In this document: piece after piece, positions 1 through 64,000 of the stretch
Layout: the number at the start of each line of letters is the position of its first letter
Position numbering within the stretch: the stretch's first letter is position 1
Assembly (NCBI GenBank): GCA_021813805.1
Contig: JAKAJL010000014.1
Coordinates: forward strand, 22,065 to 86,064
Source of the DNA: Pseudomonadota bacterium
GTDB lineage: Bacteria; Pseudomonadota; Alphaproteobacteria; Rhizobiales; Beijerinckiaceae
DNA: 64,000 nucleotides
Direction of reading: 5' to 3'
The notes under the pieces: generated by a model
Databases searched by the model: none
What the model saw: the letters and a program-made list of their open reading frames with translations, nothing else
What the model was told of the DNA's origin: nothing
Translations under genes and position numbers: made by a program

Positions 1-20
1 GCCTGCGCCTCGCGGAGTGA
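1..20 (+). CDS. C-terminal end of an upstream gene (partial)
   Basis: Frame 3 reads LRLAE and stops at TGA three bases before the nirJ start, the spacing expected inside an operon. Too little is visible to identify the protein. In Pseudomonas nir operons nirH precedes nirJ, so a siroheme decarboxylase subunit is a reasonable guess, by context only. Confidence 0.35.
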
Positions 21-23
21 TCC

Positions 24-1226
24 ATGTTTCGCCTCACCCAAATGCTGCGCGAACTGAAAGACCCGACGCCCGTCCGGCCGCGCCGCGATCCGCCCGGTCC
101 GGTGGTGATCTGGAACCTGATCCGGCGCTGCAACCTCAAATGCAAACATTGCTATTCGGTCTCGGCCGATGTCGATTTTCCCGGCGAACTGACGACGCAG
201 GAAATCTTTGCGGTGATGGACGACCTGAAAGATTTTGGCGTCCCGGCGCTGATTCTTTCGGGCGGCGAGCCCTTGCTGCGGCCCGATATTTTCGACATTT
301 CCCGCCGCGCCAAGCAAAAAGGCTTTTACACCGCGCTGTCGAGCAACGGGGCCTTGATCGACGCGGACAAGGCCGATCGCATCGTCGATATCGGCTATGA
401 TTATGTCGGGATCAGTCTCGACGGCATCGGCGCGACCAACGACCGCTTTCGCGGCCTCGCCGGAGCCTACGACGCGGCGCTTTCGGGCGTGCGCGCCTGC
501 GTCGCGCGCGCCGCGAAAGTCGGCTTGCGCTTCACCATGACTCTCGACAACTGGCGCGAATTGCCGCGCCTGATCGAACTCGCCAAAGCCGAGGGCGTGA
601 AGAAATTCTATCTCTCGCATCTGGTCTATGCCGGGCGCGGCAACAAGAATCGCGGCGACGACGCCAATTGGCGGGTGACCCGCGACATGATGGATTTTGT
701 GATCGACGCCGCCTGGGCGGCGTTGGAGCACGGCGAGGAACTGGATTTCGTCACCGGCAACAACGATGCCGACGGTGTCTGGCTCTATTTCTGGATTCGG
801 CGCCATTTCCCGGAACGAGCCGAACATATGCGCGCAAAGCTGGCGCAATGGGGCGGCAATTCGTCCGGCGTCAATGTCGCCAATATCGACAATCTCGGCG
901 AGGTCCACCCCGACACGATGTGGCAGGATTATCCGGTCGGCAATGTCCGCGCCCGGCCATTCTCGCAGATCTGGTCCGATGTCTCCGACCCGATCATGGC
1001 CGGTTTGAAGCGCCGCCCGCGAAAAATTTCGGGGCGCTGCGGCGCTTGCGCCTTTTTCGACATTTGCGGCGGCAATACGCGCGTGCGGGCGCTGAAGCTG
1101 AGCGGCGACGCTTTCGCCGAGGACCCGGCCTGCTATCTCACCGACGCCGAAATCGGCGCGCCCGAAGCCGAGCGCCTGGCTCCGCGGCCCTTCCGGGGAA
1201 TGAAACATGAAGCTTTGCGCCGCTAG
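24..1226 (+). CDS. nirJ: NirJ, radical SAM enzyme of heme d1 biosynthesis
   Basis: This 400-residue radical SAM protein is NirJ, which removes propionate side chains from didecarboxysiroheme on the way to heme d1, the cofactor of cytochrome cd1 nitrite reductase NirS. It acts in the cytoplasm. The radical SAM cluster motif CNLKCKHC lies at residues 36-43, followed by a glycine-rich SAM motif (LSGGEP). The C-terminal part carries auxiliary-cluster cysteines (CGACAFFDICGG), as in SPASM-type relatives. The length fits the family. It overlaps nirN by 20 bases, so the two are translationally coupled. Its presence implies a NirS-type denitrifier; nirS itself is not in the window and probably lies upstream. 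Identification is firm from motif order plus context. Confidence 0.93.
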   Translation: MFRLTQMLRELKDPTPVRPRRDPPGPVVIWNLIRRCNLKCKHCYSVSADVDFPGELTTQEIFAVMDDLKDFGVPALILSGGEPLLRPDIFDISRRAKQKGFYTALSSNGALIDADKADRIVDIGYDYVGISLDGIGATNDRFRGLAGAYDAALSGVRACVARAAKVGLRFTMTLDNWRELPRLIELAKAEGVKKFYLSHLVYAGRGNKNRGDDANWRVTRDMMDFVIDAAWAALEHGEELDFVTGNNDADGVWLYFWIRRHFPERAEHMRAKLAQWGGNSSGVNVANIDNLGEVHPDTMWQDYPVGNVRARPFSQIWSDVSDPIMAGLKRRPRKISGRCGACAFFDICGGNTRVRALKLSGDAFAEDPACYLTDAEIGAPEAERLAPRPFRGMKHEALRR

Positions 1227-2757
1227 CCTCGCTCTGGCGCTGGGCGCCGCCGCCGCCCACGCCGCGCCGGACGCCGCGGCGCTCTATCAGGTCCATTGCG
1301 CCTCCTGTCACGGGAGCGACCGTTTCGGCGCCGTCGGCCCAGCGCTGCTGCCCGAAAATCTCGGACGGCTGGGCAAGGCTGGCGCGCAAGCCGTCATCCG
1401 CGATGGCCGCGCCGGCACGAAAATGCAGGGTTTCAAGGCGGCGCTCGACGACGAGTCGATCAAGGCGCTGGCGGCTTATGTCACCTCCCCGCCGGCGACG
1501 GCGCCGCTGTGGGGCAGGGCGCAGATTGAGGCCTCGCGCGTGCTGACGCCCGAGCCTCCGGCCGCGAAGCCCGTCTATTCGGCCGATCCCCTCAATCTCT
1601 TCGTCGTGGTCGAGGGTGGCGACCATCATGTCTCCATCGTCGATGGCGACCGTTTCACGCCGATCGACCGTTTCGCCAGCCGTTTCGCCTTGCACGGCGG
1701 GCCGAAATTCACGCCGGACGGTCGTTATGTCTTTTTCTCGTCGCGCGACGGATGGGTGACGAAATTCGATCTCTGGACGCTGAAAGTCACCGCGGAGATC
1801 CGCGCCGGGCTCAACAGCCGCAACATCGCGCTGTCCAAGGATGGCCGCCATGTCGCGGTCGCCAATTACCTGCCGGACACGCTGGTGATTTTGTCCACGG
1901 CCGATTTGAGCGTGGAAAAAATCTTCGACGTCGCCGACCGCAACGGCAAGGCCTCGCGCGTCTCGGCGGTCTATCAGGCGCCGCCGCGAAACTCCTTCAT
2001 CGCCGCCTTGAAAGACGCGCCCGAGATCTGGGAGATTTCCTGCGATCCCAATGCGCCGCCGGTCTATCCCGGATTTGTCCATAGCTACGAATCGGGGATG
2101 AAGGAGGCATTGGGGTCGACGGGTGGCTTGTTCGCGCTGCGCCGGATCGAAATCTCCAGTCCACTGGACGACTTCTTCTTCGATCCCTCTTATCGTTATG
2201 TGCTCGGCGCCCATCGCGACGGCGACAAGGCAGTCGTGGTTCACCTCGATATCGGGGCGGAAATCGCGACGATCCCGCTGCCGGGCATGCCGCATCTGGG
2301 CTCCGGCATTTCCTGGATGCGCGACGGCCGTGTGGTGATGGCGACGCCGCATCTGAAAGACGGCAAGATCAGCGTCATCGACACGACGGACTGGAGGCTC
2401 ATCGCCGAAATTCCCACGCCTGGACCGGGCTATTTCCTGCGCAGCCATGACAATACGCCCTATGCCTGGGCCGATTCGTCGCTGTCGCCGCAACACCGGG
2501 ACGAGATTTCCATCATCGACAAGCAGAGCCTCAAAGTCGTGCGCACGCTCAAGCCCGCGCCCGGAAAAATGACGGCCCATGTCGAATTCGATCGCTCCGG
2601 CAAACATGCGCTGGTCAGCGTGATGGAAAAGGATGGCGCGGTGATTGTCTATGACGCGGCAACCTTGCAGGAGATCAAGCGCCTGCCGATGTCGAAGCCG
2701 ATCGGCAAATATAACGTCTATAACAAGATCACGTTTTCGCAGGGCACCAGCCACTGA
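1207..2757 (+). CDS. nirN: NirN, c-type cytochrome / d1-propeller protein (dihydro-heme d1 dehydrogenase)
   Basis: The 516-residue protein starts with a Sec signal peptide ending near AHA-AP, followed by a small cytochrome c domain (CASCH at residues 31-35) and an eight-bladed d1-type propeller. It is a NirS paralogue that completes heme d1 by oxidising the dihydro precursor in the periplasm, with the heme c as electron acceptor. NirF was excluded because NirF lacks heme c. NirS was considered, but the C terminus GKYNVYNKITFSQGTSH and the position directly after nirJ fit NirN. In Pseudomonas aeruginosa nirE lies between nirJ and nirN; here it does not. Confidence 0.88.
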   Translation: MKLCAASLALALGAAAAHAAPDAAALYQVHCASCHGSDRFGAVGPALLPENLGRLGKAGAQAVIRDGRAGTKMQGFKAALDDESIKALAAYVTSPPATAPLWGRAQIEASRVLTPEPPAAKPVYSADPLNLFVVVEGGDHHVSIVDGDRFTPIDRFASRFALHGGPKFTPDGRYVFFSSRDGWVTKFDLWTLKVTAEIRAGLNSRNIALSKDGRHVAVANYLPDTLVILSTADLSVEKIFDVADRNGKASRVSAVYQAPPRNSFIAALKDAPEIWEISCDPNAPPVYPGFVHSYESGMKEALGSTGGLFALRRIEISSPLDDFFFDPSYRYVLGAHRDGDKAVVVHLDIGAEIATIPLPGMPHLGSGISWMRDGRVVMATPHLKDGKISVIDTTDWRLIAEIPTPGPGYFLRSHDNTPYAWADSSLSPQHRDEISIIDKQSLKVVRTLKPAPGKMTAHVEFDRSGKHALVSVMEKDGAVIVYDAATLQEIKRLPMSKPIGKYNVYNKITFSQGTSH

Positions 2758-2766
2758 GCCGGCGGG

Positions 2767-3462
2767 TCAATCGTCGCGCGTCGCGCGCGCGGCGAACTCC
2801 GTCAGTCGGGCGATGTCCTTCATGCGGACATTGTCGCGAGCGACGGTGACGCCGAGTTCGCGCAGGCGCGCCAGCGCCCGCGAAAAACTTTCCGGCTGCA
2901 TGCCCAGACGATTGGCGATCAGGGCCTTGTCATAGGGCAGGGCGATTTCAGCCGGGCCGGACTCGGCCGAAACCTGGCCGAGAAGAAAATCGGCGATCCG
3001 TTGCGGCGCCGATTGCGCCTTCAACTGCTCGATCTGTTCGACGAGCTGCTTGAGGTGAACGAAGGCCGCGGCCAGCATGTCCAGCGCGAGTTGGGGCTGC
3101 TTGAGAATGGCCTGGCGGAGGCCGGCGCCCTCGACCCGCAGGATGCGCGCCGGGGTGACCACTTCGGCCGAGGCCGGATAGCGCCCGCCGAGGAACATCG
3201 CGGCTTCGGCGAAGGTCTCTCCGGCGGTGAAGGTGGAAACGACGATCTCCCGGCCGTCCTCGCGTTCGCGGAACAGCTTCACCCAGCCTTCGCGGATGAA
3301 GAAGAAGGCGTCGGCCGGATCGCCCTGCTGGAAGATGCGCTCGCCGCGTTCGTAATGGCGCGGGACGCGGCTCCCGATCAGGGATGCGGTGATCTCGCTT
3401 CCCATTGCCTGAAACAAGGGCGCGCGGCTCAGGATGGTCCAGTCGTCGGTCGTCATTGTCAT
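2767..3462 (-). CDS. Crp/Fnr-family regulator, DNR/NnrR-like
   Basis: This 231-residue protein has an N-terminal cyclic-nucleotide-binding-like sensor domain, a long dimerisation helix (about residues 120-150) and a C-terminal winged helix. The recognition helix reads MQPESFSRALARL and keeps the E..SR signature that reads TTGA half-sites in Fnr. No cysteine is present, so it cannot carry the Fnr [4Fe-4S] cluster. A DNR/NnrR-type NO-responsive regulator is the likely identity, given that it lies just downstream of norD on the same strand. A second ATG two codons downstream is an equally good start. The direct effector is not visible. Confidence 0.8.
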   Translation of the reverse strand: MTMTTDDWTILSRAPLFQAMGSEITASLIGSRVPRHYERGERIFQQGDPADAFFFIREGWVKLFREREDGREIVVSTFTAGETFAEAAMFLGGRYPASAEVVTPARILRVEGAGLRQAILKQPQLALDMLAAAFVHLKQLVEQIEQLKAQSAPQRIADFLLGQVSAESGPAEIALPYDKALIANRLGMQPESFSRALARLRELGVTVARDNVRMKDIARLTEFAARATRDD

Positions 3463-3575
3463 GTTTGGTCTTCGGCAAGGCGCTGGACGACGCCAACGTC
3501 ACGAAAATGGCGTGAAACCGCACTCAAATCCTTGTCCGAGCGCACGGTTCCCAACATTTCGCCAAAAGAGGAAAA

Positions 3576-5522
3576 CTATCCGACGATATTGCGGAAAATG
3601 GCCGGCAAGGCAATGGCGAGTTTTTCCGGACGGGACACTATGGCGAAGCCCGCCGGTCCGAACAGATGCGGCAGGTAGAATCGCGCTTGCGCGTCGATGG
3701 CGACGCAGAACACCGCCTGCCCGCGCCGGCGGGCCTCCATCGCCGCGCGGCGGGTGTCCTCGATCCCGAAACGGCCTTCATAATGATCGAGATCGTTGGG
3801 CTTGCCGTCGGTGATGACCAGCAGGAGCTTTTTTGCGTTCGGGCGTTCGGCGAGCCGGAACGAGACATGGCGCAAAGCCGCGCCGAGCCGGGTATAGAAA
3901 CCGGGCTTCAGCGCCGCGATGCGCGAATCCACTTTTTTGCCGAAGGACTCCTCAAAACTCTTGCACACGTCGACGAAGACGCGCTCCTTGCGCAGCGACG
4001 AGAAGGCATAGAGCCCGACGTCGTCGCCGCAGGCCTCAAGCCCATGCGCCAAGGCGATCAGCGCCTCGCGCGCGACGGCGATGACCGGGCGGCCTTCGAC
4101 GGCGCTTTCGGTCGAGCGCGAACAATCGAACAATACGGCCACGGCCAGGTCGCGTTCCTCGTTGCGGGCGTCGCGATAGAGCCGCTCGCTCGCCTCGCCG
4201 CCGGCGCGGCGGTCGGAAACGGCGCGCACGCAGGCGTCAAGGTCGATTTCACCGCCTTCCATCTGGCGGGACAGCCATTTGCGGCGTGGCCGCAACGCCT
4301 CGAAGCGCCGGCGCACCGTCTCGATCCGGCGTCGCGCCGCTGCGTCGAGCTTCAGGCCGTCCGCCGATTCGGGGGCGACATTCTCCAGCACCCGCGCCTG
4401 ATCCGGGATCAAGGCGGCCCGCTTCCAGTCCCATTCGGGATAGATGAACTTGCCGGAGAGTTTTTCACGGTCGCCGTCCTCCGGCGACAGGTCGAGATCG
4501 AATTTCAGCCGGGTCTTGGGTTTCTTGTGATGCTGCGCGAGGTCGATCCGATCCATGTCGGACGCCGCCTTGCGCGCGTTTTCCTCGTCGTCGTCATCGA
4601 CGTCGCGGTTGAGGTTGAGGAAATCGCCGAACGATAGGATCGCCTCGAAACGGTAGAGAATGAACGAATCCTTGCGCTCGGCGCGGTCGCTTTTCTGGCG
4701 GCGGGCCCTCATCGTCTGTTCCGCCCCGTCGCTCGCGCCTTTGCCCGGTTCGGGCGCCTCATCGCCGCGCCGCGGGCTTGCGCTTGACGAGGGCGACCGC
4801 TCGCCCCACAGCAGCACCGGGCGAAAGGCCTTGTAGCCGGGGGGCGCGGCGAGCGTGGCGAAGAACTCGGCTTCTCCGGCAAGGGCGCGTTGCAGGGATG
4901 TGTCGATGCGCAGCGGCGCCCGCGCGAGGCGGTCGAGAATCCAGTCCTCGATTTCCTTTTCGATCGGCGGTCCTTTGAAGGCGGGTCGCGCGGCAAGGGT
5001 CGCCGCATAAAGCGCGTCGCGGATCGGCGCGAGGCCAGGGAAAAGGACGAGCGCGCGTTCGCTGTCGGCCTGCGCCTGCCGCAGGCGACTCACGTCACGG
5101 CGCAAGGGATCGCCGGAAGCCTCTTCCGTCGGCTTGGCCACGACAGCCAAAGCCGCGAGCCAGAGATAAAGCTTGCGGTTAAGCTCCGCGTCGGGGAAAT
5201 GATCGATTTTTTGCGGCAGGAACAAGGTCGAACCGTCGAAGCGCGCCGCTTTCACGCGCTCCGAGTCGCGGGCGAGGCGTCGGCGCCACGAGCGGCGGTG
5301 CGTGGACATTTCCTCGCCGGCGGCCTTGATCTCGACGCCCGGCGCGCCGCCGAGGCCGCGGAACAGCACGCCCAGGGCGCCCTTGATCGCCGTCAGTTCG
5401 ACCGCCGCTTCGGGAAAGGTCGGCTCGGCGTCGAGCTTTTCGGCCAGGCGGTCCCACAAGCCGCCGACCGCCTCTTCCGGCTCCCAGAATTTGGTGGCGA
5501 TGAGCGCGCGCCAGAGCGACAT
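3576..5522 (-). CDS. norD: NorD, VWA-domain activation protein for nitric oxide reductase
   Basis: The 648-residue protein ends in a von Willebrand factor A domain with a MIDAS motif (FDCSRSTES, DxSxS) around residues 460-470 and a later conserved ITDGKPND segment. The N-terminal two-thirds is charged and lacks membrane segments. NorD works with the MoxR-type ATPase NorQ to insert or activate the metal centres of NorCB. The gene starts two bases after the norQ stop, so the pair is co-transcribed. Length and the pairing with norQ match NorD. The Shine-Dalgarno is weak, consistent with coupling to norQ. Confidence 0.92.
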   Translation of the reverse strand: MSLWRALIATKFWEPEEAVGGLWDRLAEKLDAEPTFPEAAVELTAIKGALGVLFRGLGGAPGVEIKAAGEEMSTHRRSWRRRLARDSERVKAARFDGSTLFLPQKIDHFPDAELNRKLYLWLAALAVVAKPTEEASGDPLRRDVSRLRQAQADSERALVLFPGLAPIRDALYAATLAARPAFKGPPIEKEIEDWILDRLARAPLRIDTSLQRALAGEAEFFATLAAPPGYKAFRPVLLWGERSPSSSASPRRGDEAPEPGKGASDGAEQTMRARRQKSDRAERKDSFILYRFEAILSFGDFLNLNRDVDDDDEENARKAASDMDRIDLAQHHKKPKTRLKFDLDLSPEDGDREKLSGKFIYPEWDWKRAALIPDQARVLENVAPESADGLKLDAAARRRIETVRRRFEALRPRRKWLSRQMEGGEIDLDACVRAVSDRRAGGEASERLYRDARNEERDLAVAVLFDCSRSTESAVEGRPVIAVAREALIALAHGLEACGDDVGLYAFSSLRKERVFVDVCKSFEESFGKKVDSRIAALKPGFYTRLGAALRHVSFRLAERPNAKKLLLVITDGKPNDLDHYEGRFGIEDTRRAAMEARRRGQAVFCVAIDAQARFYLPHLFGPAGFAIVSRPEKLAIALPAIFRNIVG

Positions 5523-5524
5523 TT

Positions 5525-6337
5525 TTAGCCGAGCGTCACTTGCACGAGATCGAGCAGGCCCTTTTTCACGTCCAGATCGTCGGTGAGCGGCTCGATGACG
5601 GCGGATTCGATCGCCTCGCTGCGCTTCATGCCGTCGGCGATGAGATTGGCGCAGGCGACCAGCAGGCGGGTCGAGGCGCCTTCTTCGAGATCCTGGCCCT
5701 TCAGGGCGCGCAAGCGGCCAGCCAGACGAACCAGGGTCTTGCAGGATTCGGCGTCGAGCCCGCTCTCGCGCGCGACAATGGCCGCTTCCGCCTCCGGATG
5801 AGGATAGTCGAAGGACAGAGCGACGAAACGCTGACGCGTCGAGGGCTTGAGGGTTTTCAGCACCGACTGGTAGCCGGGATTGTAGGAGATCACCAACATG
5901 AAATCGTCGGGCGCATGCAACGTCTCGCCGGTGCGGTCGAGCGGCAGGATGCGGCGGTCGTCGGTGAGCGGATGCAGCACCACGGTCACGTCCTTGCGAG
6001 CTTCGACGACTTCGTCGAGATAGCAGATTCCGCCGCGCCGCACCGCGCGGGTGAGGGGGCCGTCGGTCCAGACGGTCTCGTTGTTCTTGATGAGATAGCG
6101 GCCGGTGAGATCAGCGGCGGTGAGATCGTCGTGGCAAGCGATCGTGTCCAGCTCCAGCCCGAGCCGCGCCGCCATATGGGCGACGAAACGCGTCTTGCCG
6201 CAGCCGGTCGGGCCTTTCAACAGGACCGGGAGGCGCCGCCGGTAGGCGGCCTCGAAAATCTCGCATTCCCGGCCAAGAGGCTGATAGAAGGGCGGCTGCA
6301 TGACGATTGTCTCGTTTTTCACGGCTTGCAAGGTCAT
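5525..6337 (-). CDS. norQ: NorQ, MoxR-family AAA+ ATPase
   Basis: This 270-residue AAA+ ATPase has Walker A GPTGCGKT (about residues 41-48), a Walker B with YLDEV, and the sensor region ISYNPGYQ. NorQ forms a ring that partners with NorD to activate nitric oxide reductase. The start at 6337 is supported by a strong upstream GGAGG. It is separated from norB by 238 bases that contain a degenerate Fnr/Dnr box, so it may have its own promoter as well as read-through from norCB. NirQ is the closest alternative name; position next to norD and norB favours NorQ. Confidence 0.92.
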   Translation of the reverse strand: MTLQAVKNETIVMQPPFYQPLGRECEIFEAAYRRRLPVLLKGPTGCGKTRFVAHMAARLGLELDTIACHDDLTAADLTGRYLIKNNETVWTDGPLTRAVRRGGICYLDEVVEARKDVTVVLHPLTDDRRILPLDRTGETLHAPDDFMLVISYNPGYQSVLKTLKPSTRQRFVALSFDYPHPEAEAAIVARESGLDAESCKTLVRLAGRLRALKGQDLEEGASTRLLVACANLIADGMKRSEAIESAVIEPLTDDLDVKKGLLDLVQVTLG

Positions 6338-6420
6338 TGCAATCCTCCTCCGTCGCGCGGCCGCGTGATCGTCAAAGGCCGGACAGACGCCTATGCTAAA
6401 CAGCGGCGGCAGTCAGCTTT

Positions 6421-6434
6421 TTGCGCTTTGTCAA
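6421..6434. promoter_or_regulatory. Degenerate Fnr/Dnr-type box before norQ
   Basis: TTGCGctttGTCAA has one perfect half-site and one with two mismatches, 84 bases before the norQ start. It lies in the 238-base gap between norB and norQ. The match is weaker than others in this window. Confidence 0.4.
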
Positions 6435-6575
6435 AGTCGCGGCGCAATTGAGGACAGGCTACGAAAAACAAGGCCCGCGCCGCTTTCGCCTCTCGGCTGA
6501 GCGCGCGGGTCCATCGTTGCCTGGCTCTCGATGCGCCGCGATCGTCAAACGCGGCGCAACGTCATGCTTTAAACC

Positions 6576-7934
6576 TCATTCCGCCGGGGCGCCGACCGCG
6601 TGGCCCGGTTCGATCGCCTCATGCTTGAGCGGAACGAGGATCGAGAAGATGAACAGGAAGGCGCCGACGGCCGTCGCGACGCCTGCGCCGAGACGCAGGT
6701 CGAAGAACAGGCCGAGCTGGTCGGCGGCGTCCATGAAGCTCAGTCCCATGACGCGGGTCAGATGGGTCTGCAGCACGCCGGCGAAGGTGAGCGCCACCGT
6801 CATGAACACCACGCCCGCCGACAGGATCCAGAAGCTGAGCATGTTCAGGACCTGGTTATAGGGGGCGCGATTGAACAGTTGCGGGAAGGCGTAGGTCATG
6901 ATCGCCAGATTGACGCAGACATAGGCGCCATAGAAGGCCAGATGGCCGTGCGCCGCCGTCACCTGCGTGCCGTGCGTATAGAAGTTCACGCCGTGCAGGG
7001 TGTGCAGGAAACCCCACACGCCGGCGCCGAAAAAGGCCAGCACCGAACAGCCGAGCGACCACAGCATCGCCGCCTTGTTGGGATGGTCGCGGCGGCCCTT
7101 CCACACCATGCTGAAGGTGAACAGCATCATGCCGAAGAAGGGAACGACCTCGAGCGACGAGAAGATCGAGCCGATCCACTGCCAATAGCCCGGCGTTCCG
7201 ATCCAGTAATAGTGATGGCCAGTGCCGAGAATTCCCGAGAAGAGCGCGGTCGCGACGATGACATAGAGCCATTTCTCGATCACCTCGCGGTCCACGCCCG
7301 TGAGCTTCAGCATCAGGAAGGCGAGAATCGAGGCCATCACCAGCTCCCACACGCCTTCCACCCAGAGATGGACGACATACCACCAGAACATCTTGTCTTC
7401 CGACAGGTTGCCCGGGTTGTAGAGCGAGAACAGGAAGAAGACGGCGACGCCCCACAGGCCGAGCAGCAGCACGTTGGTGATCGCCGTCTTGCGCCCCTGC
7501 AGCACGGTCATGCTGATGTTGAACAGGAAGATCAGGGCGGCCACGACAATGCCGAGCTTCACCCAAAGCGGCTGTTCGAGATAGGAGCGCGCTTCCGCCG
7601 CGTAAATGTGGAAGAGATAGCCGGCCACCGCCGCCAGCGCGCCGAGGAAAAAGATGGCGAATTGGACATAGGCGAGGGCCGGCGAATAGATCTCGCGCTC
7701 CGCCTCCTCGGGAATGAGATAATAGGCGGCCCCGAAGAAGCCGAGTATCAGCCAGACGACGAGGGCGTTGGTGTGGATCATGCGTACTTCATTGAAGGGC
7801 ATGATTTCGACGGGAACGAGGTTCGGCGCGACATAGATGAGGCCGCCGATCAGTCCGAAGATCATCTGGACGGCGAAGATGAGCATGGCGCCAAGCCAAT
7901 AGGTCTTGGCGATGCTTTGGCTGTGATATTGCAT
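6576..7934 (-). CDS. norB: NorB, large subunit of cytochrome c-dependent nitric oxide reductase
   Basis: NorB is the 452-residue catalytic membrane subunit that reduces 2 NO to N2O using a low-spin heme b and a heme b3/non-heme iron centre. About twelve hydrophobic helices are visible. Histidine segments diagnostic of the family are present: MIHTNALVVW, HLWVEGVWEL and GTGHHYYWIG. There is no fused quinol-oxidising N-terminal extension, so this is a cNor (short form) and needs NorC, encoded immediately upstream. A GGAGG precedes the ATG. Electrons come from periplasmic cytochrome c or cupredoxin. Confidence 0.97.
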   Translation of the reverse strand: MQYHSQSIAKTYWLGAMLIFAVQMIFGLIGGLIYVAPNLVPVEIMPFNEVRMIHTNALVVWLILGFFGAAYYLIPEEAEREIYSPALAYVQFAIFFLGALAAVAGYLFHIYAAEARSYLEQPLWVKLGIVVAALIFLFNISMTVLQGRKTAITNVLLLGLWGVAVFFLFSLYNPGNLSEDKMFWWYVVHLWVEGVWELVMASILAFLMLKLTGVDREVIEKWLYVIVATALFSGILGTGHHYYWIGTPGYWQWIGSIFSSLEVVPFFGMMLFTFSMVWKGRRDHPNKAAMLWSLGCSVLAFFGAGVWGFLHTLHGVNFYTHGTQVTAAHGHLAFYGAYVCVNLAIMTYAFPQLFNRAPYNQVLNMLSFWILSAGVVFMTVALTFAGVLQTHLTRVMGLSFMDAADQLGLFFDLRLGAGVATAVGAFLFIFSILVPLKHEAIEPGHAVGAPAE

Positions 7935-7969
7935 TAAATCCTCCGCATCGTTGGATCAGTTGGTCCTGG

Positions 7970-8428
7970 TCAGTTGGTTTTGGACGGCCGCGGCGGCCAC
8001 CCTTGCAGATTGGCGCGCCCGGCCCAGTCGAGGAAATTGCCCAGATCGTCGAGCTGGGCGTCGCTCAAGTTGAACTGCGGCATCTGCCGACGCCCGGGGA
8101 TGCCGGTCGGCTGCGCCTTCATCCAGGATTTGAACGTCTCGCGCGCGCCGGCGGGATCCTTTTCGACGCCCCAGCGCTTCATGACATCGCCCAGTTCGGG
8201 CGCGAAACGAGCGCCTTCGCCGTAAATGGTGTGGCAGTCAAAACAGGCGTGGCTTTCCCAGATGCGCTTGCCGCGCACCACGGAATCGGTGAGATGGGCC
8301 TCGTCGGTCCCCTTGGTCAGGATGTAGTGGCGGCTTTGCGCCGTCAGCCCGACGAAGATGACGAAGAAGAACAGCGACCCGCCGTAGAATATATTTCGGG
8401 CCGTGGATTTTGTGAGTACTTCGCTCAT
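7970..8428 (-). CDS. norC: NorC, membrane-anchored cytochrome c subunit of nitric oxide reductase
   Basis: This 152-residue protein has one N-terminal transmembrane helix (about residues 13-31) and a periplasmic monoheme domain with CFDCH at residues 62-66. A conserved methionine near QMPQFNLS could be the second axial ligand. It passes electrons from soluble donors to NorB. It is transcribed first in norC-norB, with 35 bases between the genes. A good Fnr/Dnr-type box lies 59 bases before its start, which places the main nor promoter here rather than at norE. Confidence 0.96.
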   Translation of the reverse strand: MSEVLTKSTARNIFYGGSLFFFVIFVGLTAQSRHYILTKGTDEAHLTDSVVRGKRIWESHACFDCHTIYGEGARFAPELGDVMKRWGVEKDPAGARETFKSWMKAQPTGIPGRRQMPQFNLSDAQLDDLGNFLDWAGRANLQGWPPRPSKTN

Positions 8429-8486
8429 GCGGTCGTTCCCCGGAAGATGGACTGGCCGACGCTAGAATGAGGCGCGGCCGGACCCC

Positions 8487-8500
8487 TTAACAAAAGTCAA
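8487..8500. promoter_or_regulatory. Fnr/Dnr-type box before norC
   Basis: TTAACaaaaGTCAA is a near-perfect 14-bp palindrome located between norF and norC, 59 bases before the norC start. Only one half-site base differs from TTGAC-N4-GTCAA. It probably drives norCBQD. Confidence 0.7.
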
Positions 8501-8523
8501 CTGGCGCCTCGGCGGCGACGCAT

Positions 8524-8799
8524 TCATTGCGGAGTCGCAAAGAACAGGAAGGAAGCGGAGACGAGCAGCAGGGTGAGCGCCGCGGCCGTTGTGAATCCGA
8601 ACAGCGCGCCCGGCGCGGCGCGAAGCCCGAGATAGGTCCGCAGCACGAGATGCGCCTTGCACGCGGCCGCAGCCGCGACGACGCCAATCATCGCCGCGCC
8701 GAGCCTTGAGGCGTGGACGACGTCGGAGGCAAAGGCCAAGGTCAGCGACAGCGCCATCAGCAAGGCCCAGACGATCAGGATTTCGCGCGGCTTCGCCAT
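8524..8799 (-). CDS. norF: NorF, small membrane protein of the nor cluster
   Basis: A 91-residue, almost entirely hydrophobic protein with three predicted membrane helices, resembling the cytochrome c oxidase subunit IV-like family. In Paracoccus and relatives norE and norF are accessory genes that raise Nor activity but are not part of the purified enzyme. Here it follows norE with a three-base gap and precedes norC. Sequence alone is not diagnostic for so small a membrane protein, so the name rests on pairing with norE. Confidence 0.78.
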   Translation of the reverse strand: MAKPREILIVWALLMALSLTLAFASDVVHASRLGAAMIGVVAAAAACKAHLVLRTYLGLRAAPGALFGFTTAAALTLLLVSASFLFFATPQ

Positions 8800-8802
8800 G
8801 GC

Positions 8803-9381
8803 TCACCTCAGGAGATAAAAGCTGGGAAACACCAGAATCCAGACCAGATCAACCATGTGCCAGAACGCGGTTCCGGTCTCGATATTGTCAGGCGAGTCGA
8901 AATGCGCCACCAGTAGCAGGATGACGAGGCCAAGCACGACATGAAGGGCGTGGAAGCCGGTGACGAGGAAATAAAGGGTGAAGAAGGGACTCGAATCGAG
9001 ATCGTGTCCGGCGGCGAGTTCGACGCCATATTCGCGCGCCTTGACGACGAGAAAAACAACGCCGAGCGACCCGGCGAGGCCAAGCCAGAAGCGCGCCGCC
9101 GCGCGCCGGCTTTCATGCGCGGCGACATTGGCCAGCGCCGCGAACAGACCGCTGGTCAGCAGCACGGCGGTGTTGATCAGGCCGGCGAGGCGGCTCAACT
9201 GGTCCTGATCGGCGGCGAAACCCGCCGGATCGCGGGCGCGGGCGCCGGCGTAGCCGATCAGCGCCCCCCCGAAAACCGCAAGCTCGGAGCCGATCAGAAC
9301 CCACATCAGCGGATTGCCGGGCAAAGCCGAGAGCGGCCCCCAGTCGTCCTTGGCGTTCACGCGGGCTTGAACTTCGGTCAT
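8803..9381 (-). CDS. norE: NorE, cytochrome c oxidase subunit III-like protein
   Basis: This 192-residue membrane protein has five or so helices and resembles heme-copper oxidase subunit III, including the segment GFHALHVVLGLVILL, a typical subunit III signature. NorE is an accessory protein of the nitric oxide reductase cluster. It is the first gene of the norEF pair and is followed by norCBQD, whereas Paracoccus has norEF at the distal end. No clear Fnr box was seen before it. Confidence 0.87.
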   Translation of the reverse strand: MTEVQARVNAKDDWGPLSALPGNPLMWVLIGSELAVFGGALIGYAGARARDPAGFAADQDQLSRLAGLINTAVLLTSGLFAALANVAAHESRRAAARFWLGLAGSLGVVFLVVKAREYGVELAAGHDLDSSPFFTLYFLVTGFHALHVVLGLVILLLVAHFDSPDNIETGTAFWHMVDLVWILVFPSFYLLR

Positions 9382-9460
9382 CCGTTTTCTCCGTGGCGTC
9401 CCAGTTGGCGCGCCACGGCTCAGAAGACGTTGTCGCGCCGCAAAGACGGCGGCCTTGCCT

Positions 9461-10162
9461 TCACGAGGACGGGTCGTCGATCAGCGGATCGGGTTTGGCG
9501 AGGTTTTCCAGCGCGACGGGGTCGCCGATCTCGATCCGGGCGCCTTTGACCTTGACGCCGAAACGCGCCAGAGTGGCGAAATTGCGCGAGAGATTTTCGG
9601 GGGCCATGCCCAACTGGGCCGCCAGCACTTTCTTGTCGAAGGGGATGACGATTCGATGCGTCGAGCCGGTTTCGCTGTCGCGCCGCGTCAGCCAGTTGGC
9701 GAGCCTTTCCAGGCCGGTCCGCAGTTTCTGGTTTTTCAGGTCCTTGGTGGCGGCGCGATAGGCGGTCGCGAGCTCCACGGCGATGCGCGCCGCGAAGGCT
9801 GCGTCTTCGAGCAGCGCCTTGCGCACCGAAGCGGCCGGCAGCATCAGGATGCGCGCCGGCTGGATGACGCGCGCCGATTTGAGATGGGGACGGTCGAGCA
9901 CGACGGCCGCCGCGATGAAGACATTGGGCGGACCGATGACTTCGATCGTGGTTTCGCGATCGCGATAACGGGAATAGAGTTCGACGCCGCCGCTGACTAC
10001 GACATGAAGGAAATCGGGTAGTTCGCCTTCCTTTGCGAGGTCGATCCCCTCGGGGAATTTATGCAGGAAGGCGCCCTCCAGAAGCATCGCGACCGTCTCG
10101 GGCCGGCAGCCTGAAAAAATCTGCAGACGCGAGGCCTCGTCATAATGCTCCCGAGACAGCAT
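9461..10162 (-). CDS. Crp/Fnr-family regulator divergent from narK
   Basis: This 233-residue Crp/Fnr protein has a cNMP-like sensor domain, a dimer helix and a helix-turn-helix with MAPENLSRNFATL, again keeping E..SR for TTGA-type sites. Only one cysteine is present (SGCRPE), so an Fnr iron-sulfur cluster is not possible. A strong GGGAGGAG lies before the ATG. The gene is divergent from narK, and a perfect TTGAC-N4-GTCAA palindrome sits 88 bases before its start, so it may control narK, itself, or both. It may sense NO, nitrite or redox through a bound heme, but no ligand motif can be read from sequence. Confidence 0.8.
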   Translation of the reverse strand: MLSREHYDEASRLQIFSGCRPETVAMLLEGAFLHKFPEGIDLAKEGELPDFLHVVVSGGVELYSRYRDRETTIEVIGPPNVFIAAAVVLDRPHLKSARVIQPARILMLPAASVRKALLEDAAFAARIAVELATAYRAATKDLKNQKLRTGLERLANWLTRRDSETGSTHRIVIPFDKKVLAAQLGMAPENLSRNFATLARFGVKVKGARIEIGDPVALENLAKPDPLIDDPSS

Positions 10163-10249
10163 GGTCGCTCCTCCCGCGGATAGGGGTCATCAAAGGCGGC
10201 GCCGATTTGATCTCCGCACCCTTCATACAAGGCTGATTCAATTTGCTGT

Positions 10250-10263
10250 TTGACTTTTGTCAA
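10250..10263. promoter_or_regulatory. Perfect Fnr/Dnr-type palindrome between crp/fnr gene and narK
   Basis: TTGACttttGTCAA is a perfect palindrome in the divergent intergenic region, identical to the one before nosZ. It could serve the leftward regulator gene or be the distal narK site. The ORF track begins its narK ORF inside this box, one reason to reject that early start. Confidence 0.8.
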
Positions 10264-10298
10264 ATAAATCCTTGTTTCTTCGCGCGCAGCCGAATTCC

Positions 10299-10312
10299 TT
10301 GATCATTGTCAA
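10299..10312. promoter_or_regulatory. Second Fnr-type box, proximal to narK
   Basis: TTGATcattGTCAA lies 68 bases before the chosen narK ATG. If it sits at the class II position (-41.5), transcription would begin near 10347, giving a leader of about 33 bases, which is plausible. Confidence 0.78.
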
Positions 10313-10379
10313 AGAGTCTTCGAAGCATTGGGGGTCAATTCCCGCGCCGGAAGCCACAATAACAAGGATGGCGCCAATC

Positions 10380-13118
10380 ATGTCCGACGCTTCGATCGAT
10401 CGCGGCGCGCAGCAGCGCGCGCTCTGGCTCTCGACCATCGCTTTCACCGCATGTTTCGCGGTATGGATGATTTTCGCCATCATCGGCATTCAGATCAAAA
10501 GAGATCTCGGCCTCAGCGAAACGGAGTTTGGCTTGCTGGCGGGGACGCCGGTGCTCACCGGATCGCTGACCCGGCTCGTTCTTGGCGTCTGGACCGACCA
10601 ATATGGCGGGCGGCGCGTTTTCACGATCGTGATGCTCGCGGCGGCTGTGGCGACCTATCTGCTCACCTATGCGCAGACCTATCCGCAATTCCTGCTCGCC
10701 GCGCTCGGGGTCGGGATTTCCGGCGGCTCCTTCGCGGTCGGCGTCGCCTATGTCTCGCGCTGGTTCACGCCGGCCAAACAGGGGCTGGCGCTCGGCGTTT
10801 TCGGCGCCGGCAATGTCGGCGCGGCGGTCACCAAATTCGCCGCGCCCTTCGTCATGGTGGCGATGGGCTGGAAAGGCGTCGCCTATATCTGGGCCGCGGG
10901 ACTGGCGATCATGGCGGTCGTCTTCTTCCTGGGGACCAAGGACGATCCGGTGGTGGCGCAGCGCCGCCTCAGGCATGAAAAGCCGACCGGCTTCTGGGCG
11001 GAAATGGCGCCGCTGAAGAATGTCCAGGTGTGGCGCTTCTCGCTCTATTATTTCTATGTCTTCGGCGGCTTTGTCGCGCTTTCTCTGTGGCTGCCCCATT
11101 ATCTCATCAAGGTCTATCACGTCGATATCGAAACAGCCGGCATGACCGCAGCGATGTTCTCGATACCCGCCAGCCTGTTCCGCGTCTATGGCGGCCATCT
11201 CTCCGACCGCTACGGCGCGCGGACGGTCATGTACTGGATGTTCTTGGTCTCCGTCGTGGCGACCTTCGTCCTGTCCTATCCCTCGACCGATTACGTCGTC
11301 CATACCGCCCAGGGCGACAAGGCCTTCCATCTCGCCATGGGCCTGCCGGGCTTCATCGTCACCATCTTCGTCCTCGGCTTCTTCATGGCGCTGGGCAAGG
11401 CGGCGGTCTACAAGCACATTCCCGTCTATTACCCGGACAATGTCGGCGCGGTGGGCGGCCTCGTCGGCCTGATCGGCGGGCTCGGCGGCTTCGTCCTGCC
11501 CATCGCCTTCGGCGTGGCGTTCGACCTCACCGGCTTGTGGACCAGCTGCTTCATGCTGATGTTCGTCATCGTGGTCGTTTCGCTGACCTGGATGCACTTC
11601 GCCATTCGCTACATGGAAAGAAGCGCGGTCGCGGCGACGCTCGAAAAGCTGCCCGAACTGCCCGAGATGGAGGAAATCCACAAGCCGGGGCTCGTCCCCC
11701 CGGCTTCCGGCGCCATGATCGAAGACTGGCGTCCGGAGGACAAGACTTTCTGGGAGAAAACCGGCAGAGCCATCGCCCATCGCAATCTCTGGATTTCGAT
11801 CCCGGCGCTGCTTCTGTCCTTCGCGATCTGGCAGGTCTGGTCGGTCGTGGTCGCCAAACTGCCTCTGGTCGGCTTCAAATTCACCACCGACCAGTTGTTC
11901 TGGCTGGCGGCGCTTCCCGGCCTTTCGGGCGCGACCCTGCGCATCTTCTACAGTTTCATGGTCCCGATCTTCGGCGGCCGGCTGTGGACGACGCTCGCCA
12001 CCTGGTCGCTGATCATCCCGGCGATCGGCATCGGCTATGCCGTGCAGAGCCCCGACACGCCTTACGTCGTTCTGCTGATCCTCGCCTTGCTGTGTGGCTT
12101 CGGCGGCGGCAATTTCGCCTCCTCCATGGCCAATATTTCCTTCTTCTTCCCCAAGGCGGAAAAGGGCCATGCGCTGGCGATGAACGCGGGCCTGGGCAAT
12201 CTCGGCGTCAGCGTCGTGCAGTTCGTGGCGCCGCTGATCATCGCCTATGGCGTGTTCGGTCCGCTCGGCGGCGCGCCGCAGATGGTCGGCGCGGCCGACA
12301 AGGCCACGCAGGTCTGGCTGCAGAACGCATCCTTCATCTTCGTGCCCTTCATCGTGGTTTCCGCTTTCGCCGCCTGGTTCGGCATGAACGACATCGCCTC
12401 GGCCAAGGCCTCCTTCGCCGAGCAGTCGGTGATCTTCACCCGACGTCACAACTGGATCATGTGCGTGCTCTACACGGGCACCTTCGGCTCGTTCATTGGC
12501 TTTGCGGCGGGCTTCCCGCTGCTCGGCAAGATCCTGTTTCCGCACGAAAACGTGCTGGCCTACGCCTTCCTCGGCCCGCTGGTCGGCGCGCTGGCGCGCT
12601 CGGGCACAGGCTGGATCTCCGACCGCTGGGGCGGCGGCCGGGTGACGCTTAGCGTTTTCGTGGGCATGATGGTCGGCGTCGCCGCCGTGCTCTATTTCGT
12701 CGCCGCCAAGGACCAGCCCGGCGCCTTCTGGGGTTTCTTCGCCAGCTTCCTGTTCCTGTTCCTGATGACCGGAATCGGCAACGCCTCCACCTTCCAGATG
12801 ATTCCCAACATCATGCGCAAGGAGATCGCGCGGCTGGAGCCTCATCTCGATCCGACGGCGCGTCTGCGGCAGGCGGAGAAGGAATCGGCGGCGATCACCG
12901 GCTTCACCTCTGCGATCGCGGCCTATGGCGCCTTCTTCATCCCGAAATCCTACGGCACCGCCATCGCGCTGACCGGCGGCGTGTCGGCGGCCTTGTGGGC
13001 CTTCCTGGTCTTCTACGCGATCTGCGCGGGCGTGACCTGGGCGGTCTACACCCGCAGGGGCGGATTGCTCCATGACGTCGAGCGCCGCGCGACGCCCGCC
13101 GCCACACCTGCCGAATAA
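10380..13118 (+). CDS. narK: NarK, fused NarK1-NarK2 nitrate/nitrite transporter
   Basis: This 912-residue inner-membrane protein contains two complete MFS domains. The first spans roughly residues 15-410 and the second 460-890, joined by a charged cytoplasmic linker. In Paracoccus a similar fusion combines a proton-coupled nitrate importer (NarK1) with a nitrate/nitrite exchanger (NarK2), letting the cell start and sustain nitrate respiration. The ORF track start at 10257 lies within an Fnr box; the ATG at 10380 with AAGGA upstream starts MSDASIDRG and fits. narG follows 20 bases downstream, so narKGHJI is one operon. Confidence 0.93.
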   Translation: MSDASIDRGAQQRALWLSTIAFTACFAVWMIFAIIGIQIKRDLGLSETEFGLLAGTPVLTGSLTRLVLGVWTDQYGGRRVFTIVMLAAAVATYLLTYAQTYPQFLLAALGVGISGGSFAVGVAYVSRWFTPAKQGLALGVFGAGNVGAAVTKFAAPFVMVAMGWKGVAYIWAAGLAIMAVVFFLGTKDDPVVAQRRLRHEKPTGFWAEMAPLKNVQVWRFSLYYFYVFGGFVALSLWLPHYLIKVYHVDIETAGMTAAMFSIPASLFRVYGGHLSDRYGARTVMYWMFLVSVVATFVLSYPSTDYVVHTAQGDKAFHLAMGLPGFIVTIFVLGFFMALGKAAVYKHIPVYYPDNVGAVGGLVGLIGGLGGFVLPIAFGVAFDLTGLWTSCFMLMFVIVVVSLTWMHFAIRYMERSAVAATLEKLPELPEMEEIHKPGLVPPASGAMIEDWRPEDKTFWEKTGRAIAHRNLWISIPALLLSFAIWQVWSVVVAKLPLVGFKFTTDQLFWLAALPGLSGATLRIFYSFMVPIFGGRLWTTLATWSLIIPAIGIGYAVQSPDTPYVVLLILALLCGFGGGNFASSMANISFFFPKAEKGHALAMNAGLGNLGVSVVQFVAPLIIAYGVFGPLGGAPQMVGAADKATQVWLQNASFIFVPFIVVSAFAAWFGMNDIASAKASFAEQSVIFTRRHNWIMCVLYTGTFGSFIGFAAGFPLLGKILFPHENVLAYAFLGPLVGALARSGTGWISDRWGGGRVTLSVFVGMMVGVAAVLYFVAAKDQPGAFWGFFASFLFLFLMTGIGNASTFQMIPNIMRKEIARLEPHLDPTARLRQAEKESAAITGFTSAIAAYGAFFIPKSYGTAIALTGGVSAALWAFLVFYAICAGVTWAVYTRRGGLLHDVERRATPAATPAE

Positions 13119-13138
13119 TCCAAACCGGAGTTCAGGCC

Positions 13139-16100
13139 ATGAGCCATTTCCTCGACCGACTGACCTTTTTCCGCAGGGCGCAACAGTCCTTCGCGAATGG
13201 TCACGGCGTCATGACCAGTGAGGACCGCCGCTGGGAGGACGGTTATCGCAAGCGCTGGCAGCACGACAAGATCGTGCGCTCGACCCATGGCGCGAACTGC
13301 ACCGGCTCCTGCTCATGGAAGATCTACGTCAAGGGCGGCATCGTCACCTGGGAGACGCAGCAGACCGACTATCCGCGCACGCGGCCCGAACTGCCCAATC
13401 ATGAGCCGCGCGGCTGCCCGCGCGGGGCGAGCTACAGCTGGTACCTCTATTCCGGCAACCGCACGAAATATCCGCTTGTCCGCTCCGCTCTGGTCAAGCT
13501 CTATCGCGAAGCGCGTAAAACCATGAAGCCGGTCGCCGCCTGGGCGTCGATCGTCGAGAACCCCGCCAAGCGCGAGGCCTATACGACGAAGCGAGGCCAT
13601 GGCGGGTTCATCCGCGCAAGCTGGGACGAGGTCAACGAGATCATCGCCGCTGCCAACGCCCATACGATCAAGGCGCACGGCCCCGACCGCGTGGCCGGAT
13701 TCTCGCCGATCCCGGCGATGTCGATGATCTCCTTTGCCGCCGGCACGCGCTATCTGTCGCTGCTGGGCGGCGTGTGCCTGTCCTTCTACGACTGGTATTG
13801 CGACCTGCCGCCGTCCTCGCCGCAGACCTGGGGCGAGCAGACCGACGTGCCGGAATCCGCTGACTGGTACAACGCCGGCTTCCTGATCCTGTGGGGCTCC
13901 AACGTGCCCCAGACCCGCACGCCCGACGCGCATTTCTACACCGAGGCGCGCTATCGCGGCGCCAAGAGCGCGGTGATCAGCCCGGACTATTCCGAGGCCT
14001 CGAAATTCGCCGACATCTGGCTTTCGGTGAAACAGGGCACGGATTCCGCTCTGGCCCTGGCGATGGGCCACGTGATCCTGAAGCAGTTCCATGTCGACCG
14101 GCAGGTCGATTATTTCATGGATTACGTCAAACGCTACACGGACATGCCGATGCTGGTGAGACTGGTTCGGCAGGATGGAAAACTCATTCCCGATCGTTTT
14201 CTTCGCGCCAGCGATCTCGACGGCGGCCTCGGCGAGAGCAACAACCCGGAATGGAAGACCCTGGCGTTCGACGCGGCGAGCGGCGAACTGGTGGCGCCGC
14301 GCGGCTCGGTCGGCTTCCGCTGGGGCGAGAAGGGCAAGTGGAACCTCGAAGCAAAAAAATCGGACGGCGCGCCGGTCGATCTTCTGCTGTCCCTGAAAGA
14401 GCGCGACCATGAACTGGTCGATGTCGCCTTCCCCTATTTCGGCAATATCGCGCACGACCATTTCACCCATTCCGACCATTCCAGCGTCCTGAATCGCCGG
14501 CTTCCGGCGACGAAGGTGAAGACGACGGACGGCGAAGTCCTGGTCGCCTCGGTCTATGACCTGTTCCTCGCCAATTACGGCGTCGATCGCGGATTCGGCG
14601 GCGAGAATGTCGCCAAGAATTTCGACGAGGATGTTCCTTACACTCCAGCCTGGGCGGAGAAGATCACTGGCGTCTCGCGCGACCAGATTATCCAGGTCGC
14701 GCATGAATTCGCCCTCAACGCCGAAAAGACCAAGGGCCGTTCGATGGTCATCATCGGCGCGGCGATGAACCATTGGTATCACAGCGATATGAACTATCGC
14801 GGCGTGATCAACATGCTGGTGATGTGCGGCTGCGTCGGCCAGTCCGGCGGCGGCTGGGCGCATTATGTCGGACAGGAAAAGCTGCGCCCGCAGGCCGGCT
14901 GGGCGCCGGTGGCCTTCGCGCTCGACTGGGGTCGCCCCCCGCGCCACCAGAACGGCACGTCGTTCTTTTACGCCCACACCGATCAATGGCGTTACGAAAC
15001 CGTGGAGCCCAGGGAGCTTCTGTCGCCCACCGCGCCCGCCGGTCCGTGGGATGGGGCGCTGATCGACTATAATGTCCGCGCCGAGCGCATGGGTTGGCTG
15101 CCCTCCGCGCCGCAGCTCGAACAGAACCCGCTGACCATCGCGGGCTTGGCCGCCGAAAAGGGGCTCGAGCCCAAGGATTATGTCGCGCAGGCGCTGGTTT
15201 CCGGCGAGCTGAAAATGTCCTGCGAGGATCCGGACAATCCGAAAAACTGGCCGCGCAATCTGTTCGTCTGGCGGTCCAACCTGCTCGGCTCGTCGGGCAA
15301 GGGTCACGAATATTTCCTGAAACACCTGCTCGGGACATCGCATGGCGTCCTGGGCAAGAATCTCGGCGAGGAGGGGCGCGCAAAGCCGAAGGAGGTCGCC
15401 TGGCGTGAGCAGGGTCCCGAAGGAAAGCTCGACCTGCTGGTCACGCTCGATTTCCGCATGTCCACCACGGCGGTCTATTCCGACATCGTGCTGCCCGCCG
15501 CCACCTGGTATGAGAAGGACGACCTCAACACCTCCGACATGCACCCCTTCATCCATCCGCTCGGCGCGGCGGTCGATCCGATCTGGGAATCCCGCTCGGA
15601 TTGGGAGATCTACAAGGGCATCGCCAAGGCCTTTTCGGCGGTCGCGCCGGAGGTGCTCGGCGTCGAGAAGGACGTCGTCCTGACGCCGATGCAGCACGAT
15701 TCGCCGGCGGAGATCGCGCAGGCCCTCGACGTCAAGGAATGGAAGAAGGGCGAAACGCCAGCGATCCCGGGCAAGACCATGCCGGCGGTGACCGTGGTCG
15801 AGCGCGATTACCCGCATGTCTACCAGCGATTCACCTCGCTGGGACCGCTGATGGAAAAGGTCGGCAATGGCGTGAAGGGCATCGCCTGGGACACCAAGCA
15901 TGAGGTCGCGGCGCTCCGGGCGCTCAATGGCGCGGTGACCGACGAGGGCCCGACCAAGGGCCTGGCGAAAATGCTGACGGCGCTGGATGCGGCGGAAGCC
16001 GTTTTGATGATGGCGCCGGAAACGAACGGTGAAGTGGCGGTGAAGTCCTGGGCGGATTTATCGAAAACCACTGGCCTCGATCACACCCATCTGGCCCTGC

Positions 16101-16900
16101 CGAAAGAGGATGAGAAAATTCGCTTCCGCGACATCGTCGCGCAGCCGAGAAAGATCATTTCCGCGCCGACCTGGTCGGGACTGGAAAGCGAGCATGTCTG
16201 CTACAACGCCGGCTACACTAATGTCCACGAACTGATCCCGTGGCGCACGCTGACCGGACGCCAGCAGCTCTATCAGGACCATCTGTGGATGCGCGCCTTC
16301 GGCGAGGGTCTGTGCGTCTATCGCCCGCCGATCGACACCCGCACCGTGAAGCCGGTGATCGACAAGCACCCGAATGGCGAAAAGCAGGTGGTGCTGAATT
16401 TCATCACGCCGCACCAGAAATGGGGCATCCACTCGACCTATACCGACAATCTGCTGATGCTGACGCTGTCGCGCGGCGGGCCGATCGTCTGGATCAGCGA
16501 GCCGGACGCCAAAGCGGCGGGGATCGTCGATAACGACTGGATCGAAGCCTATAATTCCAATGGCGCCTTGACCGCCCGCGCCGTCGTGTCGCAGCGCGTG
16601 AAACAGGGCATGTGCCTGATGTATCACGCGCAGGAGAAGATCGTGAATGTTCCCGGCTCTGAGACGACCGGGCGGCGCGGCGGCATCCATAATTCGGTGA
16701 CCCGCGTGGTGCCCAAGCCGACCCACATGATCGGCGGCTATGCCCAGCAGGCCTATGGCCTCAATTATTACGGCACGATCGGCACCAACCGCGACGAATT
16801 CGTGATCGTGAGAAAAGTCAAGAAGATCGACTGGCTGGAGCAACCCTTCGACCACGGAAAGCGAAAGACTCGCGGTCCCCTGACCACCGCGGCGGAATAG
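13139..16900 (+). CDS. narG: NarG, catalytic subunit of membrane-bound respiratory nitrate reductase
   Basis: NarG (1253 residues, normal length) reduces nitrate to nitrite at a molybdenum bis-MGD site on the cytoplasmic side. The N terminus has the FS0 cluster ligands HGANCTGSC and, later, GCPRGASYSW. The segment FYDWYCDLPPSSPQTWGEQTDVPESADWYN contains the aspartate that ligates Mo in NarG. No twin-arginine signal is present, as expected for a cytoplasm-facing enzyme. narH follows after 11 bases. Confidence 0.98.
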   Translation: MSHFLDRLTFFRRAQQSFANGHGVMTSEDRRWEDGYRKRWQHDKIVRSTHGANCTGSCSWKIYVKGGIVTWETQQTDYPRTRPELPNHEPRGCPRGASYSWYLYSGNRTKYPLVRSALVKLYREARKTMKPVAAWASIVENPAKREAYTTKRGHGGFIRASWDEVNEIIAAANAHTIKAHGPDRVAGFSPIPAMSMISFAAGTRYLSLLGGVCLSFYDWYCDLPPSSPQTWGEQTDVPESADWYNAGFLILWGSNVPQTRTPDAHFYTEARYRGAKSAVISPDYSEASKFADIWLSVKQGTDSALALAMGHVILKQFHVDRQVDYFMDYVKRYTDMPMLVRLVRQDGKLIPDRFLRASDLDGGLGESNNPEWKTLAFDAASGELVAPRGSVGFRWGEKGKWNLEAKKSDGAPVDLLLSLKERDHELVDVAFPYFGNIAHDHFTHSDHSSVLNRRLPATKVKTTDGEVLVASVYDLFLANYGVDRGFGGENVAKNFDEDVPYTPAWAEKITGVSRDQIIQVAHEFALNAEKTKGRSMVIIGAAMNHWYHSDMNYRGVINMLVMCGCVGQSGGGWAHYVGQEKLRPQAGWAPVAFALDWGRPPRHQNGTSFFYAHTDQWRYETVEPRELLSPTAPAGPWDGALIDYNVRAERMGWLPSAPQLEQNPLTIAGLAAEKGLEPKDYVAQALVSGELKMSCEDPDNPKNWPRNLFVWRSNLLGSSGKGHEYFLKHLLGTSHGVLGKNLGEEGRAKPKEVAWREQGPEGKLDLLVTLDFRMSTTAVYSDIVLPAATWYEKDDLNTSDMHPFIHPLGAAVDPIWESRSDWEIYKGIAKAFSAVAPEVLGVEKDVVLTPMQHDSPAEIAQALDVKEWKKGETPAIPGKTMPAVTVVERDYPHVYQRFTSLGPLMEKVGNGVKGIAWDTKHEVAALRALNGAVTDEGPTKGLAKMLTALDAAEAVLMMAPETNGEVAVKSWADLSKTTGLDHTHLALPKEDEKIRFRDIVAQPRKIISAPTWSGLESEHVCYNAGYTNVHELIPWRTLTGRQQLYQDHLWMRAFGEGLCVYRPPIDTRTVKPVIDKHPNGEKQVVLNFITPHQKWGIHSTYTDNLLMLTLSRGGPIVWISEPDAKAAGIVDNDWIEAYNSNGALTARAVVSQRVKQGMCLMYHAQEKIVNVPGSETTGRRGGIHNSVTRVVPKPTHMIGGYAQQAYGLNYYGTIGTNRDEFVIVRKVKKIDWLEQPFDHGKRKTRGPLTTAAE

Positions 16901-16911
16901 GAGCGAGAGAC

Positions 16912-18435
16912 ATGAAAATCCGCGCGCAAATCGCGATGGTGCTCAACCTCGACAAATGCATCGGCTGCCACACCTGTTCGATTACCTGCAAGAACGTGTG
17001 GACCAGCCGCGAGGGCGTCGAATACGCCTGGTTCAACAATGTCGAGACCAAGCCGGGCATAGGCTATCCCCGCGACTGGGAAAACCAGAAGCGCTGGAAC
17101 GGCGGCTGGCGGCGCAAGGCCGATGGCGGCATCGAACCGAAGATCGGCTCCAAATGGCGGATCCTGGCGAAGATTTTCGCCAACCCCGACCTGCCGGAAA
17201 TCGACGATTACTACGAGCCCTTCACCTTCGATTACGAGCACCTGCGCACGGCGCCCGAACTCGAAGCCTTCCCCACCGCCCGGCCACGCTCGCTGATCAC
17301 CGGCGAGCGGATGGAGAAAATCGTGAACGGCCCCAACTGGGAAGAGATTCTCGGCGGCGAATTCTCCAAGCGCTCGGCGGATTACAATTTCGAGGGCGTG
17401 CAGAAGGAGATGTACGGCCAGTTCGAAAACACCTTCATGATGTATCTGCCGCGCCTGTGCGAGCACTGCCTCAATCCGGCCTGTTCGGCGTCCTGCCCCT
17501 CCGGCGCGATCTACAAGCGCGAGGAGGACGGCGTGGTCCTGATCGACCAGGACAAGTGCCGCGGCTGGCGCATGTGCGTTTCCGCCTGCCCTTACAAGAA
17601 GATCTATTACAACTGGGCAAGCGGCAAATCGGAAAAGTGCATCCTGTGCTATCCGCGTCTCGAAGCCGGCATGCCGACCGTCTGTTCGGAAACCTGCGTC
17701 GGCCGCATCCGCTATCTCGGCGTCGTGCTCTATGACGCCGACCGCATCGAGGCCGCCGCCAGCGTGAAGGACGAGAAGAAGCTCTATAGCTCGCAGCTCG
17801 AAATCTTCCTCGATCCCAACGACCCGAAAGTAATCGCACAGGCGCGCGCCGACGGCGTGCCGGAGCCCTGGCTCGAAGCGGCGAGAAAATCGCCGGTGTG
17901 GAAAATGGCGATGGAGTGGAAGGTCGCCTTCCCGCTCCATCCCGAATATCGCACCCTGCCGATGGTCTGGTACATTCCGCCGCTCTCGCCGATCCAGGCG
18001 GCGGCGGAGGCCGGCAAGATGGGTATGGACGGCGCCATGCCGGATGTCCGGTCTTTGCGCATCCCGCTGCGCTATCTCGCCAATCTGCTGACGGCGGGCG
18101 ACGAGGCGCCGGTGGCTATCGGTCTCGAACGCATGCTCGCCATGCGCGCTTATATGCGCGGAAAAAACATCGACGGCGTGATCGACGAGGCCGTCGCCTC
18201 CAAGGTCGGCCTGACGGGGCTGCAGATCGAGGAAATGTACAAGACCATGGCGATCGCCAATTACGAGGACCGTTTCGTCATTCCGACCACCCATCGCGAA
18301 TGGGCGGAGGACGCCTATGACCTGAAAGGCTCCTGCGGCTTCACCTTCGGCAACGGCTGTTCCGAAGGCGAGACGCCGAGCCTCTTCGGCGGCAACAGGA
18401 CGCCGGCGATCCGCAAGTCGGAGGAGGTGGGCTGA
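16912..18435 (+). CDS. narH: NarH, iron-sulfur subunit of nitrate reductase
   Basis: The 507-residue electron-transfer subunit carries four cysteine groups: CIGCHTCSITC near the N terminus, CEHCLNPACSASCP, CRGWRMCVSACP, and KCILCYPR...CSETC. The tryptophan in CRGWRMC marks the site that binds a [3Fe-4S] cluster; the other three hold [4Fe-4S]. NarH passes electrons from the NarI hemes to NarG. The stop overlaps the narJ start by one base (TGATG), so they are translationally coupled. Confidence 0.98.
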   Translation: MKIRAQIAMVLNLDKCIGCHTCSITCKNVWTSREGVEYAWFNNVETKPGIGYPRDWENQKRWNGGWRRKADGGIEPKIGSKWRILAKIFANPDLPEIDDYYEPFTFDYEHLRTAPELEAFPTARPRSLITGERMEKIVNGPNWEEILGGEFSKRSADYNFEGVQKEMYGQFENTFMMYLPRLCEHCLNPACSASCPSGAIYKREEDGVVLIDQDKCRGWRMCVSACPYKKIYYNWASGKSEKCILCYPRLEAGMPTVCSETCVGRIRYLGVVLYDADRIEAAASVKDEKKLYSSQLEIFLDPNDPKVIAQARADGVPEPWLEAARKSPVWKMAMEWKVAFPLHPEYRTLPMVWYIPPLSPIQAAAEAGKMGMDGAMPDVRSLRIPLRYLANLLTAGDEAPVAIGLERMLAMRAYMRGKNIDGVIDEAVASKVGLTGLQIEEMYKTMAIANYEDRFVIPTTHREWAEDAYDLKGSCGFTFGNGCSEGETPSLFGGNRTPAIRKSEEVG

Positions 18436-19196
18436 TGCGCGTCTTCCGCGCCCTATCCGCGCTCCTGTCCTATCCGACGGAGGATTTCGTCGCCGCGCTG
18501 GACGAAATCGGCGAAGCCATCGCCAGCGACCGCCTCGTTCCGGCGCGCGAGCGCGCGGCCTTGCTCGATCTCGTTCACGATCTGCGCGGCCACGACCTTT
18601 ATGACCTGCAGGAGCGCTATGTCCTGCTGTTCGACCGCACGCGCTCGCTGTCGCTGCACTTGTTCGAGCATGTCCATGGCGAAAGCCGCGATCGTGGACA
18701 GGCCATGGTCGATCTGCGCGCGCTTTACGAAGCCAAGGGCCTTGTCGGCGCGGAGAACGAACTCCCGGATTACACGCCGCTGTTCCTGGAGTTCCTCTCG
18801 ACGCTCGACCCCGCCGAGGCTTTGCCTCTGCTGGGCGAACCGACCCATGTCTTCACGGCCCTGGCCGAACGCCTGCACAAGCGCCAGTCGCCCTATGAAG
18901 CCGTGTTCCGCGCGCTTGTTGCGATCGTCAGGGTTCAGCCCGACGAAGCGCTTCTGGCGATTCTTCGCGCGGAGCCCGACCCCGAGCCAGACGACCTCGA
19001 AGCTCTTGATGAAGCCTATGAAGACGCGCCGGTCGATTTCGGCGCGCCCGCCGACGCCTGCGGGCGCGACGGACTGGCCGCCAAGCTGCGTCAGGCCCGC
19101 CGCCCGGCGCCGGGCGTCGTCCAGAGCGACAAGCCGCCCACCGCCTTCACTTTTTCTCCATCCCCTCAAGCCCCGGAGGCCGATCGCCATGGGTGA
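18435..19196 (+). CDS. narJ: NarJ, nitrate reductase assembly chaperone
   Basis: NarJ (253 residues) is a helical TorD-family chaperone needed for molybdenum cofactor and FS0 insertion into NarG before the complex docks on NarI. The conserved region DLYDLQERYVLLFDRTRSLSLHLFEHVHGESRDRGQAM (quoted in part: LFEHVHGESRDRGQAM) is characteristic of NarJ. The C-terminal 60 residues are acidic then proline-rich and low in complexity. It overlaps narI by eight bases. Confidence 0.96.
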   Translation: MRVFRALSALLSYPTEDFVAALDEIGEAIASDRLVPARERAALLDLVHDLRGHDLYDLQERYVLLFDRTRSLSLHLFEHVHGESRDRGQAMVDLRALYEAKGLVGAENELPDYTPLFLEFLSTLDPAEALPLLGEPTHVFTALAERLHKRQSPYEAVFRALVAIVRVQPDEALLAILRAEPDPEPDDLEALDEAYEDAPVDFGAPADACGRDGLAAKLRQARRPAPGVVQSDKPPTAFTFSPSPQAPEADRHG

Positions 19197-19893
19197 CTTC
19201 GCCAATCACATGCTGTTCGGCTGGTATCCCTATCTTTGCCTGACGGTGTTCCTGCTCGGCAGCGCCATCCGCTTCGACCGCGAGCAATACAGCTGGCGTT
19301 CGGGATCTTCCCAGCTTCTGCGCCGCAAGCAATTGCTGTGGGGCTCCAACCTGTTCCACGTTGGCATTCTGATCATCTTCGTGGGTCATTTCTTTGGCCT
19401 GCTGACGCCGATCGTCGTGTTCGAGACCCTCGGCATTCCGCATGAGGCCAAGCAATTGCTGGCGATGGTCGTCGGCGGGGTCGCGGGCCTGATGTGTCTT
19501 GCCGGGCTCTTGCTGCTCCTGCATCGGCGGCTCACCGACGCGCGCATCCGCAACACCTCGTCGTTCAGCGACATTGCGATCCTGTATATCCTGCTGGCGC
19601 AACTGCTGCTCGGCCTCTCCACCATTTTCGTCTCGGCCCAGCATCTGGACGGCGGCGAAATGGTGAAATTCATGACCTGGGCGCAAGGCGTGCTGACCCT
19701 GCGAAGCGACAATTGGCGCATCGTCGAGGATGTCAGCCCGATCTTCAAAATGCATCTCACGCTCGGAATGACCATCTTTCTGATCTTCCCCTTCACCCGC
19801 CTCGTCCACATCTGGTCAGCGCCGGTCTGGTATCTCGGGCGGCAGGGCTATCAGGTCGTGCGCACCCGCAAGTCGATCGCCCCGGCGGAGTAA
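19189..19893 (+). CDS. narI: NarI, cytochrome b subunit of nitrate reductase
   Basis: NarI (234 residues) is the membrane anchor that oxidises ubiquinol with two b hemes and hands electrons to NarH. Five transmembrane helices are visible. Histidines in HVGILIIFVGHFFG and in HLTLG...RLVHIW match heme ligands of the family. The ORF track extends the frame upstream to 18601 through narJ; the ATG at 19189 (MGDFANHMLFGWYPY) gives the correct N terminus. The ppiC gene follows after five bases. Confidence 0.96.
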   Translation: MGDFANHMLFGWYPYLCLTVFLLGSAIRFDREQYSWRSGSSQLLRRKQLLWGSNLFHVGILIIFVGHFFGLLTPIVVFETLGIPHEAKQLLAMVVGGVAGLMCLAGLLLLLHRRLTDARIRNTSSFSDIAILYILLAQLLLGLSTIFVSAQHLDGGEMVKFMTWAQGVLTLRSDNWRIVEDVSPIFKMHLTLGMTIFLIFPFTRLVHIWSAPVWYLGRQGYQVVRTRKSIAPAE

Positions 19894-19898
19894 AAGCC

Positions 19899-20720
19899 AT
19901 GAACGCCTGCTCGATCAGATCTCCGGACGCCTTTCCCGCGCGGAAGGAGATCAGCGTCAACGGCGTGGTCCTGCCTTATGCGGCCGTCGCCGCCGAGGCT
20001 CAGAACCATGCCGCCGCTTCTCCGGCCGAGGCCTTCGCCGAAGCCGCGCAAGCTTTGGTCGTGCGCGAATTGCTGCTGCAGGAGGCGAAAAGGCGGGGCC
20101 TGACGCCTGAGCCGGTACAGGATTCCGCGGCCCGTCGCGAGACGGACGAGGACGCCCTGATCCGCGCCCTCGTCGCGGCGGAGGTTCCGCAAGACGAACC
20201 CGACGAGGAAAGCTGCCGACGCTATTTCGACAACAACCGCCGGCGCTTTCGCTCCGCCGACATCTACGAGGCCGCGCATATCCTGATCGCCGCGACGCCC
20301 GAGACCGAGGCGGCGGCCCTACGCGCCACGCGCGAAATTATCGCCCGGCTCAAGGACGATCCTTCCGGCTTCGCCGACGCGGCGCGCGCCTGTTCCGCCT
20401 GCCCGTCGCGGGAAAGCGGCGGCAATCTCGGCCAGATCACGCGTGGCCAGATGATCGAGGAATTCGAAAGCGCGCTCTTCGCCATGGCGCCGGGCGAGAT
20501 GTCCCGCGAGCCCTTGCGCAGCCGCCACGGCTTTCATATCATCCGGCTCGATCGCAGGATCGAGGGACGAGAGCAGCCTTTCGAGGCCGCGCGGGCGCGC
20601 ATCGCGTCCTTCCTGTCCGAGACGCGCGAACGGCAGGCGATCGCGGGCTTCATCGCCCATCTGGCGCGGCAGGCCGATATCCGCGGGATCTCCTTGTCGG
20701 CCTCGAGCCGGGGAGCCTGA
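19899..20720 (+). CDS. Parvulin-type peptidylprolyl isomerase (PpiC/NifM-like)
   Basis: A 273-residue protein with an N-terminal helical region and a C-terminal parvulin domain (about residues 120-225, YEAAHILIAA...ESGGNLGQITRGQM...RSRHGFHIIRLDRR). It has no signal peptide, so unlike SurA it should act in the cytoplasm. PpiC-type isomerases are found at the end of narGHJI operons in several proteobacteria, and NifM in nitrogen fixation is an analogue that matures an iron-sulfur enzyme. Here it likely helps fold NarG or NarH; this role is inferred from its place in the operon, five bases after narI. The ORF track ORF begins upstream in narI; ATG at 19899 is the first sensible start. Confidence 0.87.
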   Translation: MNACSIRSPDAFPARKEISVNGVVLPYAAVAAEAQNHAAASPAEAFAEAAQALVVRELLLQEAKRRGLTPEPVQDSAARRETDEDALIRALVAAEVPQDEPDEESCRRYFDNNRRRFRSADIYEAAHILIAATPETEAAALRATREIIARLKDDPSGFADAARACSACPSRESGGNLGQITRGQMIEEFESALFAMAPGEMSREPLRSRHGFHIIRLDRRIEGREQPFEAARARIASFLSETRERQAIAGFIAHLARQADIRGISLSASSRGA

Positions 20721-20722
20721 CC

Positions 20723-21262
20723 TTGACGTTGACCATCGAGACATCGGCCATGCGGCAGCAGCCGGAATTCGTGGATTTCGATCCGCTCGCCCGTCCCCTG
20801 ACGGCGCTGGTCTATGACGAGAATTTCGCCATCGGCGGGGTTCTGCGGGCGATCGCGGAAAACGCCCGCGACGCCGGCCTGCGGCTGGGCGGCGTCATCG
20901 AAAAGGCAGGCCCGCCTCCGGCGCCAGGCCGCAAATGCGACATGCTGCTCGAAGACCTCGCCGGCGGCGAAATCATCAAGATTTCGGAAAGCCGGGGCGC
21001 GCATGCGCGCGGCTGCCGGCTCGATCTCGACGGCCTGACCCGCGCCTGCGCCCTGGTTCTGTCGCGGCTGGAAAACTGCGACCTCATCCTGCTCAACAAA
21101 TTCGGCAAGACCGAAGCCGAAGGCGGCGGCTTCCGCTGCATCATGTCGGACGCTCTCGCCCTGGAAATTCCTGTCGTCATCGGCGTGCCGCGCCGCAATC
21201 TCGCCGCCTGGCGCGAATTCGCGGGCGAACTGTCGTTCGAGCGCGACTTCGCCGGCGCCTGA
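20723..21262 (+). CDS. DUF2478-family protein, molybdoenzyme-associated
   Basis: The 179-residue cytoplasmic protein matches the DUF2478 pattern, with ALVYDENFAIGGVLRAIAENARDAGLRLGGVIEK near the start (short form: GGVLRAIAENARDAG) and LILLNKFGKTEAEGGG in the middle. The family has a P-loop-NTPase-like fold and is often encoded near molybdate uptake or molybdoenzyme genes, but its reaction is unknown. It begins two bases after ppiC, so it belongs to the nar operon and probably helps molybdenum supply or cofactor loading. Confidence 0.75.
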   Translation: MTLTIETSAMRQQPEFVDFDPLARPLTALVYDENFAIGGVLRAIAENARDAGLRLGGVIEKAGPPPAPGRKCDMLLEDLAGGEIIKISESRGAHARGCRLDLDGLTRACALVLSRLENCDLILLNKFGKTEAEGGGFRCIMSDALALEIPVVIGVPRRNLAAWREFAGELSFERDFAGA

Positions 21263-21345
21263 GCAGCATCTTCCATAGCTTTTCGCGCGAAGGCGCCGGC
21301 GGTCGCCTTCATGCCAGAAGGAAACACATCGCCGACCATGTCGCC

Positions 21346-22155
21346 ATGACCATCGACGAGATCGATTTCGCCCAGCTTTATCGCGACCACATGGCGGCCG
21401 CGGGCGGTCGGCGCAAACCGCCGGAAGAATGGGACCGCCGGGCGGCTTATTACACGGACAGGTTCGGCGCGGCGCCGGCGTCCTATGCCGCGAAATTCAT
21501 CGAACTGACGCCGCACGGCGATTGCGGGACGCTGCTCGACGTGGGGTGCGGGCCGGGCTTGATCGCGCTGGCGCTGGCCCCGCGCATGACCGAGGTTTGG
21601 GGTCTGGATTACAGTCCGGCCATGCTGGCGCGGATGGAGGCCAATGCGGCGGCGGCGGGCCTGCGGAATGTCTCAGGCGTTTTGCGGTCCTGGGAAGACG
21701 ACTGGTCCGATGTTCCGGCCTGCGACCTCGTCGTCGCCTCGCGTTCGACGGCGGTGATGGATCTCGACGTGGCGCTGAAAAAGCTCGACGCCAAGGCGCG
21801 CCGGCGGGTCTGCCTGACCAGTCCAGTCGGCGGCCGTTTCATTCCGCCGGAGATTTTCGAGGCGCTTGGCCGCTCGCCGCCGCCGCCCCGGCCGGCGCCG
21901 CCCGATTATATCTACGTCGTCAACCTGCTCCATCGCATGGGGCGCCTGCCGAAAGTCAATTTCATCGCCAACGCCAGCCAAGCCTCCGCGCCGCTCGAGA
22001 GCGACGCCCTGATCAGCGCCTTGTCCTTTTCACTGGGCGAATTGTCTGGAGAGGAGAAACGCCGGCTGACGGCCTGGCGCGAGACCTTGCCCGAAGAACA
22101 GTGGCGGTTTCGCGGCGGCCCAAGCCATTGGGCCTTCATCTCGTGGGAGACGTGA
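21346..22155 (+). CDS. Class I SAM-dependent methyltransferase, substrate unknown
   Basis: A 269-residue protein with a standard SAM-binding motif I (LLDVGCGPGLIALAL, about residues 64-78) and an acidic motif II (VWGLDYSP). The middle and C-terminal parts (PPPPRPAPPDYIYVVNLLHRMG) do not match a named pathway I can recognise. It is separated from DUF2478 by 83 bases and is on the nar strand, so co-transcription with nar is possible. The ORF track start at 20935 runs through DUF2478 and was rejected; ATG 21346 starts MTIDEIDFAQLYRDHM. Confidence 0.72.
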   Translation: MTIDEIDFAQLYRDHMAAAGGRRKPPEEWDRRAAYYTDRFGAAPASYAAKFIELTPHGDCGTLLDVGCGPGLIALALAPRMTEVWGLDYSPAMLARMEANAAAAGLRNVSGVLRSWEDDWSDVPACDLVVASRSTAVMDLDVALKKLDAKARRRVCLTSPVGGRFIPPEIFEALGRSPPPPRPAPPDYIYVVNLLHRMGRLPKVNFIANASQASAPLESDALISALSFSLGELSGEEKRRLTAWRETLPEEQWRFRGGPSHWAFISWET

Positions 22156-22216
22156 AAGGCGCCTCTTGGGGACGAGCGACGGCGGGGCTTTCCGGGAGGC
22201 CGCCGCCTGACGCCGG

Positions 22217-23371
22217 TCAGAACTTGTAGGTGAGCGCCATATTGGCCTGAAGCGCGCGGGCGCCCTGCGGGCCGTTGAGGTTCTGGTAGACGGGCAGGCC
22301 GACTTCCAGAGCCAGATTGGCCTTGGGAACATTGAAATATTGGCCCCCGATCACCATGCCGCCGAAGATCGAAACCCATTGGCCGCCATAAAACAGCGGA
22401 TTGGCCCCTTGGGCGAAGCCGACGATCGCGGGGTCGAAGCCGCCGATGCGGCCCTGGGTCATGCCGTCAAGGCGCAATGTGGTTTCCAGACCGGGTAGCC
22501 AAGTATAGCCACCCCAGCCGGTGATGTCGTTCAAAGCGCCATAGCGCCAGCCCGCGGATGTGTTGTCCATGGGAAAGTTGCCGCGATAGGCCAGACCCCA
22601 TGACCACTGGTTGAGCACGCCGGAATAGGCGACGCCCGGCATGACGTCGAATGTTCCCCAACCGGGCTGCATGCCATAGAAGGCGCGGCCGTAGCTGTAC
22701 ACGCCCTTTGGAACGAACAAGGTCTGGTTGGCCGTCGTGTCGCCGGTCGGCAGCAAGAAGCCCAGGTTGAGATTGAGCTGGTTCATATTGTCGTGATAGA
22801 CGCGCCAGACGCCGGCGAGCAGCGTGTCGCCGATGCCCTCCGTATGGCCGGTGCTCGTGCCATAGAGCGCGCTGGGACCCGTGCCCGGATGGAACGTGTC
22901 CATGTTGACCCATTTTTCCCAGTAGGTCGTCGCGACGACGAGAGTGACGTCCTTGGTCACGCCATAGGCCGCGCTGACGCTCTGGCCGAAAAATTCGAAA
23001 TTGTCCGGAACCATGCGCAACAGCCCGTAATGGCCCGGCGCCGGCGGCAGATGGCTCGAATGGACGTTCTGAATGATATATTGCGGGTTGGTCAAATTTG
23101 TGCCGATCATATTGCCGGCGAGCCGCGTCCAGAACGGGGCGTAGGAAACCGCCCACTGGCCCTGATTGAGCAGGCCGACGCCGAAAACGCCGAGCGGCGC
23201 TGGAGCCTGCGGCGCGAGCGAAACCACCGGTTCGGGAGCGGAATACCCCGGGCTGGGCACGTCGCCGGCCCGCGCCGCGGAAAGATTGGCGACAAAGGCA
23301 AGGGCCGTCGCGGCGAGCAAAGCGGCTTTCCTGCCGGAAGCCGCTCGAGTGGTCTTCTTGTCCTTCAACAT
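22217..23371 (-). CDS. Outer-membrane beta-barrel protein (MetA-pathway/transporter-like)
   Basis: The 384-residue protein has a positively charged N terminus and a signal peptide (LLAATALAFVANLSAARA-GD). A long run of alternating aromatic and glycine-rich strands follows, ending in LTYKF, the terminal phenylalanine seen in barrel proteins. It resembles the 'MetA-pathway of phenol degradation' barrel family, whose members are annotated only as putative transporters. A good GGAG precedes the ATG. It lies tail-to-tail with the methyltransferase. A role in nitrate, nitrite or hydrophobic-solute passage is only a guess. Confidence 0.65.
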   Translation of the reverse strand: MLKDKKTTRAASGRKAALLAATALAFVANLSAARAGDVPSPGYSAPEPVVSLAPQAPAPLGVFGVGLLNQGQWAVSYAPFWTRLAGNMIGTNLTNPQYIIQNVHSSHLPPAPGHYGLLRMVPDNFEFFGQSVSAAYGVTKDVTLVVATTYWEKWVNMDTFHPGTGPSALYGTSTGHTEGIGDTLLAGVWRVYHDNMNQLNLNLGFLLPTGDTTANQTLFVPKGVYSYGRAFYGMQPGWGTFDVMPGVAYSGVLNQWSWGLAYRGNFPMDNTSAGWRYGALNDITGWGGYTWLPGLETTLRLDGMTQGRIGGFDPAIVGFAQGANPLFYGGQWVSIFGGMVIGGQYFNVPKANLALEVGLPVYQNLNGPQGARALQANMALTYKF

Positions 23372-23777
23372 TTCTTGGGCTCCGACAGTTCGCTGCGCCG
23401 CAAGGCGGGCTCCCCCTGGACAGAGGCGATTCGACAGAAATCCAGCCTATGGCTCGGCGCGACACACGCCAAGAAATAGGGGATCGCCGGTCCCATTCCT
23501 TAACCGAAATCAAGCGACATGTGTCGTTTATGTGACAGTCGGTCGGAAAGCGACAACGGTTATCTATTCAAAGACGTGGATGAAAGGATGCTCGTGGACT
23601 CCGCGCCTGTGGCCGCCGCTCTCGCAGACGGCCCATCGGGCCTTCCCATCGTCCTTGCGCCGGTGTCCGAGGTCGGACATGATGGTCGCCTGCTTGCCTT
23701 GCTCCCTCGACTTGAACCGCGCCCGTGGTGGCGTCGTCGTCCGGGGCGAACAGGCGGCGTCAACCGAAGGACATCGC
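23372..23777. other. 406-base divergent intergenic region
   Basis: This lies between the leftward outer-membrane protein gene and the rightward Crp/Fnr gene. Frames here are open only as extensions of neighbouring genes. I found no TTGAC-N4-GTCAA box. A loosely symmetric ACATGTGTCGTTTATGTGACAGT (shown in part: TGTCGTTTATGTGACA) around 23516-23540 might be an operator, but the symmetry is imperfect. Confidence 0.4.
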
Positions 23778-24473
23778 ATGGCGCGGCTCGACCGCTCTCT
23801 GATCGCCGGCGTGCCGGCCTTTGCCAACCTGGGCGCCGAGGCTCTCGACGACATCCTGTCGCGCGCGCAGATCATGCGCTTGCTCAAGGGCGAGGCGGTT
23901 TTCCGTCAAGGCGAGCCGGCCGAAAGGTTCTTCCTGCTGCTGCATGGCCGGCTGCGCGTCACGCGGATCAACGCGGAAGGCGCGCAGATCCTGGTCCGCT
24001 TCATCGCGCCGAACGACATGTTCGGCGTCGCCATGGCGATCGGCGCGGCGACCTATCCCGGCACGGCGACCGCGGCGGTCGAATCTCTGGCCCTGTCCTG
24101 GCCCAACGCCGCCTGGGCCGAACTGATCGCCGCCTATCCGAGCCTCGCGGTCAAAGCGATGCAATCGCTCGGGGCGCGTTTGCAGGACACGCAGGACCGC
24201 GTGCTTGACCTCGCCACGCAGAATGTCGAACAGCGCATCGCCGGAGCGGTGCTTAAACTGGCGCGCCAGGCCGGCCGCAAGACCGGGGAGGGGGTTTTGA
24301 TCGACTTTCCGTTGTCGCGGCAGGACCTCGCCGAAATGACCGGCGCGACGCTGCACACCGTCAGCCGGACGCTCAGCGCCTGGCAGACGAAAGGCCTCGT
24401 CGATTGCGGCCGCCAAAAGGTCGTCGTGCGCGACGAACAGGGTCTGTCGGCGATCGCGGCGGGGGGAAGATAG
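23778..24473 (+). CDS. Crp/Fnr-family regulator with divergent recognition helix
   Basis: The 231-residue protein has a cNMP-binding-like domain (residues about 15-120), a long dimer helix and a winged helix. The recognition helix reads GATLHTVSRTLSAW: it keeps S-R but has histidine where Fnr, Dnr and Crp have glutamate. It therefore should not read TTGA half-sites in the usual way. Only one cysteine is present (LVDCGRQK), ruling out an Fnr cluster. AAGGA precedes the ATG at 23778. It may be a NarR-like or otherwise specialised regulator; the target is unknown. Confidence 0.78.
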   Translation: MARLDRSLIAGVPAFANLGAEALDDILSRAQIMRLLKGEAVFRQGEPAERFFLLLHGRLRVTRINAEGAQILVRFIAPNDMFGVAMAIGAATYPGTATAAVESLALSWPNAAWAELIAAYPSLAVKAMQSLGARLQDTQDRVLDLATQNVEQRIAGAVLKLARQAGRKTGEGVLIDFPLSRQDLAEMTGATLHTVSRTLSAWQTKGLVDCGRQKVVVRDEQGLSAIAAGGR

Positions 24474-24485
24474 GCCGCCGACGGC

Positions 24486-24818
24486 TCAGTTTTTCGCGGG
24501 AGCGAGGATTTTGAGGCGTTTGATCGTATAAGTCCGGCCGGTCACGTCGAATTCGACCGAGTCCCCTTTCTTCGCCTGGCCGATCAGCGACGGCGGATCG
24601 ACGGCGAAGGGCATTTCCATCGCCGGCATCAATCCCGCGATCGGCCTGTGGCGGATGGTGAGCGATCCCGCCGCCGCGTCCACGCCGGTGACGACGCCCG
24701 AGCCGTGAAATAGCTGCTCCGCTTCGGCGCGCGCGCTCCCCGCCACAGCGAGGAGGAGGCCGGACATCGCGGCGCCGGCCAGATCACGGCGGCGGATTTG
24801 CAAGGCTTTCGTCTTCAT
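24486..24818 (-). CDS. CusF-like periplasmic copper-binding protein
   Basis: A 110-residue exported protein: a charged start (MKTKALQIRRRDL) leads into a hydrophobic signal ending at ARA-EAE. It resembles CusF/CopK-type copper chaperones, with a small OB-like barrel, VVTGVDAAAGSLTIRH, then RHRPIAGLMPAMEMPF. The histidine and M-x-M pattern matches the Cu(I)-binding residues of CusF; the CusF tryptophan is not conserved. The start at 24818 has AGAGGAA upstream; the ORF track start is 11 codons further out. Proximity to RIC, SCO1 and nos suggests copper handling for denitrification enzymes. Confidence 0.78.
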   Translation of the reverse strand: MKTKALQIRRRDLAGAAMSGLLLAVAGSARAEAEQLFHGSGVVTGVDAAAGSLTIRHRPIAGLMPAMEMPFAVDPPSLIGQAKKGDSVEFDVTGRTYTIKRLKILAPAKN

Positions 24819-24893
24819 TTCACGATCTTTCCTCTTGCGGCAAGGCGGCAAATCCCCAAAACGGGGTCGAAAGGCTGGCGGGCGCGCCCATCA

Positions 24894-25562
24894 TCAGCGG
24901 CCAACGCGCCGGAACAGGATGTTGTTCTCGGTGTGAATATGTTCCTTGAGGTCGTCCGAAAGCTTGCGCAGTCCAGCGTAAAGCGCCCGCCATGACGCGC
25001 AGGCGCCGACCGGAGGCTCGAAATTGCCCGTCATCGCCGCCAGTTGCTCGAGAGTCGCGAAATGGATGTCGTGTTCCGCCTCCATCACCGAGATCGGCGC
25101 CGAAACCATCGGATGACCAGCGCGGATCATCGGGAAGAGCATGAGCTCCTCCTTCCGCATATGGGAATTGAGTTCGTCCGCCAGCGCGCTCACGAATTCC
25201 GTCAGGCCCTTTGGAACATCGGGATGTCCGGCGTGAACCTGCTCCACGCGCCGCGCCAGCTCGACGAGTTCAGGCAGTTCGCGACGGTGGGTCTCGTGGA
25301 AGCGCGACAGGATGAATTCGATGATGTCTTCCGGCTCGTCCGGCGCCGTCACCGGCTGTTGATCGAGGGCGGCAAGGCTGCGTTCGATTTCCGCAAGATT
25401 CAGGCCCCGCCTTTCGACCGCGCGCGCCAGACTTTCCTGGCCGCCACAACAATAATCGAGCTTGTACGAGCGGAACACCGCCGTCGCGCCGGGCAGGCGG
25501 GCTGCGATTTCGCCCAGAGGCGTTTCGGTCAGGGGCCAGGCGGACTGGTCGGGTTGCGTCAT
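24894..25562 (-). CDS. RIC/YtfE/ScdA-type di-iron iron-sulfur cluster repair protein
   Basis: This 222-residue protein repairs iron-sulfur clusters damaged by nitric oxide or peroxide. The N-terminal ScdA domain contains YKLDYCCGGQESL (the CC pair), followed by a hemerythrin-like domain with spaced histidines: FHETHRRELPEL, HAGHP, NSHMRKEELMLFPM, EAEHDIH and EHIHTENN. These fit the di-iron site of YtfE. The start at 25562 was preferred over 25598 for its purine-rich upstream sequence. Its function suits a cell that makes NO during denitrification. Often called ytfE, norA, dnrN or scdA. Confidence 0.92.
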   Translation of the reverse strand: MTQPDQSAWPLTETPLGEIAARLPGATAVFRSYKLDYCCGGQESLARAVERRGLNLAEIERSLAALDQQPVTAPDEPEDIIEFILSRFHETHRRELPELVELARRVEQVHAGHPDVPKGLTEFVSALADELNSHMRKEELMLFPMIRAGHPMVSAPISVMEAEHDIHFATLEQLAAMTGNFEPPVGACASWRALYAGLRKLSDDLKEHIHTENNILFRRVGR

Positions 25563-25752
25563 CGGCGCCTCATGCGAAGGGGAAGCAGGTTTGGGCATTA
25601 TCCCGCACGGGGCGGCGCGAATCCTTGCGGATGGGCAAATTACGCTATTGTCGCGCGGCCGATCGAAGCCCGCGCGATGTCGCCCGCCGTCCAGACGCCG
25701 TCGCCGGAACTCTTCCGGGAAATCGGCTCGCCTCGAATTCCCGCCGGCGAAT

Positions 25753-25766
25753 TTGACGATCGTCAA
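25753..25766. promoter_or_regulatory. Fnr/Dnr-type palindrome before the SCO1 gene
   Basis: TTGACgatcGTCAA is a perfect palindrome 55 bases before the sco start and 190 bases before the divergent RIC gene. It probably places sco-ubiE, and perhaps RIC, in the anaerobic/NO regulon. Confidence 0.78.
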
Positions 25767-25820
25767 AGACCAAAGCCGCATTTCGGCAAAACTGTCGGCG
25801 GTCGATTTCGGGAGGTTTCA

Positions 25821-26390
25821 ATGGATCGCCGCGCCGTTCTGCTGGGAGCATGCTCCTTGACCCTGGCTCTGATCGCGGCGTCGTCGGCGGAGGCCGAGAT
25901 CTCCTATGGCGGAACCTTCATCCTGGTCGATCAGCAAGGGCGCGCCGTCACCGACGAAAACTTTCGCGGCAAATATATGCTGATCGCTTTCGGCTACACC
26001 CATTGCCCGGACATCTGTCCGACCCTGCTGGCGGACATGGCCAACGCCTTGACCCGCCTCGGCCCGCAAAGCGCGGAGATCACGCCGATCTTCGTCACCC
26101 TGGACCCGGCGCGCGACACGCCGAAAGTCATGGCGGATTACGTGTCCTCCTTCTCGCCGCGCATGGTCGGTCTGACCGGACCGGAGGAATATATCGCCAG
26201 CGCGGCGCAGAAATATCACATCAAATATGAGAAACATCCCGAGAAGAATGGGGATTATTCGATCGACCACACCGCCGCGATCTTCCTGATGGGCCGCGAC
26301 GGGAAGTTCCTCGAACGGTTCGGCAGCGGGATGAAGACCGACGAAATGGTCGAGCGGATTCGAGCGCGGTTGAAGGCCGACACGCCGTGA
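25821..26390 (+). CDS. SCO1/SenC-family copper chaperone
   Basis: The 189-residue protein has a signal peptide (LLGACSLTLALIAASSAEA) and a thioredoxin fold with the SCO copper motif YTHCPDICPTLL (CxxxC) and a distal histidine in YSIDHTAAIFL. SCO proteins deliver copper to CuA centres and keep them reduced. The usual client is cytochrome oxidase, but NosZ also has a CuA site, and the Fnr-type box 55 bases upstream points to anaerobic use. GGAGG supports the start at 25821. Its last codons overlap ubiE. Confidence 0.93.
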   Translation: MDRRAVLLGACSLTLALIAASSAEAEISYGGTFILVDQQGRAVTDENFRGKYMLIAFGYTHCPDICPTLLADMANALTRLGPQSAEITPIFVTLDPARDTPKVMADYVSSFSPRMVGLTGPEEYIASAAQKYHIKYEKHPEKNGDYSIDHTAAIFLMGRDGKFLERFGSGMKTDEMVERIRARLKADTP

Positions 26391-27109
26391 ACGCCTCGAC
26401 CGACCGGACCTTCGGCTATGACGATGTCGCGCCCGAGGAGCGCCGCGCGCGCATCAGACGGGTCTTTGCCGGTGTGGCCGGACGCTATGACCTGATGAAC
26501 GACCTGATGTCCTTCGGGATTCACCGGCTGTGGAAGCGCGCGCTGATCGCCGAGGCCGCCCCGAGATCGGGCGAAATCCTTGTCGATCTCGCCGGCGGCA
26601 CCGGCGACGTCGCGGCCCAATTGGCCGGCCCGGATCGACGGACCATCGTCTGCGACCCCAGCCCCGAAATGATGGAATCGGGCCGGCGGCGCGGCCTGAG
26701 ACGGGTGGACTGGATCGCGGGCGAGGCCGAGGCCCTGCCTTTCGCGGACGCGACCATCGATTGCCTCACCATTTCGTTTGGCATTCGCAACGTCACGCGG
26801 CTGCGCGACGCCCTGCGCGAAATCCACCGGGTCCTCAAGCCCGGCGGGCGTTTCCTGTGTCTCGAATTCTCGCGCCCGCAAGCCTGGCTCGCGCCCGCTT
26901 ATGATCTTTTTTCCTTTCAGGTCATTCCGCGGCTCGGCGCGCTGATCGCGCGCCAGCCGGAAGCCTATGAATACCTGGTCGAATCGATCCGGCGCTTTCC
27001 CGATCAGCGCGAACTCGCGGATTTTTTCAGGGACGCGGGCTTCGCCTCGGTCAGCTGGCGCAACCTGTCCTTTGGCATCGCCTGCATCCACCGCGGCGTG
27101 AAAGGCTGA
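26387..27109 (+). CDS. ubiE: UbiE, demethylubiquinol/demethylmenaquinol C-methyltransferase
   Basis: UbiE (240 residues) C-methylates the quinone ring. Family signatures are clear: RVFAGVAGRYDLMNDLMSFGIHRLWKR (short: VAGRYDLMNDLMSFGIHR) and the SAM motif LVDLAGGTGDVA, then ISFGIRNVTR and the HRVLKPGGRFLCLEFS block. The GTG start overlaps the sco stop (GTGA). Since ubiT, ubiU, ubiV, ubiD and ubiX are also in this window, this copy is probably the one used during anaerobic growth, and a housekeeping copy may exist elsewhere. Confidence 0.93.
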   Translation: MNASTDRTFGYDDVAPEERRARIRRVFAGVAGRYDLMNDLMSFGIHRLWKRALIAEAAPRSGEILVDLAGGTGDVAAQLAGPDRRTIVCDPSPEMMESGRRRGLRRVDWIAGEAEALPFADATIDCLTISFGIRNVTRLRDALREIHRVLKPGGRFLCLEFSRPQAWLAPAYDLFSFQVIPRLGALIARQPEAYEYLVESIRRFPDQRELADFFRDAGFASVSWRNLSFGIACIHRGVKG

Positions 27110-27110
27110 A

Positions 27111-27614
27111 CTACTTTTCCGCCAGCAGCCGATCGAACAAGGCCGTGATGCGGCTGCTCTCCCAGTTGATCGGCCCCTCGATCCGCGTCGCGATCCGGCC
27201 CTGGCGATCCAGGATCAGCGCGCTGGGTATGCCGACAAAGCCGAGCCTTTTCGCCGCCCCGCGCGACGGATCGATGAATTTTTCGAGATGGCTGATATGC
27301 TGGTCGGCGTAAAAGCGGGAGACAGCCTCCATCCCGTGCGCGTCGATCGACACCGGGACGACTAAAAAGCCGCGGCTCCCCAGCTTTTCCTGCAAATGGT
27401 CGAAAAGGGGCATTTCCCTTTGGCAGGGCAGGCACCAGCTCGCCCAGAAATCGAGCAGCACGACCTTTCCGGCGAAGGCGCCGATCGTCGTCGCGCGGCC
27501 TTGCGCATCCTGGAATTCGATGTTCGGGGCCGGCTCGCGCTCCTGCGACGACGCGGGCGGGCTGAGAAGCGAGCACGCGGCAAGCGCCATTGCGGCGAGA
27601 AGGGCGCGTTTCAT
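27111..27614 (-). CDS. TlpA/ResA-like periplasmic thiol-disulfide oxidoreductase
   Basis: A 167-residue exported thioredoxin-fold protein: signal peptide ending PPASS-QE, active site WASWCLPCQREMP (CxxC) and the cis-proline region VGIPSALIL. It is the last gene of the nos operon, 10 bases after nosY. Likely roles are reducing cysteines of apocytochromes or of copper-site proteins (NosZ CuA, NosL, SCO1). It is tail-to-tail with ubiE, one base apart. It is not NosX, which is a flavin-transfer protein. Confidence 0.87.
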   Translation of the reverse strand: MKRALLAAMALAACSLLSPPASSQEREPAPNIEFQDAQGRATTIGAFAGKVVLLDFWASWCLPCQREMPLFDHLQEKLGSRGFLVVPVSIDAHGMEAVSRFYADQHISHLEKFIDPSRGAAKRLGFVGIPSALILDRQGRIATRIEGPINWESSRITALFDRLLAEK

Positions 27615-27624
27615 CGAGGCGCGG

Positions 27625-28452
27625 TCATAGGAGATCGCTCGACTTGAACCGCCAGAACCCAGCCGCTGCGGCGATCAGGCCGATCAACGCCGGGTAAAGG
27701 CAGGCCCAGACGAGATAGGCGTTCGCGCCGACCCGGTCGAGAATGGTGAAGGCGGCGGGCCCCAGAAGCACCAGTTGCGGATCGAACAAAGCCATCGCCG
27801 CGGTGCGGAAGACCTGCAGCGGATTGATCAGGCTGATCCCGATGATGACGTCCGGCGACATCCGCTCCTGCAGCATGAGGCCGAGCAGAAGCAGGTCGAG
27901 GAAGAGCACGAGAACGAGCCAGAGCATGAAGGCCGCGCTTTGCGCGACATCGGCGGAGCGCGCCAGCGTCGAGATCAGGAATCCCAGGCCGAGGAAACAG
28001 ATCGACAGCGAGAGCAGCAGCGCCGAATAGATGAAAAAATGCTTCCAGGGGATGGGAAGCCCGCTCAGGGCGCCCCATGCGACCGCGCCGGCCATGGCGA
28101 GAAAGACGGGCGCGAAAATGGTGACGAAACGGCCGGCGAAGCGCCCCCAATACCAGGAGCCGACGGAGACCGGCAGCGACAGCATATATTCGAAGACGCC
28201 CGCCTCGCGGTCGCTGGCGACCGAGCGCACCGTCGAGATCAGGATGAAGATCGGCAGGATCGCCATGCTCAACTGGATATAGGTCATCAGCAGACGCGTC
28301 AGGCCGGTGAAGCCCATGACCTGGCTCTCGGTGAGCCCGAAGATCATCAGCAGCGCGACCAGCCCGCCAAAAACCACCGAATAGAGCAGGAACCAACGCG
28401 CCCGCAGGGATTCCGCCACGTCAAGCCGCGCGGTGAGCAGGAGATTGGTCAT
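27625..28452 (-). CDS. nosY: NosY, ABC transporter permease of the nos maturation system
   Basis: NosY (275 residues) has six membrane helices and forms the membrane part of the NosDFY complex, which delivers material (probably copper or sulfur) for the CuZ site of N2O reductase. The conserved segment STVRSVASDREAGVFEYMLSLPVS (short: RSVASDREAGVFEYMLS) is typical. The start was moved to 28452 (MTNLLLTARLDVAES), where ATG overlaps the nosL stop (ATGA). Here nosL precedes nosY, whereas many operons have nosDFYL. Confidence 0.93.
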   Translation of the reverse strand: MTNLLLTARLDVAESLRARWFLLYSVVFGGLVALLMIFGLTESQVMGFTGLTRLLMTYIQLSMAILPIFILISTVRSVASDREAGVFEYMLSLPVSVGSWYWGRFAGRFVTIFAPVFLAMAGAVAWGALSGLPIPWKHFFIYSALLLSLSICFLGLGFLISTLARSADVAQSAAFMLWLVLVLFLDLLLLGLMLQERMSPDVIIGISLINPLQVFRTAAMALFDPQLVLLGPAAFTILDRVGANAYLVWACLYPALIGLIAAAAGFWRFKSSDLL

Positions 28453-28910
28453 TTCGCTTGCTCCTTCCGCCCGCAATCGTGCTGTTTCAACGCCTGTTGG
28501 CGCATCGCCATGAAATCCACGGCGTCTTCCCGCGGCGCGGCGACGGCCGCGAAATTATAGTTCATCGGGCTCCGGCCGTGTCGATAGAAGGCGTTACGGG
28601 CTTCGAGCCAGGTCTTCCCGTCGTCGCTGTCCATCACCCAGATTTCCTTCGCGCCCTGAAGTCCCACGCCTTGCAGCTCCAGCCAGTTCACGGCGTCGCC
28701 GATGTCGTCGAACTTGTGCATCTTATTATCGGAGGCGCTTCGAACCTCCGCCGCATAGCGGGCCTCCGAGATGATCATCCCGCACATTTCGCAGGCGTCC
28801 CGGCCATATTTGATCTCGACCGGCCCTTTGTCCTTTTCACAGGCCGCCAGCGCAAGCAGGAGAAAAGCCGCCGGGGCGATGCGCCTAAACGTCGAGAGAT
28901 GCGGCCGCAT
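28449..28910 (-). CDS. nosL: NosL, copper-chaperone lipoprotein
   Basis: The 153-residue protein has a lipoprotein signal (LLLALAAC, cysteine near residue 24) and the NosL metal-binding motif DACEMCGMIISEARYAAEV (short: CEMCGMIISE). NosL binds Cu(I) and supplies it to NosDFY/NosZ. The gene overlaps nosF by 26 bases and nosY by four, inside the operon. The later KFDDIGDAVNWLE segment also matches family members. Confidence 0.95.
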   Translation of the reverse strand: MRPHLSTFRRIAPAAFLLLALAACEKDKGPVEIKYGRDACEMCGMIISEARYAAEVRSASDNKMHKFDDIGDAVNWLELQGVGLQGAKEIWVMDSDDGKTWLEARNAFYRHGRSPMNYNFAAVAAPREDAVDFMAMRQQALKQHDCGRKEQAK

Positions 28911-29775
28911 GCGGGGTCTCCATGGACTCGGCCTCGTCCAGCGAAGTGGAAAAGATCGAGCCGGAATAATGGGACAGGAGGCAGAGAAAACGCAGACGGT
29001 CCGGACCGGCCACCTCGCCGGACCAGACCCGTCCGCCGGCGTTGTTGGAAAAGCCCCATTGCGCGAGCGCCGCGGCGAAAGCCGGTTCGGCGAGCGACAT
29101 TTCCACGCGGACCCGCATCATCGCGCTGTTCAGGCGGTCGTCGGCGAGATGCTGGTCGAAGGAAATCGCGCCACGATCCATCTCGATGACCCGGCTGACC
29201 AATGCGGCGACTTCGTCCACCCGGTGGCTCGACATGATCATCGTGTCGTGTCGCCGTTCGCCGAGGAGCCTGAAAAACTTCTGACGCGCCACGGGATCGA
29301 GATTGGCCGCCGGTTCGTCGAGAATGAGCAGGCTGGTGTCCCGTCCGAGCGCAATGGCGATCAGCAGCTTCTGCTTCTGTCCTCCGGACAGTTTCACGAA
29401 AGGCCGTCCCGATATTTCGGACAGATCGAGCCCGAGTTCGCCAGCCACCGCCCTCACGTGGCCGGTCTGCGCCGCGCTGACGCCGCAGGCGAAACCGACG
29501 AGGTCCGACACGGTCATTTTCAGCGGCGGCGGCAATTGCGGCACGAATCCGATCCGACGCAGAACGTCCGAGCGGCGCGCGCGCGGATCGAGCCCGAAGA
29601 CGCGCACCTTTCCCTCGGCGACATATTCGCCGAGTAGGCAGCGGATCAGAGTGGTCTTGCCCGCGCCATTGGCGCCGATGAGCGCGACGCGCTCGCCCGG
29701 CTCAATCTTCAAGCGAAGCTTGTCGATGACGCGCGTCCGCCGAAAGGTCTTGGACAGTCCGTCGAGTTCGATCAC
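28885..29775 (-). CDS. nosF: NosF, ABC-transporter ATPase of the nos maturation system
   Basis: This 296-residue ATPase has Walker A GANGAGKTT, signature LSGGQKQKLL and Walker B LLILDEPAANLDP. It powers the NosDFY complex. The best start is GTG at 29775 (MIELDGLSKTF); the ORF track extends upstream through nosH. No ATG in the vicinity would give the complete N-terminal strand. The C-terminal 70 residues after the ATPase core are typical of NosF. It overlaps nosL and lies 89 bases after nosH. Confidence 0.93.
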   Translation of the reverse strand: MIELDGLSKTFRRTRVIDKLRLKIEPGERVALIGANGAGKTTLIRCLLGEYVAEGKVRVFGLDPRARRSDVLRRIGFVPQLPPPLKMTVSDLVGFACGVSAAQTGHVRAVAGELGLDLSEISGRPFVKLSGGQKQKLLIAIALGRDTSLLILDEPAANLDPVARQKFFRLLGERRHDTMIMSSHRVDEVAALVSRVIEMDRGAISFDQHLADDRLNSAMMRVRVEMSLAEPAFAAALAQWGFSNNAGGRVWSGEVAGPDRLRFLCLLSHYSGSIFSTSLDEAESMETPHAAASLDV

Positions 29776-29864
29776 CCCGCGCCCTTTCGCTCGTTTTTCA
29801 CACGCTAGAAAATTCTTGTCGCCAGGTCGATGCCTTGGCGCAAACAGATTCGCGTTTCGAGCGG

Positions 29865-30836
29865 TCACAGAAGCTTGTTCAGGCCCTTGATGTCGAAAGT
29901 CAACGCCTTGGACGGACAGACCTCGACGCACATGCCGCAGCGGGTGCAGTCGGCGCCGATATTGATCCGCACGTCGTCGGCATAGCCGATCTTGGTCATT
30001 TCCAGCACATGGGGGACCATGCAGACGTCGCGGCATTTGCCCTCGTGCAGGCAGTTGGCGAGATCGTAGGTCACCGTCACCGGCGCGGTCGCGCCGACGA
30101 AGCCATAGGTCATGCCGATCGGACAGATGTAACGGCACCAGAACCGGCGCGAATAGAAGACCTCGATCAGCAGCAGGACGCCGACCCAGATCAAAGCCAG
30201 CGACGCGCCATAGGTGAAGGCGCGCGACAGGATGCCGACCGGCGAAATCACCTCGAAGACCGTATAGCCGGTGACCACGGCGAGCGCCGCGAAAACCACA
30301 TAGAGCGCGGTGCGCAGACCGCGATGGAACTGATGGTCCTTCGCCAGCCCGCGCCGGGCGAGCCACAGGTGCAGCATTTCCGCCCATTCCCCCAGCAGGT
30401 GATAGGGGCAGGCCCAGGCGCAGAAACTCCGGCCGCCCACCAGCCACCAGATGAACACCACGGTCGATGTGCCGATGACCAGATTGATCACCACATGCTT
30501 GTAGGCCAGCATGACCTGAAGCGCGGAATTGACGTCGGCCATGTGGAAGCCGACGAAGCGCGAGGCAGTCAGAGCGCCTTCGACGAGTTGGATGTCCGCG
30601 CGATAGGACAGCACGAACAGCAGATTGATAACGACGATCGAGATCCAGCGCCAGTTGCGCCAGAAATGGCTGCGGTAATTTTCCTCTCGCTCCTCGGCGA
30701 TCCGGCGCTTGCGGTCGGCCTTGCCTTCCTTGCTGTTTTGCCGCGCGAATTCCCTCTGCGCCGCAGGCGTCAGAAACGCGGGCTTGCGCGGCGCCCGTCC
30801 GAGCATCACTGCGAGATTGTCCAAGAGCCTGCCCAT
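29865..30836 (-). CDS. nosH: NosH, NapH-like membrane iron-sulfur protein
   Basis: NosH (323 residues) is a NapH-family quinol-interacting membrane protein. Four or more helices are visible. CAWACPYHLLGEW and CRYICPIGM are the CxxxCP motifs of NapH; the cytoplasmic C-terminal domain has CLHEGKCRDVC and CTRCGMCVEVCPSKAL. Together with NosG it is thought to pass electrons from menaquinol or ubiquinol towards NosZ in clade II systems, replacing NosR. Its start follows the nosG stop by one base. Confidence 0.9.
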   Translation of the reverse strand: MGRLLDNLAVMLGRAPRKPAFLTPAAQREFARQNSKEGKADRKRRIAEEREENYRSHFWRNWRWISIVVINLLFVLSYRADIQLVEGALTASRFVGFHMADVNSALQVMLAYKHVVINLVIGTSTVVFIWWLVGGRSFCAWACPYHLLGEWAEMLHLWLARRGLAKDHQFHRGLRTALYVVFAALAVVTGYTVFEVISPVGILSRAFTYGASLALIWVGVLLLIEVFYSRRFWCRYICPIGMTYGFVGATAPVTVTYDLANCLHEGKCRDVCMVPHVLEMTKIGYADDVRINIGADCTRCGMCVEVCPSKALTFDIKGLNKLL

Positions 30837-30837
30837 C

Positions 30838-31608
30838 TCACGCTCCCTGTTGCGCCGGCCAGACGGCGCGCGCGTCGACGACGATGGCGGCCGGCTCCGC
30901 CGGGCAGATCGTCTCGCAGAAGCCGCAGCCGACGCAGGATTGATGAACGACGGGAGTTCTGCGCTTGTCGCTCGCGTCGTCGGTCAGCTTTTCCAGGGTG
31001 ATCGCGCCGTTGATCGGGCATTCGCGCACACAAAGATCGCAGAGTTCGAGATCGTAAGGATGCTCGGCCAGTTCGATCGGCTTCCAGCGGTTGACGGACA
31101 TGTATCGGTGCAGGATGTTCGAATGTTCGCCGCGCGCGGCGCCCTTGAAGCCGCGGCCCTGGCGCGCCAGGCAGCGATCGGGTCCCGCAAGCCGCGCGAC
31201 GCCCATCCGGACCTGCTCCTTGGCCGAAATGTCATGCGACAGCGCGCCGGTCGGGCAGGCCAGAACGCACTGCACGGCGTCGCAGGAGAAATCGCAGCCC
31301 TGTTTGCGCGCGTCGAGAAAAGGCGTGCCGATGCCATAACCCTCGTCGATATCGGCGAGATGGATGGCCTGGACCGGGCAGACCTGGACGCATTGCCCGC
31401 ATTTGATGCAGGCGGCGAGGAATTCATGTTCGGCGATCGCCCCGGGCGGGCGCAGCCGTTCGCGCCAACGCCTGACGATGGGAATGAAACCCAGCATCGA
31501 CAGCCCGGTGAAAACGCCCGCGGCGACGGCGGAGCGCAGCAGACGGCGGCGCTCCTCGCTCTTGAGCTTTTTCCCGTCGCGCTCGAACAATCGGTCGAAG
31601 AACGACAT
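30838..31608 (-). CDS. nosG: NosG, NapG-like ferredoxin subunit
   Basis: This 256-residue protein has four cysteine groups for [4Fe-4S] clusters: CIKCGQCVQVCP, CDFSCDAVQCVLACP, CDLCVRECP and CVGCGFCETICP. The N terminus has RRRLLRSAVAAGVFTG, with RRR before a hydrophobic stretch, consistent with a twin-arginine-like or membrane anchor as in NapG. The start at 31608 has GGAGG seven bases upstream. It forms the electron module NosGH. nosD ends two bases upstream. Confidence 0.9.
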   Translation of the reverse strand: MSFFDRLFERDGKKLKSEERRRLLRSAVAAGVFTGLSMLGFIPIVRRWRERLRPPGAIAEHEFLAACIKCGQCVQVCPVQAIHLADIDEGYGIGTPFLDARKQGCDFSCDAVQCVLACPTGALSHDISAKEQVRMGVARLAGPDRCLARQGRGFKGAARGEHSNILHRYMSVNRWKPIELAEHPYDLELCDLCVRECPINGAITLEKLTDDASDKRRTPVVHQSCVGCGFCETICPAEPAAIVVDARAVWPAQQGA

Positions 31609-31610
31609 GT

Positions 31611-32861
31611 CTATCCTCCCGCCGCCTCGCTTCCGTCGCTGAAGGAATGCGTCGCCGGCTTGCTGTCGCGCAGGACGAGAACGGGCTTGGAGAATGGCGC
31701 AAGCCGCGAAAGGAATTCGATGGCTTCGAGCGCGGGCGAGCCGCGATAGAAACTGGCCATCGGCTTTTCCGCCCAGAGCTTGTCGGCATAGGAATAGATT
31801 TCGAACGGCGTCTCGCCGACGCCGGTATGCTTGCGGTCGAAGCCCTGGTAGTCGTCCCAATAATTGCCGTCCCATTGGCTCGCGGTCGCGCCGCCGCCGT
31901 TCTGGACCATGACATTGGTGAAATTGCCGACGAAATTGTTGCCGGTGTAAATGTTGCTTTCCTGATCGCGATGATATTGCACCGCGATGCCGTTGAAGGC
32001 GAAACGATTGCCGCGAAGGATGTTGGGCCGGTCAGGATCGGACGGGGAATTGTCGTTGTAAAGGCCGATGGCGCAGTCGATGACGAGATTGTTCTCCAGG
32101 ATCACGTTGTCCGCCTCCTTGAGGCCGATTCCCTTGCCGACGGCGCCGTTGCTGCGCGCGATGCGGTTGCCGATCAGTTTCAGGTCGCTGGAGAACATGG
32201 AGAAAATGCCGACGGTGTTCTCGACATAGGCGTTGGCCTCGGCGGTGTTGCCGTTGGCGTACATGAAATGCGTGCCGTAGCGGCCGTTCTCGATCCGGTT
32301 GCCCTTGAAGAGATTGCGGGTCGAATATTCGAAGATCACGTCGCGATGGGCGATCACCTCGTTGCCTTCGATCCGGTTGTCGTTCGACCACCAGACGCGG
32401 ATTCCGTCGCCGCGCATGTCTTCAGTCCCCGCTCCGCCGATGATGCGGTTGGCGCGCAGGATATTGTTGTTCGAGCGCTGCACGTCCAGGCCGATCAGGC
32501 AGTCCCGCAGAATGTTGTCCTTGACGATGCTGAAGCTCGCGTTCTGCAACCGAAGGCAGGCGTCGCCATTCTCGTGGCGCTGGCCGCTGTGCTCGATCGT
32601 CACGCCGGCGATCGTGATCTGGGAGCCGCTCAAGGTCAGCACGGTTCCCACGTCATTGCCGGTCAGGATCACGGCGCCGGCGCCATCGAGCGTCAGCGGC
32701 TTTGTGATCGCAACGGGTCCGGAATAGCGACCGGGCGGCGGACGCAGCACGCCGCCGGACGGCGCGGCGTCCACTAGCGGCTGGAGCGGCGCCGCCTCGT
32801 CGCACCGCGCCGCGGCGGCGGCGGCGAGCAGGGCGAAGGCCGCCAGGGCGAGGGGTTTCAT
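31611..32861 (-). CDS. nosD: NosD, periplasmic right-handed beta-helix maturation protein
   Basis: NosD (416 residues) is the periplasmic partner of NosFY in assembly of the N2O reductase CuZ site. After a signal peptide (LALAAFALLAAAAAARCDEAA) it is filled with imperfect parallel beta-helix repeats of about 22-24 residues rich in N-x-I and G-N-R motifs (for example SNDNRIEGNEVIAHRDVIF). The start at 32861 overlaps the nosB stop (ATGA). The ORF track begins too early. Confidence 0.94.
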   Translation of the reverse strand: MKPLALAAFALLAAAAAARCDEAAPLQPLVDAAPSGGVLRPPPGRYSGPVAITKPLTLDGAGAVILTGNDVGTVLTLSGSQITIAGVTIEHSGQRHENGDACLRLQNASFSIVKDNILRDCLIGLDVQRSNNNILRANRIIGGAGTEDMRGDGIRVWWSNDNRIEGNEVIAHRDVIFEYSTRNLFKGNRIENGRYGTHFMYANGNTAEANAYVENTVGIFSMFSSDLKLIGNRIARSNGAVGKGIGLKEADNVILENNLVIDCAIGLYNDNSPSDPDRPNILRGNRFAFNGIAVQYHRDQESNIYTGNNFVGNFTNVMVQNGGGATASQWDGNYWDDYQGFDRKHTGVGETPFEIYSYADKLWAEKPMASFYRGSPALEAIEFLSRLAPFSKPVLVLRDSKPATHSFSDGSEAAGG

Positions 32862-33523
32862 TTTTCGCCCCGCCCGCCTTGCAATTGCTTGCGCCGCAAC
32901 AGAACCGCGAGGATGAGGGCGAACGACGCGGCGACCAGCAGGCCGAAACCATAGGTCGGGTAGGAGAAGGTGGAGAACTGCGCCACCTTGCCCTCGCCGA
33001 ACACCGTCGGCATGAAAGGCTTGACGGTGAAGGCGCCCCAGGGGTTCAGCGTATGGCCGAAATACCAGAGCCAGCCCGAATAATCGATGACGAAGCCGAC
33101 GGGCACGAGAATCGCCGGCAGCGCCAGCAGCCACCAGAACGGACCGGAATAGAACATGAAGGCGACCAGCAGCAGGCCCATCGCGACAAACAGATAGGGC
33201 GCGAGCATGATTTCGTATTTCGCGCCCTCGGCGATCGGCTTCATGCCGATATAATGGTTGATCGTGTTCATCTCGTGGACGCAGTCCAGCGCCTCGTCAT
33301 TGTCCACGTCGATTTCGGTTCTCGGTCGGGTGTGGCAGCCGTTCATGACGCCGTTGAAGTGAAATTCGATGCGGATGCCGTCGGGAAAGGCGTCCGGCGG
33401 ATATTGCGGCGCCGTGAGCGCGACCCACCATATCGGCGAGAAATAAGCGACGGCGAGCAAGGCCATGGCGGCGAGGGTCAGCAGGCGGAACGGCGCGGCG
33501 CCTGATTTTCCGGACGTAGTCAT
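32858..33523 (-). CDS. nosB: NosB, membrane protein of clade II nos operons
   Basis: The 221-residue protein has about five membrane helices and a periplasmic loop after the first with GCHTRPRTEIDVDNDEALDCVHEMN. This organisation (one helix, a hydrophilic loop with two cysteines and histidines, then four helices) matches NosB, a conserved protein of unknown function found only beside clade II nosZ, as in Wolinella and Dechloromonas. The conserved segment HEMNTINHYIGM is characteristic. GGAGCG supports the start at 33523. It overlaps nosD by four bases. Confidence 0.85.
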   Translation of the reverse strand: MTTSGKSGAAPFRLLTLAAMALLAVAYFSPIWWVALTAPQYPPDAFPDGIRIEFHFNGVMNGCHTRPRTEIDVDNDEALDCVHEMNTINHYIGMKPIAEGAKYEIMLAPYLFVAMGLLLVAFMFYSGPFWWLLALPAILVPVGFVIDYSGWLWYFGHTLNPWGAFTVKPFMPTVFGEGKVAQFSTFSYPTYGFGLLVAASFALILAVLLRRKQLQGGRGEK

Positions 33524-33744
33524 TGATCGCTCCGCATGAAAAGAATTCTGGATCGCCTCGTGTCCCGATCCCTCGTCAATCTGGCGCCATTGCTGAATTG
33601 CGGTCATGCGATGACGCAAACAGCAATGCTGATGACGTTTCTTCCTCGGGTTCGGGGAGGAGGCCCGGAAGCGCGGCGTTCACGAAGCGCCGCCCGCGCG
33701 CGGCAGCTGCGCCGCGCCCGTGTCGGTTCAGATCGTCGACAAGT

Positions 33745-33764
33745 CTTGCGGCCGAGGCCGCAAG
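33745..33764 (-). terminator. Inverted repeat just after the second nos cytochrome gene
   Basis: CTTGCGGCC-GA-GGCCGCAAG is a perfect 9-bp stem with a two-base centre, three bases past the cytochrome stop. No T-run follows, so it could be an RNA-stabilising or processing hairpin rather than a true terminator. It precedes the 220-base gap before nosB. Confidence 0.5.
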
Positions 33765-33766
33765 CC

Positions 33767-34525
33767 TCAATCGAAATCCGGATTCTTCCAGCCATGCGGC
33801 CCGAGCTTGTCCTTCGGCGGCGAAAGCTGCGCGACATAGCTTAGCACGTCCACCATGTCCTTGTCGGAAAAGCCCTTGATCTGCGCGATCATGTCGGGAT
33901 TGGCGTTGCGCCGCTTGCCCTGCTGGATCCATTTGAACTGGCGCAGCAGATATTCGTAATGCTGCCCCTGGATGCGCGGGTAGTATTTCTCCTCGTTGCC
34001 TTCGCCCTTGTCGCCGTGGCAGCGCACGCAATTGTCGGCGTAGAGCTTGGCGCCGTGGGCGAGGTCCGCAGTGGCCGGTCCCTTGCCATTATCCGGGTTC
34101 ATCGGCAGGCTGGCGATATAGGCCGTCACGTCGGATACCGACTGCTCGCCGCCGATCTCGGACGTCAAAGCGAAAGGATACATCGTCGGATTGTCGCGGT
34201 TGCCTTCGCGAATGTCGGTCAGCTGCTTGATCAGCACGGTGCGATACTGGCCGGCGAGTTCAGGGAAGGTGCCGTCGGTTCGCCCCCAACCCTCGGGCAT
34301 GTGGCAGGCCGAGCAAACCTCGAAAACCTCCTTGCCATGCTTGAGATCCGGCTTCAACTCCAGCGCCTTCTCGCGCTCGCCGCCCTGGACCATCCATTGA
34401 TGCTTCTTGCCCTCGGCGTCCGTCGTCACCTTGGAGGCGTCAGCTTTCGGGGCGGTATCCGCCGCGCGGACCGCTGTCGTCAGCGCAAGAACCGAGGCGA
34501 GCGCAACTACAACCTTCGTTTTCAT
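33767..34525 (-). CDS. Diheme cytochrome c of the nos operon (NosC-like)
   Basis: A 252-residue periplasmic protein with a signal peptide (VVALASVLALTTAVRA) and two c-type heme motifs, CSACH (about residue 76) and CVRCH (about residue 172). It resembles cytochrome c4-type diheme proteins. In clade II nos operons two cytochromes (NosC1, NosC2) link NosGH to NosZ; this one is probably equivalent. AGAAGGA supports the start at 34525. The C-terminal tail ends HGWKNPDFD. Confidence 0.87.
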   Translation of the reverse strand: MKTKVVVALASVLALTTAVRAADTAPKADASKVTTDAEGKKHQWMVQGGEREKALELKPDLKHGKEVFEVCSACHMPEGWGRTDGTFPELAGQYRTVLIKQLTDIREGNRDNPTMYPFALTSEIGGEQSVSDVTAYIASLPMNPDNGKGPATADLAHGAKLYADNCVRCHGDKGEGNEEKYYPRIQGQHYEYLLRQFKWIQQGKRRNANPDMIAQIKGFSDKDMVDVLSYVAQLSPPKDKLGPHGWKNPDFD

Positions 34526-34565
34526 GTCCTTCTCCACTCGAAGCGAGCAAAACTCACCCTTTCGC

Positions 34566-34584
34566 TGAATTGCCAAGCAATTCA
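34566..34584. repeat. Short AT-rich dyad in the leader of the second cytochrome gene
   Basis: TGAATTGC-CAA-GCAATTCA is a perfect 8-bp inverted repeat 41 bases before the start of the second cytochrome gene, in an unusually AT-rich 149-base gap. No T-run follows on the transcribed strand. It may be an operator or RNA hairpin. Confidence 0.4.
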
Positions 34585-34674
34585 CACGATATTCATGACG
34601 AAAAATTCTTCGCCAAAATTTTTGAATTGTTATCCGCGAAATGAAAGTTTGGCTTTGACCTGGCGCAAACTACA

Positions 34675-35328
34675 TCATTTTTGTGCCGCGCGATTAATCT
34701 GCGACAGATATTCTGCAAGCGCGTCGATATCGGCGTCGCTGAGGGAGGCCACCACGGGCCTCATGATCTTGGAGGGGCCGTTGGTGCGGACGCCGTCGCG
34801 AATTTCCTTGATCTGCAGGACGAGGTAGTTCTTCTTCTGCCCGCCAACCACGGGATAACCGGGCATGGGCTTCAAACCTTGGTCGCCGTGACAGGCGGCG
34901 CAGCCTGTATCGTCATAGAGTTTCGCGCCTTTGGCGACCTGGGCGGCGTCGCCGGGTTGAGCCGGCGCCGGGGGTGGCTGCGTCGAGAGCCACGCCGCGA
35001 TGGTCTTCAATTCCTGGTCGCTGACGATGCTCATCACGTCCTTCATCGCTTGGGTGCGCGGATAGCCGCGCGCGTCGGGGCCGGAGACGCGCTTGCCCGA
35101 TGCGATGTCCTTCATCTGCTCGAAGAGATAGGCCTCGTTCTGGCCGGCGAGATTGGGATACATCATGATCGCCTTCGCCCCGTTCTTGCCGTGGCAGGCG
35201 ATGCAGGTGCGGGTCATGAAGAGTTGCTTGCCCGTCGCCGCGTCTTCCGCACGCGCGGGAATGTTCAACGTCGCCAGGATAGTGGCCAGCGACAAGGCGG
35301 CGAGCTTCGATTTTGCGAGAAATGTCAT
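34675..35328 (-). CDS. Cytochrome c4-like diheme cytochrome of the nos operon
   Basis: The 217-residue exported cytochrome has a signal ending IPARA-ED and two symmetric domains, CIACH (about residue 42) and CAACH (about residue 145), with a methionine ligand region in each (AMKDVMSIV; KIMRPVVASL). This two-domain layout matches cytochrome c4. It is the first gene after nosZ and probably donates electrons to the NosZ CuA site. It is separated from nosZ by a strong hairpin. Confidence 0.88.
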   Translation of the reverse strand: MTFLAKSKLAALSLATILATLNIPARAEDAATGKQLFMTRTCIACHGKNGAKAIMMYPNLAGQNEAYLFEQMKDIASGKRVSGPDARGYPRTQAMKDVMSIVSDQELKTIAAWLSTQPPPAPAQPGDAAQVAKGAKLYDDTGCAACHGDQGLKPMPGYPVVGGQKKNYLVLQIKEIRDGVRTNGPSKIMRPVVASLSDADIDALAEYLSQINRAAQK

Positions 35329-35361
35329 GGCTGATCGCGCCGTTGTTTGACCTGCAAAAGA

Positions 35362-35384
35362 GGGGGGCGGACGATCCGCCCCCC
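35362..35384 (-). terminator. Strong hairpin (attenuator) between nosZ and downstream nos genes
   Basis: GGGGGGCGGA-CGA-TCCGCCCCCC forms a perfect 10-bp GC-rich stem with a three-base loop. On the transcribed minus strand it is followed by TCTTTT. This looks like an intrinsic terminator or partial attenuator that would leave nosZ mRNA more abundant than the accessory genes. Confidence 0.75.
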
Positions 35385-35401
35385 AAGCGTTTCCGTAAGG
35401 C

Positions 35402-37699
35402 TTATTTCACCTTTTTCGCGCCGTTCTGTTCAAGGTAGGTCTTGGCGCGCAGGCCGATGTCGGCGGCTTTCACCTGATATTGCCACCATTGGTTCGCCCA
35501 GAGCATCGCGTTCTGCCAATCGCCCTTCTTGGAGAAGTCGTCGGCCTTGGCGCGCGCGTCCTTGGCGAAATTGAGCTGATCGGTCGCGTCTGACACCAGG
35601 GCCACCACCGTCGGGAAATCCTTGTAATTGACGGAGGTGATGTAAGCGACGACGCTGTCGATCACGGCCTGGGTGTCGAGGTTTTCCTTGTACTGCTTGT
35701 CGAAGTCGGCCTTGGTATAGGTCTGGCCGGTGCTGAACGCGGCGGGCTGAGCCACCGCGCCGCCCTTGGGCGCGACCATCAGATAGCCTTCCATCTCCAG
35801 ATGCAGCGCCGAGCAGAACTCGGTGCAGTAATAGGGATAGACGCCGGCCTTGACGTTCTGGATCGTCGCCGAGGCGGTCTTGCCCGGCTCCAGCGACAAT
35901 TGAACGTCGTGCTGGGCGACGGCGAAGCCGTGGGTCTCGTCCTCCGCGCGCTCGGCGTTGGTCCAGTGATAGATCACCGTATCGCCTTCCTGCGCCTGGA
36001 CGATTTCCGGATTGTAGTGCGAGCGGATGACCGTGCCGAAGACTTCGACCTTGCCCGGCGATCGGTCGATATGCTCCGAACCCGGACGCACGGCAAAGGG
36101 CGAGGCCTCCTCGGTGCGGCTGTTGGTGCCGTATTTGTAGCGAACCAGCGGCTTCAGCTTGTCGAGAGAGATCGCGACCGCGTAATGCGGCTCGCCAAGC
36201 GGAAGCGGCATGTCGTAGAGCAGTTTCATCTTGTCGCCGCTGATGTCGATCAGCTCCTCGTTCTGCGGATGCAGCGGGCCGACGGGGTCGAAACGGTCGA
36301 TGGCGAGCTTGTTGAGCGCGACGAGATATTTGCCCTTTGGATGCTCGGTGTCGCCTTCCATCGTCATCAGATGGCCGATGTTGTAAAAGACGGGAATCTT
36401 GTCGAGAACCTTACCCTCGCAATAGTTCCACTTCACCACCTGGCTATCGACATAGAGCGAGGTGTAAACGATGCAGGGTTTGCTGTCGAACTGGTTGTGC
36501 AGCGGGCCGAGGCCGAGCGCGACCTGCACATGCAGGGATTTTTTCATGTCGAGGATCGGAATGCCGTAAGGATCCTTGCCGGCGAAATCCTTGGCCTCGA
36601 TGAGTTTCTGCATCTTGTCGAAATCATAGACCGAGTCATGCGTGTCGAGCTTGCCGCTGACGACGACATATTTGCCGTCTGGAGAGACATCGACGCCATG
36701 CGGGCTCTTCGGTTCGGGCACGAGATAGAGCAGACCCTCGTCGATCGCGGTCTTGAGCCGGATCACCGCCATGCCGTTGATCTTTTCGACCTTGCCCGCC
36801 TTGAAGACCGCTTCGGCCTTCTTCCAGTTGATCACGTGCAGGAGGTCGGTGTCATGCGCTGAACAACCCGCTTCGAAGGGCGGACGGCCGGATTCAATGC
36901 CACCCACGTAACGCTCGGTGCAGAGCGAGTTGGTGAAGCTCCAGTCGTTCGACGGTCCCTTGCCGGTCGAGGTCAGATCCTGGCTGTAGGGCGGAAGCTC
37001 GATGGTGAAGGAATTTTCCGGCTCGATCATGCCTTTTTGGCGGTTGAACTTCCAGTAAGTGATGCCGCCGCGATAATCGTTGAACTTGTCGAGACCCTGG
37101 TATTTGCGGTCGAGCGTTCCGGGATATTGCGACGCCTCGACGACATATTCCGTGTTGTTGGTGACGAAGGCGCCGCCGTGGTCGGTCGTCAGGATCGGAT
37201 TGACGACGATCTGCCGCGTTTCGAAGTCCTTGAGGCCGATGACCGCGATGCGGGGCGTCGACTTGTCGTTGATGAACAGATATTGCCCATCGTAGTCGCC
37301 GTTCGTTTTGGAAAGATTCGGGTGGTGGGTGTCGCCCCATGTGATCGGCTTGCCCTCGGGCGTCTTCGACGAGGCGAGGATCGCCTTCGATTCGTCGTCA
37401 TAGCCGAAGCCCTGCCAGGGCTCGCGATTGAACACCGCGATATATTTGATGATGCGCATCGACGGGATGCCGAAGACGATGACGCCGCCATATTGGCCGC
37501 CGGAGGCGAATGAGAGGAATTCGTCGCGCCCGCCGGTCGGCGTGTAGGTCTTGGCGGCGGCGAGCACATTCTCCTCTGTCAGATTGCGCCGCTTCATCAC
37601 ATCCTGAAGCGATTCATCCGCGAAGGCGGAGCCGACAAAAGCGGCGGTCATTCCCAGCGCGCTCGCCAGCATGGTGGTCTTCATCAGTCTGGATTTCAT
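35402..37699 (-). CDS. nosZ: NosZ, nitrous oxide reductase, clade II (Sec-dependent)
   Basis: NosZ (765 residues) reduces N2O to N2 in the periplasm. The N terminus MKSRLMKTTMLASALG...GSAFA-DE is a Sec signal without the twin arginine seen in clade I. The propeller carries CuZ histidines (WGDTHHP, TTDHGG, SPHGVDVSP, GLGPLHNQF, HLMTMEGD, GEPHYAV) and the C-terminal cupredoxin domain carries the CuA ligands in YYCTEFCSALHLEMEGYLM. About 115 further residues follow CuA, with no heme motif, an unusual helical tail. The start at 37699 has AAGGGGG upstream; a perfect Fnr/Dnr box lies 115 bases upstream. Confidence 0.96.
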   Translation of the reverse strand: MKSRLMKTTMLASALGMTAAFVGSAFADESLQDVMKRRNLTEENVLAAAKTYTPTGGRDEFLSFASGGQYGGVIVFGIPSMRIIKYIAVFNREPWQGFGYDDESKAILASSKTPEGKPITWGDTHHPNLSKTNGDYDGQYLFINDKSTPRIAVIGLKDFETRQIVVNPILTTDHGGAFVTNNTEYVVEASQYPGTLDRKYQGLDKFNDYRGGITYWKFNRQKGMIEPENSFTIELPPYSQDLTSTGKGPSNDWSFTNSLCTERYVGGIESGRPPFEAGCSAHDTDLLHVINWKKAEAVFKAGKVEKINGMAVIRLKTAIDEGLLYLVPEPKSPHGVDVSPDGKYVVVSGKLDTHDSVYDFDKMQKLIEAKDFAGKDPYGIPILDMKKSLHVQVALGLGPLHNQFDSKPCIVYTSLYVDSQVVKWNYCEGKVLDKIPVFYNIGHLMTMEGDTEHPKGKYLVALNKLAIDRFDPVGPLHPQNEELIDISGDKMKLLYDMPLPLGEPHYAVAISLDKLKPLVRYKYGTNSRTEEASPFAVRPGSEHIDRSPGKVEVFGTVIRSHYNPEIVQAQEGDTVIYHWTNAERAEDETHGFAVAQHDVQLSLEPGKTASATIQNVKAGVYPYYCTEFCSALHLEMEGYLMVAPKGGAVAQPAAFSTGQTYTKADFDKQYKENLDTQAVIDSVVAYITSVNYKDFPTVVALVSDATDQLNFAKDARAKADDFSKKGDWQNAMLWANQWWQYQVKAADIGLRAKTYLEQNGAKKVK

Positions 37700-37813
37700 C
37701 TTTGCCCCCTTCGGCAAAAGCTCCCGCTCGGGCGGCCGAACCCGCGCGCCGCCCCTCCGCGCCTGCGAAGTTCTGTCAACGAGGGGAACATAGACGCCCA
37801 TGGCTCAACCGCA

Positions 37814-37827
37814 TTGACTTTTGTCAA
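37814..37827. promoter_or_regulatory. Perfect Fnr/Dnr-type palindrome before nosZ
   Basis: TTGACttttGTCAA, identical to the distal narK box, is 115 bases before the nosZ start. It overlaps a second dyad. Confidence 0.8.
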
Positions 37828-37841
37828 GTACGAATACTTGA
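37824..37841. promoter_or_regulatory. Second dyad overlapping the nosZ Fnr/Dnr box
   Basis: TCAAGTA-CGAA-TACTTGA is a perfect 7-bp inverted repeat with a four-base centre. It shares four bases with the end of the Fnr/Dnr box. It may be an operator for another regulator, or chance. Confidence 0.45.
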
Positions 37842-38469
37842 ATTTGCGCCGCAACTTCGAAATCCGTGCGAAAGGATGTTGTCGCGCAAATAGAATTTCG
37901 TCGTATTGGCGGCTTTTCGACGCTGCGCAAATTCGTCCGAGACGGGTGGCGGGCCATGGAAAAAGTCTCCGTTGGTGAAGCCCGAGGAACCGATGGACCG
38001 GAGCGCCGAAACGGACGCCGCCGCCGGATCAGGGGCGCGCAAACCGTTGGCGAGCATGAATTTCAGGCCGGGGACCGTCGCTTCTTTGCCGGCGTCCTTA
38101 CGGCGAAAACATATTGGGCGACATGACATTGCCATGCCGGGGGATTTCACTCGTCGGGCGTGCGTCGCGCGAGCGCGCCTGGCCGGTGGGTGGGAAAATC
38201 ATGCCGGCGCGTCTTTTTGCCGCGGCGCTTCGCCGGGCGCTGGATCGGATGCGGAATGGTCCGGCGGCGAGCGCGGCGGGCCGCGAAGGCCGGCGCGGAC
38301 GTCGGGGCGAGGTTCGGGAGCATTTTGTCGAGCCTTTGTTGCGCCTAAGCAAACAGGCGCGGCGGAGCCCGTTGACACCGGCTTCGGCGGCGCCTAGCGG
38401 ATATGCGAGGGCTCATTCTCGCCATGGCGGATGCGCCCGAGCCGCATGGTCTTGAACGAGATTTTCGCG
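37842..38469. other. Region without a convincing gene, between nosZ and cytochrome c' gene
   Basis: About 630 bases separate the nosZ control region from the cytochrome gene. ORFs on both strands (for example 37906-38397 plus and 37824-38150 minus) show no recognisable domain, poor residue composition and no good ribosome-binding site. Nothing else is seen. Confidence 0.45.
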
Positions 38470-38931
38470 ATGAAGAACCGACTTGCCTTAGCCGCCCTCG
38501 TCCTGTGGGGCGTGACCGTCGCCGGCGCGGGCTTCATGTTCGTGCGCGGGCGGACGGCGCCTGCGTCCGATGGCCGCACCGCCGTCCTCCTCGCCCCCGC
38601 CGATCGCGATTTCGTGCTCGCGGAGATGCGCAATCTGCTGGAAGCGACGCAGAACATCGCCGCGGCGCTCGCCGAGGACGACCGCGCGAAGCTTGCGGCG
38701 GCGGCGCGTTTGGGCGGACGGGGATCGGTCAAGGGCGTTCCGGCCGACTTGCTGGTCCGCTTGCCCGTGGACTTCAAACAGGCGGGCATGGCGATGCATG
38801 GCGGCTTTGACAAGATCGCCGAGGCGGCGGATCGCGGCGAGAGCATGAAACAGCTGAACGCGCGTCTCGCCGACCAGCTGAATCTTTGCGTCGGCTGCCA
38901 CCAGACCTACCGGATCGACGCGGTCCATTGA
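38470..38931 (+). CDS. Class II cytochrome c (cytochrome c'/c556-like)
   Basis: The 153-residue protein has a hydrophobic N-terminal segment (LALAALVLWGVTVAGAGFMFV) that may be a signal or anchor, a helical body, and a C-terminal heme motif CVGCHQTYR, the arrangement of four-helix-bundle class II cytochromes. Cytochromes c' bind NO and may protect denitrifiers; c556 types only carry electrons. Whether the distal site is five-coordinate cannot be told from sequence. ATG 38470 was preferred over the ORF track start. It is convergent with the pentapeptide gene. Confidence 0.75.
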   Translation: MKNRLALAALVLWGVTVAGAGFMFVRGRTAPASDGRTAVLLAPADRDFVLAEMRNLLEATQNIAAALAEDDRAKLAAAARLGGRGSVKGVPADLLVRLPVDFKQAGMAMHGGFDKIAEAADRGESMKQLNARLADQLNLCVGCHQTYRIDAVH

Positions 38932-38981
38932 CGCCTTTGCAGCGAGATTGTTTCGCAATCCGGCGAGCGGCCGGGGACTCC

Positions 38982-39587
38982 TCATTTCCCGTTGGGCGGC
39001 TCATCCGAAAACGGTTCGCCTTCGATGCAATGGCTTCCCGATGAACCAGCCTTGCAGACGCCGCCTGTAGGCCAGAGCGCGCCCTCGATCTGGGCTCCGT
39101 CGAGGCGAACCTTGCGCAGATCGACCATTTGGAGTCGCGCGCCGCGCAGGTCGGCGCCGCGCAGGTCGGCGCCTTCGAGCACGGAGAAACTGAAATCGGC
39201 CGCGCGCAGGTCGGCGCCGCGCAAGTCGGCGCCGTCCAGATGCGCCTGACGAAGCGTCGCGCCCTTCAGGGTCGCGCCCGAAAGGTCGGCCTGTTTCAGA
39301 TTGGCGGCGTAGAGATTGGCCCGCAGCAAATTGACGGATGGCAGCTTCGCGCCCTGAAGCTCCGAGGCGGAGAGATTCGCGTCGTGAAAATCCGCGCCGG
39401 AAAAATCCTGTCCGACGCCGTCAAAACCCCGCAAATCGGCTCCCGCGCAATTGGCGGACGGGTTTGGTTGGCATGCGCCCGCGCCCAGGGCCGGCAGGGG
39501 GCCGAGACAAACGGATATCAGCAAGGGCGCGGCGATCGCCCGCATGGGCGAACTTCGCCCCAGGCGTGAACCGGCAATGTTGCGCAT
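38982..39587 (-). CDS. Secreted pentapeptide-repeat protein
   Basis: A 201-residue protein with a signal peptide (LLISVCLGPLPALGA-GA) and about 24 tandem pentapeptide repeats of the A(D/N)LxG type (for example ADLRGADLRAADF), predicted to form a quadrilateral beta-helix. Two cysteines near the C terminus (VCKAG, HCIEG) might form a disulfide. Start 39587 has GAGGA upstream; 39545 is an alternative. A perfect Fnr/Dnr palindrome lies 116 bases upstream, nearly the nosZ spacing. The function is unknown. Confidence 0.82.
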   Translation of the reverse strand: MRNIAGSRLGRSSPMRAIAAPLLISVCLGPLPALGAGACQPNPSANCAGADLRGFDGVGQDFSGADFHDANLSASELQGAKLPSVNLLRANLYAANLKQADLSGATLKGATLRQAHLDGADLRGADLRAADFSFSVLEGADLRGADLRGARLQMVDLRKVRLDGAQIEGALWPTGGVCKAGSSGSHCIEGEPFSDEPPNGK

Positions 39588-39702
39588 TGATCCCGTCCTC
39601 GGGCTGAATCTGATCGTGAATGCTTCAAGCCCAAAACGCCCGCGGCGCGGCCGCCCCGGCTGAAGCTCGGGTCCCTTGTCCAACAAAGCGCCCGCGCGGT
39701 CC

Positions 39703-39716
39703 TTGACCATTGTCAA
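39703..39716. promoter_or_regulatory. Perfect Fnr/Dnr-type palindrome before the pentapeptide-repeat gene
   Basis: TTGACcattGTCAA stands 116 bases before the pentapeptide gene start and 40 bases after the end of the leftward FAD oxidoreductase gene. No rightward gene starts nearby, so the pentapeptide gene is the likely target. Confidence 0.75.
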
Positions 39717-39755
39717 GGCGGCGCGGCGTTTCAACCTGCGCCGGCGCGACCGCGC

Positions 39756-40814
39756 TCACACGGTCGGCGCGCCAGAGGAAGCGGATTCCCAAATCATCGA
39801 TGACCCCAGTTCGTTTTGGCTGATCGTCGCCGGGCGCATCACCTCGGGGGCGAGGGCGCCGACAAAAATGAAATCGGCGCATTGCCGCGCGAGCGCGGGC
39901 GCGAGCAGGAAGCCGTGCCGGAACAGGCCATTGACGAAGATTTTTCGCTCCCGGACGATGATCCTGGGCAGATTGTCGAAAAAGGCGGGGCGCAAGTCCG
40001 ATCCGGTTTCGAGGATCTCGGCCTCGCCGAACGCCGGATGAACGGCGTAGGCGGAATTGACCAGTTCGACGATGGACCGCGCCGTGACGCGCGCGCGCTC
40101 CTCATTCTCGATCTGGGTCGCGCCGAGCATGTAGCTTTTGTCCTCGCGCGGCACGACGTAAACGGGATGGCGGGGATGGAGCAGCCGGATCGGCCGCGAG
40201 AAATTCAGGTCGGGCGCTGCGAGGATCATCATCTCGCCCTTGACGCCGCGCAGTCCCGGCAGTTCCAGTTTCGCCGCATATCCGGTGCAGTCGATGGTCC
40301 AGTCCGGTTCGCCCTCGGCTTGCGCCGCGTCGAGCCCGAAGCGGAGGCGCACATTCGCCATGGCGGCGAGACGGCGCGTCGTCGTCTCCAGCGCCGCGCG
40401 CGGATCGAGATGCGCCTCCTTGGGAAAGAAAAGCGCGCGCGAAAAGCGTCCGGCGAGGTCCGGCTCCAGTTCGGCGATGCGATTGCCGCCGATTTCCTCG
40501 AATTCCTGCGCCCGGCGGGCGAACAGCCGCAACTCCGGGAGGTCGCGAGGCGTCGCGACGACGAGGCTGCCGCGGGTCTGCGCCACCGGAATTCTTCGGG
40601 TCCAGAAGTCCAGCGCCTCGACGCCCAGTTGGCACACCAGCGGCTCGGCCGATTCCAGTTCGCACCATGGCGCGACCATGCCGCCGGCATACCACGAACA
40701 GCCCCGGCCGGGTCCTTCTTCGCGCTCGATCAGCTCGACCTCGGCGCCGCGCGACGCGAGTTCGTAAGCGACGGTAAGGCCCGCCACGCCCGCGCCGACG
40801 ACTCTGATGCGCAT
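39756..40814 (-). CDS. FAD-dependent oxidoreductase of the ThiO/DadA family
   Basis: The 352-residue enzyme has an N-terminal dinucleotide fold, VVGAGVAGLTVAYELASRGAEV (GxGxxG), and the amino-acid-oxidase region GYAAKLELPGLRGVKGEMM (short: PGLRGVKGEMMIL). It is closest to glycine oxidase ThiO, but no thiS, thiG or thiE is nearby. It is the fourth gene of the ubiT-ubiU-ubiV operon, 41 bases after ubiV, with GGAGAGAGG before the ATG at 40814. A part in anaerobic quinone synthesis is possible but unproven; a ThiO-type role is the alternative. Confidence 0.75.
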   Translation of the reverse strand: MRIRVVGAGVAGLTVAYELASRGAEVELIEREEGPGRGCSWYAGGMVAPWCELESAEPLVCQLGVEALDFWTRRIPVAQTRGSLVVATPRDLPELRLFARRAQEFEEIGGNRIAELEPDLAGRFSRALFFPKEAHLDPRAALETTTRRLAAMANVRLRFGLDAAQAEGEPDWTIDCTGYAAKLELPGLRGVKGEMMILAAPDLNFSRPIRLLHPRHPVYVVPREDKSYMLGATQIENEERARVTARSIVELVNSAYAVHPAFGEAEILETGSDLRPAFFDNLPRIIVRERKIFVNGLFRHGFLLAPALARQCADFIFVGALAPEVMRPATISQNELGSSMIWESASSGAPTV

Positions 40815-40855
40815 TCCTCTCTCCTGATTTGCCCCGCTTGGATTTCGAGGCGTTT

Positions 40856-41773
40856 TCAAAAAGCCGGCAAGGGCGCCGCGCCGCAGTCGCCGAACAGGAA
40901 GCCGTCGGTGAATTCGGCCTGCGGCGCCGCGCGGCGTAGCCGAAAGAGCCCTTCCTGCGGCGAAATGCGCCCCTCGCAAACGCCGGCGAAGGCTTTGGCC
41001 ACGGCGATGAAATCGCCGCTGTGCGGCGATAGGCGCAGGCCGGCGACGCCGGCGTCGGCCAGACGGTCGAGGTCCAGAATCAGATTGGCGTATTTGAAGG
41101 ACAGGGTCTGAACGCCGTTGATCGCCAGAAACTCCACGCCGTCGAGCGTTTTCGTCGGCAAGCCATCGGGATCCTTGTCGCATACGAACTGGCAGGAATC
41201 CTTGCTCAGACCACGGGCGCGGGCGTGATAGCAGCGCCCTGAAATGGCGAGCGGCATGCGGCCATAGGCCCAGACTTCGATCCCCACGCCGATGTCCCTT
41301 GAAGCCTTGGCGATCGTTTCGACCGAGGCGAAGGGCAGTTCCGGCGGCAGGCAGACACGCCGCGCGCCCCGCCCGGCGAGAAAGGCCAGCGTCGCCTCGT
41401 TATAGACATTGACCAGCGGGCCGACGGAGAAAGGCTTGTCCCCCCGAACCCAGTTCATCAGGGTGAGGTCGTTGATCTCGACTTCATGCGCCGTCTGATC
41501 GAAGGTCTCCCGCGCCGCGCGCCGCTCGCGCTCCAGCGTGACCAGCGCGAGGGAGCCGAGGAGGACCTGCTTGCCGCCGCGCTCCAGCCTTTCGATCGCC
41601 TCAGGGAGCCGATCCGCGTAAAAGGGCGCGCGCTTTGAGCAGACCAACTCGCCGATGACGACGCGATCGACTGGCGCCTCGTCGGCGACCGCCGCGTAGA
41701 AATCGACGAATTTCTGCGCCGGCCAGTTGAATTGCAGCGGTCCGAGCGTGAGATCGAAATTGCTTTCAGCCAC
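40856..41773 (-). CDS. ubiV: UbiV, U32-family protein of oxygen-independent ubiquinone synthesis
   Basis: UbiV (305 residues) forms a heterodimer with UbiU and holds a [4Fe-4S] cluster; together they hydroxylate the ubiquinone ring without O2, with prephenate as oxygen donor. The U32 fold is clear, with cysteines in GRCYHARARGLSKDSCQFVCDKDPDG (short: CYHARARGLSKDSCQFVC) and the family segment VWAYGRMPLAISGRC. The start is GTG at 41773 with AGGAGA upstream. It follows ubiU after 36 bases. Identification is strong because ubiT and ubiU are adjacent. Confidence 0.95.
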   Translation of the reverse strand: MAESNFDLTLGPLQFNWPAQKFVDFYAAVADEAPVDRVVIGELVCSKRAPFYADRLPEAIERLERGGKQVLLGSLALVTLERERRAARETFDQTAHEVEINDLTLMNWVRGDKPFSVGPLVNVYNEATLAFLAGRGARRVCLPPELPFASVETIAKASRDIGVGIEVWAYGRMPLAISGRCYHARARGLSKDSCQFVCDKDPDGLPTKTLDGVEFLAINGVQTLSFKYANLILDLDRLADAGVAGLRLSPHSGDFIAVAKAFAGVCEGRISPQEGLFRLRRAAPQAEFTDGFLFGDCGAAPLPAF

Positions 41774-41809
41774 TCAGGGTCTCCTGTCGGACGGGCTCAG
41801 CGCCCAAGG

Positions 41810-42805
41810 TCAGCGCCATGTTTTGCGATAGGCGCCGGAGGTGGTCTGCTGCCCCTCGGTCAGCGCGCGCAAATCGCCGGCGGCGATCGGCCTGCCCGCC
41901 GCATGGTCGTCCAGCGCGCGGCGAAAACTGCGCACGACGGCCTCGGTATAGGCGCGGCTGCGCTGGCGGCCTTCGATCTTCAGCGCCGTGACGCCGGCCT
42001 CGTTCAGTTGGGGGATCAACGCCGCGGCGTCGAGGCTGACCGGATCCTCGAACACATGGCCTTTATAATCCCCGGCTTCGAACACGCCCTTGCACAGGGT
42101 GGGGTAGGGCGCGGGCTGACCCGCCGCGACGCGGTTGATGGCGAAGCCGCCCAGGCGCGAGACGAGATGCCCGCCCGCCTCGCGATATTCGACATGGCTG
42201 GCGGGCGAGCAGGCGCCGTTCATGTTGGGGGACTTGCCGGTGGCGTAGGATGAGAGCGAGCAGCGCCCTTCCGCCATCACGCACAGGCCGCCGAAGATGA
42301 AGACCTCGGTCTCGGCGTCGATCTCGCGGTTGATCGCGGCGATCTCCTGCACCGTCAGCACGCGCGGCAGCACGACGCGCTTCACGCCGAAGGTTCGCGC
42401 GTAAAAATTGATCGCGTCGGCGTTGGCCGCCGCCGCCTGGACGGAGAGATGCAGCCTGAGGCCGCAATCGCGGCGCGCGGCGTAATCGAGCAGTCCGAGG
42501 TCGGCGAGTATGACCGCGTCGGCGCCGAAACGGGCGCAATCGTCGACCGCCTTGCTCCAGCGCCAGAAGGTCCCGGCGCGCGGAAAGGTGTTGAGCGCGA
42601 CCAGAACCTTGGCGCCATGATTGTGGGCGAATTTGATCGCCTCGGCCATTTCCTCGCGCGAAAAATTCAGGCCGGGAAAGTTGCGGGCGTTGGTTTCGTC
42701 GTTGAAGCCGCAATAGACCGCATGGGCGCCGGCTTCGACCGCTCCACGCAGAGCGGCCGGCGTTCCAGCCGGGCAGATGAGCTCGATTGATCGGGGCGCC
42801 GTCAT
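41810..42805 (-). CDS. ubiU: UbiU, U32-family protein of oxygen-independent ubiquinone synthesis
   Basis: UbiU (331 residues) is the UbiV partner. It has the U32 signature EVFIFGGLCVMAEGRCSLSSYATGKSPNMNGACSP (short: GLCVMAEGRCSLSSYATG), supplying the cluster cysteines, plus ALKIEGRQRSRAYTEAVVRSFR near the C terminus. The ATG overlaps the ubiT stop (ATGA). The members of this operon support quinone synthesis under denitrifying conditions. Confidence 0.96.
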   Translation of the reverse strand: MTAPRSIELICPAGTPAALRGAVEAGAHAVYCGFNDETNARNFPGLNFSREEMAEAIKFAHNHGAKVLVALNTFPRAGTFWRWSKAVDDCARFGADAVILADLGLLDYAARRDCGLRLHLSVQAAAANADAINFYARTFGVKRVVLPRVLTVQEIAAINREIDAETEVFIFGGLCVMAEGRCSLSSYATGKSPNMNGACSPASHVEYREAGGHLVSRLGGFAINRVAAGQPAPYPTLCKGVFEAGDYKGHVFEDPVSLDAAALIPQLNEAGVTALKIEGRQRSRAYTEAVVRSFRRALDDHAAGRPIAAGDLRALTEGQQTTSGAYRKTWR

Positions 42806-43359
42806 TCCCGCGTCCCTTGTCCCGGCCGCGTGAGGGCGACGCCGGTCCAGCGCGCCGCGAAGGCCGCCAGTTCCAGCGCGGGACGCCTGGCGAGCGATTC
42901 GAATGGCCCGAACAAGGCGGCGGCCTCGTGGGCGAGATCCATTTCCTCGTTGTCGATGGCGTTGCGCAGCGCCAGCACCGCCGAGGTGTCGCCTTCGATG
43001 ACGAGGTCGCGCGAAAAGAACAGCGCGTCGCCGTCATAGGCTCCATGGACGAGACCGATCAGCGCCGCCAGAGGGCCGGCGACGCGGGCGTCCCAAGAAC
43101 CCGCCGCCTCGCGCCGGACGGCCTCCAACCGGGGCGCCTCGGGGCGGGGCAGGAGGCGGAAGGCGAGCGGCAGATCGGTCGGATCGATCAGGAAAATCTT
43201 GTCCGCCTCCTCGCCAAGCCGAGCGAACAGCGCGGGATGGCGGCGCCCGAGGCTCCTGGCGAACCTGGCGGCGACAAAGGACAATGGCGCGAGGGGGGCA
43301 AGGCGCAAGGCGGCCGCGCCCATCGGCGGAAGCTGGGGGATGGCGTTCATGCTCGACAT
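42802..43359 (-). CDS. ubiT: UbiT, SCP2-domain accessory factor of anaerobic ubiquinone synthesis
   Basis: UbiT (185 residues from the chosen start) has the SCP2 lipid-binding domain, with LIDPTDLPLAFRLLPRP and ALFFSRDLVIEGDTSAVLALRNAID (short: RDLVIEGDTSAVLALRNAID). It is thought to hold the hydrophobic quinone intermediates for UbiU-UbiV. The ORF track start at 43407 lies inside the Fnr/Dnr box and was moved to 43359; 43350 is also possible. The Shine-Dalgarno is weak at both. Confidence 0.9.
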   Translation of the reverse strand: MSSMNAIPQLPPMGAAALRLAPLAPLSFVAARFARSLGRRHPALFARLGEEADKIFLIDPTDLPLAFRLLPRPEAPRLEAVRREAAGSWDARVAGPLAALIGLVHGAYDGDALFFSRDLVIEGDTSAVLALRNAIDNEEMDLAHEAAALFGPFESLARRPALELAAFAARWTGVALTRPGQGTRE

Positions 43360-43393
43360 GAATCGGTTAAACCAGACGGCGCGGCGGCGCGCT

Positions 43394-43407
43394 TTGACCG
43401 TAGTCAA
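43394..43407. promoter_or_regulatory. Fnr/Dnr-type palindrome shared by ubiTUV and ubiDX
   Basis: TTGACcgtaGTCAA lies in the divergent gap. Its centre is about 42 bases from both starts, 43359 (ubiT) and 43443 (ubiD). This is close to class II geometry only if the messages are nearly leaderless, so the regulatory mode is uncertain. Confidence 0.75.
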
Positions 43408-43442
43408 GGCGCGCGAACTTCTTTCACGGCAGGAAAAAGGTT

Positions 43443-44954
43443 ATGTCCTTTCGCACCTTGCCTCCCTTTCGCGATCTGCGCGCCTTCCTTTCCCATCTGG
43501 AGGCGCGCCGTCAGCTCGCTCGCGTCGGCGAGCCGGTCAGTCTCGTCCACGAGATGACCGAGGTTCACCGTCGCGTTCTTCTGGCGGGCGGGCCGGCGCT
43601 GCGCTTCGACCGCGCGGCGGGCGCCGCCATGCCGGTGATCGCCAATCTGTTCGGAACCGCCGAAAGGGTTGCGGCGGGTTTCGGCGTGAAGCCGGAGGGA
43701 ATCGGCGAACTGGGCGAGTTGCTTGCAGGATTGCGCGAGCCCGCGCCGCTCGACGGTTTGCGCGATGCGCTCGCGCGCTGGCCTTTTGTCCGCGCCGCGC
43801 TGGCCACGCGCCCCGACCGCCAAGCGCGACCGGAGTGCCAGCAGGAGCGCCGGCTTGGCGCCGATGTCGATCTCGGCCAGTTGCCGATCCAGACCTGCTG
43901 GCCGGGGGAGCCGGCGCCTCTGATCACTTGGCCGCTGGTCATCACCCGCACGCCCGATTCTGAAGACGACGACACCGCGCGGATGAACATCGGCGTCTAT
44001 CGCATGCAGGTTCTGGGCAAGGATCGCGCCATCATGCGCTGGTTGGCGCATCGCGGCGGCGCGGCGCATCATCGCGCCTGGGCGGCGCAGGCTAAGGACA
44101 TGCCGGTCGCGGTGGCGATCGGCGCCGATCCGGCGACGATTCTGTCCGCCGTGCTGCCGTTGCCCGAAACCGTGTCCGAACTGCGCTTTTCCGGCGTGCT
44201 GCGTGGCGAACGCCCGCGGGTGGCGCCGGCGCTGACAATTCCCCTGCTGGTTCCCGCCGAGGCCGAAATCGTGCTGGAAGGCTTTGTCTCGGCGACGGAA
44301 ACGGCGCCCGAAGGTCCCTATGGCGACCATACCGGCTATTACAACAGCGTCGAATCCTTTCCGGTGATGCGTGTGACCGCGATCACGACGCGGCGCGATC
44401 CGCTCTATCTCACCACTTTCACGGGCAAGCCGCCGGACGAGCCCTCGGTGATCGGCGCCGTGCTCAACGATCTGGCGCTGCCGACCATCCGGCGCCAGAT
44501 GCCGGAAATCGCCGACCTCTGGCTGCCGCCGGAGGCCTGCTCCTACCGCACGGCCATCGTCGCGATCCGCAAATCCTATCCCGGCCAGGCGCGCCGGGTG
44601 ATGATGGGCCTGTGGGGCATGCTGCCCCAATTCAACTATACCAAGATGATCATCGTGGTCGATGAGGACATTGACGTGCGCGACTGGAAGGAGGTCGCCT
44701 GGGCCATGGCGACGCGGATGGACGCCTCGCGCGATTTGCTGAGGTTGGAAAGCACGCCGATCGATTATCTCGATTTCGCCTCGCCTGAGGCGGGGCTCGG
44801 CGGCAAGCTCGGCCTTGACGCCACCCGCAAGATCGGCGCGGAGACGAAGCGCGAATGGGGCCGGGTTCTGTCCATGGCGCCGGACGTTCAGAGGAAGGTC
44901 GATGCGCTGTGGCCGCGCCTCTTCCGCGACCTCGGCGAAGGAGGCGCAAGATGA
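43443..44954 (+). CDS. ubiD: UbiD, prenylated-FMN-dependent 4-hydroxy-3-polyprenylbenzoate decarboxylase
   Basis: UbiD (503 residues, normal length) removes the ring carboxylate in ubiquinone synthesis, using prenylated FMN made by UbiX. The family segments RMNIGVYRMQVLGKDRAIMRW, the E-x-P-E region of GFVSATETAPEGPYGDHTGYYN and the C-terminal SKMIIVVDEDIDVRDW (as NYTKMIIVVDEDID) are present. The start has AGGAAAAAGG upstream. It is divergent from ubiT, with a shared Fnr/Dnr box. The ubiX ATG overlaps its stop. Confidence 0.96.
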   Translation: MSFRTLPPFRDLRAFLSHLEARRQLARVGEPVSLVHEMTEVHRRVLLAGGPALRFDRAAGAAMPVIANLFGTAERVAAGFGVKPEGIGELGELLAGLREPAPLDGLRDALARWPFVRAALATRPDRQARPECQQERRLGADVDLGQLPIQTCWPGEPAPLITWPLVITRTPDSEDDDTARMNIGVYRMQVLGKDRAIMRWLAHRGGAAHHRAWAAQAKDMPVAVAIGADPATILSAVLPLPETVSELRFSGVLRGERPRVAPALTIPLLVPAEAEIVLEGFVSATETAPEGPYGDHTGYYNSVESFPVMRVTAITTRRDPLYLTTFTGKPPDEPSVIGAVLNDLALPTIRRQMPEIADLWLPPEACSYRTAIVAIRKSYPGQARRVMMGLWGMLPQFNYTKMIIVVDEDIDVRDWKEVAWAMATRMDASRDLLRLESTPIDYLDFASPEAGLGGKLGLDATRKIGAETKREWGRVLSMAPDVQRKVDALWPRLFRDLGEGGAR

Positions 44955-45532
44955 GCCCGCGCGTGGTTCTTGGACTCAGCGGCGCCTCGGGGGCGGCCAT
45001 TGGGTTGCGCATTTTCGAAATTCTGCAAAGCTTCGGCGCCGAGACCCATGTCGTCGCCACCCGCGCCGCCGCGCGGACCTTCGCCGAGGAGATCGCGCCC
45101 GACGCGTTGGAGCGGCTGCGCGCCCGCGCTGCCCATTGGTACGATGTCGACAATGTCGGCGCGCCGATCGCCTCGGGCTCCTTTCCCACCGCCGGCATGA
45201 TCGTCGCGCCCTGCTCGATCCGCACTCTGTCGGCTATCGCGCATTGCCACTCCGACAGCCTGCTGACGCGCGCCGCCGACGTGCATCTCAAGGAACGCCG
45301 CCCGCTGATCCTGCTCGCGCGCGAAACCCCGCTTCATCTCGGCCATCTTCGCGCCATGACGGCGGCGACCGAAGCCGGCGCCATCGTCATGCCGCCGGTT
45401 CCGGCCTTCTATCTCGGGCCGAAATGCGTGGACGACATCGTCGATCAGATCGCCTATCGCGCCGTCGATCTCTTGCGGGCCTTCGAGCCCGCGGCGCGGG
45501 AATGGCGCGGACCGAGCGCTTACGCGGGGTGA
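44951..45532 (+). CDS. ubiX: UbiX, flavin prenyltransferase
   Basis: UbiX (193 residues) attaches a dimethylallyl group to FMN to make prenylated FMN for UbiD. The N-terminal GLSGASGAAIGLRIFEIL matches the family flavin-phosphate loop; the later PCSIRTLSAIAHCHSDSLLTRAADVHLKERRPLILLARETPL (short: KERRPLILLARETPLHL) is diagnostic. ATG overlaps the ubiD TGA. The ORF track start is too early. Confidence 0.96.
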   Translation: MSPRVVLGLSGASGAAIGLRIFEILQSFGAETHVVATRAAARTFAEEIAPDALERLRARAAHWYDVDNVGAPIASGSFPTAGMIVAPCSIRTLSAIAHCHSDSLLTRAADVHLKERRPLILLARETPLHLGHLRAMTAATEAGAIVMPPVPAFYLGPKCVDDIVDQIAYRAVDLLRAFEPAAREWRGPSAYAG

Positions 45533-45560
45533 CCGGCGCGAGGCTTGAAGCGAAACGCCG

Positions 45561-46265
45561 TCATTGCGGCGCTGGCGAATCCCCATTCGGCGCGCCGTCG
45601 AGCATTTCGATCAGGCGCGCGCCAAAACGATGGGCGAAGACCTCGCCATGCGGGCCGTCGGCGCCATCGAACGCGGCGGTTTCAACAATCACCTGCGCGC
45701 CACGGACCTGATTGGTCAGGCTGTGGCTGACCTCGCCGCGGCGGTCGTCCGCCTCGTCGGCGGGCGCGTCATAGAGGAAAAGCGCCAGCTGAGTCGGGTT
45801 CTGCGCCTTGAGAAGGTTGATGAACTTGTAGTCGTGCCAGCCGTCGCGCGGCGCCTTGGCTTTGGCCGCGCTGGCGTCGATCGCGATCACCGCCTGAAGC
45901 CTCGTCGAATCCGGCGGGGTCTGAAAGGTGGCGTTCGCCAGCAGGGAAACCCACGCGCCGAAGGATTCTCCGGCCAGTGCGATCCTTTGGCATCCCTGAC
46001 TGCGCGCGGATTCGACGCGCTGGCGCAGCGCGTCGGCAAATTGGCCTTCGCGCTGGTAGCTCGGATCGACGACGCGGGTCTCCACTTTCCAGCCGTCGGC
46101 CTCGATCTGCTTCAGATAGGGCGGCGAAGCCGATGACTCGTCGGCGGCGACGCTGAACAGCAGGAGGCCCTTGCCGCAATCCGCGCCAGCGAATTCCGCG
46201 CGGGCCCGCCCAGCCACAACCATCGCCAGCAAGGCCAGAGCCGCAAATATCCGCACGCGATCCAT
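45561..46265 (-). CDS. Exported alpha/beta-hydrolase-like protein
   Basis: The 234-residue protein has a signal peptide (FAALALLAMVVAGRARA-EF) and a nucleophile-elbow-like motif ALAGESFGAWVS (GxSxG, about residue 97), with possible acid and histidine residues in the C-terminal third (GPHGEVFAHRFG). It probably is a periplasmic hydrolase; the substrate is unknown. AAGGGGAG precedes the ATG at 46265. It is convergent with ubiX. Confidence 0.6.
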   Translation of the reverse strand: MDRVRIFAALALLAMVVAGRARAEFAGADCGKGLLLFSVAADESSASPPYLKQIEADGWKVETRVVDPSYQREGQFADALRQRVESARSQGCQRIALAGESFGAWVSLLANATFQTPPDSTRLQAVIAIDASAAKAKAPRDGWHDYKFINLLKAQNPTQLALFLYDAPADEADDRRGEVSHSLTNQVRGAQVIVETAAFDGADGPHGEVFAHRFGARLIEMLDGAPNGDSPAPQ

Positions 46266-46461
46266 TTTCGGCTCCCCTTCAGCCTGCAGGACGCCGCGCA
46301 TCCCAGGATGAAGCCTTCTTTCGCGAAAACGCCCGGCGAACGTTGCCGCGCGACAAGGAGGCGCGCTTCACGGGTTCCGGCAAGGCGGTGGCGCGAATTG
46401 TCAGCACGCCCTCAGGCCATTGTAAGAAATACGTAAATTCGTTCGACGCCGCCTTGCGCGC

Positions 46462-46475
46462 TTAACAATAGTCAA
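46462..46475. promoter_or_regulatory. Fnr/Dnr-type box before pqqA
   Basis: TTAACaataGTCAA, one mismatch from perfect, lies 79 bases before pqqA. If it acts at -41.5, transcription would start near 46510, about 44 bases before the ATG. This suggests anaerobic or NO-responsive expression of the PQQ-type locus. Confidence 0.68.
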
Positions 46476-46553
46476 GTTTGCGCGCGACGTGGCGCCTATT
46501 ATCGCAGGGGCCGCGACAATGGCCAAATGCTCCGCAAAAAGAGAGGAACCCAA

Positions 46554-46628
46554 ATGAACTGGATCGAGCCCGCCTATTGCGACGTTCGCCTCGGCTTTGA
46601 AGTGACAGCGTACGTTTACGTTCGCTGA
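46554..46628 (+). CDS. pqqA: PqqA, PQQ precursor peptide (24 residues)
   Basis: This short gene is below the ORF track cut-off. The peptide MNWIEPAYCDVRLGFEVTAYVYVR matches PqqA (typical form: WTKPAYTDLRxGFEVTxY). The conserved glutamate and tyrosine that are crosslinked to form PQQ are at residues 16 and 20, with E-V-T-A-Y spacing intact. GAGAGGAA precedes the ATG by a suitable distance. It is followed by a hairpin and then pqqD-pqqE. An unusual Tyr-Cys pair (AYCDV) replaces the common AYTDL. Confidence 0.92.
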   Translation: MNWIEPAYCDVRLGFEVTAYVYVR

Positions 46629-46634
46629 TCGTCG

Positions 46635-46660
46635 TTGGAGAGGCTTTTTGGCCTCTCCAA
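46635..46660 (+). terminator. Hairpin between pqqA and pqqD
   Basis: TTGGAGAGGC-TTTTTG-GCCTCTCCAA is a perfect 10-bp stem six bases after the pqqA stop, followed by TTT. It would cap an abundant pqqA transcript and allow lower expression of pqqD and downstream genes, as seen for pqqA in other species. Confidence 0.8.
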
Positions 46661-46688
46661 TTTCGCGCCCGTGGCTTGTGAGGGCTAT

Positions 46689-46976
46689 ATGGAAACCGAA
46701 CTTCCCCTGAAGCCTGTCGACGCGGTGGAGCTGAACCCCACCCACCATTTCCGCTGGGAGGAGCCGCAGCGCGCTCATGTGCTGCTCTACCCCGAAGGAA
46801 TCGTGAAACTCAACGAGACGGCGGCGGCGATCATCGAAGCCGCGACCGGCGCGCCGTCGATCGCGGACGCCGTCGCCGCTCTCGCCGCGCGCTATGAGCG
46901 CGCCGATCTCGAACCGAAAATCATCGCCTTTTTGGAGGACGCCCGTGCCAAAGGATGGATCCGGGTTAAGTCTTGA
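46689..46976 (+). CDS. pqqD: PqqD, peptide chaperone (RRE domain)
   Basis: The 95-residue protein is the RiPP recognition element that binds PqqA and presents it to PqqE. It has the PqqD segments FRWEEPQRAHVLLYPEGIVKLNETAAAI and AFLEDARAKGWIRV. The ORF track begins at a TTG inside the preceding hairpin; ATG at 46689 with GAGGG upstream gives the standard length. It overlaps pqqE by 32 bases. Confidence 0.94.
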   Translation: METELPLKPVDAVELNPTHHFRWEEPQRAHVLLYPEGIVKLNETAAAIIEAATGAPSIADAVAALAARYERADLEPKIIAFLEDARAKGWIRVKS

Positions 46977-48093
46977 CGGCCTCGGCATGCCGCTTTGGCT
47001 GGTCGTCGAACTAACCTATAAATGCCCGCTCAAATGTCCGTGGTGCAGCAACCCGGTCGATTTCGAGCGTTACGGAAACGAGCTTTCGACCGACGAATGG
47101 AAAGCGGTGCTGCGGCGGGGGCGCGAGCTCGGCGGCGTGCAACTCGGCTTCACCGGCGGCGAACCGACGCTGCGGCGCGACCTCGAGGAACTGGTCGCGG
47201 AGGCCGAGCGCCTTGGCTATTACACCAATCTGATCACCTCAGGCGTCGGCCTTAGCCGGGAGCGGCTGCGCGCCCTCAAGGCCGCCGGCCTCAAGCAGGT
47301 GCAACTCAGTATCCAGGCGCCAGAACGCGCGCTTTCGCACGCCCTGGTCGGCGTCGATGTTTTCGATCAGAAGATCGACATCGCCCGCGCGATCAAGGCC
47401 GAAGGCCTGCCGATGGTGCTGAACGTCCCGGTCAGCCGCTATAATATCGAGCGCACGGCGGGGTTTCTCGATCTTGCCGAGGAGATCGGCGCCGAATATG
47501 TCGAATTCGCCAACCTGCAATATTACAACTGGGCGCTGCTGAACCGCGCCGAACTTCTGCCGACGCGAGAACAGCTCGAACGGTCGGAAGCCATCGTCAA
47601 GGAGAGGCGGAGCCGCCTGGGCAAGAAAATGACGATCTATTTCGTCGTGCCCGACTATTACGACAACCGTCCCAAGGCTTGCATGAACGGCTGGGGGGCG
47701 ATCCATTTGACCATCGCGCCCGATGGCGCGGCGCTGCCCTGCCAGGAAGCCCGGCTGATCAAGACGCTGGATTTTCCCAATGTTCGCGACGCCGATCTGG
47801 CGTGGATCTGGCGCGAGTCGCCGGCATTCCAAAAATTCCGCGGCGACTCCTGGATGAAGGAGCCCTGCCGCTCCTGCGACGAGAGGGAAAAGGATTTCGG
47901 CGGCTGCCGTTGCCAGGCTTTCCTGCTGACCGGGGACGCCGCCAATACCGACCCCGTCTGCGCCAAATCGCCGAACCGGGAGATCATCGACGGCCTGATT
48001 GGCTGCGCGAGGGGCGACCAGCCCGTCGGCGCCGACAAACTGATCATGCGCGACATCCGCAAGAGACTCGCCGGCGTCGGGGCTGGGTCCTGA
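46945..48093 (+). CDS. pqqE: PqqE, radical SAM Glu-Tyr crosslinking enzyme
   Basis: PqqE (382 residues) forms the carbon-carbon bond between the Glu and Tyr side chains of PqqA, the first step of PQQ synthesis. The radical SAM motif CPLKCPWCSNP lies near residue 28, and the SPASM-type auxiliary cysteines are in CMNGWG, CQEARL and CRSCDEREKDFGGCRCQAF followed by TGDAANTDPVC, a PqqE signature. GTG at 46945 is chosen because of an ideal GGAGGA five bases before it; the ORF track ATG is too early. It ends three bases before the next gene. No pqqB or pqqC is in the window. Confidence 0.95.
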   Translation: MPKDGSGLSLDGLGMPLWLVVELTYKCPLKCPWCSNPVDFERYGNELSTDEWKAVLRRGRELGGVQLGFTGGEPTLRRDLEELVAEAERLGYYTNLITSGVGLSRERLRALKAAGLKQVQLSIQAPERALSHALVGVDVFDQKIDIARAIKAEGLPMVLNVPVSRYNIERTAGFLDLAEEIGAEYVEFANLQYYNWALLNRAELLPTREQLERSEAIVKERRSRLGKKMTIYFVVPDYYDNRPKACMNGWGAIHLTIAPDGAALPCQEARLIKTLDFPNVRDADLAWIWRESPAFQKFRGDSWMKEPCRSCDEREKDFGGCRCQAFLLTGDAANTDPVCAKSPNREIIDGLIGCARGDQPVGADKLIMRDIRKRLAGVGAGS

Positions 48094-48096
48094 GCG

Positions 48097-48594
48097 ATGG
48101 GCGCCACGGGTCTGGTCGATATTCTGGCGCGCTATCTGCACATAGCGGGCGTCCTGATTTGGGTTGGCCACAATTGGGCCAATGTCGTGACGCGGCCCTT
48201 CTATCGTCGGGTTTTGCCCGACGATCCGCCCGAAGCGATCCGCGAGGTCCTGCTCGCGGCGTCCAAGCGCGAACATGGCGTCTTCCGCCATGCGTCGCTG
48301 GCCGTTCTCGCTACCGGCCTGCTGATGCTGTGGAATCGCGGCGAGGTCGTCGAGGCCCTGACGCTGTCGCGCCCCGCCATGTGGATCGGGCTCGGCGCGT
48401 GGACGGGAATGTTGATGTTGCTCAACCTCTGGTTTGTGCTGTGGCCGCACCAGAAAAAGACGCTGGGCTTCGTTCCCGCGCCGGTGGAGGAGCGTCTGCG
48501 CTGCACGCGGATCACCTTCGTGTCGTCGCGAGTCAATTCCGTCCTGTCGCTGGCCACGCTGTTGTTCATGGTCATGGGCGCGCATGGCGGGTGA
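48097..48594 (+). CDS. Membrane protein resembling the PuuD membrane domain
   Basis: A 165-residue protein with four predicted helices. The N-terminal RYLHIAGVLIWVGHNWANVV and C-terminal WPHQKKTLGF...SSRVNSVLSLATLLFMVMGAHG resemble the membrane domain of urate hydroxylase PuuD and related putative heme-binding membrane proteins. Histidines near both ends could ligate heme. It starts three bases after pqqE, so it is part of the same operon. It might accept electrons from an oxidation step of the locus; this is inference. Confidence 0.65.
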   Translation: MGATGLVDILARYLHIAGVLIWVGHNWANVVTRPFYRRVLPDDPPEAIREVLLAASKREHGVFRHASLAVLATGLLMLWNRGEVVEALTLSRPAMWIGLGAWTGMLMLLNLWFVLWPHQKKTLGFVPAPVEERLRCTRITFVSSRVNSVLSLATLLFMVMGAHGG

Positions 48595-48614
48595 ACGGTG
48601 CGGGAGCCGGCTCG

Positions 48615-49679
48615 ATGAGCAATTTCAGCTTCGCCTCCGCCCAGGCGCCCCTTCCGGCGAGCGTGCTCGCCGAAATCCGCGAGGACCTCGACGGGCGGGA
48701 CGGCTTTTCCCTGCTCGAACTGCCGTTTTCCACGCCTGAATTCGAGGACATCCGCGCCGGCGCGGAAGCCGAGCTGCGCGCATTGCTCGGTCTCGCCGGC
48801 GACTATCGCGTGCTGTTCCTGCAAGGCGGGGCGACGGCCATGTTCTCGCTCGCGCCGATGAATCTGCTCCGCGAGGGCGAATCGGCGGATTATATCGCGA
48901 CCGGCCTGTGGTCGCGCCGCGCCGCCGAGGCGGCGTCGCGCGTCGCCAATGTGCGGATCGCCGCGACCGGCGACGGGCGCTTCCTGCCGCCGCCGGACGA
49001 CTGGCGCGTCTCCCGCGACGCCCTCTTCCTTCATCTGACCTCGACCGAAACCGCCGAGGGGCTGCAATATTTCGCCTTTCCCGATCTGGACCGCGTCCCG
49101 ATCGTCGCCGACATGACGGCCGATTTCCTCACTCGGCCGCTTGCGCTCGCGCCCTTCGGCCTGATCTACGCCAGCGCCCAGAAAAATCTCGGCGTCGCCG
49201 GCCTGACGATCGTCGTCCTTCACGAAAGCCTCTTGCGCCGCGCCCCGTCCGGCGTCCCCGGCCCCTTCAGTTTCGCGCGGCAGGCCGCGGATCGCAGCAA
49301 GGTCAACACGCCGCCGGTTTTCGCGCTGGCGGTCGCCGGAAAGATGCTGCGCTGGCTGCGCCTCGGCGGCGGTCTCGAAGCGGCGTCCGCGCGCAATGCG
49401 CGCAAGGCGGAAACGCTTTACGCAGCGCTCGACGCGGGGGATTTCTATCAATGTCCCGCCACATCCGGAGACCGTTCGACGGTCAGCGTTCGCTTTCAAC
49501 TGGCGGAGGCGCGGCTGGAGCCGCAGTTCCTGCGCGAGGCGGAAGACGCCGGGCTTTTTCACCTGAAAGGCCATCCCGCCGTCGGCGGTCTGCGCGCCTC
49601 GCTCTATAACGGCGTGACCCAGGAAGCGGTCGAGGCGCTCGCGCTTTTCCTGGCCGATTTCGCGCGGCGGCGGGGCTGA
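48615..49679 (+). CDS. SerC-like PLP aminotransferase with altered substrate pocket
   Basis: The 354-residue protein aligns along its length with E. coli-type phosphoserine aminotransferase: SFASAQAPLPASVL at the start, the PLP lysine in YASAQKNLGVAGLTIV, KGHPAVGGLRASLYN near the end, and the PLP-stacking tryptophan in TGLW. However, the phosphate-binding HR of SHRGKEF is replaced (PFSTPEF), and GGRGQF has become GATAMF. The substrate is therefore probably not phosphoserine. Start 48615 has GGGAGCC upstream; it lies within the pqqADE operon. Housekeeping SerC is the less likely alternative. Confidence 0.78.
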   Translation: MSNFSFASAQAPLPASVLAEIREDLDGRDGFSLLELPFSTPEFEDIRAGAEAELRALLGLAGDYRVLFLQGGATAMFSLAPMNLLREGESADYIATGLWSRRAAEAASRVANVRIAATGDGRFLPPPDDWRVSRDALFLHLTSTETAEGLQYFAFPDLDRVPIVADMTADFLTRPLALAPFGLIYASAQKNLGVAGLTIVVLHESLLRRAPSGVPGPFSFARQAADRSKVNTPPVFALAVAGKMLRWLRLGGGLEAASARNARKAETLYAALDAGDFYQCPATSGDRSTVSVRFQLAEARLEPQFLREAEDAGLFHLKGHPAVGGLRASLYNGVTQEAVEALALFLADFARRRG

Positions 49680-49683
49680 CGCC

Positions 49684-50412
49684 ATGACGCGCGCGCGCGA
49701 CAACGCCCGGATCAACGCCATGGGCCTGACCTTCGCCGGCCCCCTCGGCGTGGCAGCCGGCGTCGACCGCGACGGAAGCAGGATCGTCTCGCTCGATCTG
49801 GCGGGCTTCGGCCATATCGAAATCGGCACGGTCACGCCGGAAACGGCGATGGCGGAGCGCCCGCGCGGCCTGCGCATAGGCGTCAATTTCGGCAGCCTCC
49901 GGCCAGGGTTGGACGACGTCGTGATCGCGGATTATTGCGCCGCCCTGCGCGCGGCCCATGCGCAGGCCGATTATCTCTGCGCCAATCTCACATCGCCGCG
50001 CGGCGGGCGCGATGGCGACACGCCGGGCGTGGAGAACCTTTTGCGACGGCTGCGCCCGCAACGCGACCGTCTGGCCGAACGAAGCGGGCGCAGGGCGCCG
50101 CTTCTGGTCAAGGTCGCGGCCGGGAATGGAGAAGACGCGATGCCGCGCGCCATCGTCGAGGCGAGGCGTTTGCGCTTCGACGGCGTCGTTCTCGTTTGCG
50201 CCGACTTGCGCCGTATCGCCGCAGTCAAGGCCTTCATCGGCGATCTCACGCTGATTTCCGTCGGCGGAGTTGCGACGGCCCGAGACGTGTCCGCCAGGAT
50301 GAAAGCCGGCGCGAGCCTGGTTCAAACTTATTCCGCTTTTGTGGCCAATGGGGCGCCGGCGCTCAGGGGCGCGGTTCCGGCGACGAACGAGCCGACTCGC
50401 GCCGCCGTTTAA
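49684..50412 (+). CDS. PyrD-like FMN flavoprotein, probably not a dihydroorotate dehydrogenase
   Basis: This 242-residue TIM-barrel protein is related to class 2 dihydroorotate dehydrogenase: MGLTFAGPLGVAAGVDRDGS, GFGHIEIGTVTPE and the C-terminal VGGVATARDVSARMKAGASLVQTYSAF match. It is about 90 residues shorter than PyrD, lacks the RMGFNN loop, reads NLTSPRGG where PyrD has NISSPNT, and lacks the later TNTT, so orotate-binding asparagines are mostly lost. It likely oxidises another substrate with FMN. It follows the SerC-like gene by four bases. Confidence 0.75.
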   Translation: MTRARDNARINAMGLTFAGPLGVAAGVDRDGSRIVSLDLAGFGHIEIGTVTPETAMAERPRGLRIGVNFGSLRPGLDDVVIADYCAALRAAHAQADYLCANLTSPRGGRDGDTPGVENLLRRLRPQRDRLAERSGRRAPLLVKVAAGNGEDAMPRAIVEARRLRFDGVVLVCADLRRIAAVKAFIGDLTLISVGGVATARDVSARMKAGASLVQTYSAFVANGAPALRGAVPATNEPTRAAV

Positions 50413-50497
50413 CATCGATCAATGCGCGCCAGCGCTCCGCCTTGCTAGTTTGCTCAATCCTTCCACCGTTGCGGCCCGCCGCCCACACGAGGTTCCG

Positions 50498-51430
50498 ATG
50501 CCCCATCCGCACCAGAAACGCGATCTCTTCGCGAGTCCCTTCAGCCTCGACGACGAGGATCTGTACCGGCGCTGGCGCGACTGGAAACTCACGGATTATC
50601 CGAAGGGTCTGGGTGACCTTCTGGTGGAGGTCGGGGATCCCCGTTCGCTGACCGACAGCGAGCACGCGGCCTTGCTGACGCGCTGCCGCAAGGCGAACAT
50701 GGCGTTATACGCAGGCAAGACCGGCGCCGATCCGGACCCCGAAATTCCGCTCGCCCTGGGCCGGCGCTTCGGCCTGGAGGATCTGAACAAGAACTGGCTG
50801 GCCGACGAGAATGGTCTGACCTCGCTGACGGTGCGAACCGAAGGCGTCCGCCAGCATTACATTCCTTACACCAACCGCGCCATCAACTGGCACACCGACG
50901 GCTATTACAACACCGCCGACAGACAGATCCACGGTCTCAACCTGCATGTGGTGCAGCAGGCCGCCACGGGCGGCGAGAACGCGCTGATGGATCATGAGAT
51001 CGCCTACATTCTGATGCGAGAAAAGAACCCGGACTATATCCGCGCCCTGATGGCCCCGCGGGCGATGACCATCCCGGCCCGCATCGACGACGGCGGGACG
51101 GTGGCGCGCAGGGAAGAGCCGGGGCCGGTGTTCAGCATCATGCCGTCGGGCGACCTGCATATGCGCTATACCATCCGCGTCAACAATGTGATGTGGGCCG
51201 ACGACCCGCTGAGCCGCGACGCTCTGGATTATCTCCAGACTCTGCTCAACAGCGACTCCCCATTCATCTATCGCGGCAGGCTGGAGTCGGGCATGGGTCT
51301 GGTGAGCAATAATGTGCTGCATGACCGCGCCGCCTTCACCGACGACGCCGAACACAAGCGCCACTATTACCGGGCGCGCTATTTCAGCCGGCTGGCCGGG
51401 ACTGGCGTGGCGGAGATTTTCACGCTCTGA
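50498..51430 (+). CDS. TauD-like Fe(II)/2-oxoglutarate-dependent oxygenase
   Basis: The 310-residue protein resembles the TauD/TfdA clan. The facial triad is visible: INWHTDGYYNT (HxD, about residues 131-133) and a distal histidine in NNVLHDRAAF, with an arginine for 2-oxoglutarate in HYYRARYF. The start at 50498 has GAGG upstream. The gene lies 85 bases after the PyrD-like gene on the same strand. Need for O2 sits oddly with an Fnr-type promoter, so it may act in microaerobic transition. The substrate is unknown. Confidence 0.75.
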   Translation: MPHPHQKRDLFASPFSLDDEDLYRRWRDWKLTDYPKGLGDLLVEVGDPRSLTDSEHAALLTRCRKANMALYAGKTGADPDPEIPLALGRRFGLEDLNKNWLADENGLTSLTVRTEGVRQHYIPYTNRAINWHTDGYYNTADRQIHGLNLHVVQQAATGGENALMDHEIAYILMREKNPDYIRALMAPRAMTIPARIDDGGTVARREEPGPVFSIMPSGDLHMRYTIRVNNVMWADDPLSRDALDYLQTLLNSDSPFIYRGRLESGMGLVSNNVLHDRAAFTDDAEHKRHYYRARYFSRLAGTGVAEIFTL

Positions 51431-51676
51431 GTCCCCCGCGTGGAGCGCGACCGCGCTGCGCCGCTCCGCCGGCGCCGCGCGGCGTCCGCCGCCGCGCTGG
51501 CCAGCCGCTTGGGAGAGGCGGACGATTCCAGGATGGGGGAGAATTGCGGATCGGACAATTCGCTTGAACCGCGCGCGGAATGACAGCATATGTCCGCGGT
51601 CCGCTCGTTCCCTGGCGCTGACAATCGCCCTGCGTTGCGATTGAGCCGGCGGCCGGACAGCAAAGAGACCATCGTC

Positions 51677-52861
51677 ATGACGAAATCCGCAAATCTCGAG
51701 ACGATCGCGGCCGCCTATGGCGTCGCCGCCGATCCGGCGTTCGGCGCCGTCACGCCGCCGATCGTGCTTTCCAGCACGTTCACTTTCGCCGGCTTCGACC
51801 AGCCCCGCGCCCACGATTACAGCCGCGGGGCCAATCCGACGCGGCAAATGCTGGCGGAGGCGCTGGCCCGGCTGGAAAGGGGCGCGGGCGCCGTCGTGAC
51901 CGCGACCGGCATGGCCGCGATCGATCTTGTCTTGTCGATCCTGAGGCCGGGCGATCTGGTTGTCGCGCCGCACGATTGCTACGGCGGCACATATCGCCTG
52001 CTCGCGGCGCGGAGCGAACGCGGACATTTCGATGTCGCGTTCGTGGAACTGGACGACGATGAGGCGCTGGCCTCGGCCTTGCGGCGTCGGCCAACCCTGG
52101 TTCTGATCGAGACGCCGAGCAATCCATTGATGCGCGTCTATGATATTCGCGCCATCGCCGCGCAGGCGCATGGCTGGGGCGCAAAGGTCGCGGTGGACAA
52201 CACCTTCCTTTCGCCGGCCCTGCAGCAACCGCTCGCCTTGGGCGCTGATTTCGTCATCCATTCCACCACCAAATATCTGAATGGCCATTCGGACGTCGTC
52301 GGCGGCGCGGTCGTGGCGGCCAGCGAAACCGACGCAGAAACGCTCTCCGCCTGGGCCAACATCGCCGGGGTGACCGGCGCGCCCTTCGACAGCTATCTGA
52401 CGCTGCGCGGCTTGCGCACCCTGTTTCCGCGAATCCGCCAGCAGCAGGCCAACGCGGACTCCGTCGCCCGCTTTCTCGAACGCCGTCCCGAAGTCGCCGC
52501 CGTCCATTATCCCGGTCTGGCGTCGCACCCGGGCCATTCCGTCGCGAAGCGGCAGCAATCCGGTTTCGGCGCCATGCTCAGCTTCGAATTGACCGGCGGC
52601 GCCGAGGCCGTACGCCGATTCGTCGGCGCGGCGCAGGTCTTCACGCTGGCCGAATCCCTTGGCGGCGTCGAAAGCCTCATCGCCCATCCGCCGACGATGA
52701 CCCATGTCAACATGACGGCCGAAGCGCGGCAGGCCGCCGGCATCGGCGACGGACTCCTGAGGTTGTCGGTCGGCCTCGAAGCCGAAGCCGATCTCATCGC
52801 GGGCCTCGAAGCCGGTTTCGCCGCGTTGGGCGTTGCGCCAGGCGGAGCGGCTCCCGGCTAA
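51677..52861 (+). CDS. Cystathionine gamma-synthase/lyase family PLP enzyme (MetB-like)
   Basis: The 394-residue protein has the Cys/Met-metabolism PLP-enzyme signatures: [45 protein letters not shown] and the PLP lysine in [12 protein letters not shown]. It resembles MetB more than MetC, but gamma-synthase, gamma-lyase and O-acetylhomoserine sulfhydrylase cannot be separated confidently by eye. The 246-base gap before it shows it is a separate unit. fdxA follows after 92 bases. Confidence 0.82.
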
Positions 52862-52901
52862 AAGATGTATTTTTGCTATTGCTTTTTGCCTGCGGCGATA
52901 T

Positions 52902-52924
52902 AAGATATATTTTAAATTCATCTT
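52902..52924. promoter_or_regulatory. NsrR-type operator before fdxA
   Basis: AAGATATATTT-T-AAATTCATCTT closely fits the 11-1-11 NsrR palindrome known from proteobacteria (AAGATGCATTT-N-AAATGCATCTT). It is 30 bases before the fdxA start, in a strikingly AT-rich gap. An upstream half-site AAGATGTATTT occurs at 52862. The nsrR gene is 4 kb downstream in the same cluster. Confidence 0.78.
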
Positions 52925-52953
52925 TTGTCGTTCTCGCGGAAGGAGCGGCGGTC

Positions 52954-53292
52954 ATGACCCATGTGGTCACTGACAATTGCATCAAATGCAAATACATGGA
53001 CTGCGTCGAGGTTTGCCCGGTCGACTGCTTCTATGTCGGCGAGAGCATGCTCGTCATTCACCCGGACGAATGCATCGACTGCGGCGTTTGCGTTCCGGAA
53101 TGTCCAGCGGAGGCCATTTTTCCCGACACCGACGACGCAGCGACGCCGTTCTGGCTTGAATTGAACAAGACTTATGCCGAGCGCTGGCCGAACATCCTGC
53201 AAAAGCGCGAGCCGCCCGCCGACGCCAAGGAATGGGACGGCGCGCCAGACAAATTCGCCAGACACTTCAGCGACAAGCCGGGGTCCGAATGA
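52954..53292 (+). CDS. fdxA: FdxA-type 7Fe ferredoxin
   Basis: The 112-residue protein is a [3Fe-4S][4Fe-4S] ferredoxin: [18 protein letters not shown] and [17 protein letters not shown], followed by a long C-terminal tail, the FdxA layout. It is a soluble electron carrier. Its operator-like NsrR site and the downstream NO-response genes suggest that it supports cluster repair or NO detoxification. GGAAGGAG precedes the ATG at 52954. Confidence 0.93.
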
Positions 53293-53392
53293 CGGCTGCT
53301 TCGTCCCTGTTTCGGGGCGCCGCAAGGAGGCGCGACGTCGCGGGCGCCTCCCGGTCATGAAACGCCGCGACCGCAAGCGAAAGAGGCCCGAT

Positions 53393-53644
53393 ATGCCGCA
53401 ACCGAAACCCGCCCCGACCGTCGATCTCCGCACGCTCGCGCCGGCGCAACGGCATCGGAAAATTTTCGAGCTTACCGATGCGCTCGCCGTCGGCGAATCC
53501 TTCCTCCTCGTCAACGATCACGATCCGAAGCCATTGCATTATCAGCTCGAAGCCGAATGGCCCGGCCAGTTTTCCTGGGCTTATGTGGAGCGCGGGCCGG
53601 AGGTCTGGCGCGTCGAGATCGGTCGGGCGGCCAAGGCGGCGTGA
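53393..53644 (+). CDS. DUF2249 domain protein
   Basis: The 83-residue protein is a single DUF2249 domain with the family block HRKIFELTDALAVGESFLLVNDHDPKPLHYQLEAEWPGQF (short: NDHDPKPLHYQLEAEWPGQF). DUF2249 proteins occur beside hemerythrins, RIC proteins and NO-reducing systems, but have no proven activity. Start 53393 has AAGAGG nine bases upstream; 53357 is possible. It lies 100 bases after fdxA. Confidence 0.85.
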   Translation: MPQPKPAPTVDLRTLAPAQRHRKIFELTDALAVGESFLLVNDHDPKPLHYQLEAEWPGQFSWAYVERGPEVWRVEIGRAAKAA

Positions 53645-53723
53645 CCGGGCGGGCGGCGGCTTGGCTCTCCCCTCGGGAGCTGCCGCCTGCCTTTTTCCGG
53701 TCGGCATTTTCGGAGGTTGCGCG

Positions 53724-55073
53724 ATGCCTGGCGCTTCGGTCGCACGCTGGTCGATGAGCTATTTCGCAGCGGCTTTGGCCTGCCTGCTCGCCGGCCTGGC
53801 CCTGATGGCCGCAGGCTTTGGCTATCCCAGCCAGCCGGCGCAGGCGCCGGACACGCTGGTTGTCGTGCATCTCGTCGCTCTTGGCTGGTTGAGCGCCCTG
53901 ATGCTCGGCGCCTTGACGCAATTCGTCCCGGTGCTGGTTTCGCAAAAATTGTACAGCGACCGCGCGCCGCCAATCGTCCTTGCCTGCCACTTTCTCGGCC
54001 TCGCCGGTCTCCTCGGCGGCTTTGTAGGTCTTGGCCGGTCATGGCGGAGCAGCGTGTTCCTGCTGCCGGCGGGCGGACTTCTGCTTTCGCTCGGCTTTGC
54101 TCTCGCGATTCTCAACCTTGGCGCGACCCTGGCGCGCAACCGTCCGCTCGCGGCTCCGGCAAGGATTGTCGCGGCTGGGCTCGCCAGCCTCCCGATCGTC
54201 TTCGGCCTCGGCGTCGTCTTCACCCTCGCCCTCGGCGGCTGGGCCCCCGGCGCCGGCGCCGCGAGGCTCCTTGCCGACGATCTCTCCATCCACGCCGCCG
54301 CCGGGCTCGGGGGTTGGCTGACCTTGACCGCTTTTGGAGTCAGCTACCGCCTTCTGGCGATGTTCATGCTCGCTCCCGACGCCGGCGGGCGCCTGACAGA
54401 AGCCGTGTTCTGGCTGGGCGCCGGAGCGCTCATCATGCTTCTTCAAGCCGTCCCCGGCGCTTCGCCGCGCCTCATCCTCGCGCCGCGTGTCCTCGCCGTC
54501 GTCTTTGGTTCCGCCGCCGTGGCGATTTATCTTTGGGAGGTCGCCGGGCTTTTCCGCCAGAGAAAACGCCGCAAGCTCGAACTCAACTCGAAAATGTCCG
54601 CTGTCGCTTTGGCCTGGCTGGCGGTCGCGGCCATAGCCCTGCCGGCCTCGCTGGCCGCCGAGGCGCCGTCGCCCGCGCCCGAAACCCTTTTGTTCATCGC
54701 CGCCTTCGGCTGGCTGACCGGCCTCGGCCTCGCGATGCTTTACAAGATCGTCGCCTTTCTCACCTGGCTCGAATGCTACGGTCACTGGCTCGGCAAACGC
54801 CGGACGCCGCGCGTCCAGGACCTGGTCAGGGAGGAAAGGGCGCTGCCCTGGTTCGTTCTCTACCACGTCGCCGTCCTCTGCGGAGCGGCGGCCTTGATGC
54901 TGCAATGGGGCGTGGCTTTCCGGTTCGCGAGTCTGGCGATGCTCTGCGCCGCCGCCGCGATCGGCCTCGAAGTCCTGCGCATACGGCGTCTTGCGGCGGT
55001 CCCCGCCGAGCTCGCGCCGCCGGAAGGTCCGCCGCCTCTTTTGTTTTCCCGTTTGCGACCCACCAACGCCTGA
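53724..55073 (+). CDS. Polytopic membrane protein of the NO-response cluster (heme-copper/NnrS-like)
   Basis: This 449-residue protein has about 12 hydrophobic helices. Histidines at helix ends (VVVHLVALGWLSALMLGAL, DDLSIHAAAGLGGWLTL, ECYGHWLGK, LYHVAVLCG) recall NnrS or small heme-copper oxidase-like subunits, but I cannot assign metal ligands. Being placed between two DUF2249 genes and downstream of an NsrR operator indicates a role in NO tolerance or signalling. Start 53724 has GGAGG upstream. Confidence 0.6.
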   Translation: MPGASVARWSMSYFAAALACLLAGLALMAAGFGYPSQPAQAPDTLVVVHLVALGWLSALMLGALTQFVPVLVSQKLYSDRAPPIVLACHFLGLAGLLGGFVGLGRSWRSSVFLLPAGGLLLSLGFALAILNLGATLARNRPLAAPARIVAAGLASLPIVFGLGVVFTLALGGWAPGAGAARLLADDLSIHAAAGLGGWLTLTAFGVSYRLLAMFMLAPDAGGRLTEAVFWLGAGALIMLLQAVPGASPRLILAPRVLAVVFGSAAVAIYLWEVAGLFRQRKRRKLELNSKMSAVALAWLAVAAIALPASLAAEAPSPAPETLLFIAAFGWLTGLGLAMLYKIVAFLTWLECYGHWLGKRRTPRVQDLVREERALPWFVLYHVAVLCGAAALMLQWGVAFRFASLAMLCAAAAIGLEVLRIRRLAAVPAELAPPEGPPPLLFSRLRPTNA

Positions 55074-55084
55074 GGAGTCTGGAT

Positions 55085-55633
55085 ATGAGCGCCGAGATTG
55101 TCTCGCTTGATTTACGGCCCGTCCTGCGCGCGGGAGGCGAGCCCATCGCCGACATCATGCGCGTGGTCAGCCGTCTGGAGCCCGGCCAGGGACTTCGACT
55201 GATGACGACCTTCAAGCCGGTCCCGTTGTTCGGCCTTCTCGACAAGAAGGGTTTTGACCACGCCGAATCCCAGTTGGCCGACGGCGAGTGGGAAGTGCTG
55301 TTCACGCCGCGCCCCGACCGGCGCGCGCCCGCTCCAGTCAGGACCGTCGCGGCCGAAGACGCGCTCGCCGCGTCGGGGGCGGAATGGCCGGCCCCGACGC
55401 GCTTCCTCGACAATCGCGACCTGGAGCAGCCCGAGCCTATGATCCGGACGTTGGCGGCGACCGAACAGATGCGGCCGGGCGAAGTCCTTTCAGTCCTTCT
55501 GGACCGGAGGCCCGTGTTTCTTCTGCCCGAACTCGATCGGCGCGGCCATCTCTGGCGGGGCGGCCTCGAGGACGACGGGAAAACCTATCGGCTAAGCGTG
55601 CTGATCCGCGAGGGCAGGGGTGAAACGCAATGA
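55085..55633 (+). CDS. Tandem DUF2249 protein
   Basis: The 182-residue protein contains two DUF2249 domains: residues about 5-75 (SLDLRPVLRAGGEPIADIMRVVSRLEPGQGLRLMTTFKPVPLFGLL, short: LEPGQGLRLMTTFKPVPLF) and about 105-178 (LDNRDLEQPEPM...LLDRRPVFLLPELDRRGH). It starts 11 bases after the membrane protein and overlaps the next gene by four bases. The function is unknown. Confidence 0.82.
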   Translation: MSAEIVSLDLRPVLRAGGEPIADIMRVVSRLEPGQGLRLMTTFKPVPLFGLLDKKGFDHAESQLADGEWEVLFTPRPDRRAPAPVRTVAAEDALAASGAEWPAPTRFLDNRDLEQPEPMIRTLAATEQMRPGEVLSVLLDRRPVFLLPELDRRGHLWRGGLEDDGKTYRLSVLIREGRGETQ

Positions 55634-55944
55634 ACGCGCCCAAACAGCTCGCCGAAGCGGTTCGCGAATCGCTCCGCTCGGTGATCGATCCGGAGATCGG
55701 TCTGAACATCGTCGATGTCGGGCTTGTCTATGACGTGGACGCCGATGGCAGCGGCGTCGTCACCGTGACGATGACGACGACGACGCAGGGGTGTCCGGCG
55801 ACCGGATATCTGCGGCAAGGCGCGGAGGAGGCGGCGGCGCGGACCGCCGGCGTCGCCGCGGCAAAAGTGAACCTCACCTATGACCCGCCCTGGGGCCCCG
55901 AACTGATGTCGGAGACGGCGCGGGAAATTCTGGGGTTCGGTTGA
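55630..55944 (+). CDS. MIP18/PaaD-family iron-sulfur assembly factor (DUF59)
   Basis: The 104-residue protein is of the SufT/PaaD/MIP18 family: VIDPEIGLNIVDVGLVYDV and the cysteine in TTTTQGCPATGYL. These small proteins assist iron-sulfur cluster assembly or transfer, a sensible need during NO stress. ATG overlaps the preceding stop (ATGA). Confidence 0.88.
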   Translation: MNAPKQLAEAVRESLRSVIDPEIGLNIVDVGLVYDVDADGSGVVTVTMTTTTQGCPATGYLRQGAEEAAARTAGVAAAKVNLTYDPPWGPELMSETAREILGFG

Positions 55945-56038
55945 TGCGCGGCGCCGATCGGGAAAACGACGTCGCGCACCAATTCAGCGCGCTGCCGCAT
56001 CGGCTCGCGCCGATGACCTCGTCCTGAAGGAGTGCGCC

Positions 56039-56794
56039 ATGACGGCCAATCACGATCCGCCAATGTTTCCAGCGTTCGGCGCCGCCGGCGCCCCGGCGGA
56101 ATACACGAGGGCGACGGCGCCGGAGGAGCTGCGTGTGGGCCGCGCGACGGCCTGCCGCGCCTGGACCATGATTCTGGCGGGCGAAGAGCGGCTGGAACTC
56201 TCCGAAGGCGAGCCGGCGCCGCCGCGCCGTGTCGCGATCGAGCCGGGTCAGCGCCGGCTCGTCCGGCCCGGCGTCGGCTATCGGATCGAAACGCCCGAGC
56301 GCGGCCGGTTCACCATCGCCTGGTTTTTGAATGATCCCCTGGGCGGACCAGCGGCGCGGCGAAACCCTCATCCCGCCGCGCCAGGGCTGCTTGTCGGCGT
56401 CAACGAGGATCTCATCCAGCGGATCGTCGTGGCCTTTTATGCGCGCGTTCGCCACGATCCTCAACTGGCTCCGATTATCGACGAGGCGATCCGCGACTGG
56501 CCGGCGCATCTGGAAAGAATGTGCGACTTCTGGTCTTCGATCATCCTCATCACAGACGCCTACAAGGGAGGCGTCGTCGAGGCGCACGCCGGCCTGACCG
56601 CTTTGGCGCCCCGGCATTTCGAGCGCTGGCTCGAATTGTTCAACGGCGCCGCCGCCGCCGAGTTTGGCGGAGGGGCGCAGGCCTCCCTTTTCAGCGCCCG
56701 CGCCTTGAGGATCGCCCGGCGCATCGAGGCCTGCGGCGCCACAAGCGCGTCGGCCTCGCAGTGCGCGGCGTGTCAACCTTCTGCCGGGGTTTGA
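56039..56794 (+). CDS. DUF1971 - group III truncated hemoglobin fusion
   Basis: The 251-residue protein has an N-terminal DUF1971/YeaR-TehB-like domain (about residues 10-100; RATACRAWTMILAGEERLEL, RLVRPGVGYRIETPE) and a C-terminal truncated-hemoglobin-like domain (about 118-230; VAFYARVRHDPQLAPIIDE, RMCDFWSSIIL, HAGLTALAPRHFERWLELF). The histidine in APRHFERW is the likely proximal ligand. Group III hemoglobins can bind NO or O2. E. coli yeaR is controlled by nitrate and NsrR, so the fusion fits NO response. Confidence 0.8.
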   Translation: MTANHDPPMFPAFGAAGAPAEYTRATAPEELRVGRATACRAWTMILAGEERLELSEGEPAPPRRVAIEPGQRRLVRPGVGYRIETPERGRFTIAWFLNDPLGGPAARRNPHPAAPGLLVGVNEDLIQRIVVAFYARVRHDPQLAPIIDEAIRDWPAHLERMCDFWSSIILITDAYKGGVVEAHAGLTALAPRHFERWLELFNGAAAAEFGGGAQASLFSARALRIARRIEACGATSASASQCAACQPSAGV

Positions 56795-56918
56795 GTCGGC
56801 GCCGGGTTCGCGCGCCGCGCCGGATGGATATTGATGCTTGGCGCGCCGCAGGCCAGAATATGCCAACAGGGTTCTTTCGGGGCTCCCTCGGGTGGAGCGC
56901 CGCGCGGCGGGATCGACC

Positions 56919-57347
56919 ATGCGACTGATGAGCTTTACCGACTTTGCCCTCCGGATGCTGATGTATGCCGCGGCCCGCGAGGATCGGCTCGTCACGATCG
57001 AGGAAATCGCCAATCTTTTCGATATTTCGCGCGGCCATCTCATGAAAGTCGCCAACGCGCTGACCCGCGCGGGGCTGATGACCGCGGTGCGCGGGCGTTC
57101 CGGCGGCCTGCGGCTGTCGCGCCCGCCGGAGAAGATCGGCCTCGGCGAGGTCATCCGCGCCATCGAACCCGATTTCGCGCTGGTCGAATGTTTCGGCGAA
57201 GACGACCAATGCCTCATCACCCGGCGGTGCCGGTTGCGCGGAATCCTGCATGAAGGGCTCGACGCCTTCAATGCCGTCCTCGACAAATATACGCTCGCCG
57301 ACCTGATGCTGAGACCCAAGGATTTCGGCGTCCGGCCGGCTGCGTGA
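56919..57347 (+). CDS. nsrR: NsrR, Rrf2-family NO-sensing repressor
   Basis: NsrR (142 residues) is a winged-helix repressor with a [4Fe-4S] or [2Fe-2S] cluster that is destroyed by NO. It begins MRLMSFTDFALRMLMYAA, with the recognition segment FDISRGHLMKVANALTRAG and cluster cysteines in ECFGEDDQCLITRRCRL. IscR was considered but the cysteine spacing and opening sequence fit NsrR. The start at 56919 was chosen over the ORF track start. It closes the fdxA cluster. Confidence 0.93.
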   Translation: MRLMSFTDFALRMLMYAAAREDRLVTIEEIANLFDISRGHLMKVANALTRAGLMTAVRGRSGGLRLSRPPEKIGLGEVIRAIEPDFALVECFGEDDQCLITRRCRLRGILHEGLDAFNAVLDKYTLADLMLRPKDFGVRPAA

Positions 57348-57405
57348 ACCGTTTCGTCCGAGCGGCGACGGAAGACGCGGCCGCCCTCCCGGCCGCAAGT
57401 AGATG

Positions 57406-58425
57406 CTATGCGCGACGGGCGCGGAAATCGCCCAGCAACCGTGACAGCAGGGCCGCGAAGACGATCGCCCAGGCCAGGACCGCCAGCACGAACATCGCCC
57501 GTGAAATCGGCGCAAGAAATGGCAGGCCGAGCGCCTCGGCCATTTGCGCCGTCGCCGCGCTGTACATGCCGAGAGGGAACACCGCCCCCCAATACAAAGG
57601 GTCGTAGCGGAACGGAAATTTCCGAAACACGTGACGCCAGGCGCCCAGGACGACAAGCATCGGAATCCACCAGGTCGCCGTCGCCCAATAAAACACGGTG
57701 AAGCCTCTGAGAAATGGCAGAAGCGAAAGCAGGAAGGGCGCGTCCATTGTGTTCTGGACAAGCTGCGCGCCGGCAAGCGTCGAGATCGCCATGGCGCCCA
57801 TGTTGATCCAGTAAGGCGGCGCCAGGTCGCCGGGCGAAAAGGGAAAAAACGTATAGCGATAGAAGATCAGCGAGATGATCCAGGAATAGAACATTCCGCC
57901 CCATAGCCACATCGAGAGAGCCACGAAATTGAGCTCGACCCGAAAGGGCTGCGGCACGTCCCGCGAAATGAGCGACGTCAGGACCGCGATCGACTGGGTC
58001 GCGACCACGGCGATCAGCCAGCCTCCGTTGATGCCGGTCTCGAGCGACGGCTTCTCACGCTTGACGGTAAAGGCGGTGAAGATCGTGTAGGTCAGGCCCA
58101 CCCACAGCACGCCGCCGAGGCCGAGGAAGACCATCGCGACGCCGGTGGCCCGCATGAAAAGGAAGAACTGCGCCCCGACGACGGATGAACCGGCGACTGC
58201 AGTGAAAAAGCCGGGCGCGACGCGATGATCGATCATGTCCGCGAAGAACAGGGCCGGATAGCGCAGCGCGCGCGCCGCCGTCAGGACCGCCAACACGGCG
58301 TAGGCGACGAGATTGAAGGCGAAAAGCCCCATCGCCAGCCAGCGGTGCTGAAAATTCCAGGCGTCGATGGAAATGATCCCCGTCGCCATGGTCAAGGCGA
58401 AATAAGCGGGCGGCAAGTCTTTCAT
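57406..58425 (-). CDS. TDT/SLAC1-family transporter (TehA/Ssu1-like)
   Basis: The 339-residue protein has ten predicted helices. The opening PPAYFALTMATGIISIDAW matches the tellurite-resistance/dicarboxylate transporter (TDT, SLAC1) family, which includes sulfite exporter Ssu1 and TehA. Given the dsr genes 1.5 kb away, sulfite or anion export is a plausible but unproven role. It converges with nsrR and is followed upstream by the leftward LysR gene. Confidence 0.8.
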   Translation of the reverse strand: MKDLPPAYFALTMATGIISIDAWNFQHRWLAMGLFAFNLVAYAVLAVLTAARALRYPALFFADMIDHRVAPGFFTAVAGSSVVGAQFFLFMRATGVAMVFLGLGGVLWVGLTYTIFTAFTVKREKPSLETGINGGWLIAVVATQSIAVLTSLISRDVPQPFRVELNFVALSMWLWGGMFYSWIISLIFYRYTFFPFSPGDLAPPYWINMGAMAISTLAGAQLVQNTMDAPFLLSLLPFLRGFTVFYWATATWWIPMLVVLGAWRHVFRKFPFRYDPLYWGAVFPLGMYSAATAQMAEALGLPFLAPISRAMFVLAVLAWAIVFAALLSRLLGDFRARRA

Positions 58426-58539
58426 CGTTTATCTCGCTTTGACGCCCGGCGCGTCGATTTCGATGGACATCGTCGACACCGGCCGCGGGAGCAAACCGCA
58501 TTCACGTTTTTCAAAGGCGCCGCCTGTCACGCCACGCTG

Positions 58540-59382
58540 TCATTTGCCTGCGAAGGAATCTCGCAATGAGGTCCGGATCACGTCGATCAATTCGCGATCG
58601 TGGCGCGCCGCATAGACGATATAGATCGAATGCGAGAATTGGGGTGCGCCCGCCACCCGGCGCAATCGCCCCTCGTCCAGCTGGGCCTGAACGCTTCGCA
58701 GCCGAAAATAACCGGCTCCGCCGACCGCCATCATGTAAGCGCGCGCCAGTGGTCCAAAATTGACCGAAAGCGGCGCATCGATGGGGGTCGAGGCCGCGGC
58801 GCGGATATTGACGGCGAAGGCCGGCCCCCAATCGACGCGAATGTAATCGTCGGGGTGGAGCCGGCCATCCTGCGCCGTGGTGACGAGAATCAGTTTGTCC
58901 TCGTAGAGGAGTTCGACGACGAGATCCTGCTGCTGCGGCGGATTATGCACGACCGCGATGTCGAGCGATCCTGCGTGAACGGCGTCGAGCAGCCGGGGAG
59001 CGGAATCGACTTCGACGTGAATGGCGACGTCCGGGCGCTGGCTGTGCATCCAGACTAGCCAGTTGGTCACGGTCGGCTCCCACAGGCTCAGCTCCGCGCC
59101 GACGCTGACGCCTTCGGCGCGGCCCGGCGGCAGTTTGATCTGCTGCCGCGCCGTTTCCCAGGACTGCACCATGATCGTCGCATGCCGCAGAAAGCGCTCG
59201 CCCGCGGCGGAGAGCCTCGCGCCGCCCTTGTTGCGGATGAACAAAGGCCGCCCGAGTTGATCTTCGAGCGCCTTGATGCGGGCGCCGACGGCCGTCTGGG
59301 TAACGTTCAGCTTGTCGGCCGCCGCCGCGAAACTGCCCGTCGAGACGACCGCCAGAAAAGTCCGCGCCAGAGAAACGTCCAT
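58540..59382 (-). CDS. LysR-family transcriptional regulator
   Basis: The 280-residue regulator has the LysR N-terminal helix-turn-helix (RTFLAVVSTGSFAAAADKLNVTQTAVGARIKALEDQLGRPLF, short: LNVTQTAVGARIKALEDQL) and a ligand-binding domain. It is divergent from dsrA, 561 bases away, and is on the same strand as the TDT transporter, 114 bases downstream of it. It may control one or both, by the usual LysR arrangement; the effector is unknown. Confidence 0.86.
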   Translation of the reverse strand: MDVSLARTFLAVVSTGSFAAAADKLNVTQTAVGARIKALEDQLGRPLFIRNKGGARLSAAGERFLRHATIMVQSWETARQQIKLPPGRAEGVSVGAELSLWEPTVTNWLVWMHSQRPDVAIHVEVDSAPRLLDAVHAGSLDIAVVHNPPQQQDLVVELLYEDKLILVTTAQDGRLHPDDYIRVDWGPAFAVNIRAAASTPIDAPLSVNFGPLARAYMMAVGGAGYFRLRSVQAQLDEGRLRRVAGAPQFSHSIYIVYAARHDRELIDVIRTSLRDSFAGK

Positions 59383-59943
59383 CGTCAGGTCACCTTCCCT
59401 TCATGCGCCATTCCACGAGCGCGCAGCCTTTCACTCGGCGATGAATTTGTCGTCCGCCCTGATTCCGCGCAAAGAATTCGCGATTGCGCGCGCAGCGGCC
59501 ATTCGACGATCGCGAGCGACGCGGCGATAAACGGATCGGCCATTCGAGGCCTCATCCCGTTTCGAAAAGATCAAGCCCGGAACGATAGCAGCCGCTAACG
59601 CAATGTGGTTGCGTAAGCGCAATGAAATCACGCCTTCCCGTCCTCGGCGCCGCACCCGGCGCGAACGGGCCATGTCTTGGGTTGCGACGATGTCGCACCT
59701 GTGCGCCGGAAGTCAAAGCACCGGACGCCGTGGCGGATTTAAGCGCAATTATTTTGCGTCATATCACAAGAATTATTCATTTGCGGCGCAGCTGGCGGCG
59801 AATGTATGGTTATTCTCATATTTGCATTTGTTGTTATGAGTAGGAAATCTGCCAGTCACAAAATAATGCTCAGGACGTTGTTGTTCTGCGTTCCGAATAA
59901 GCAAGCATGACGGCAAGAATTTGCCGTTTCTGGGAGGTAAGAA
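59383..59943. other. 561-base region between the LysR gene and dsrA
   Basis: The left part is ordinary GC-rich sequence; from about 59735 it becomes AT-rich (for example TTATTTTGCGTCATATCACAAG), suggesting the dsrA promoter. ORFs here have no recognisable domain. A good GGAGG is next to dsrA. No Fnr-type palindrome was found. Confidence 0.5.
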
Positions 59944-61251
59944 ATGTCACAGGACGATTCCATTCGCACGGAAGACAATGGCGCGTCGGCGCCGATTCAT
60001 CCCACGCCGATGCTGGACGAGCTCGAAGGCGGCAAGTGGCCGAGCTTTGTCACCGGATTGAAGCGTCTGCGCGACGCCAAGGACAAGCCCTATTCGGCCT
60101 TCATGAACGATCTGCTTGGGCAGCTCGAATATTCCTACGAGACCAAGACCGGCTATTGGAAGGGCGGCGCTGTGTCTGTTCTCGGCTATGGCGGCGGCGT
60201 GATCCCCCGCTTCTCCGAGGTCGCCGATAAGTTCCCGGCGTCCAAGGAGATGCACACCCTGCGCATCATGCCGCCGGCGGGCATGCATTACAACTCCGAC
60301 ATCGTGCGCAAGCTGTGCGACATCTGGGAGAAATACGGATCGGGTCTGATCGCCTTCCATGGCCAGTCCGGCGACATCATGTTCCAGGGGTGCTCGACCG
60401 AGAATGTGCAGCCCGCCTTCGACGAATTCAACGAGCTGGGCTTCGATCTCGGCGGCGCGGGTCCGAGTCTGCGTACGTCGGTGAGTTGCGTCGGTCACGC
60501 GCGTTGCGAAATGTCGTGCTTCGACGAGATCAAGGCGCAGCGCATGATCATCAACGAATTCATCGACGAGATGCATCGCCCGGCGCTGCCTTACAAGTTC
60601 AAGTTCAAGTTCTCCGGCTGCGGCAATGATTGCGCCAACGCGATCATGCGCTCCGACTTCGCGGTGATCGGCACCTGGCGCGACAACATGAAGGTCGATC
60701 AGGAGGAAGTGAAGGCCTATGTGGCGCGTGTCGGCCGCAAATATGCGATCGACCACGTCATCGCCATGTGTCCGACCCGCGCTTTGTCGCTCAACGACGA
60801 CGACACGCTCGACGTCGACAACAAGAGCTGCGTGCGCTGCATGCACTGCATCAATGTGATGAACAAGGCTTTGTCGCCGGGCGACGACCGCGGCGTCACC
60901 ATCTGTCTTGGCGGCAAGCGCGCCTTGAAGATCGGCGACCTGATGGGCACGCAGATCGTTCCCTTCATGAAGATGGAAACGGAAGAGGATTATGAGGCGC
61001 TCCGCGACCTTGGCCGCAAGATGATGGACTTCTTCGCCGAGAACGCGCTGGAGCACGAGCGCATCGGCGAGGCCATGGAGCGCATCGGCTTGCCGGCCTT
61101 CCTGGACGCGCTGGAGATCGACGCGGATCCGAACATGGTCAACCATCCGCGCACCTCCTGCTTCATCCGCACCGAGGGCTTTACCGAGGAAGCGGAGAAA
61201 TATCTCGAACGCAAGGCGCACAAGGATCGTCTCGACATCGCCGCGGACTGA
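59944..61251 (+). CDS. dsrA: DsrA, dissimilatory sulfite reductase alpha subunit (oxidative-type)
   Basis: DsrA (435 residues) pairs with DsrB to form the siroheme enzyme. Cluster and siroheme cysteines are in SCVGHARCEMSC and SGCGNDCANA; a ferredoxin domain has MCPTRAL and CVRCMHC. The opening HPTPMLDELEGGKWPSFVTGLKRLRD and GYGGGVIPRFSEV resemble the reverse (sulfur-oxidising) lineage rather than Desulfovibrio, judged from memory. It probably oxidises sulfur from DsrC persulfide or trisulfide to sulfite. GGAGG precedes the ATG. Confidence 0.96.
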   Translation: MSQDDSIRTEDNGASAPIHPTPMLDELEGGKWPSFVTGLKRLRDAKDKPYSAFMNDLLGQLEYSYETKTGYWKGGAVSVLGYGGGVIPRFSEVADKFPASKEMHTLRIMPPAGMHYNSDIVRKLCDIWEKYGSGLIAFHGQSGDIMFQGCSTENVQPAFDEFNELGFDLGGAGPSLRTSVSCVGHARCEMSCFDEIKAQRMIINEFIDEMHRPALPYKFKFKFSGCGNDCANAIMRSDFAVIGTWRDNMKVDQEEVKAYVARVGRKYAIDHVIAMCPTRALSLNDDDTLDVDNKSCVRCMHCINVMNKALSPGDDRGVTICLGGKRALKIGDLMGTQIVPFMKMETEEDYEALRDLGRKMMDFFAENALEHERIGEAMERIGLPAFLDALEIDADPNMVNHPRTSCFIRTEGFTEEAEKYLERKAHKDRLDIAAD

Positions 61252-61364
61252 CCTTCGCCGGAAGCCGCGGCGCCTCCCGGCGCCCCGGCTCCAATTTCGA
61301 CCCTCAGCCTCCGCCGCCATTCGGTTTGAGGCGCGCCCATACAAAAATTAAGGGAGAGAAACAG

Positions 61365-62444
61365 ATGAGCACCGCCATGACCCGGCGCCGCGCCATTGAG
61401 AGCGGAATTCCCGACCCGTTTCCGTTCATGCATCCTTTGATGAAGAAGAACTACGGAGCATGGGCGTGGCACGATCGCCCCCGTCCCGGCGTGCTGCATC
61501 ACGTCGCCAAGAGCGGCGACGAGATCTGGACGGTGCGCGCCGGCACCCAGCGCCAGATGGATGTCTTCACCATCAGGAAGTTGTGCGACATCGCCGACCA
61601 CTATTCCGACGGCCATTTCCGCTTCACCGTGCGCTCCAACATCGAATTCCTGCTCGCCGACCAGGCGAAGGTCGATCCCTTGATCGAGGAGCTGGACCGC
61701 AATGGCTTCCCGGTCGGCGCCACCGGCAACTCCGTGTCAATGGTTTCGCACACGCAGGGCTGGCTGCACTGCGACATTCCCGGCACCGATGCTTCCGGAA
61801 TGGTCAAGGGTCTCATGGAGATGCTGCACCATGAATACACGCACGAGGAAATGCCCAACCGTGTGAAGATCACCTCTTCATGCTGCCAGATCAATTGCGG
61901 CGGGCAGGGCGATATTTCCATCAACGTGCAATATACGAAGCCGCCCAAGATCAACCATGATCTGGTGTCGAAAGTCTGCGAACGTCCCGCGGTCGTCGCG
62001 CGCTGCCCCGTGGCCGCCATTCGCCCGGCGCTGGTCGATGGCAAGCCGTCGCTTGAAGTCGATGAGCAGAAATGCGTCTGCTGCGGCGCCTGCTACGCGC
62101 CTTGTCCGCCGATGCAGATCAACGGCCTGGATTCGACCAAGATCGCCATCTGGGTTGGCGGCAAACATTCCAACGCGCGCTCGAAGCCGGCCTTTCACAA
62201 GCTGGTCGTCGCCGAACTGCCGAACAATCCGCCGCACTGGCCGGAGGTCAATGAAGCCGTGAAGCGCATCCTCGACGCCTATAAGAACAACGCCCATGAC
62301 TGGGAGCGCATCGGCGAGTGGATCGAGCGCATCGGCTGGCCGCGGTTCTTCGAACTGACCGGTTTCGGCTTCACCAAGTTCCATGTCGACAATTGGGTCG
62401 GCGCGCGCAGGTCGATGAATATGTCGGCGCATGTCCGGTTCTGA
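61365..62444 (+). CDS. dsrB: DsrB, dissimilatory sulfite reductase beta subunit
   Basis: DsrB (359 residues) carries the catalytic siroheme half: GWLHCDIPGTDASG and SSCCQINCGGQGDIS (cysteines as in other DsrB). Ferredoxin-domain cysteines are in RCPVAAI and CVCCGACYAPCPP. It follows dsrA by 113 bases, with AGGGAGAG before the ATG at 61365. In typical sulfur oxidisers dsrEFH follow, but here they do not. Confidence 0.96.
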   Translation: MSTAMTRRRAIESGIPDPFPFMHPLMKKNYGAWAWHDRPRPGVLHHVAKSGDEIWTVRAGTQRQMDVFTIRKLCDIADHYSDGHFRFTVRSNIEFLLADQAKVDPLIEELDRNGFPVGATGNSVSMVSHTQGWLHCDIPGTDASGMVKGLMEMLHHEYTHEEMPNRVKITSSCCQINCGGQGDISINVQYTKPPKINHDLVSKVCERPAVVARCPVAAIRPALVDGKPSLEVDEQKCVCCGACYAPCPPMQINGLDSTKIAIWVGGKHSNARSKPAFHKLVVAELPNNPPHWPEVNEAVKRILDAYKNNAHDWERIGEWIERIGWPRFFELTGFGFTKFHVDNWVGARRSMNMSAHVRF

Positions 62445-62623
62445 TCGGCTGGCGTCGCCAAAGGCGGCGCGAGCCGTCTGGGTCGACCCTGACGACTGCC
62501 GCCGGGACCGGTCCAGAAAACTGCGGCTCGCGCAGGATCGGTTTCACAAGTGAGTTCGATTTGGCCTCGGGCGCGATCCGTGTCCGCGCCCGGCTCCTAA
62601 CTGCGAACACTACGGAGGACAAA

Positions 62624-62959
62624 ATGGCTGGTTATGACGTGAATGGCGGCACCGTGGAGCATGACGAAGAAGGTTATCTCACGGACATCGGGCAATGGAC
62701 GCAGGACGTCGCCGACGTCATCGCCAGGGCCGAGAACATCGACATGACGGACGAGCACTGGGAAGTCGTCAACTTCCTGCGTGACTATTACGACGAATAT
62801 CAGATCGCTCCCGCCGTGCGCATCCTGGTCAAGGAAATGACCAAGAAATACGGCAAGGAAAAGGGCGACCAGAAGGCGCTTTACGCCCTGTTCCCCTACG
62901 GTCCGGCCAAGCAGGCCTGCAAGATCGCGGGTCTCCCCAAGCCGACCGGCTGCATCTGA
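62624..62959 (+). CDS. dsrC: DsrC, sulfur-carrier protein
   Basis: DsrC (111 residues) carries sulfur as a trisulfide between DsrAB and the DsrMK complex. Both functional cysteines are at the C terminus in ACKIAGLPKPTGCI, separated by ten residues. The segment GYLTDIGQWTQDVADVIA and MTDEHWEVVNFLRDYY also match. It is 179 bases after dsrB; no dsrEFH gene fits this gap. The true cysteine pair argues against a TusE-only role. Confidence 0.96.
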   Translation: MAGYDVNGGTVEHDEEGYLTDIGQWTQDVADVIARAENIDMTDEHWEVVNFLRDYYDEYQIAPAVRILVKEMTKKYGKEKGDQKALYALFPYGPAKQACKIAGLPKPTGCI

Positions 62960-63225
62960 TCGAGGTTCGTGATCCGCAGCGCCGGAAGAGCGTCGGATCG
63001 GGAGGAGACGATGGTGACGACGATTCACGCGGCGACGTTCCGCGCCGCGCCTCCATCTGTCGATCGCGCTCGTCGCGATGGCCGCGTTCCCGCTCCCAAA
63101 CTTCCGCATGCGCCGGGCGCCTTCGTCAGTCCCTGCCGCAGCCAGGCCGGCGGCGGGCGCGAACATCGTCGCGCCCGCGGCGCACGGATTGAGTTCACCC
63201 CGCGTCCCGTTGGAGGATGGTTGGC
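62960..63225. other. Gap between dsrC and dsrK
   Basis: The 266 bases are too short for dsrM. Frames are open but without good start and domain; one has a signal-like LSIALVAMAAFPLP stretch around 63060-63095 but no in-frame start after the stop at 63015. No gene is called. Confidence 0.45.
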
Positions 63226-64000
63226 ATGGCGGAGGGTTCCAAGGATTTCGATCCGCTCGAAAAGGTTCACGGCGACCCGCTCGAATTGCCCGATCTGGCT
63301 TGCGGGGCGATGGCGGGGTCGAAACCCTTTCCCGCGGCGCCCAATCACCAGGAGCCGCTCGGCTTTCCCGGCGAACTGGTTCCCGATTGGCATGACAAGG
63401 CCATTCGGCGTCTCGGCGAACTGCTCGACAGCAACAAGGCGCTGCGGGTCTATCTCGATTCCTGCGTCAAATGCGGGGCTTGCACCGACAAGTGCCATTA
63501 TTTCCTCGGAACATCCGACCCCAAGAACATGCCGGTTGCGCGCCAGGACCTGCTGCGCAAGGTTTACCGCCGCCACTTCACGCTCACCGGGAAATACTTC
63601 CCCAAGCTTGTCGGCGCCGAGGATCTGACCTGGGAAGTGTTGGACGACTGGTATTCCTATTTCCATCAATGTTCGGAATGCCGCCGCTGCTCCGTCTTCT
63701 GTCCCTATGGAATCGACACAGCGGAAATCACCATGGCCGGACGGGACATCCTCGATTCGATCGGCATGGGGGCAAAGTATTCGAACGAGATCATCGGCAA
63801 GGTCTTCAATGTCGGCAACAACCTCGGCCTGCCGCCCAAGGCGTTGAGGGCGACCCTGGAAGGGCTTGAAGAAGAGATCGAGGAAGAAACCGGACTGCCG
63901 GTCAAGCTGCCGCTCGACGTCAAGGGCGCCGAGATCCTTCTGGTGACGCCGAGCGCCGACTTCTTCGCTTCGCCGCACATGGAAGGCCTGATGGGCTACG
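63226..64000 (+). CDS. dsrK: DsrK, HdrD-like iron-sulfur subunit (partial, runs off the window)
   Basis: The first 258 residues of DsrK are visible. DsrK is the catalytic, cytoplasmic subunit of the DsrMKJOP complex that reacts with DsrC. Cluster motifs CVKCGACTDKCHYF and CSECRRCSVFCPYGIDTAEIT are present, with the family segment GSKPFPAAPNHQEPLGFPGELVPDWHD upstream. GGAGG precedes the ATG at 63226. dsrM is not found before it, contrary to the usual MK order. The C-terminal CCG domain lies beyond the window. Confidence 0.94.
   Translation, partial: MAEGSKDFDPLEKVHGDPLELPDLACGAMAGSKPFPAAPNHQEPLGFPGELVPDWHDKAIRRLGELLDSNKALRVYLDSCVKCGACTDKCHYFLGTSDPKNMPVARQDLLRKVYRRHFTLTGKYFPKLVGAEDLTWEVLDDWYSYFHQCSECRRCSVFCPYGIDTAEITMAGRDILDSIGMGAKYSNEIIGKVFNVGNNLGLPPKALRATLEGLEEEIEEETGLPVKLPLDVKGAEILLVTPSADFFASPHMEGLMGY

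Follow-up and report, generated by a model that had tools for sequence, protein, structure and literature searches.

The product of the gene at positions 49684-50412 of the window (the whole stretch of DNA analysed, 64,000 nucleotides) is, on balance, best read as a repurposed class 2 dihydroorotate dehydrogenase (DHODH), which most likely serves a second, O2-independent branch of PQQ synthesis by removing hydrogen, with FMN as cofactor, from a ring intermediate derived from PqqA. The gene is the last of the operon pqqA2-pqqD2-pqqE2-'PuuD'-'SerC'-'PyrD', and this cluster probably makes PQQ, or a closely related compound, in the absence of oxygen. A preliminary description of the same DNA had suggested a flavin oxidase or dehydrogenase for a different substrate, and the retained FMN contacts and lost orotate contacts argue for this. 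Its suggestion that the protein could provide an O2-independent step together with pqqADE also gains support, and O2-independent PQQ synthesis by the whole cluster has already been proposed (Li et al., 2025; PMC12423496).

In the canonical PQQ route the PqqC step, and probably also the PqqB step, depends on O2; P. aeruginosa and Klebsiella, with no other route, do not produce PQQ anaerobically (PMC12423496). Li et al. (2025; PMC12423496) described the cluster in Hyphomicrobium and in denitrifying gamma- and betaproteobacteria, and the window cluster therefore belongs to a known kind. In Hyphomicrobium denitrificans, a denitrifier that also has canonical pqqABCDE, the cluster (pqqAED-puuD-serC-pyrD, Hden_0548-0553) has the identical six genes and lies near anaerobic ubiquinone genes (PMC12423496). 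Transcript data connect the pqqADE copy of H. denitrificans with the denitrification regulon, and the cluster's pqq genes drop with denitrification genes in SoxR/sHdrR mutants (PMC12423496). No other papers describing the cluster or proposing O2-independent PQQ synthesis were found in the literature searched. Added here are new hosts (Rhodoblastus, a Methylovirgula plasmid, an Acidibrevibacterium plasmid and further MAGs), residue losses in the SerC-like and PyrD-like proteins, an FNR-type promoter box, linkage counts, and a seventh gene, encoding an M48 protease, in some clusters. The features are as follows.

46462-46475, no strand assigned: FNR/NnrR-type dyad TTAACAATAGTCAA, 92 bases upstream of pqqA2, from a pattern search
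46554-46628, + strand: pqqA2, precursor peptide MNWIEPAYCDVRLGFEVTAYVYVR, with the E-x3-Y cross-link motif as in PMC12423496
46689-46976, + strand: pqqD2, peptide chaperone PqqD; reading frame open from 46635, ATG at 46689 chosen
46945-48093, + strand: pqqE2, radical SAM/SPASM PqqE; TIGR02109 504 bits, cut-off 381; reading frame open from 46894
48097-48594, + strand: four-helix membrane protein related to the membrane domain of PuuD (urate oxidase)
48615-49679, + strand: SerC-like PLP aminotransferase without the substrate-side H41, R42 and R329
49684-50412, + strand: short PyrD-like protein, predicted to bind FMN, with exactly these bounds from ATG to stop (242 residues); from reading frame, Pfam, TIGRFAM model, structure model, alignment and tree
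L035 15720-16898, L079 8231-9502, L080 8768-9976, L095 4763-5989 and L189 421-1665 (loci in other genomes): M48 metalloprotease, seventh gene

The PyrD-like protein scores 72.5 bits against Pfam DHO_dh (cut-off 27). Class 2 PyrD models match it with highly significant E-values at scores far under their curated cut-offs, as with TIGR01036 (E 4e-33, yet 114.6 bits against a cut-off of 200). DHODH models of other classes score below 19 bits, and these family scores rule out a PreA or class 1 relative. An AlphaFold2 model built from 14 relatives (mean pLDDT 87.6) has E. coli DHODH as its best PDB match (TM 0.81). In a tree of 44 proteins, of the kind proposed in the preliminary description and with E. 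coli PreA as the only outgroup, the 20 cluster proteins included form one separate clade (support 100/98). This clade lies outside the canonical PyrD clade and the alphaproteobacterial PyrDs, and branches beside class 2 PyrD and not with PreA or class 1; its exact attachment is unsure because the branches are long. Judged from these matches, the protein is a class 2 PyrD descendant whose resemblance is not due to chance. Its likely ancestor is class 2 PyrD (E. coli, PDB 1f76 and 7t5k), with which it shares the fold and FMN contacts. Every landmark that had been read from the 242 residues holds in the alignment and family matches: the N-R-M-G-F-N-N loop is absent, NLTSPRGG replaces NISSPNT, VLVCAD occupies the position of ATNTT, and the C-terminal VGG and GASLVQ are retained. 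AAG.D is also retained, but the dihydroorotate lysine has become Arg (VDRDG).

The active site was compared in an alignment of 16 cluster PyrD-like proteins, E. coli PyrD and 16 canonical class 2 proteins, using the E. coli positions that contact FMN and orotate in the known structures. The FMN contacts A62, G63, N139, N172 and K217 are present in all 16 cluster proteins, T86 is Thr or Ser in all 16, and G297 is retained in 15; the G268 loop, on the FMN side of class 2 PyrD, is deleted. From these contacts we infer that the protein binds FMN. On the orotate side, K66, N111, F115, N177, N246 and T247 are each found in 0-1/16 cluster proteins, as against 15-16/16 canonical rows. K66 (Arg in most) and T247 survive in one protein each and N177 and N246 in none, while the N111-F115 loop is deleted. 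N172 is the sole direct orotate contact that is not lost or unconserved across the family. A Ser aligned to Ser175, the catalytic base of class 2, is present in the NLTSP of the window protein and in 8/16 overall, the rest having Ala or Gly. Because positions 66, 175 and 177 vary, the active site is not tightly fixed. The alignment begins at about E. coli residue 45, so that the N-terminal quinone-binding region is missing, and compared with class 2 PyrD the protein is about 95 residues shorter. The changed contacts and deleted loop bear out the loss of the orotate site that had been noticed in the single protein.

Complete loci were read from Rhodoblastus relatives, Hyphomicrobium, Pseudomonadaceae, several MAGs and the Methylovirgula and Acidibrevibacterium plasmids. 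The order pqqA-D-E-puuD-serC-pyrD is identical in all of them, which makes the association with pqqADE noted earlier a conserved operon. The cluster shares PqqA, PqqD, PqqE and the E-x3-Y motif with the canonical pqqABCDE pathway, but pqqB and pqqC are never inside it in any complete locus read. A PqqE tree with only two canonical PqqEs gives the cluster PqqE clade moderate support (80/87), and its main groupings match those of the PyrD tree, which is what joint evolution of the cluster genes would produce.

The SerC-like partner is approximately 40% identical to canonical SerC (phosphoserine aminotransferase) and has the PLP site in common with it. Across 21 aligned cluster SerC proteins the PLP-site residues W102, T153, D174, Q197, K198, N239 and T240, as well as R335, are invariant, but H41 is replaced by Phe, R42 by a small residue and R329 is lost, each in 21/21. 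K198 is the PLP lysine, R335 the carboxylate Arg and R329 a substrate-side residue. In E. coli SerC, H41 and R42 touch the side chain of the substrate (PMC6797613). Substrate sites have been lost and cofactor sites retained in both proteins, and SerC and PyrD therefore both appear to have been repurposed.

The membrane urate oxidase PuuD acts on a heterocycle, with the electrons thought to go to cytochrome c (Doniselli et al., 2015; PMC4562309). The PuuD-like partner in the cluster shares a Urate_ox_N match with this enzyme, but has four helices and not eight, and no cytochrome c domain. Pfam Urate_ox_N matches all 14 members scanned at E <= 1, with the window copy under the Pfam cut-off, and a fold search of the model against the PDB gave nothing significant. 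Only PuuD-like matches above ~200 bits were counted because a widespread paralogue group scores 60-120 bits, and the low-scoring domain was dropped as a cluster marker. PuuD-like membrane proteins of ~200 residues occur outside the cluster in 84/399 sampled Pseudomonadota (loci L160-L187). The M48 metalloprotease gene follows the pyrD-like gene in Acidibrevibacterium, at L079, L080 and L095, and in the MAG G296, and is a candidate for freeing the modified PqqA peptide.

In the pathway that we propose, PqqA2, PqqD2 and PqqE2 would form the Glu-Tyr cross-link, and a protease would release it from the peptide. The PuuD-like membrane protein would oxidise or hydroxylate the Tyr ring without O2, passing electrons to the respiratory chain. 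The PyrD-like protein would convert NH-CH(COOH)-CH2 of the forming rings to NH-C(COOH)=CH, and together these steps would replace the O2-using PqqB and PqqC. The same bond change is the one that the ancestral PyrD makes in dihydroorotate. As the Glu- and Tyr-derived rings of PQQ precursors also contain NH-CH(COOH)-CH2, the PyrD-like protein could reasonably take over part of PqqC's work without O2, and the PuuD-like protein that of PqqB. The SerC-like aminotransferase fits this scheme least well. PQQ retains both nitrogen atoms of the Glu-Tyr precursor, so an aminotransferase is not an obvious step; it could remove a nitrogen that PQQ keeps, which leaves room for a product other than PQQ.

The O2-independent setting suggested at the outset is consistent with the denitrification genes, UbiU/UbiV and the FNR/NnrR-type promoter box. 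The window has 10 copies of the dyad TTRAY-N4-RTYAA, where 0.21 would be expected; they lie at norC, narK, nosZ, ubiT/ubiD and pqqA2, among others. The dyad is found upstream of pqqA2 in 12/13 alphaproteobacterial-type clusters, with the 13th off by one base, and also in two pseudomonad genomes; Stutzerimonas-type clusters have no exact FNR box within 300 bases of pqqA2. In Dinoroseobacter shibae, TTAAC-N4-GTCAA at nirS is an FnrL/Dnr site tested by mutation (PMC5398030). The alphaproteobacterial operon begins behind a putative FNR/NnrR-type box resembling those at nor, nos and ubiTUV of the window. narG is found in 5/5 Rhodoblastus carriers as against 1/6 non-carriers (one-sided p = 0.013, relatedness ignored), and was not found in four alphaproteobacterial-type carriers.

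NirJ, NarG, Sec-dependent (clade II) NosZ, UbiU/UbiV/UbiD and DsrA form a compact anaerobic-respiration island at 24-61248 of the window. A second FNR-type dyad, at 50409-50422, overlaps the stop of the pyrD-like gene and lies just before a TauD/carnitine-type dioxygenase gene (50501-51430), an arrangement that recurs in the genome G007 (L036, L071). An O2-using dioxygenase behind an anaerobic-type box is odd. The dioxygenase was dropped as a cluster member, as it adjoins the cluster only in the window and G007.

The cluster is hosted by Rhodoblastus, Methylovirgula, Hyphomicrobium, Acidibrevibacterium, MAGs and 34 Pseudomonadaceae genomes, with the Methylovirgula and Acidibrevibacterium copies on plasmids. 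The source genus of the window was taken by inference as Rhodoblastus, in which 5/11 genomes have the cluster and 11/11, the five carriers included, have pqqC. The family of the genome G459 was taken as Pseudomonadaceae, and its genus as Stutzerimonas from PMC12423496 and genome features. In this family the cluster is present in 34/299 genomes, and 33 of the 34 carriers have canonical pqqC, 27 on the cluster's contig and 26 within 10 kb; these carriers are not independent because most belong to one genus. Canonical pqqC is also found in seven other carriers beyond Rhodoblastus, and the window host itself has the six-gene cluster plus a canonical pqq operon. Almost all carriers have the canonical pqq operon as well. 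Of 14 carriers tested, 13 encode a PQQ alcohol dehydrogenase, and its gene is next to the cluster in G459, L227 and L230. One Rhodoblastus MAG, G003, has two diverged cluster copies (L039 27-3874 and L040 7439-11292). On the Methylovirgula plasmid, a second modified-peptide pair, CbpA/CbpB (radical SAM), and a Crp/Fnr regulator lie just upstream of the cluster (L034 8365-9944).

Alternatively, the cluster could make a different quinone cofactor or another modified-peptide product from PqqA2, the SerC-like protein deaminating the Glu or Tyr part and the PyrD-like protein oxidising the deaminated intermediate, which we regard as rather unlikely. The aminotransferase favours such a product, being an invariant cluster member with K198 and R335 intact and its pocket changed, and PQQ synthesis is not known to need transamination. 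G296, an incomplete MAG, carries the cluster and canonical pqqC was not detected in it; as it is 8% contaminated, it was not accepted as proof of a stand-alone pathway. However, nearly every carrier is a canonical PQQ maker whose ordinary PQQ dehydrogenases are encoded next to the cluster or at other places in the genome, and no dedicated apo-enzyme accompanies the cluster. A new non-PQQ quinone, for which the SerC-like protein would strip one amino group from Glu-Tyr and the PyrD-like and PuuD-like proteins would oxidise via respiratory acceptors and not O2, seems to us unlikely.

It is also quite improbable that the PyrD-like and SerC-like proteins have only accessory or non-catalytic roles, with pqqADE supplying extra cross-linked precursor and the others serving in binding, electron transfer or regulation. 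Such a reading would fit the rapid divergence of the PyrD-like protein, which evolves faster than any other part of the cluster, and its unconserved catalytic Ser. Against it stand the invariant FMN contacts and PLP lysine, as well as purifying selection on all cluster genes. For the pyrD-like gene dN/dS is 0.16-0.24 against two relatives, and with values well below 1 and a stop-free reading frame a pseudogene is ruled out.

That the protein is an ordinary second DHODH for pyrimidine synthesis is barely credible despite its class 2 fold and family matches, as it lacks the orotate contacts and quinone-binding region, its gene never occurs outside the pqq cluster in the loci read, and the genome has a full-length pyrD. 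This copy, sought because the preliminary description had asked for pyrD elsewhere, is the only other DHODH in the genome (contig C80, E 7e-78; genome 98% complete), and an ordinary or back-up pyrD is ruled out by the active-site losses, the tree and this second gene. A single-protein scan of genome contigs found no relatives of the PyrD-like protein; an alignment-based scan recovered them, along with many true PyrDs.

With the PyrD-like protein read as a repurposed DHODH, the cluster supplies candidate enzymes for the O2-free operation of PQQ dehydrogenases in denitrifying methylotrophs and pseudomonads. The changed substrate sites in both borrowed enzymes, SerC and PyrD, make the O2-independent proposal directly testable.
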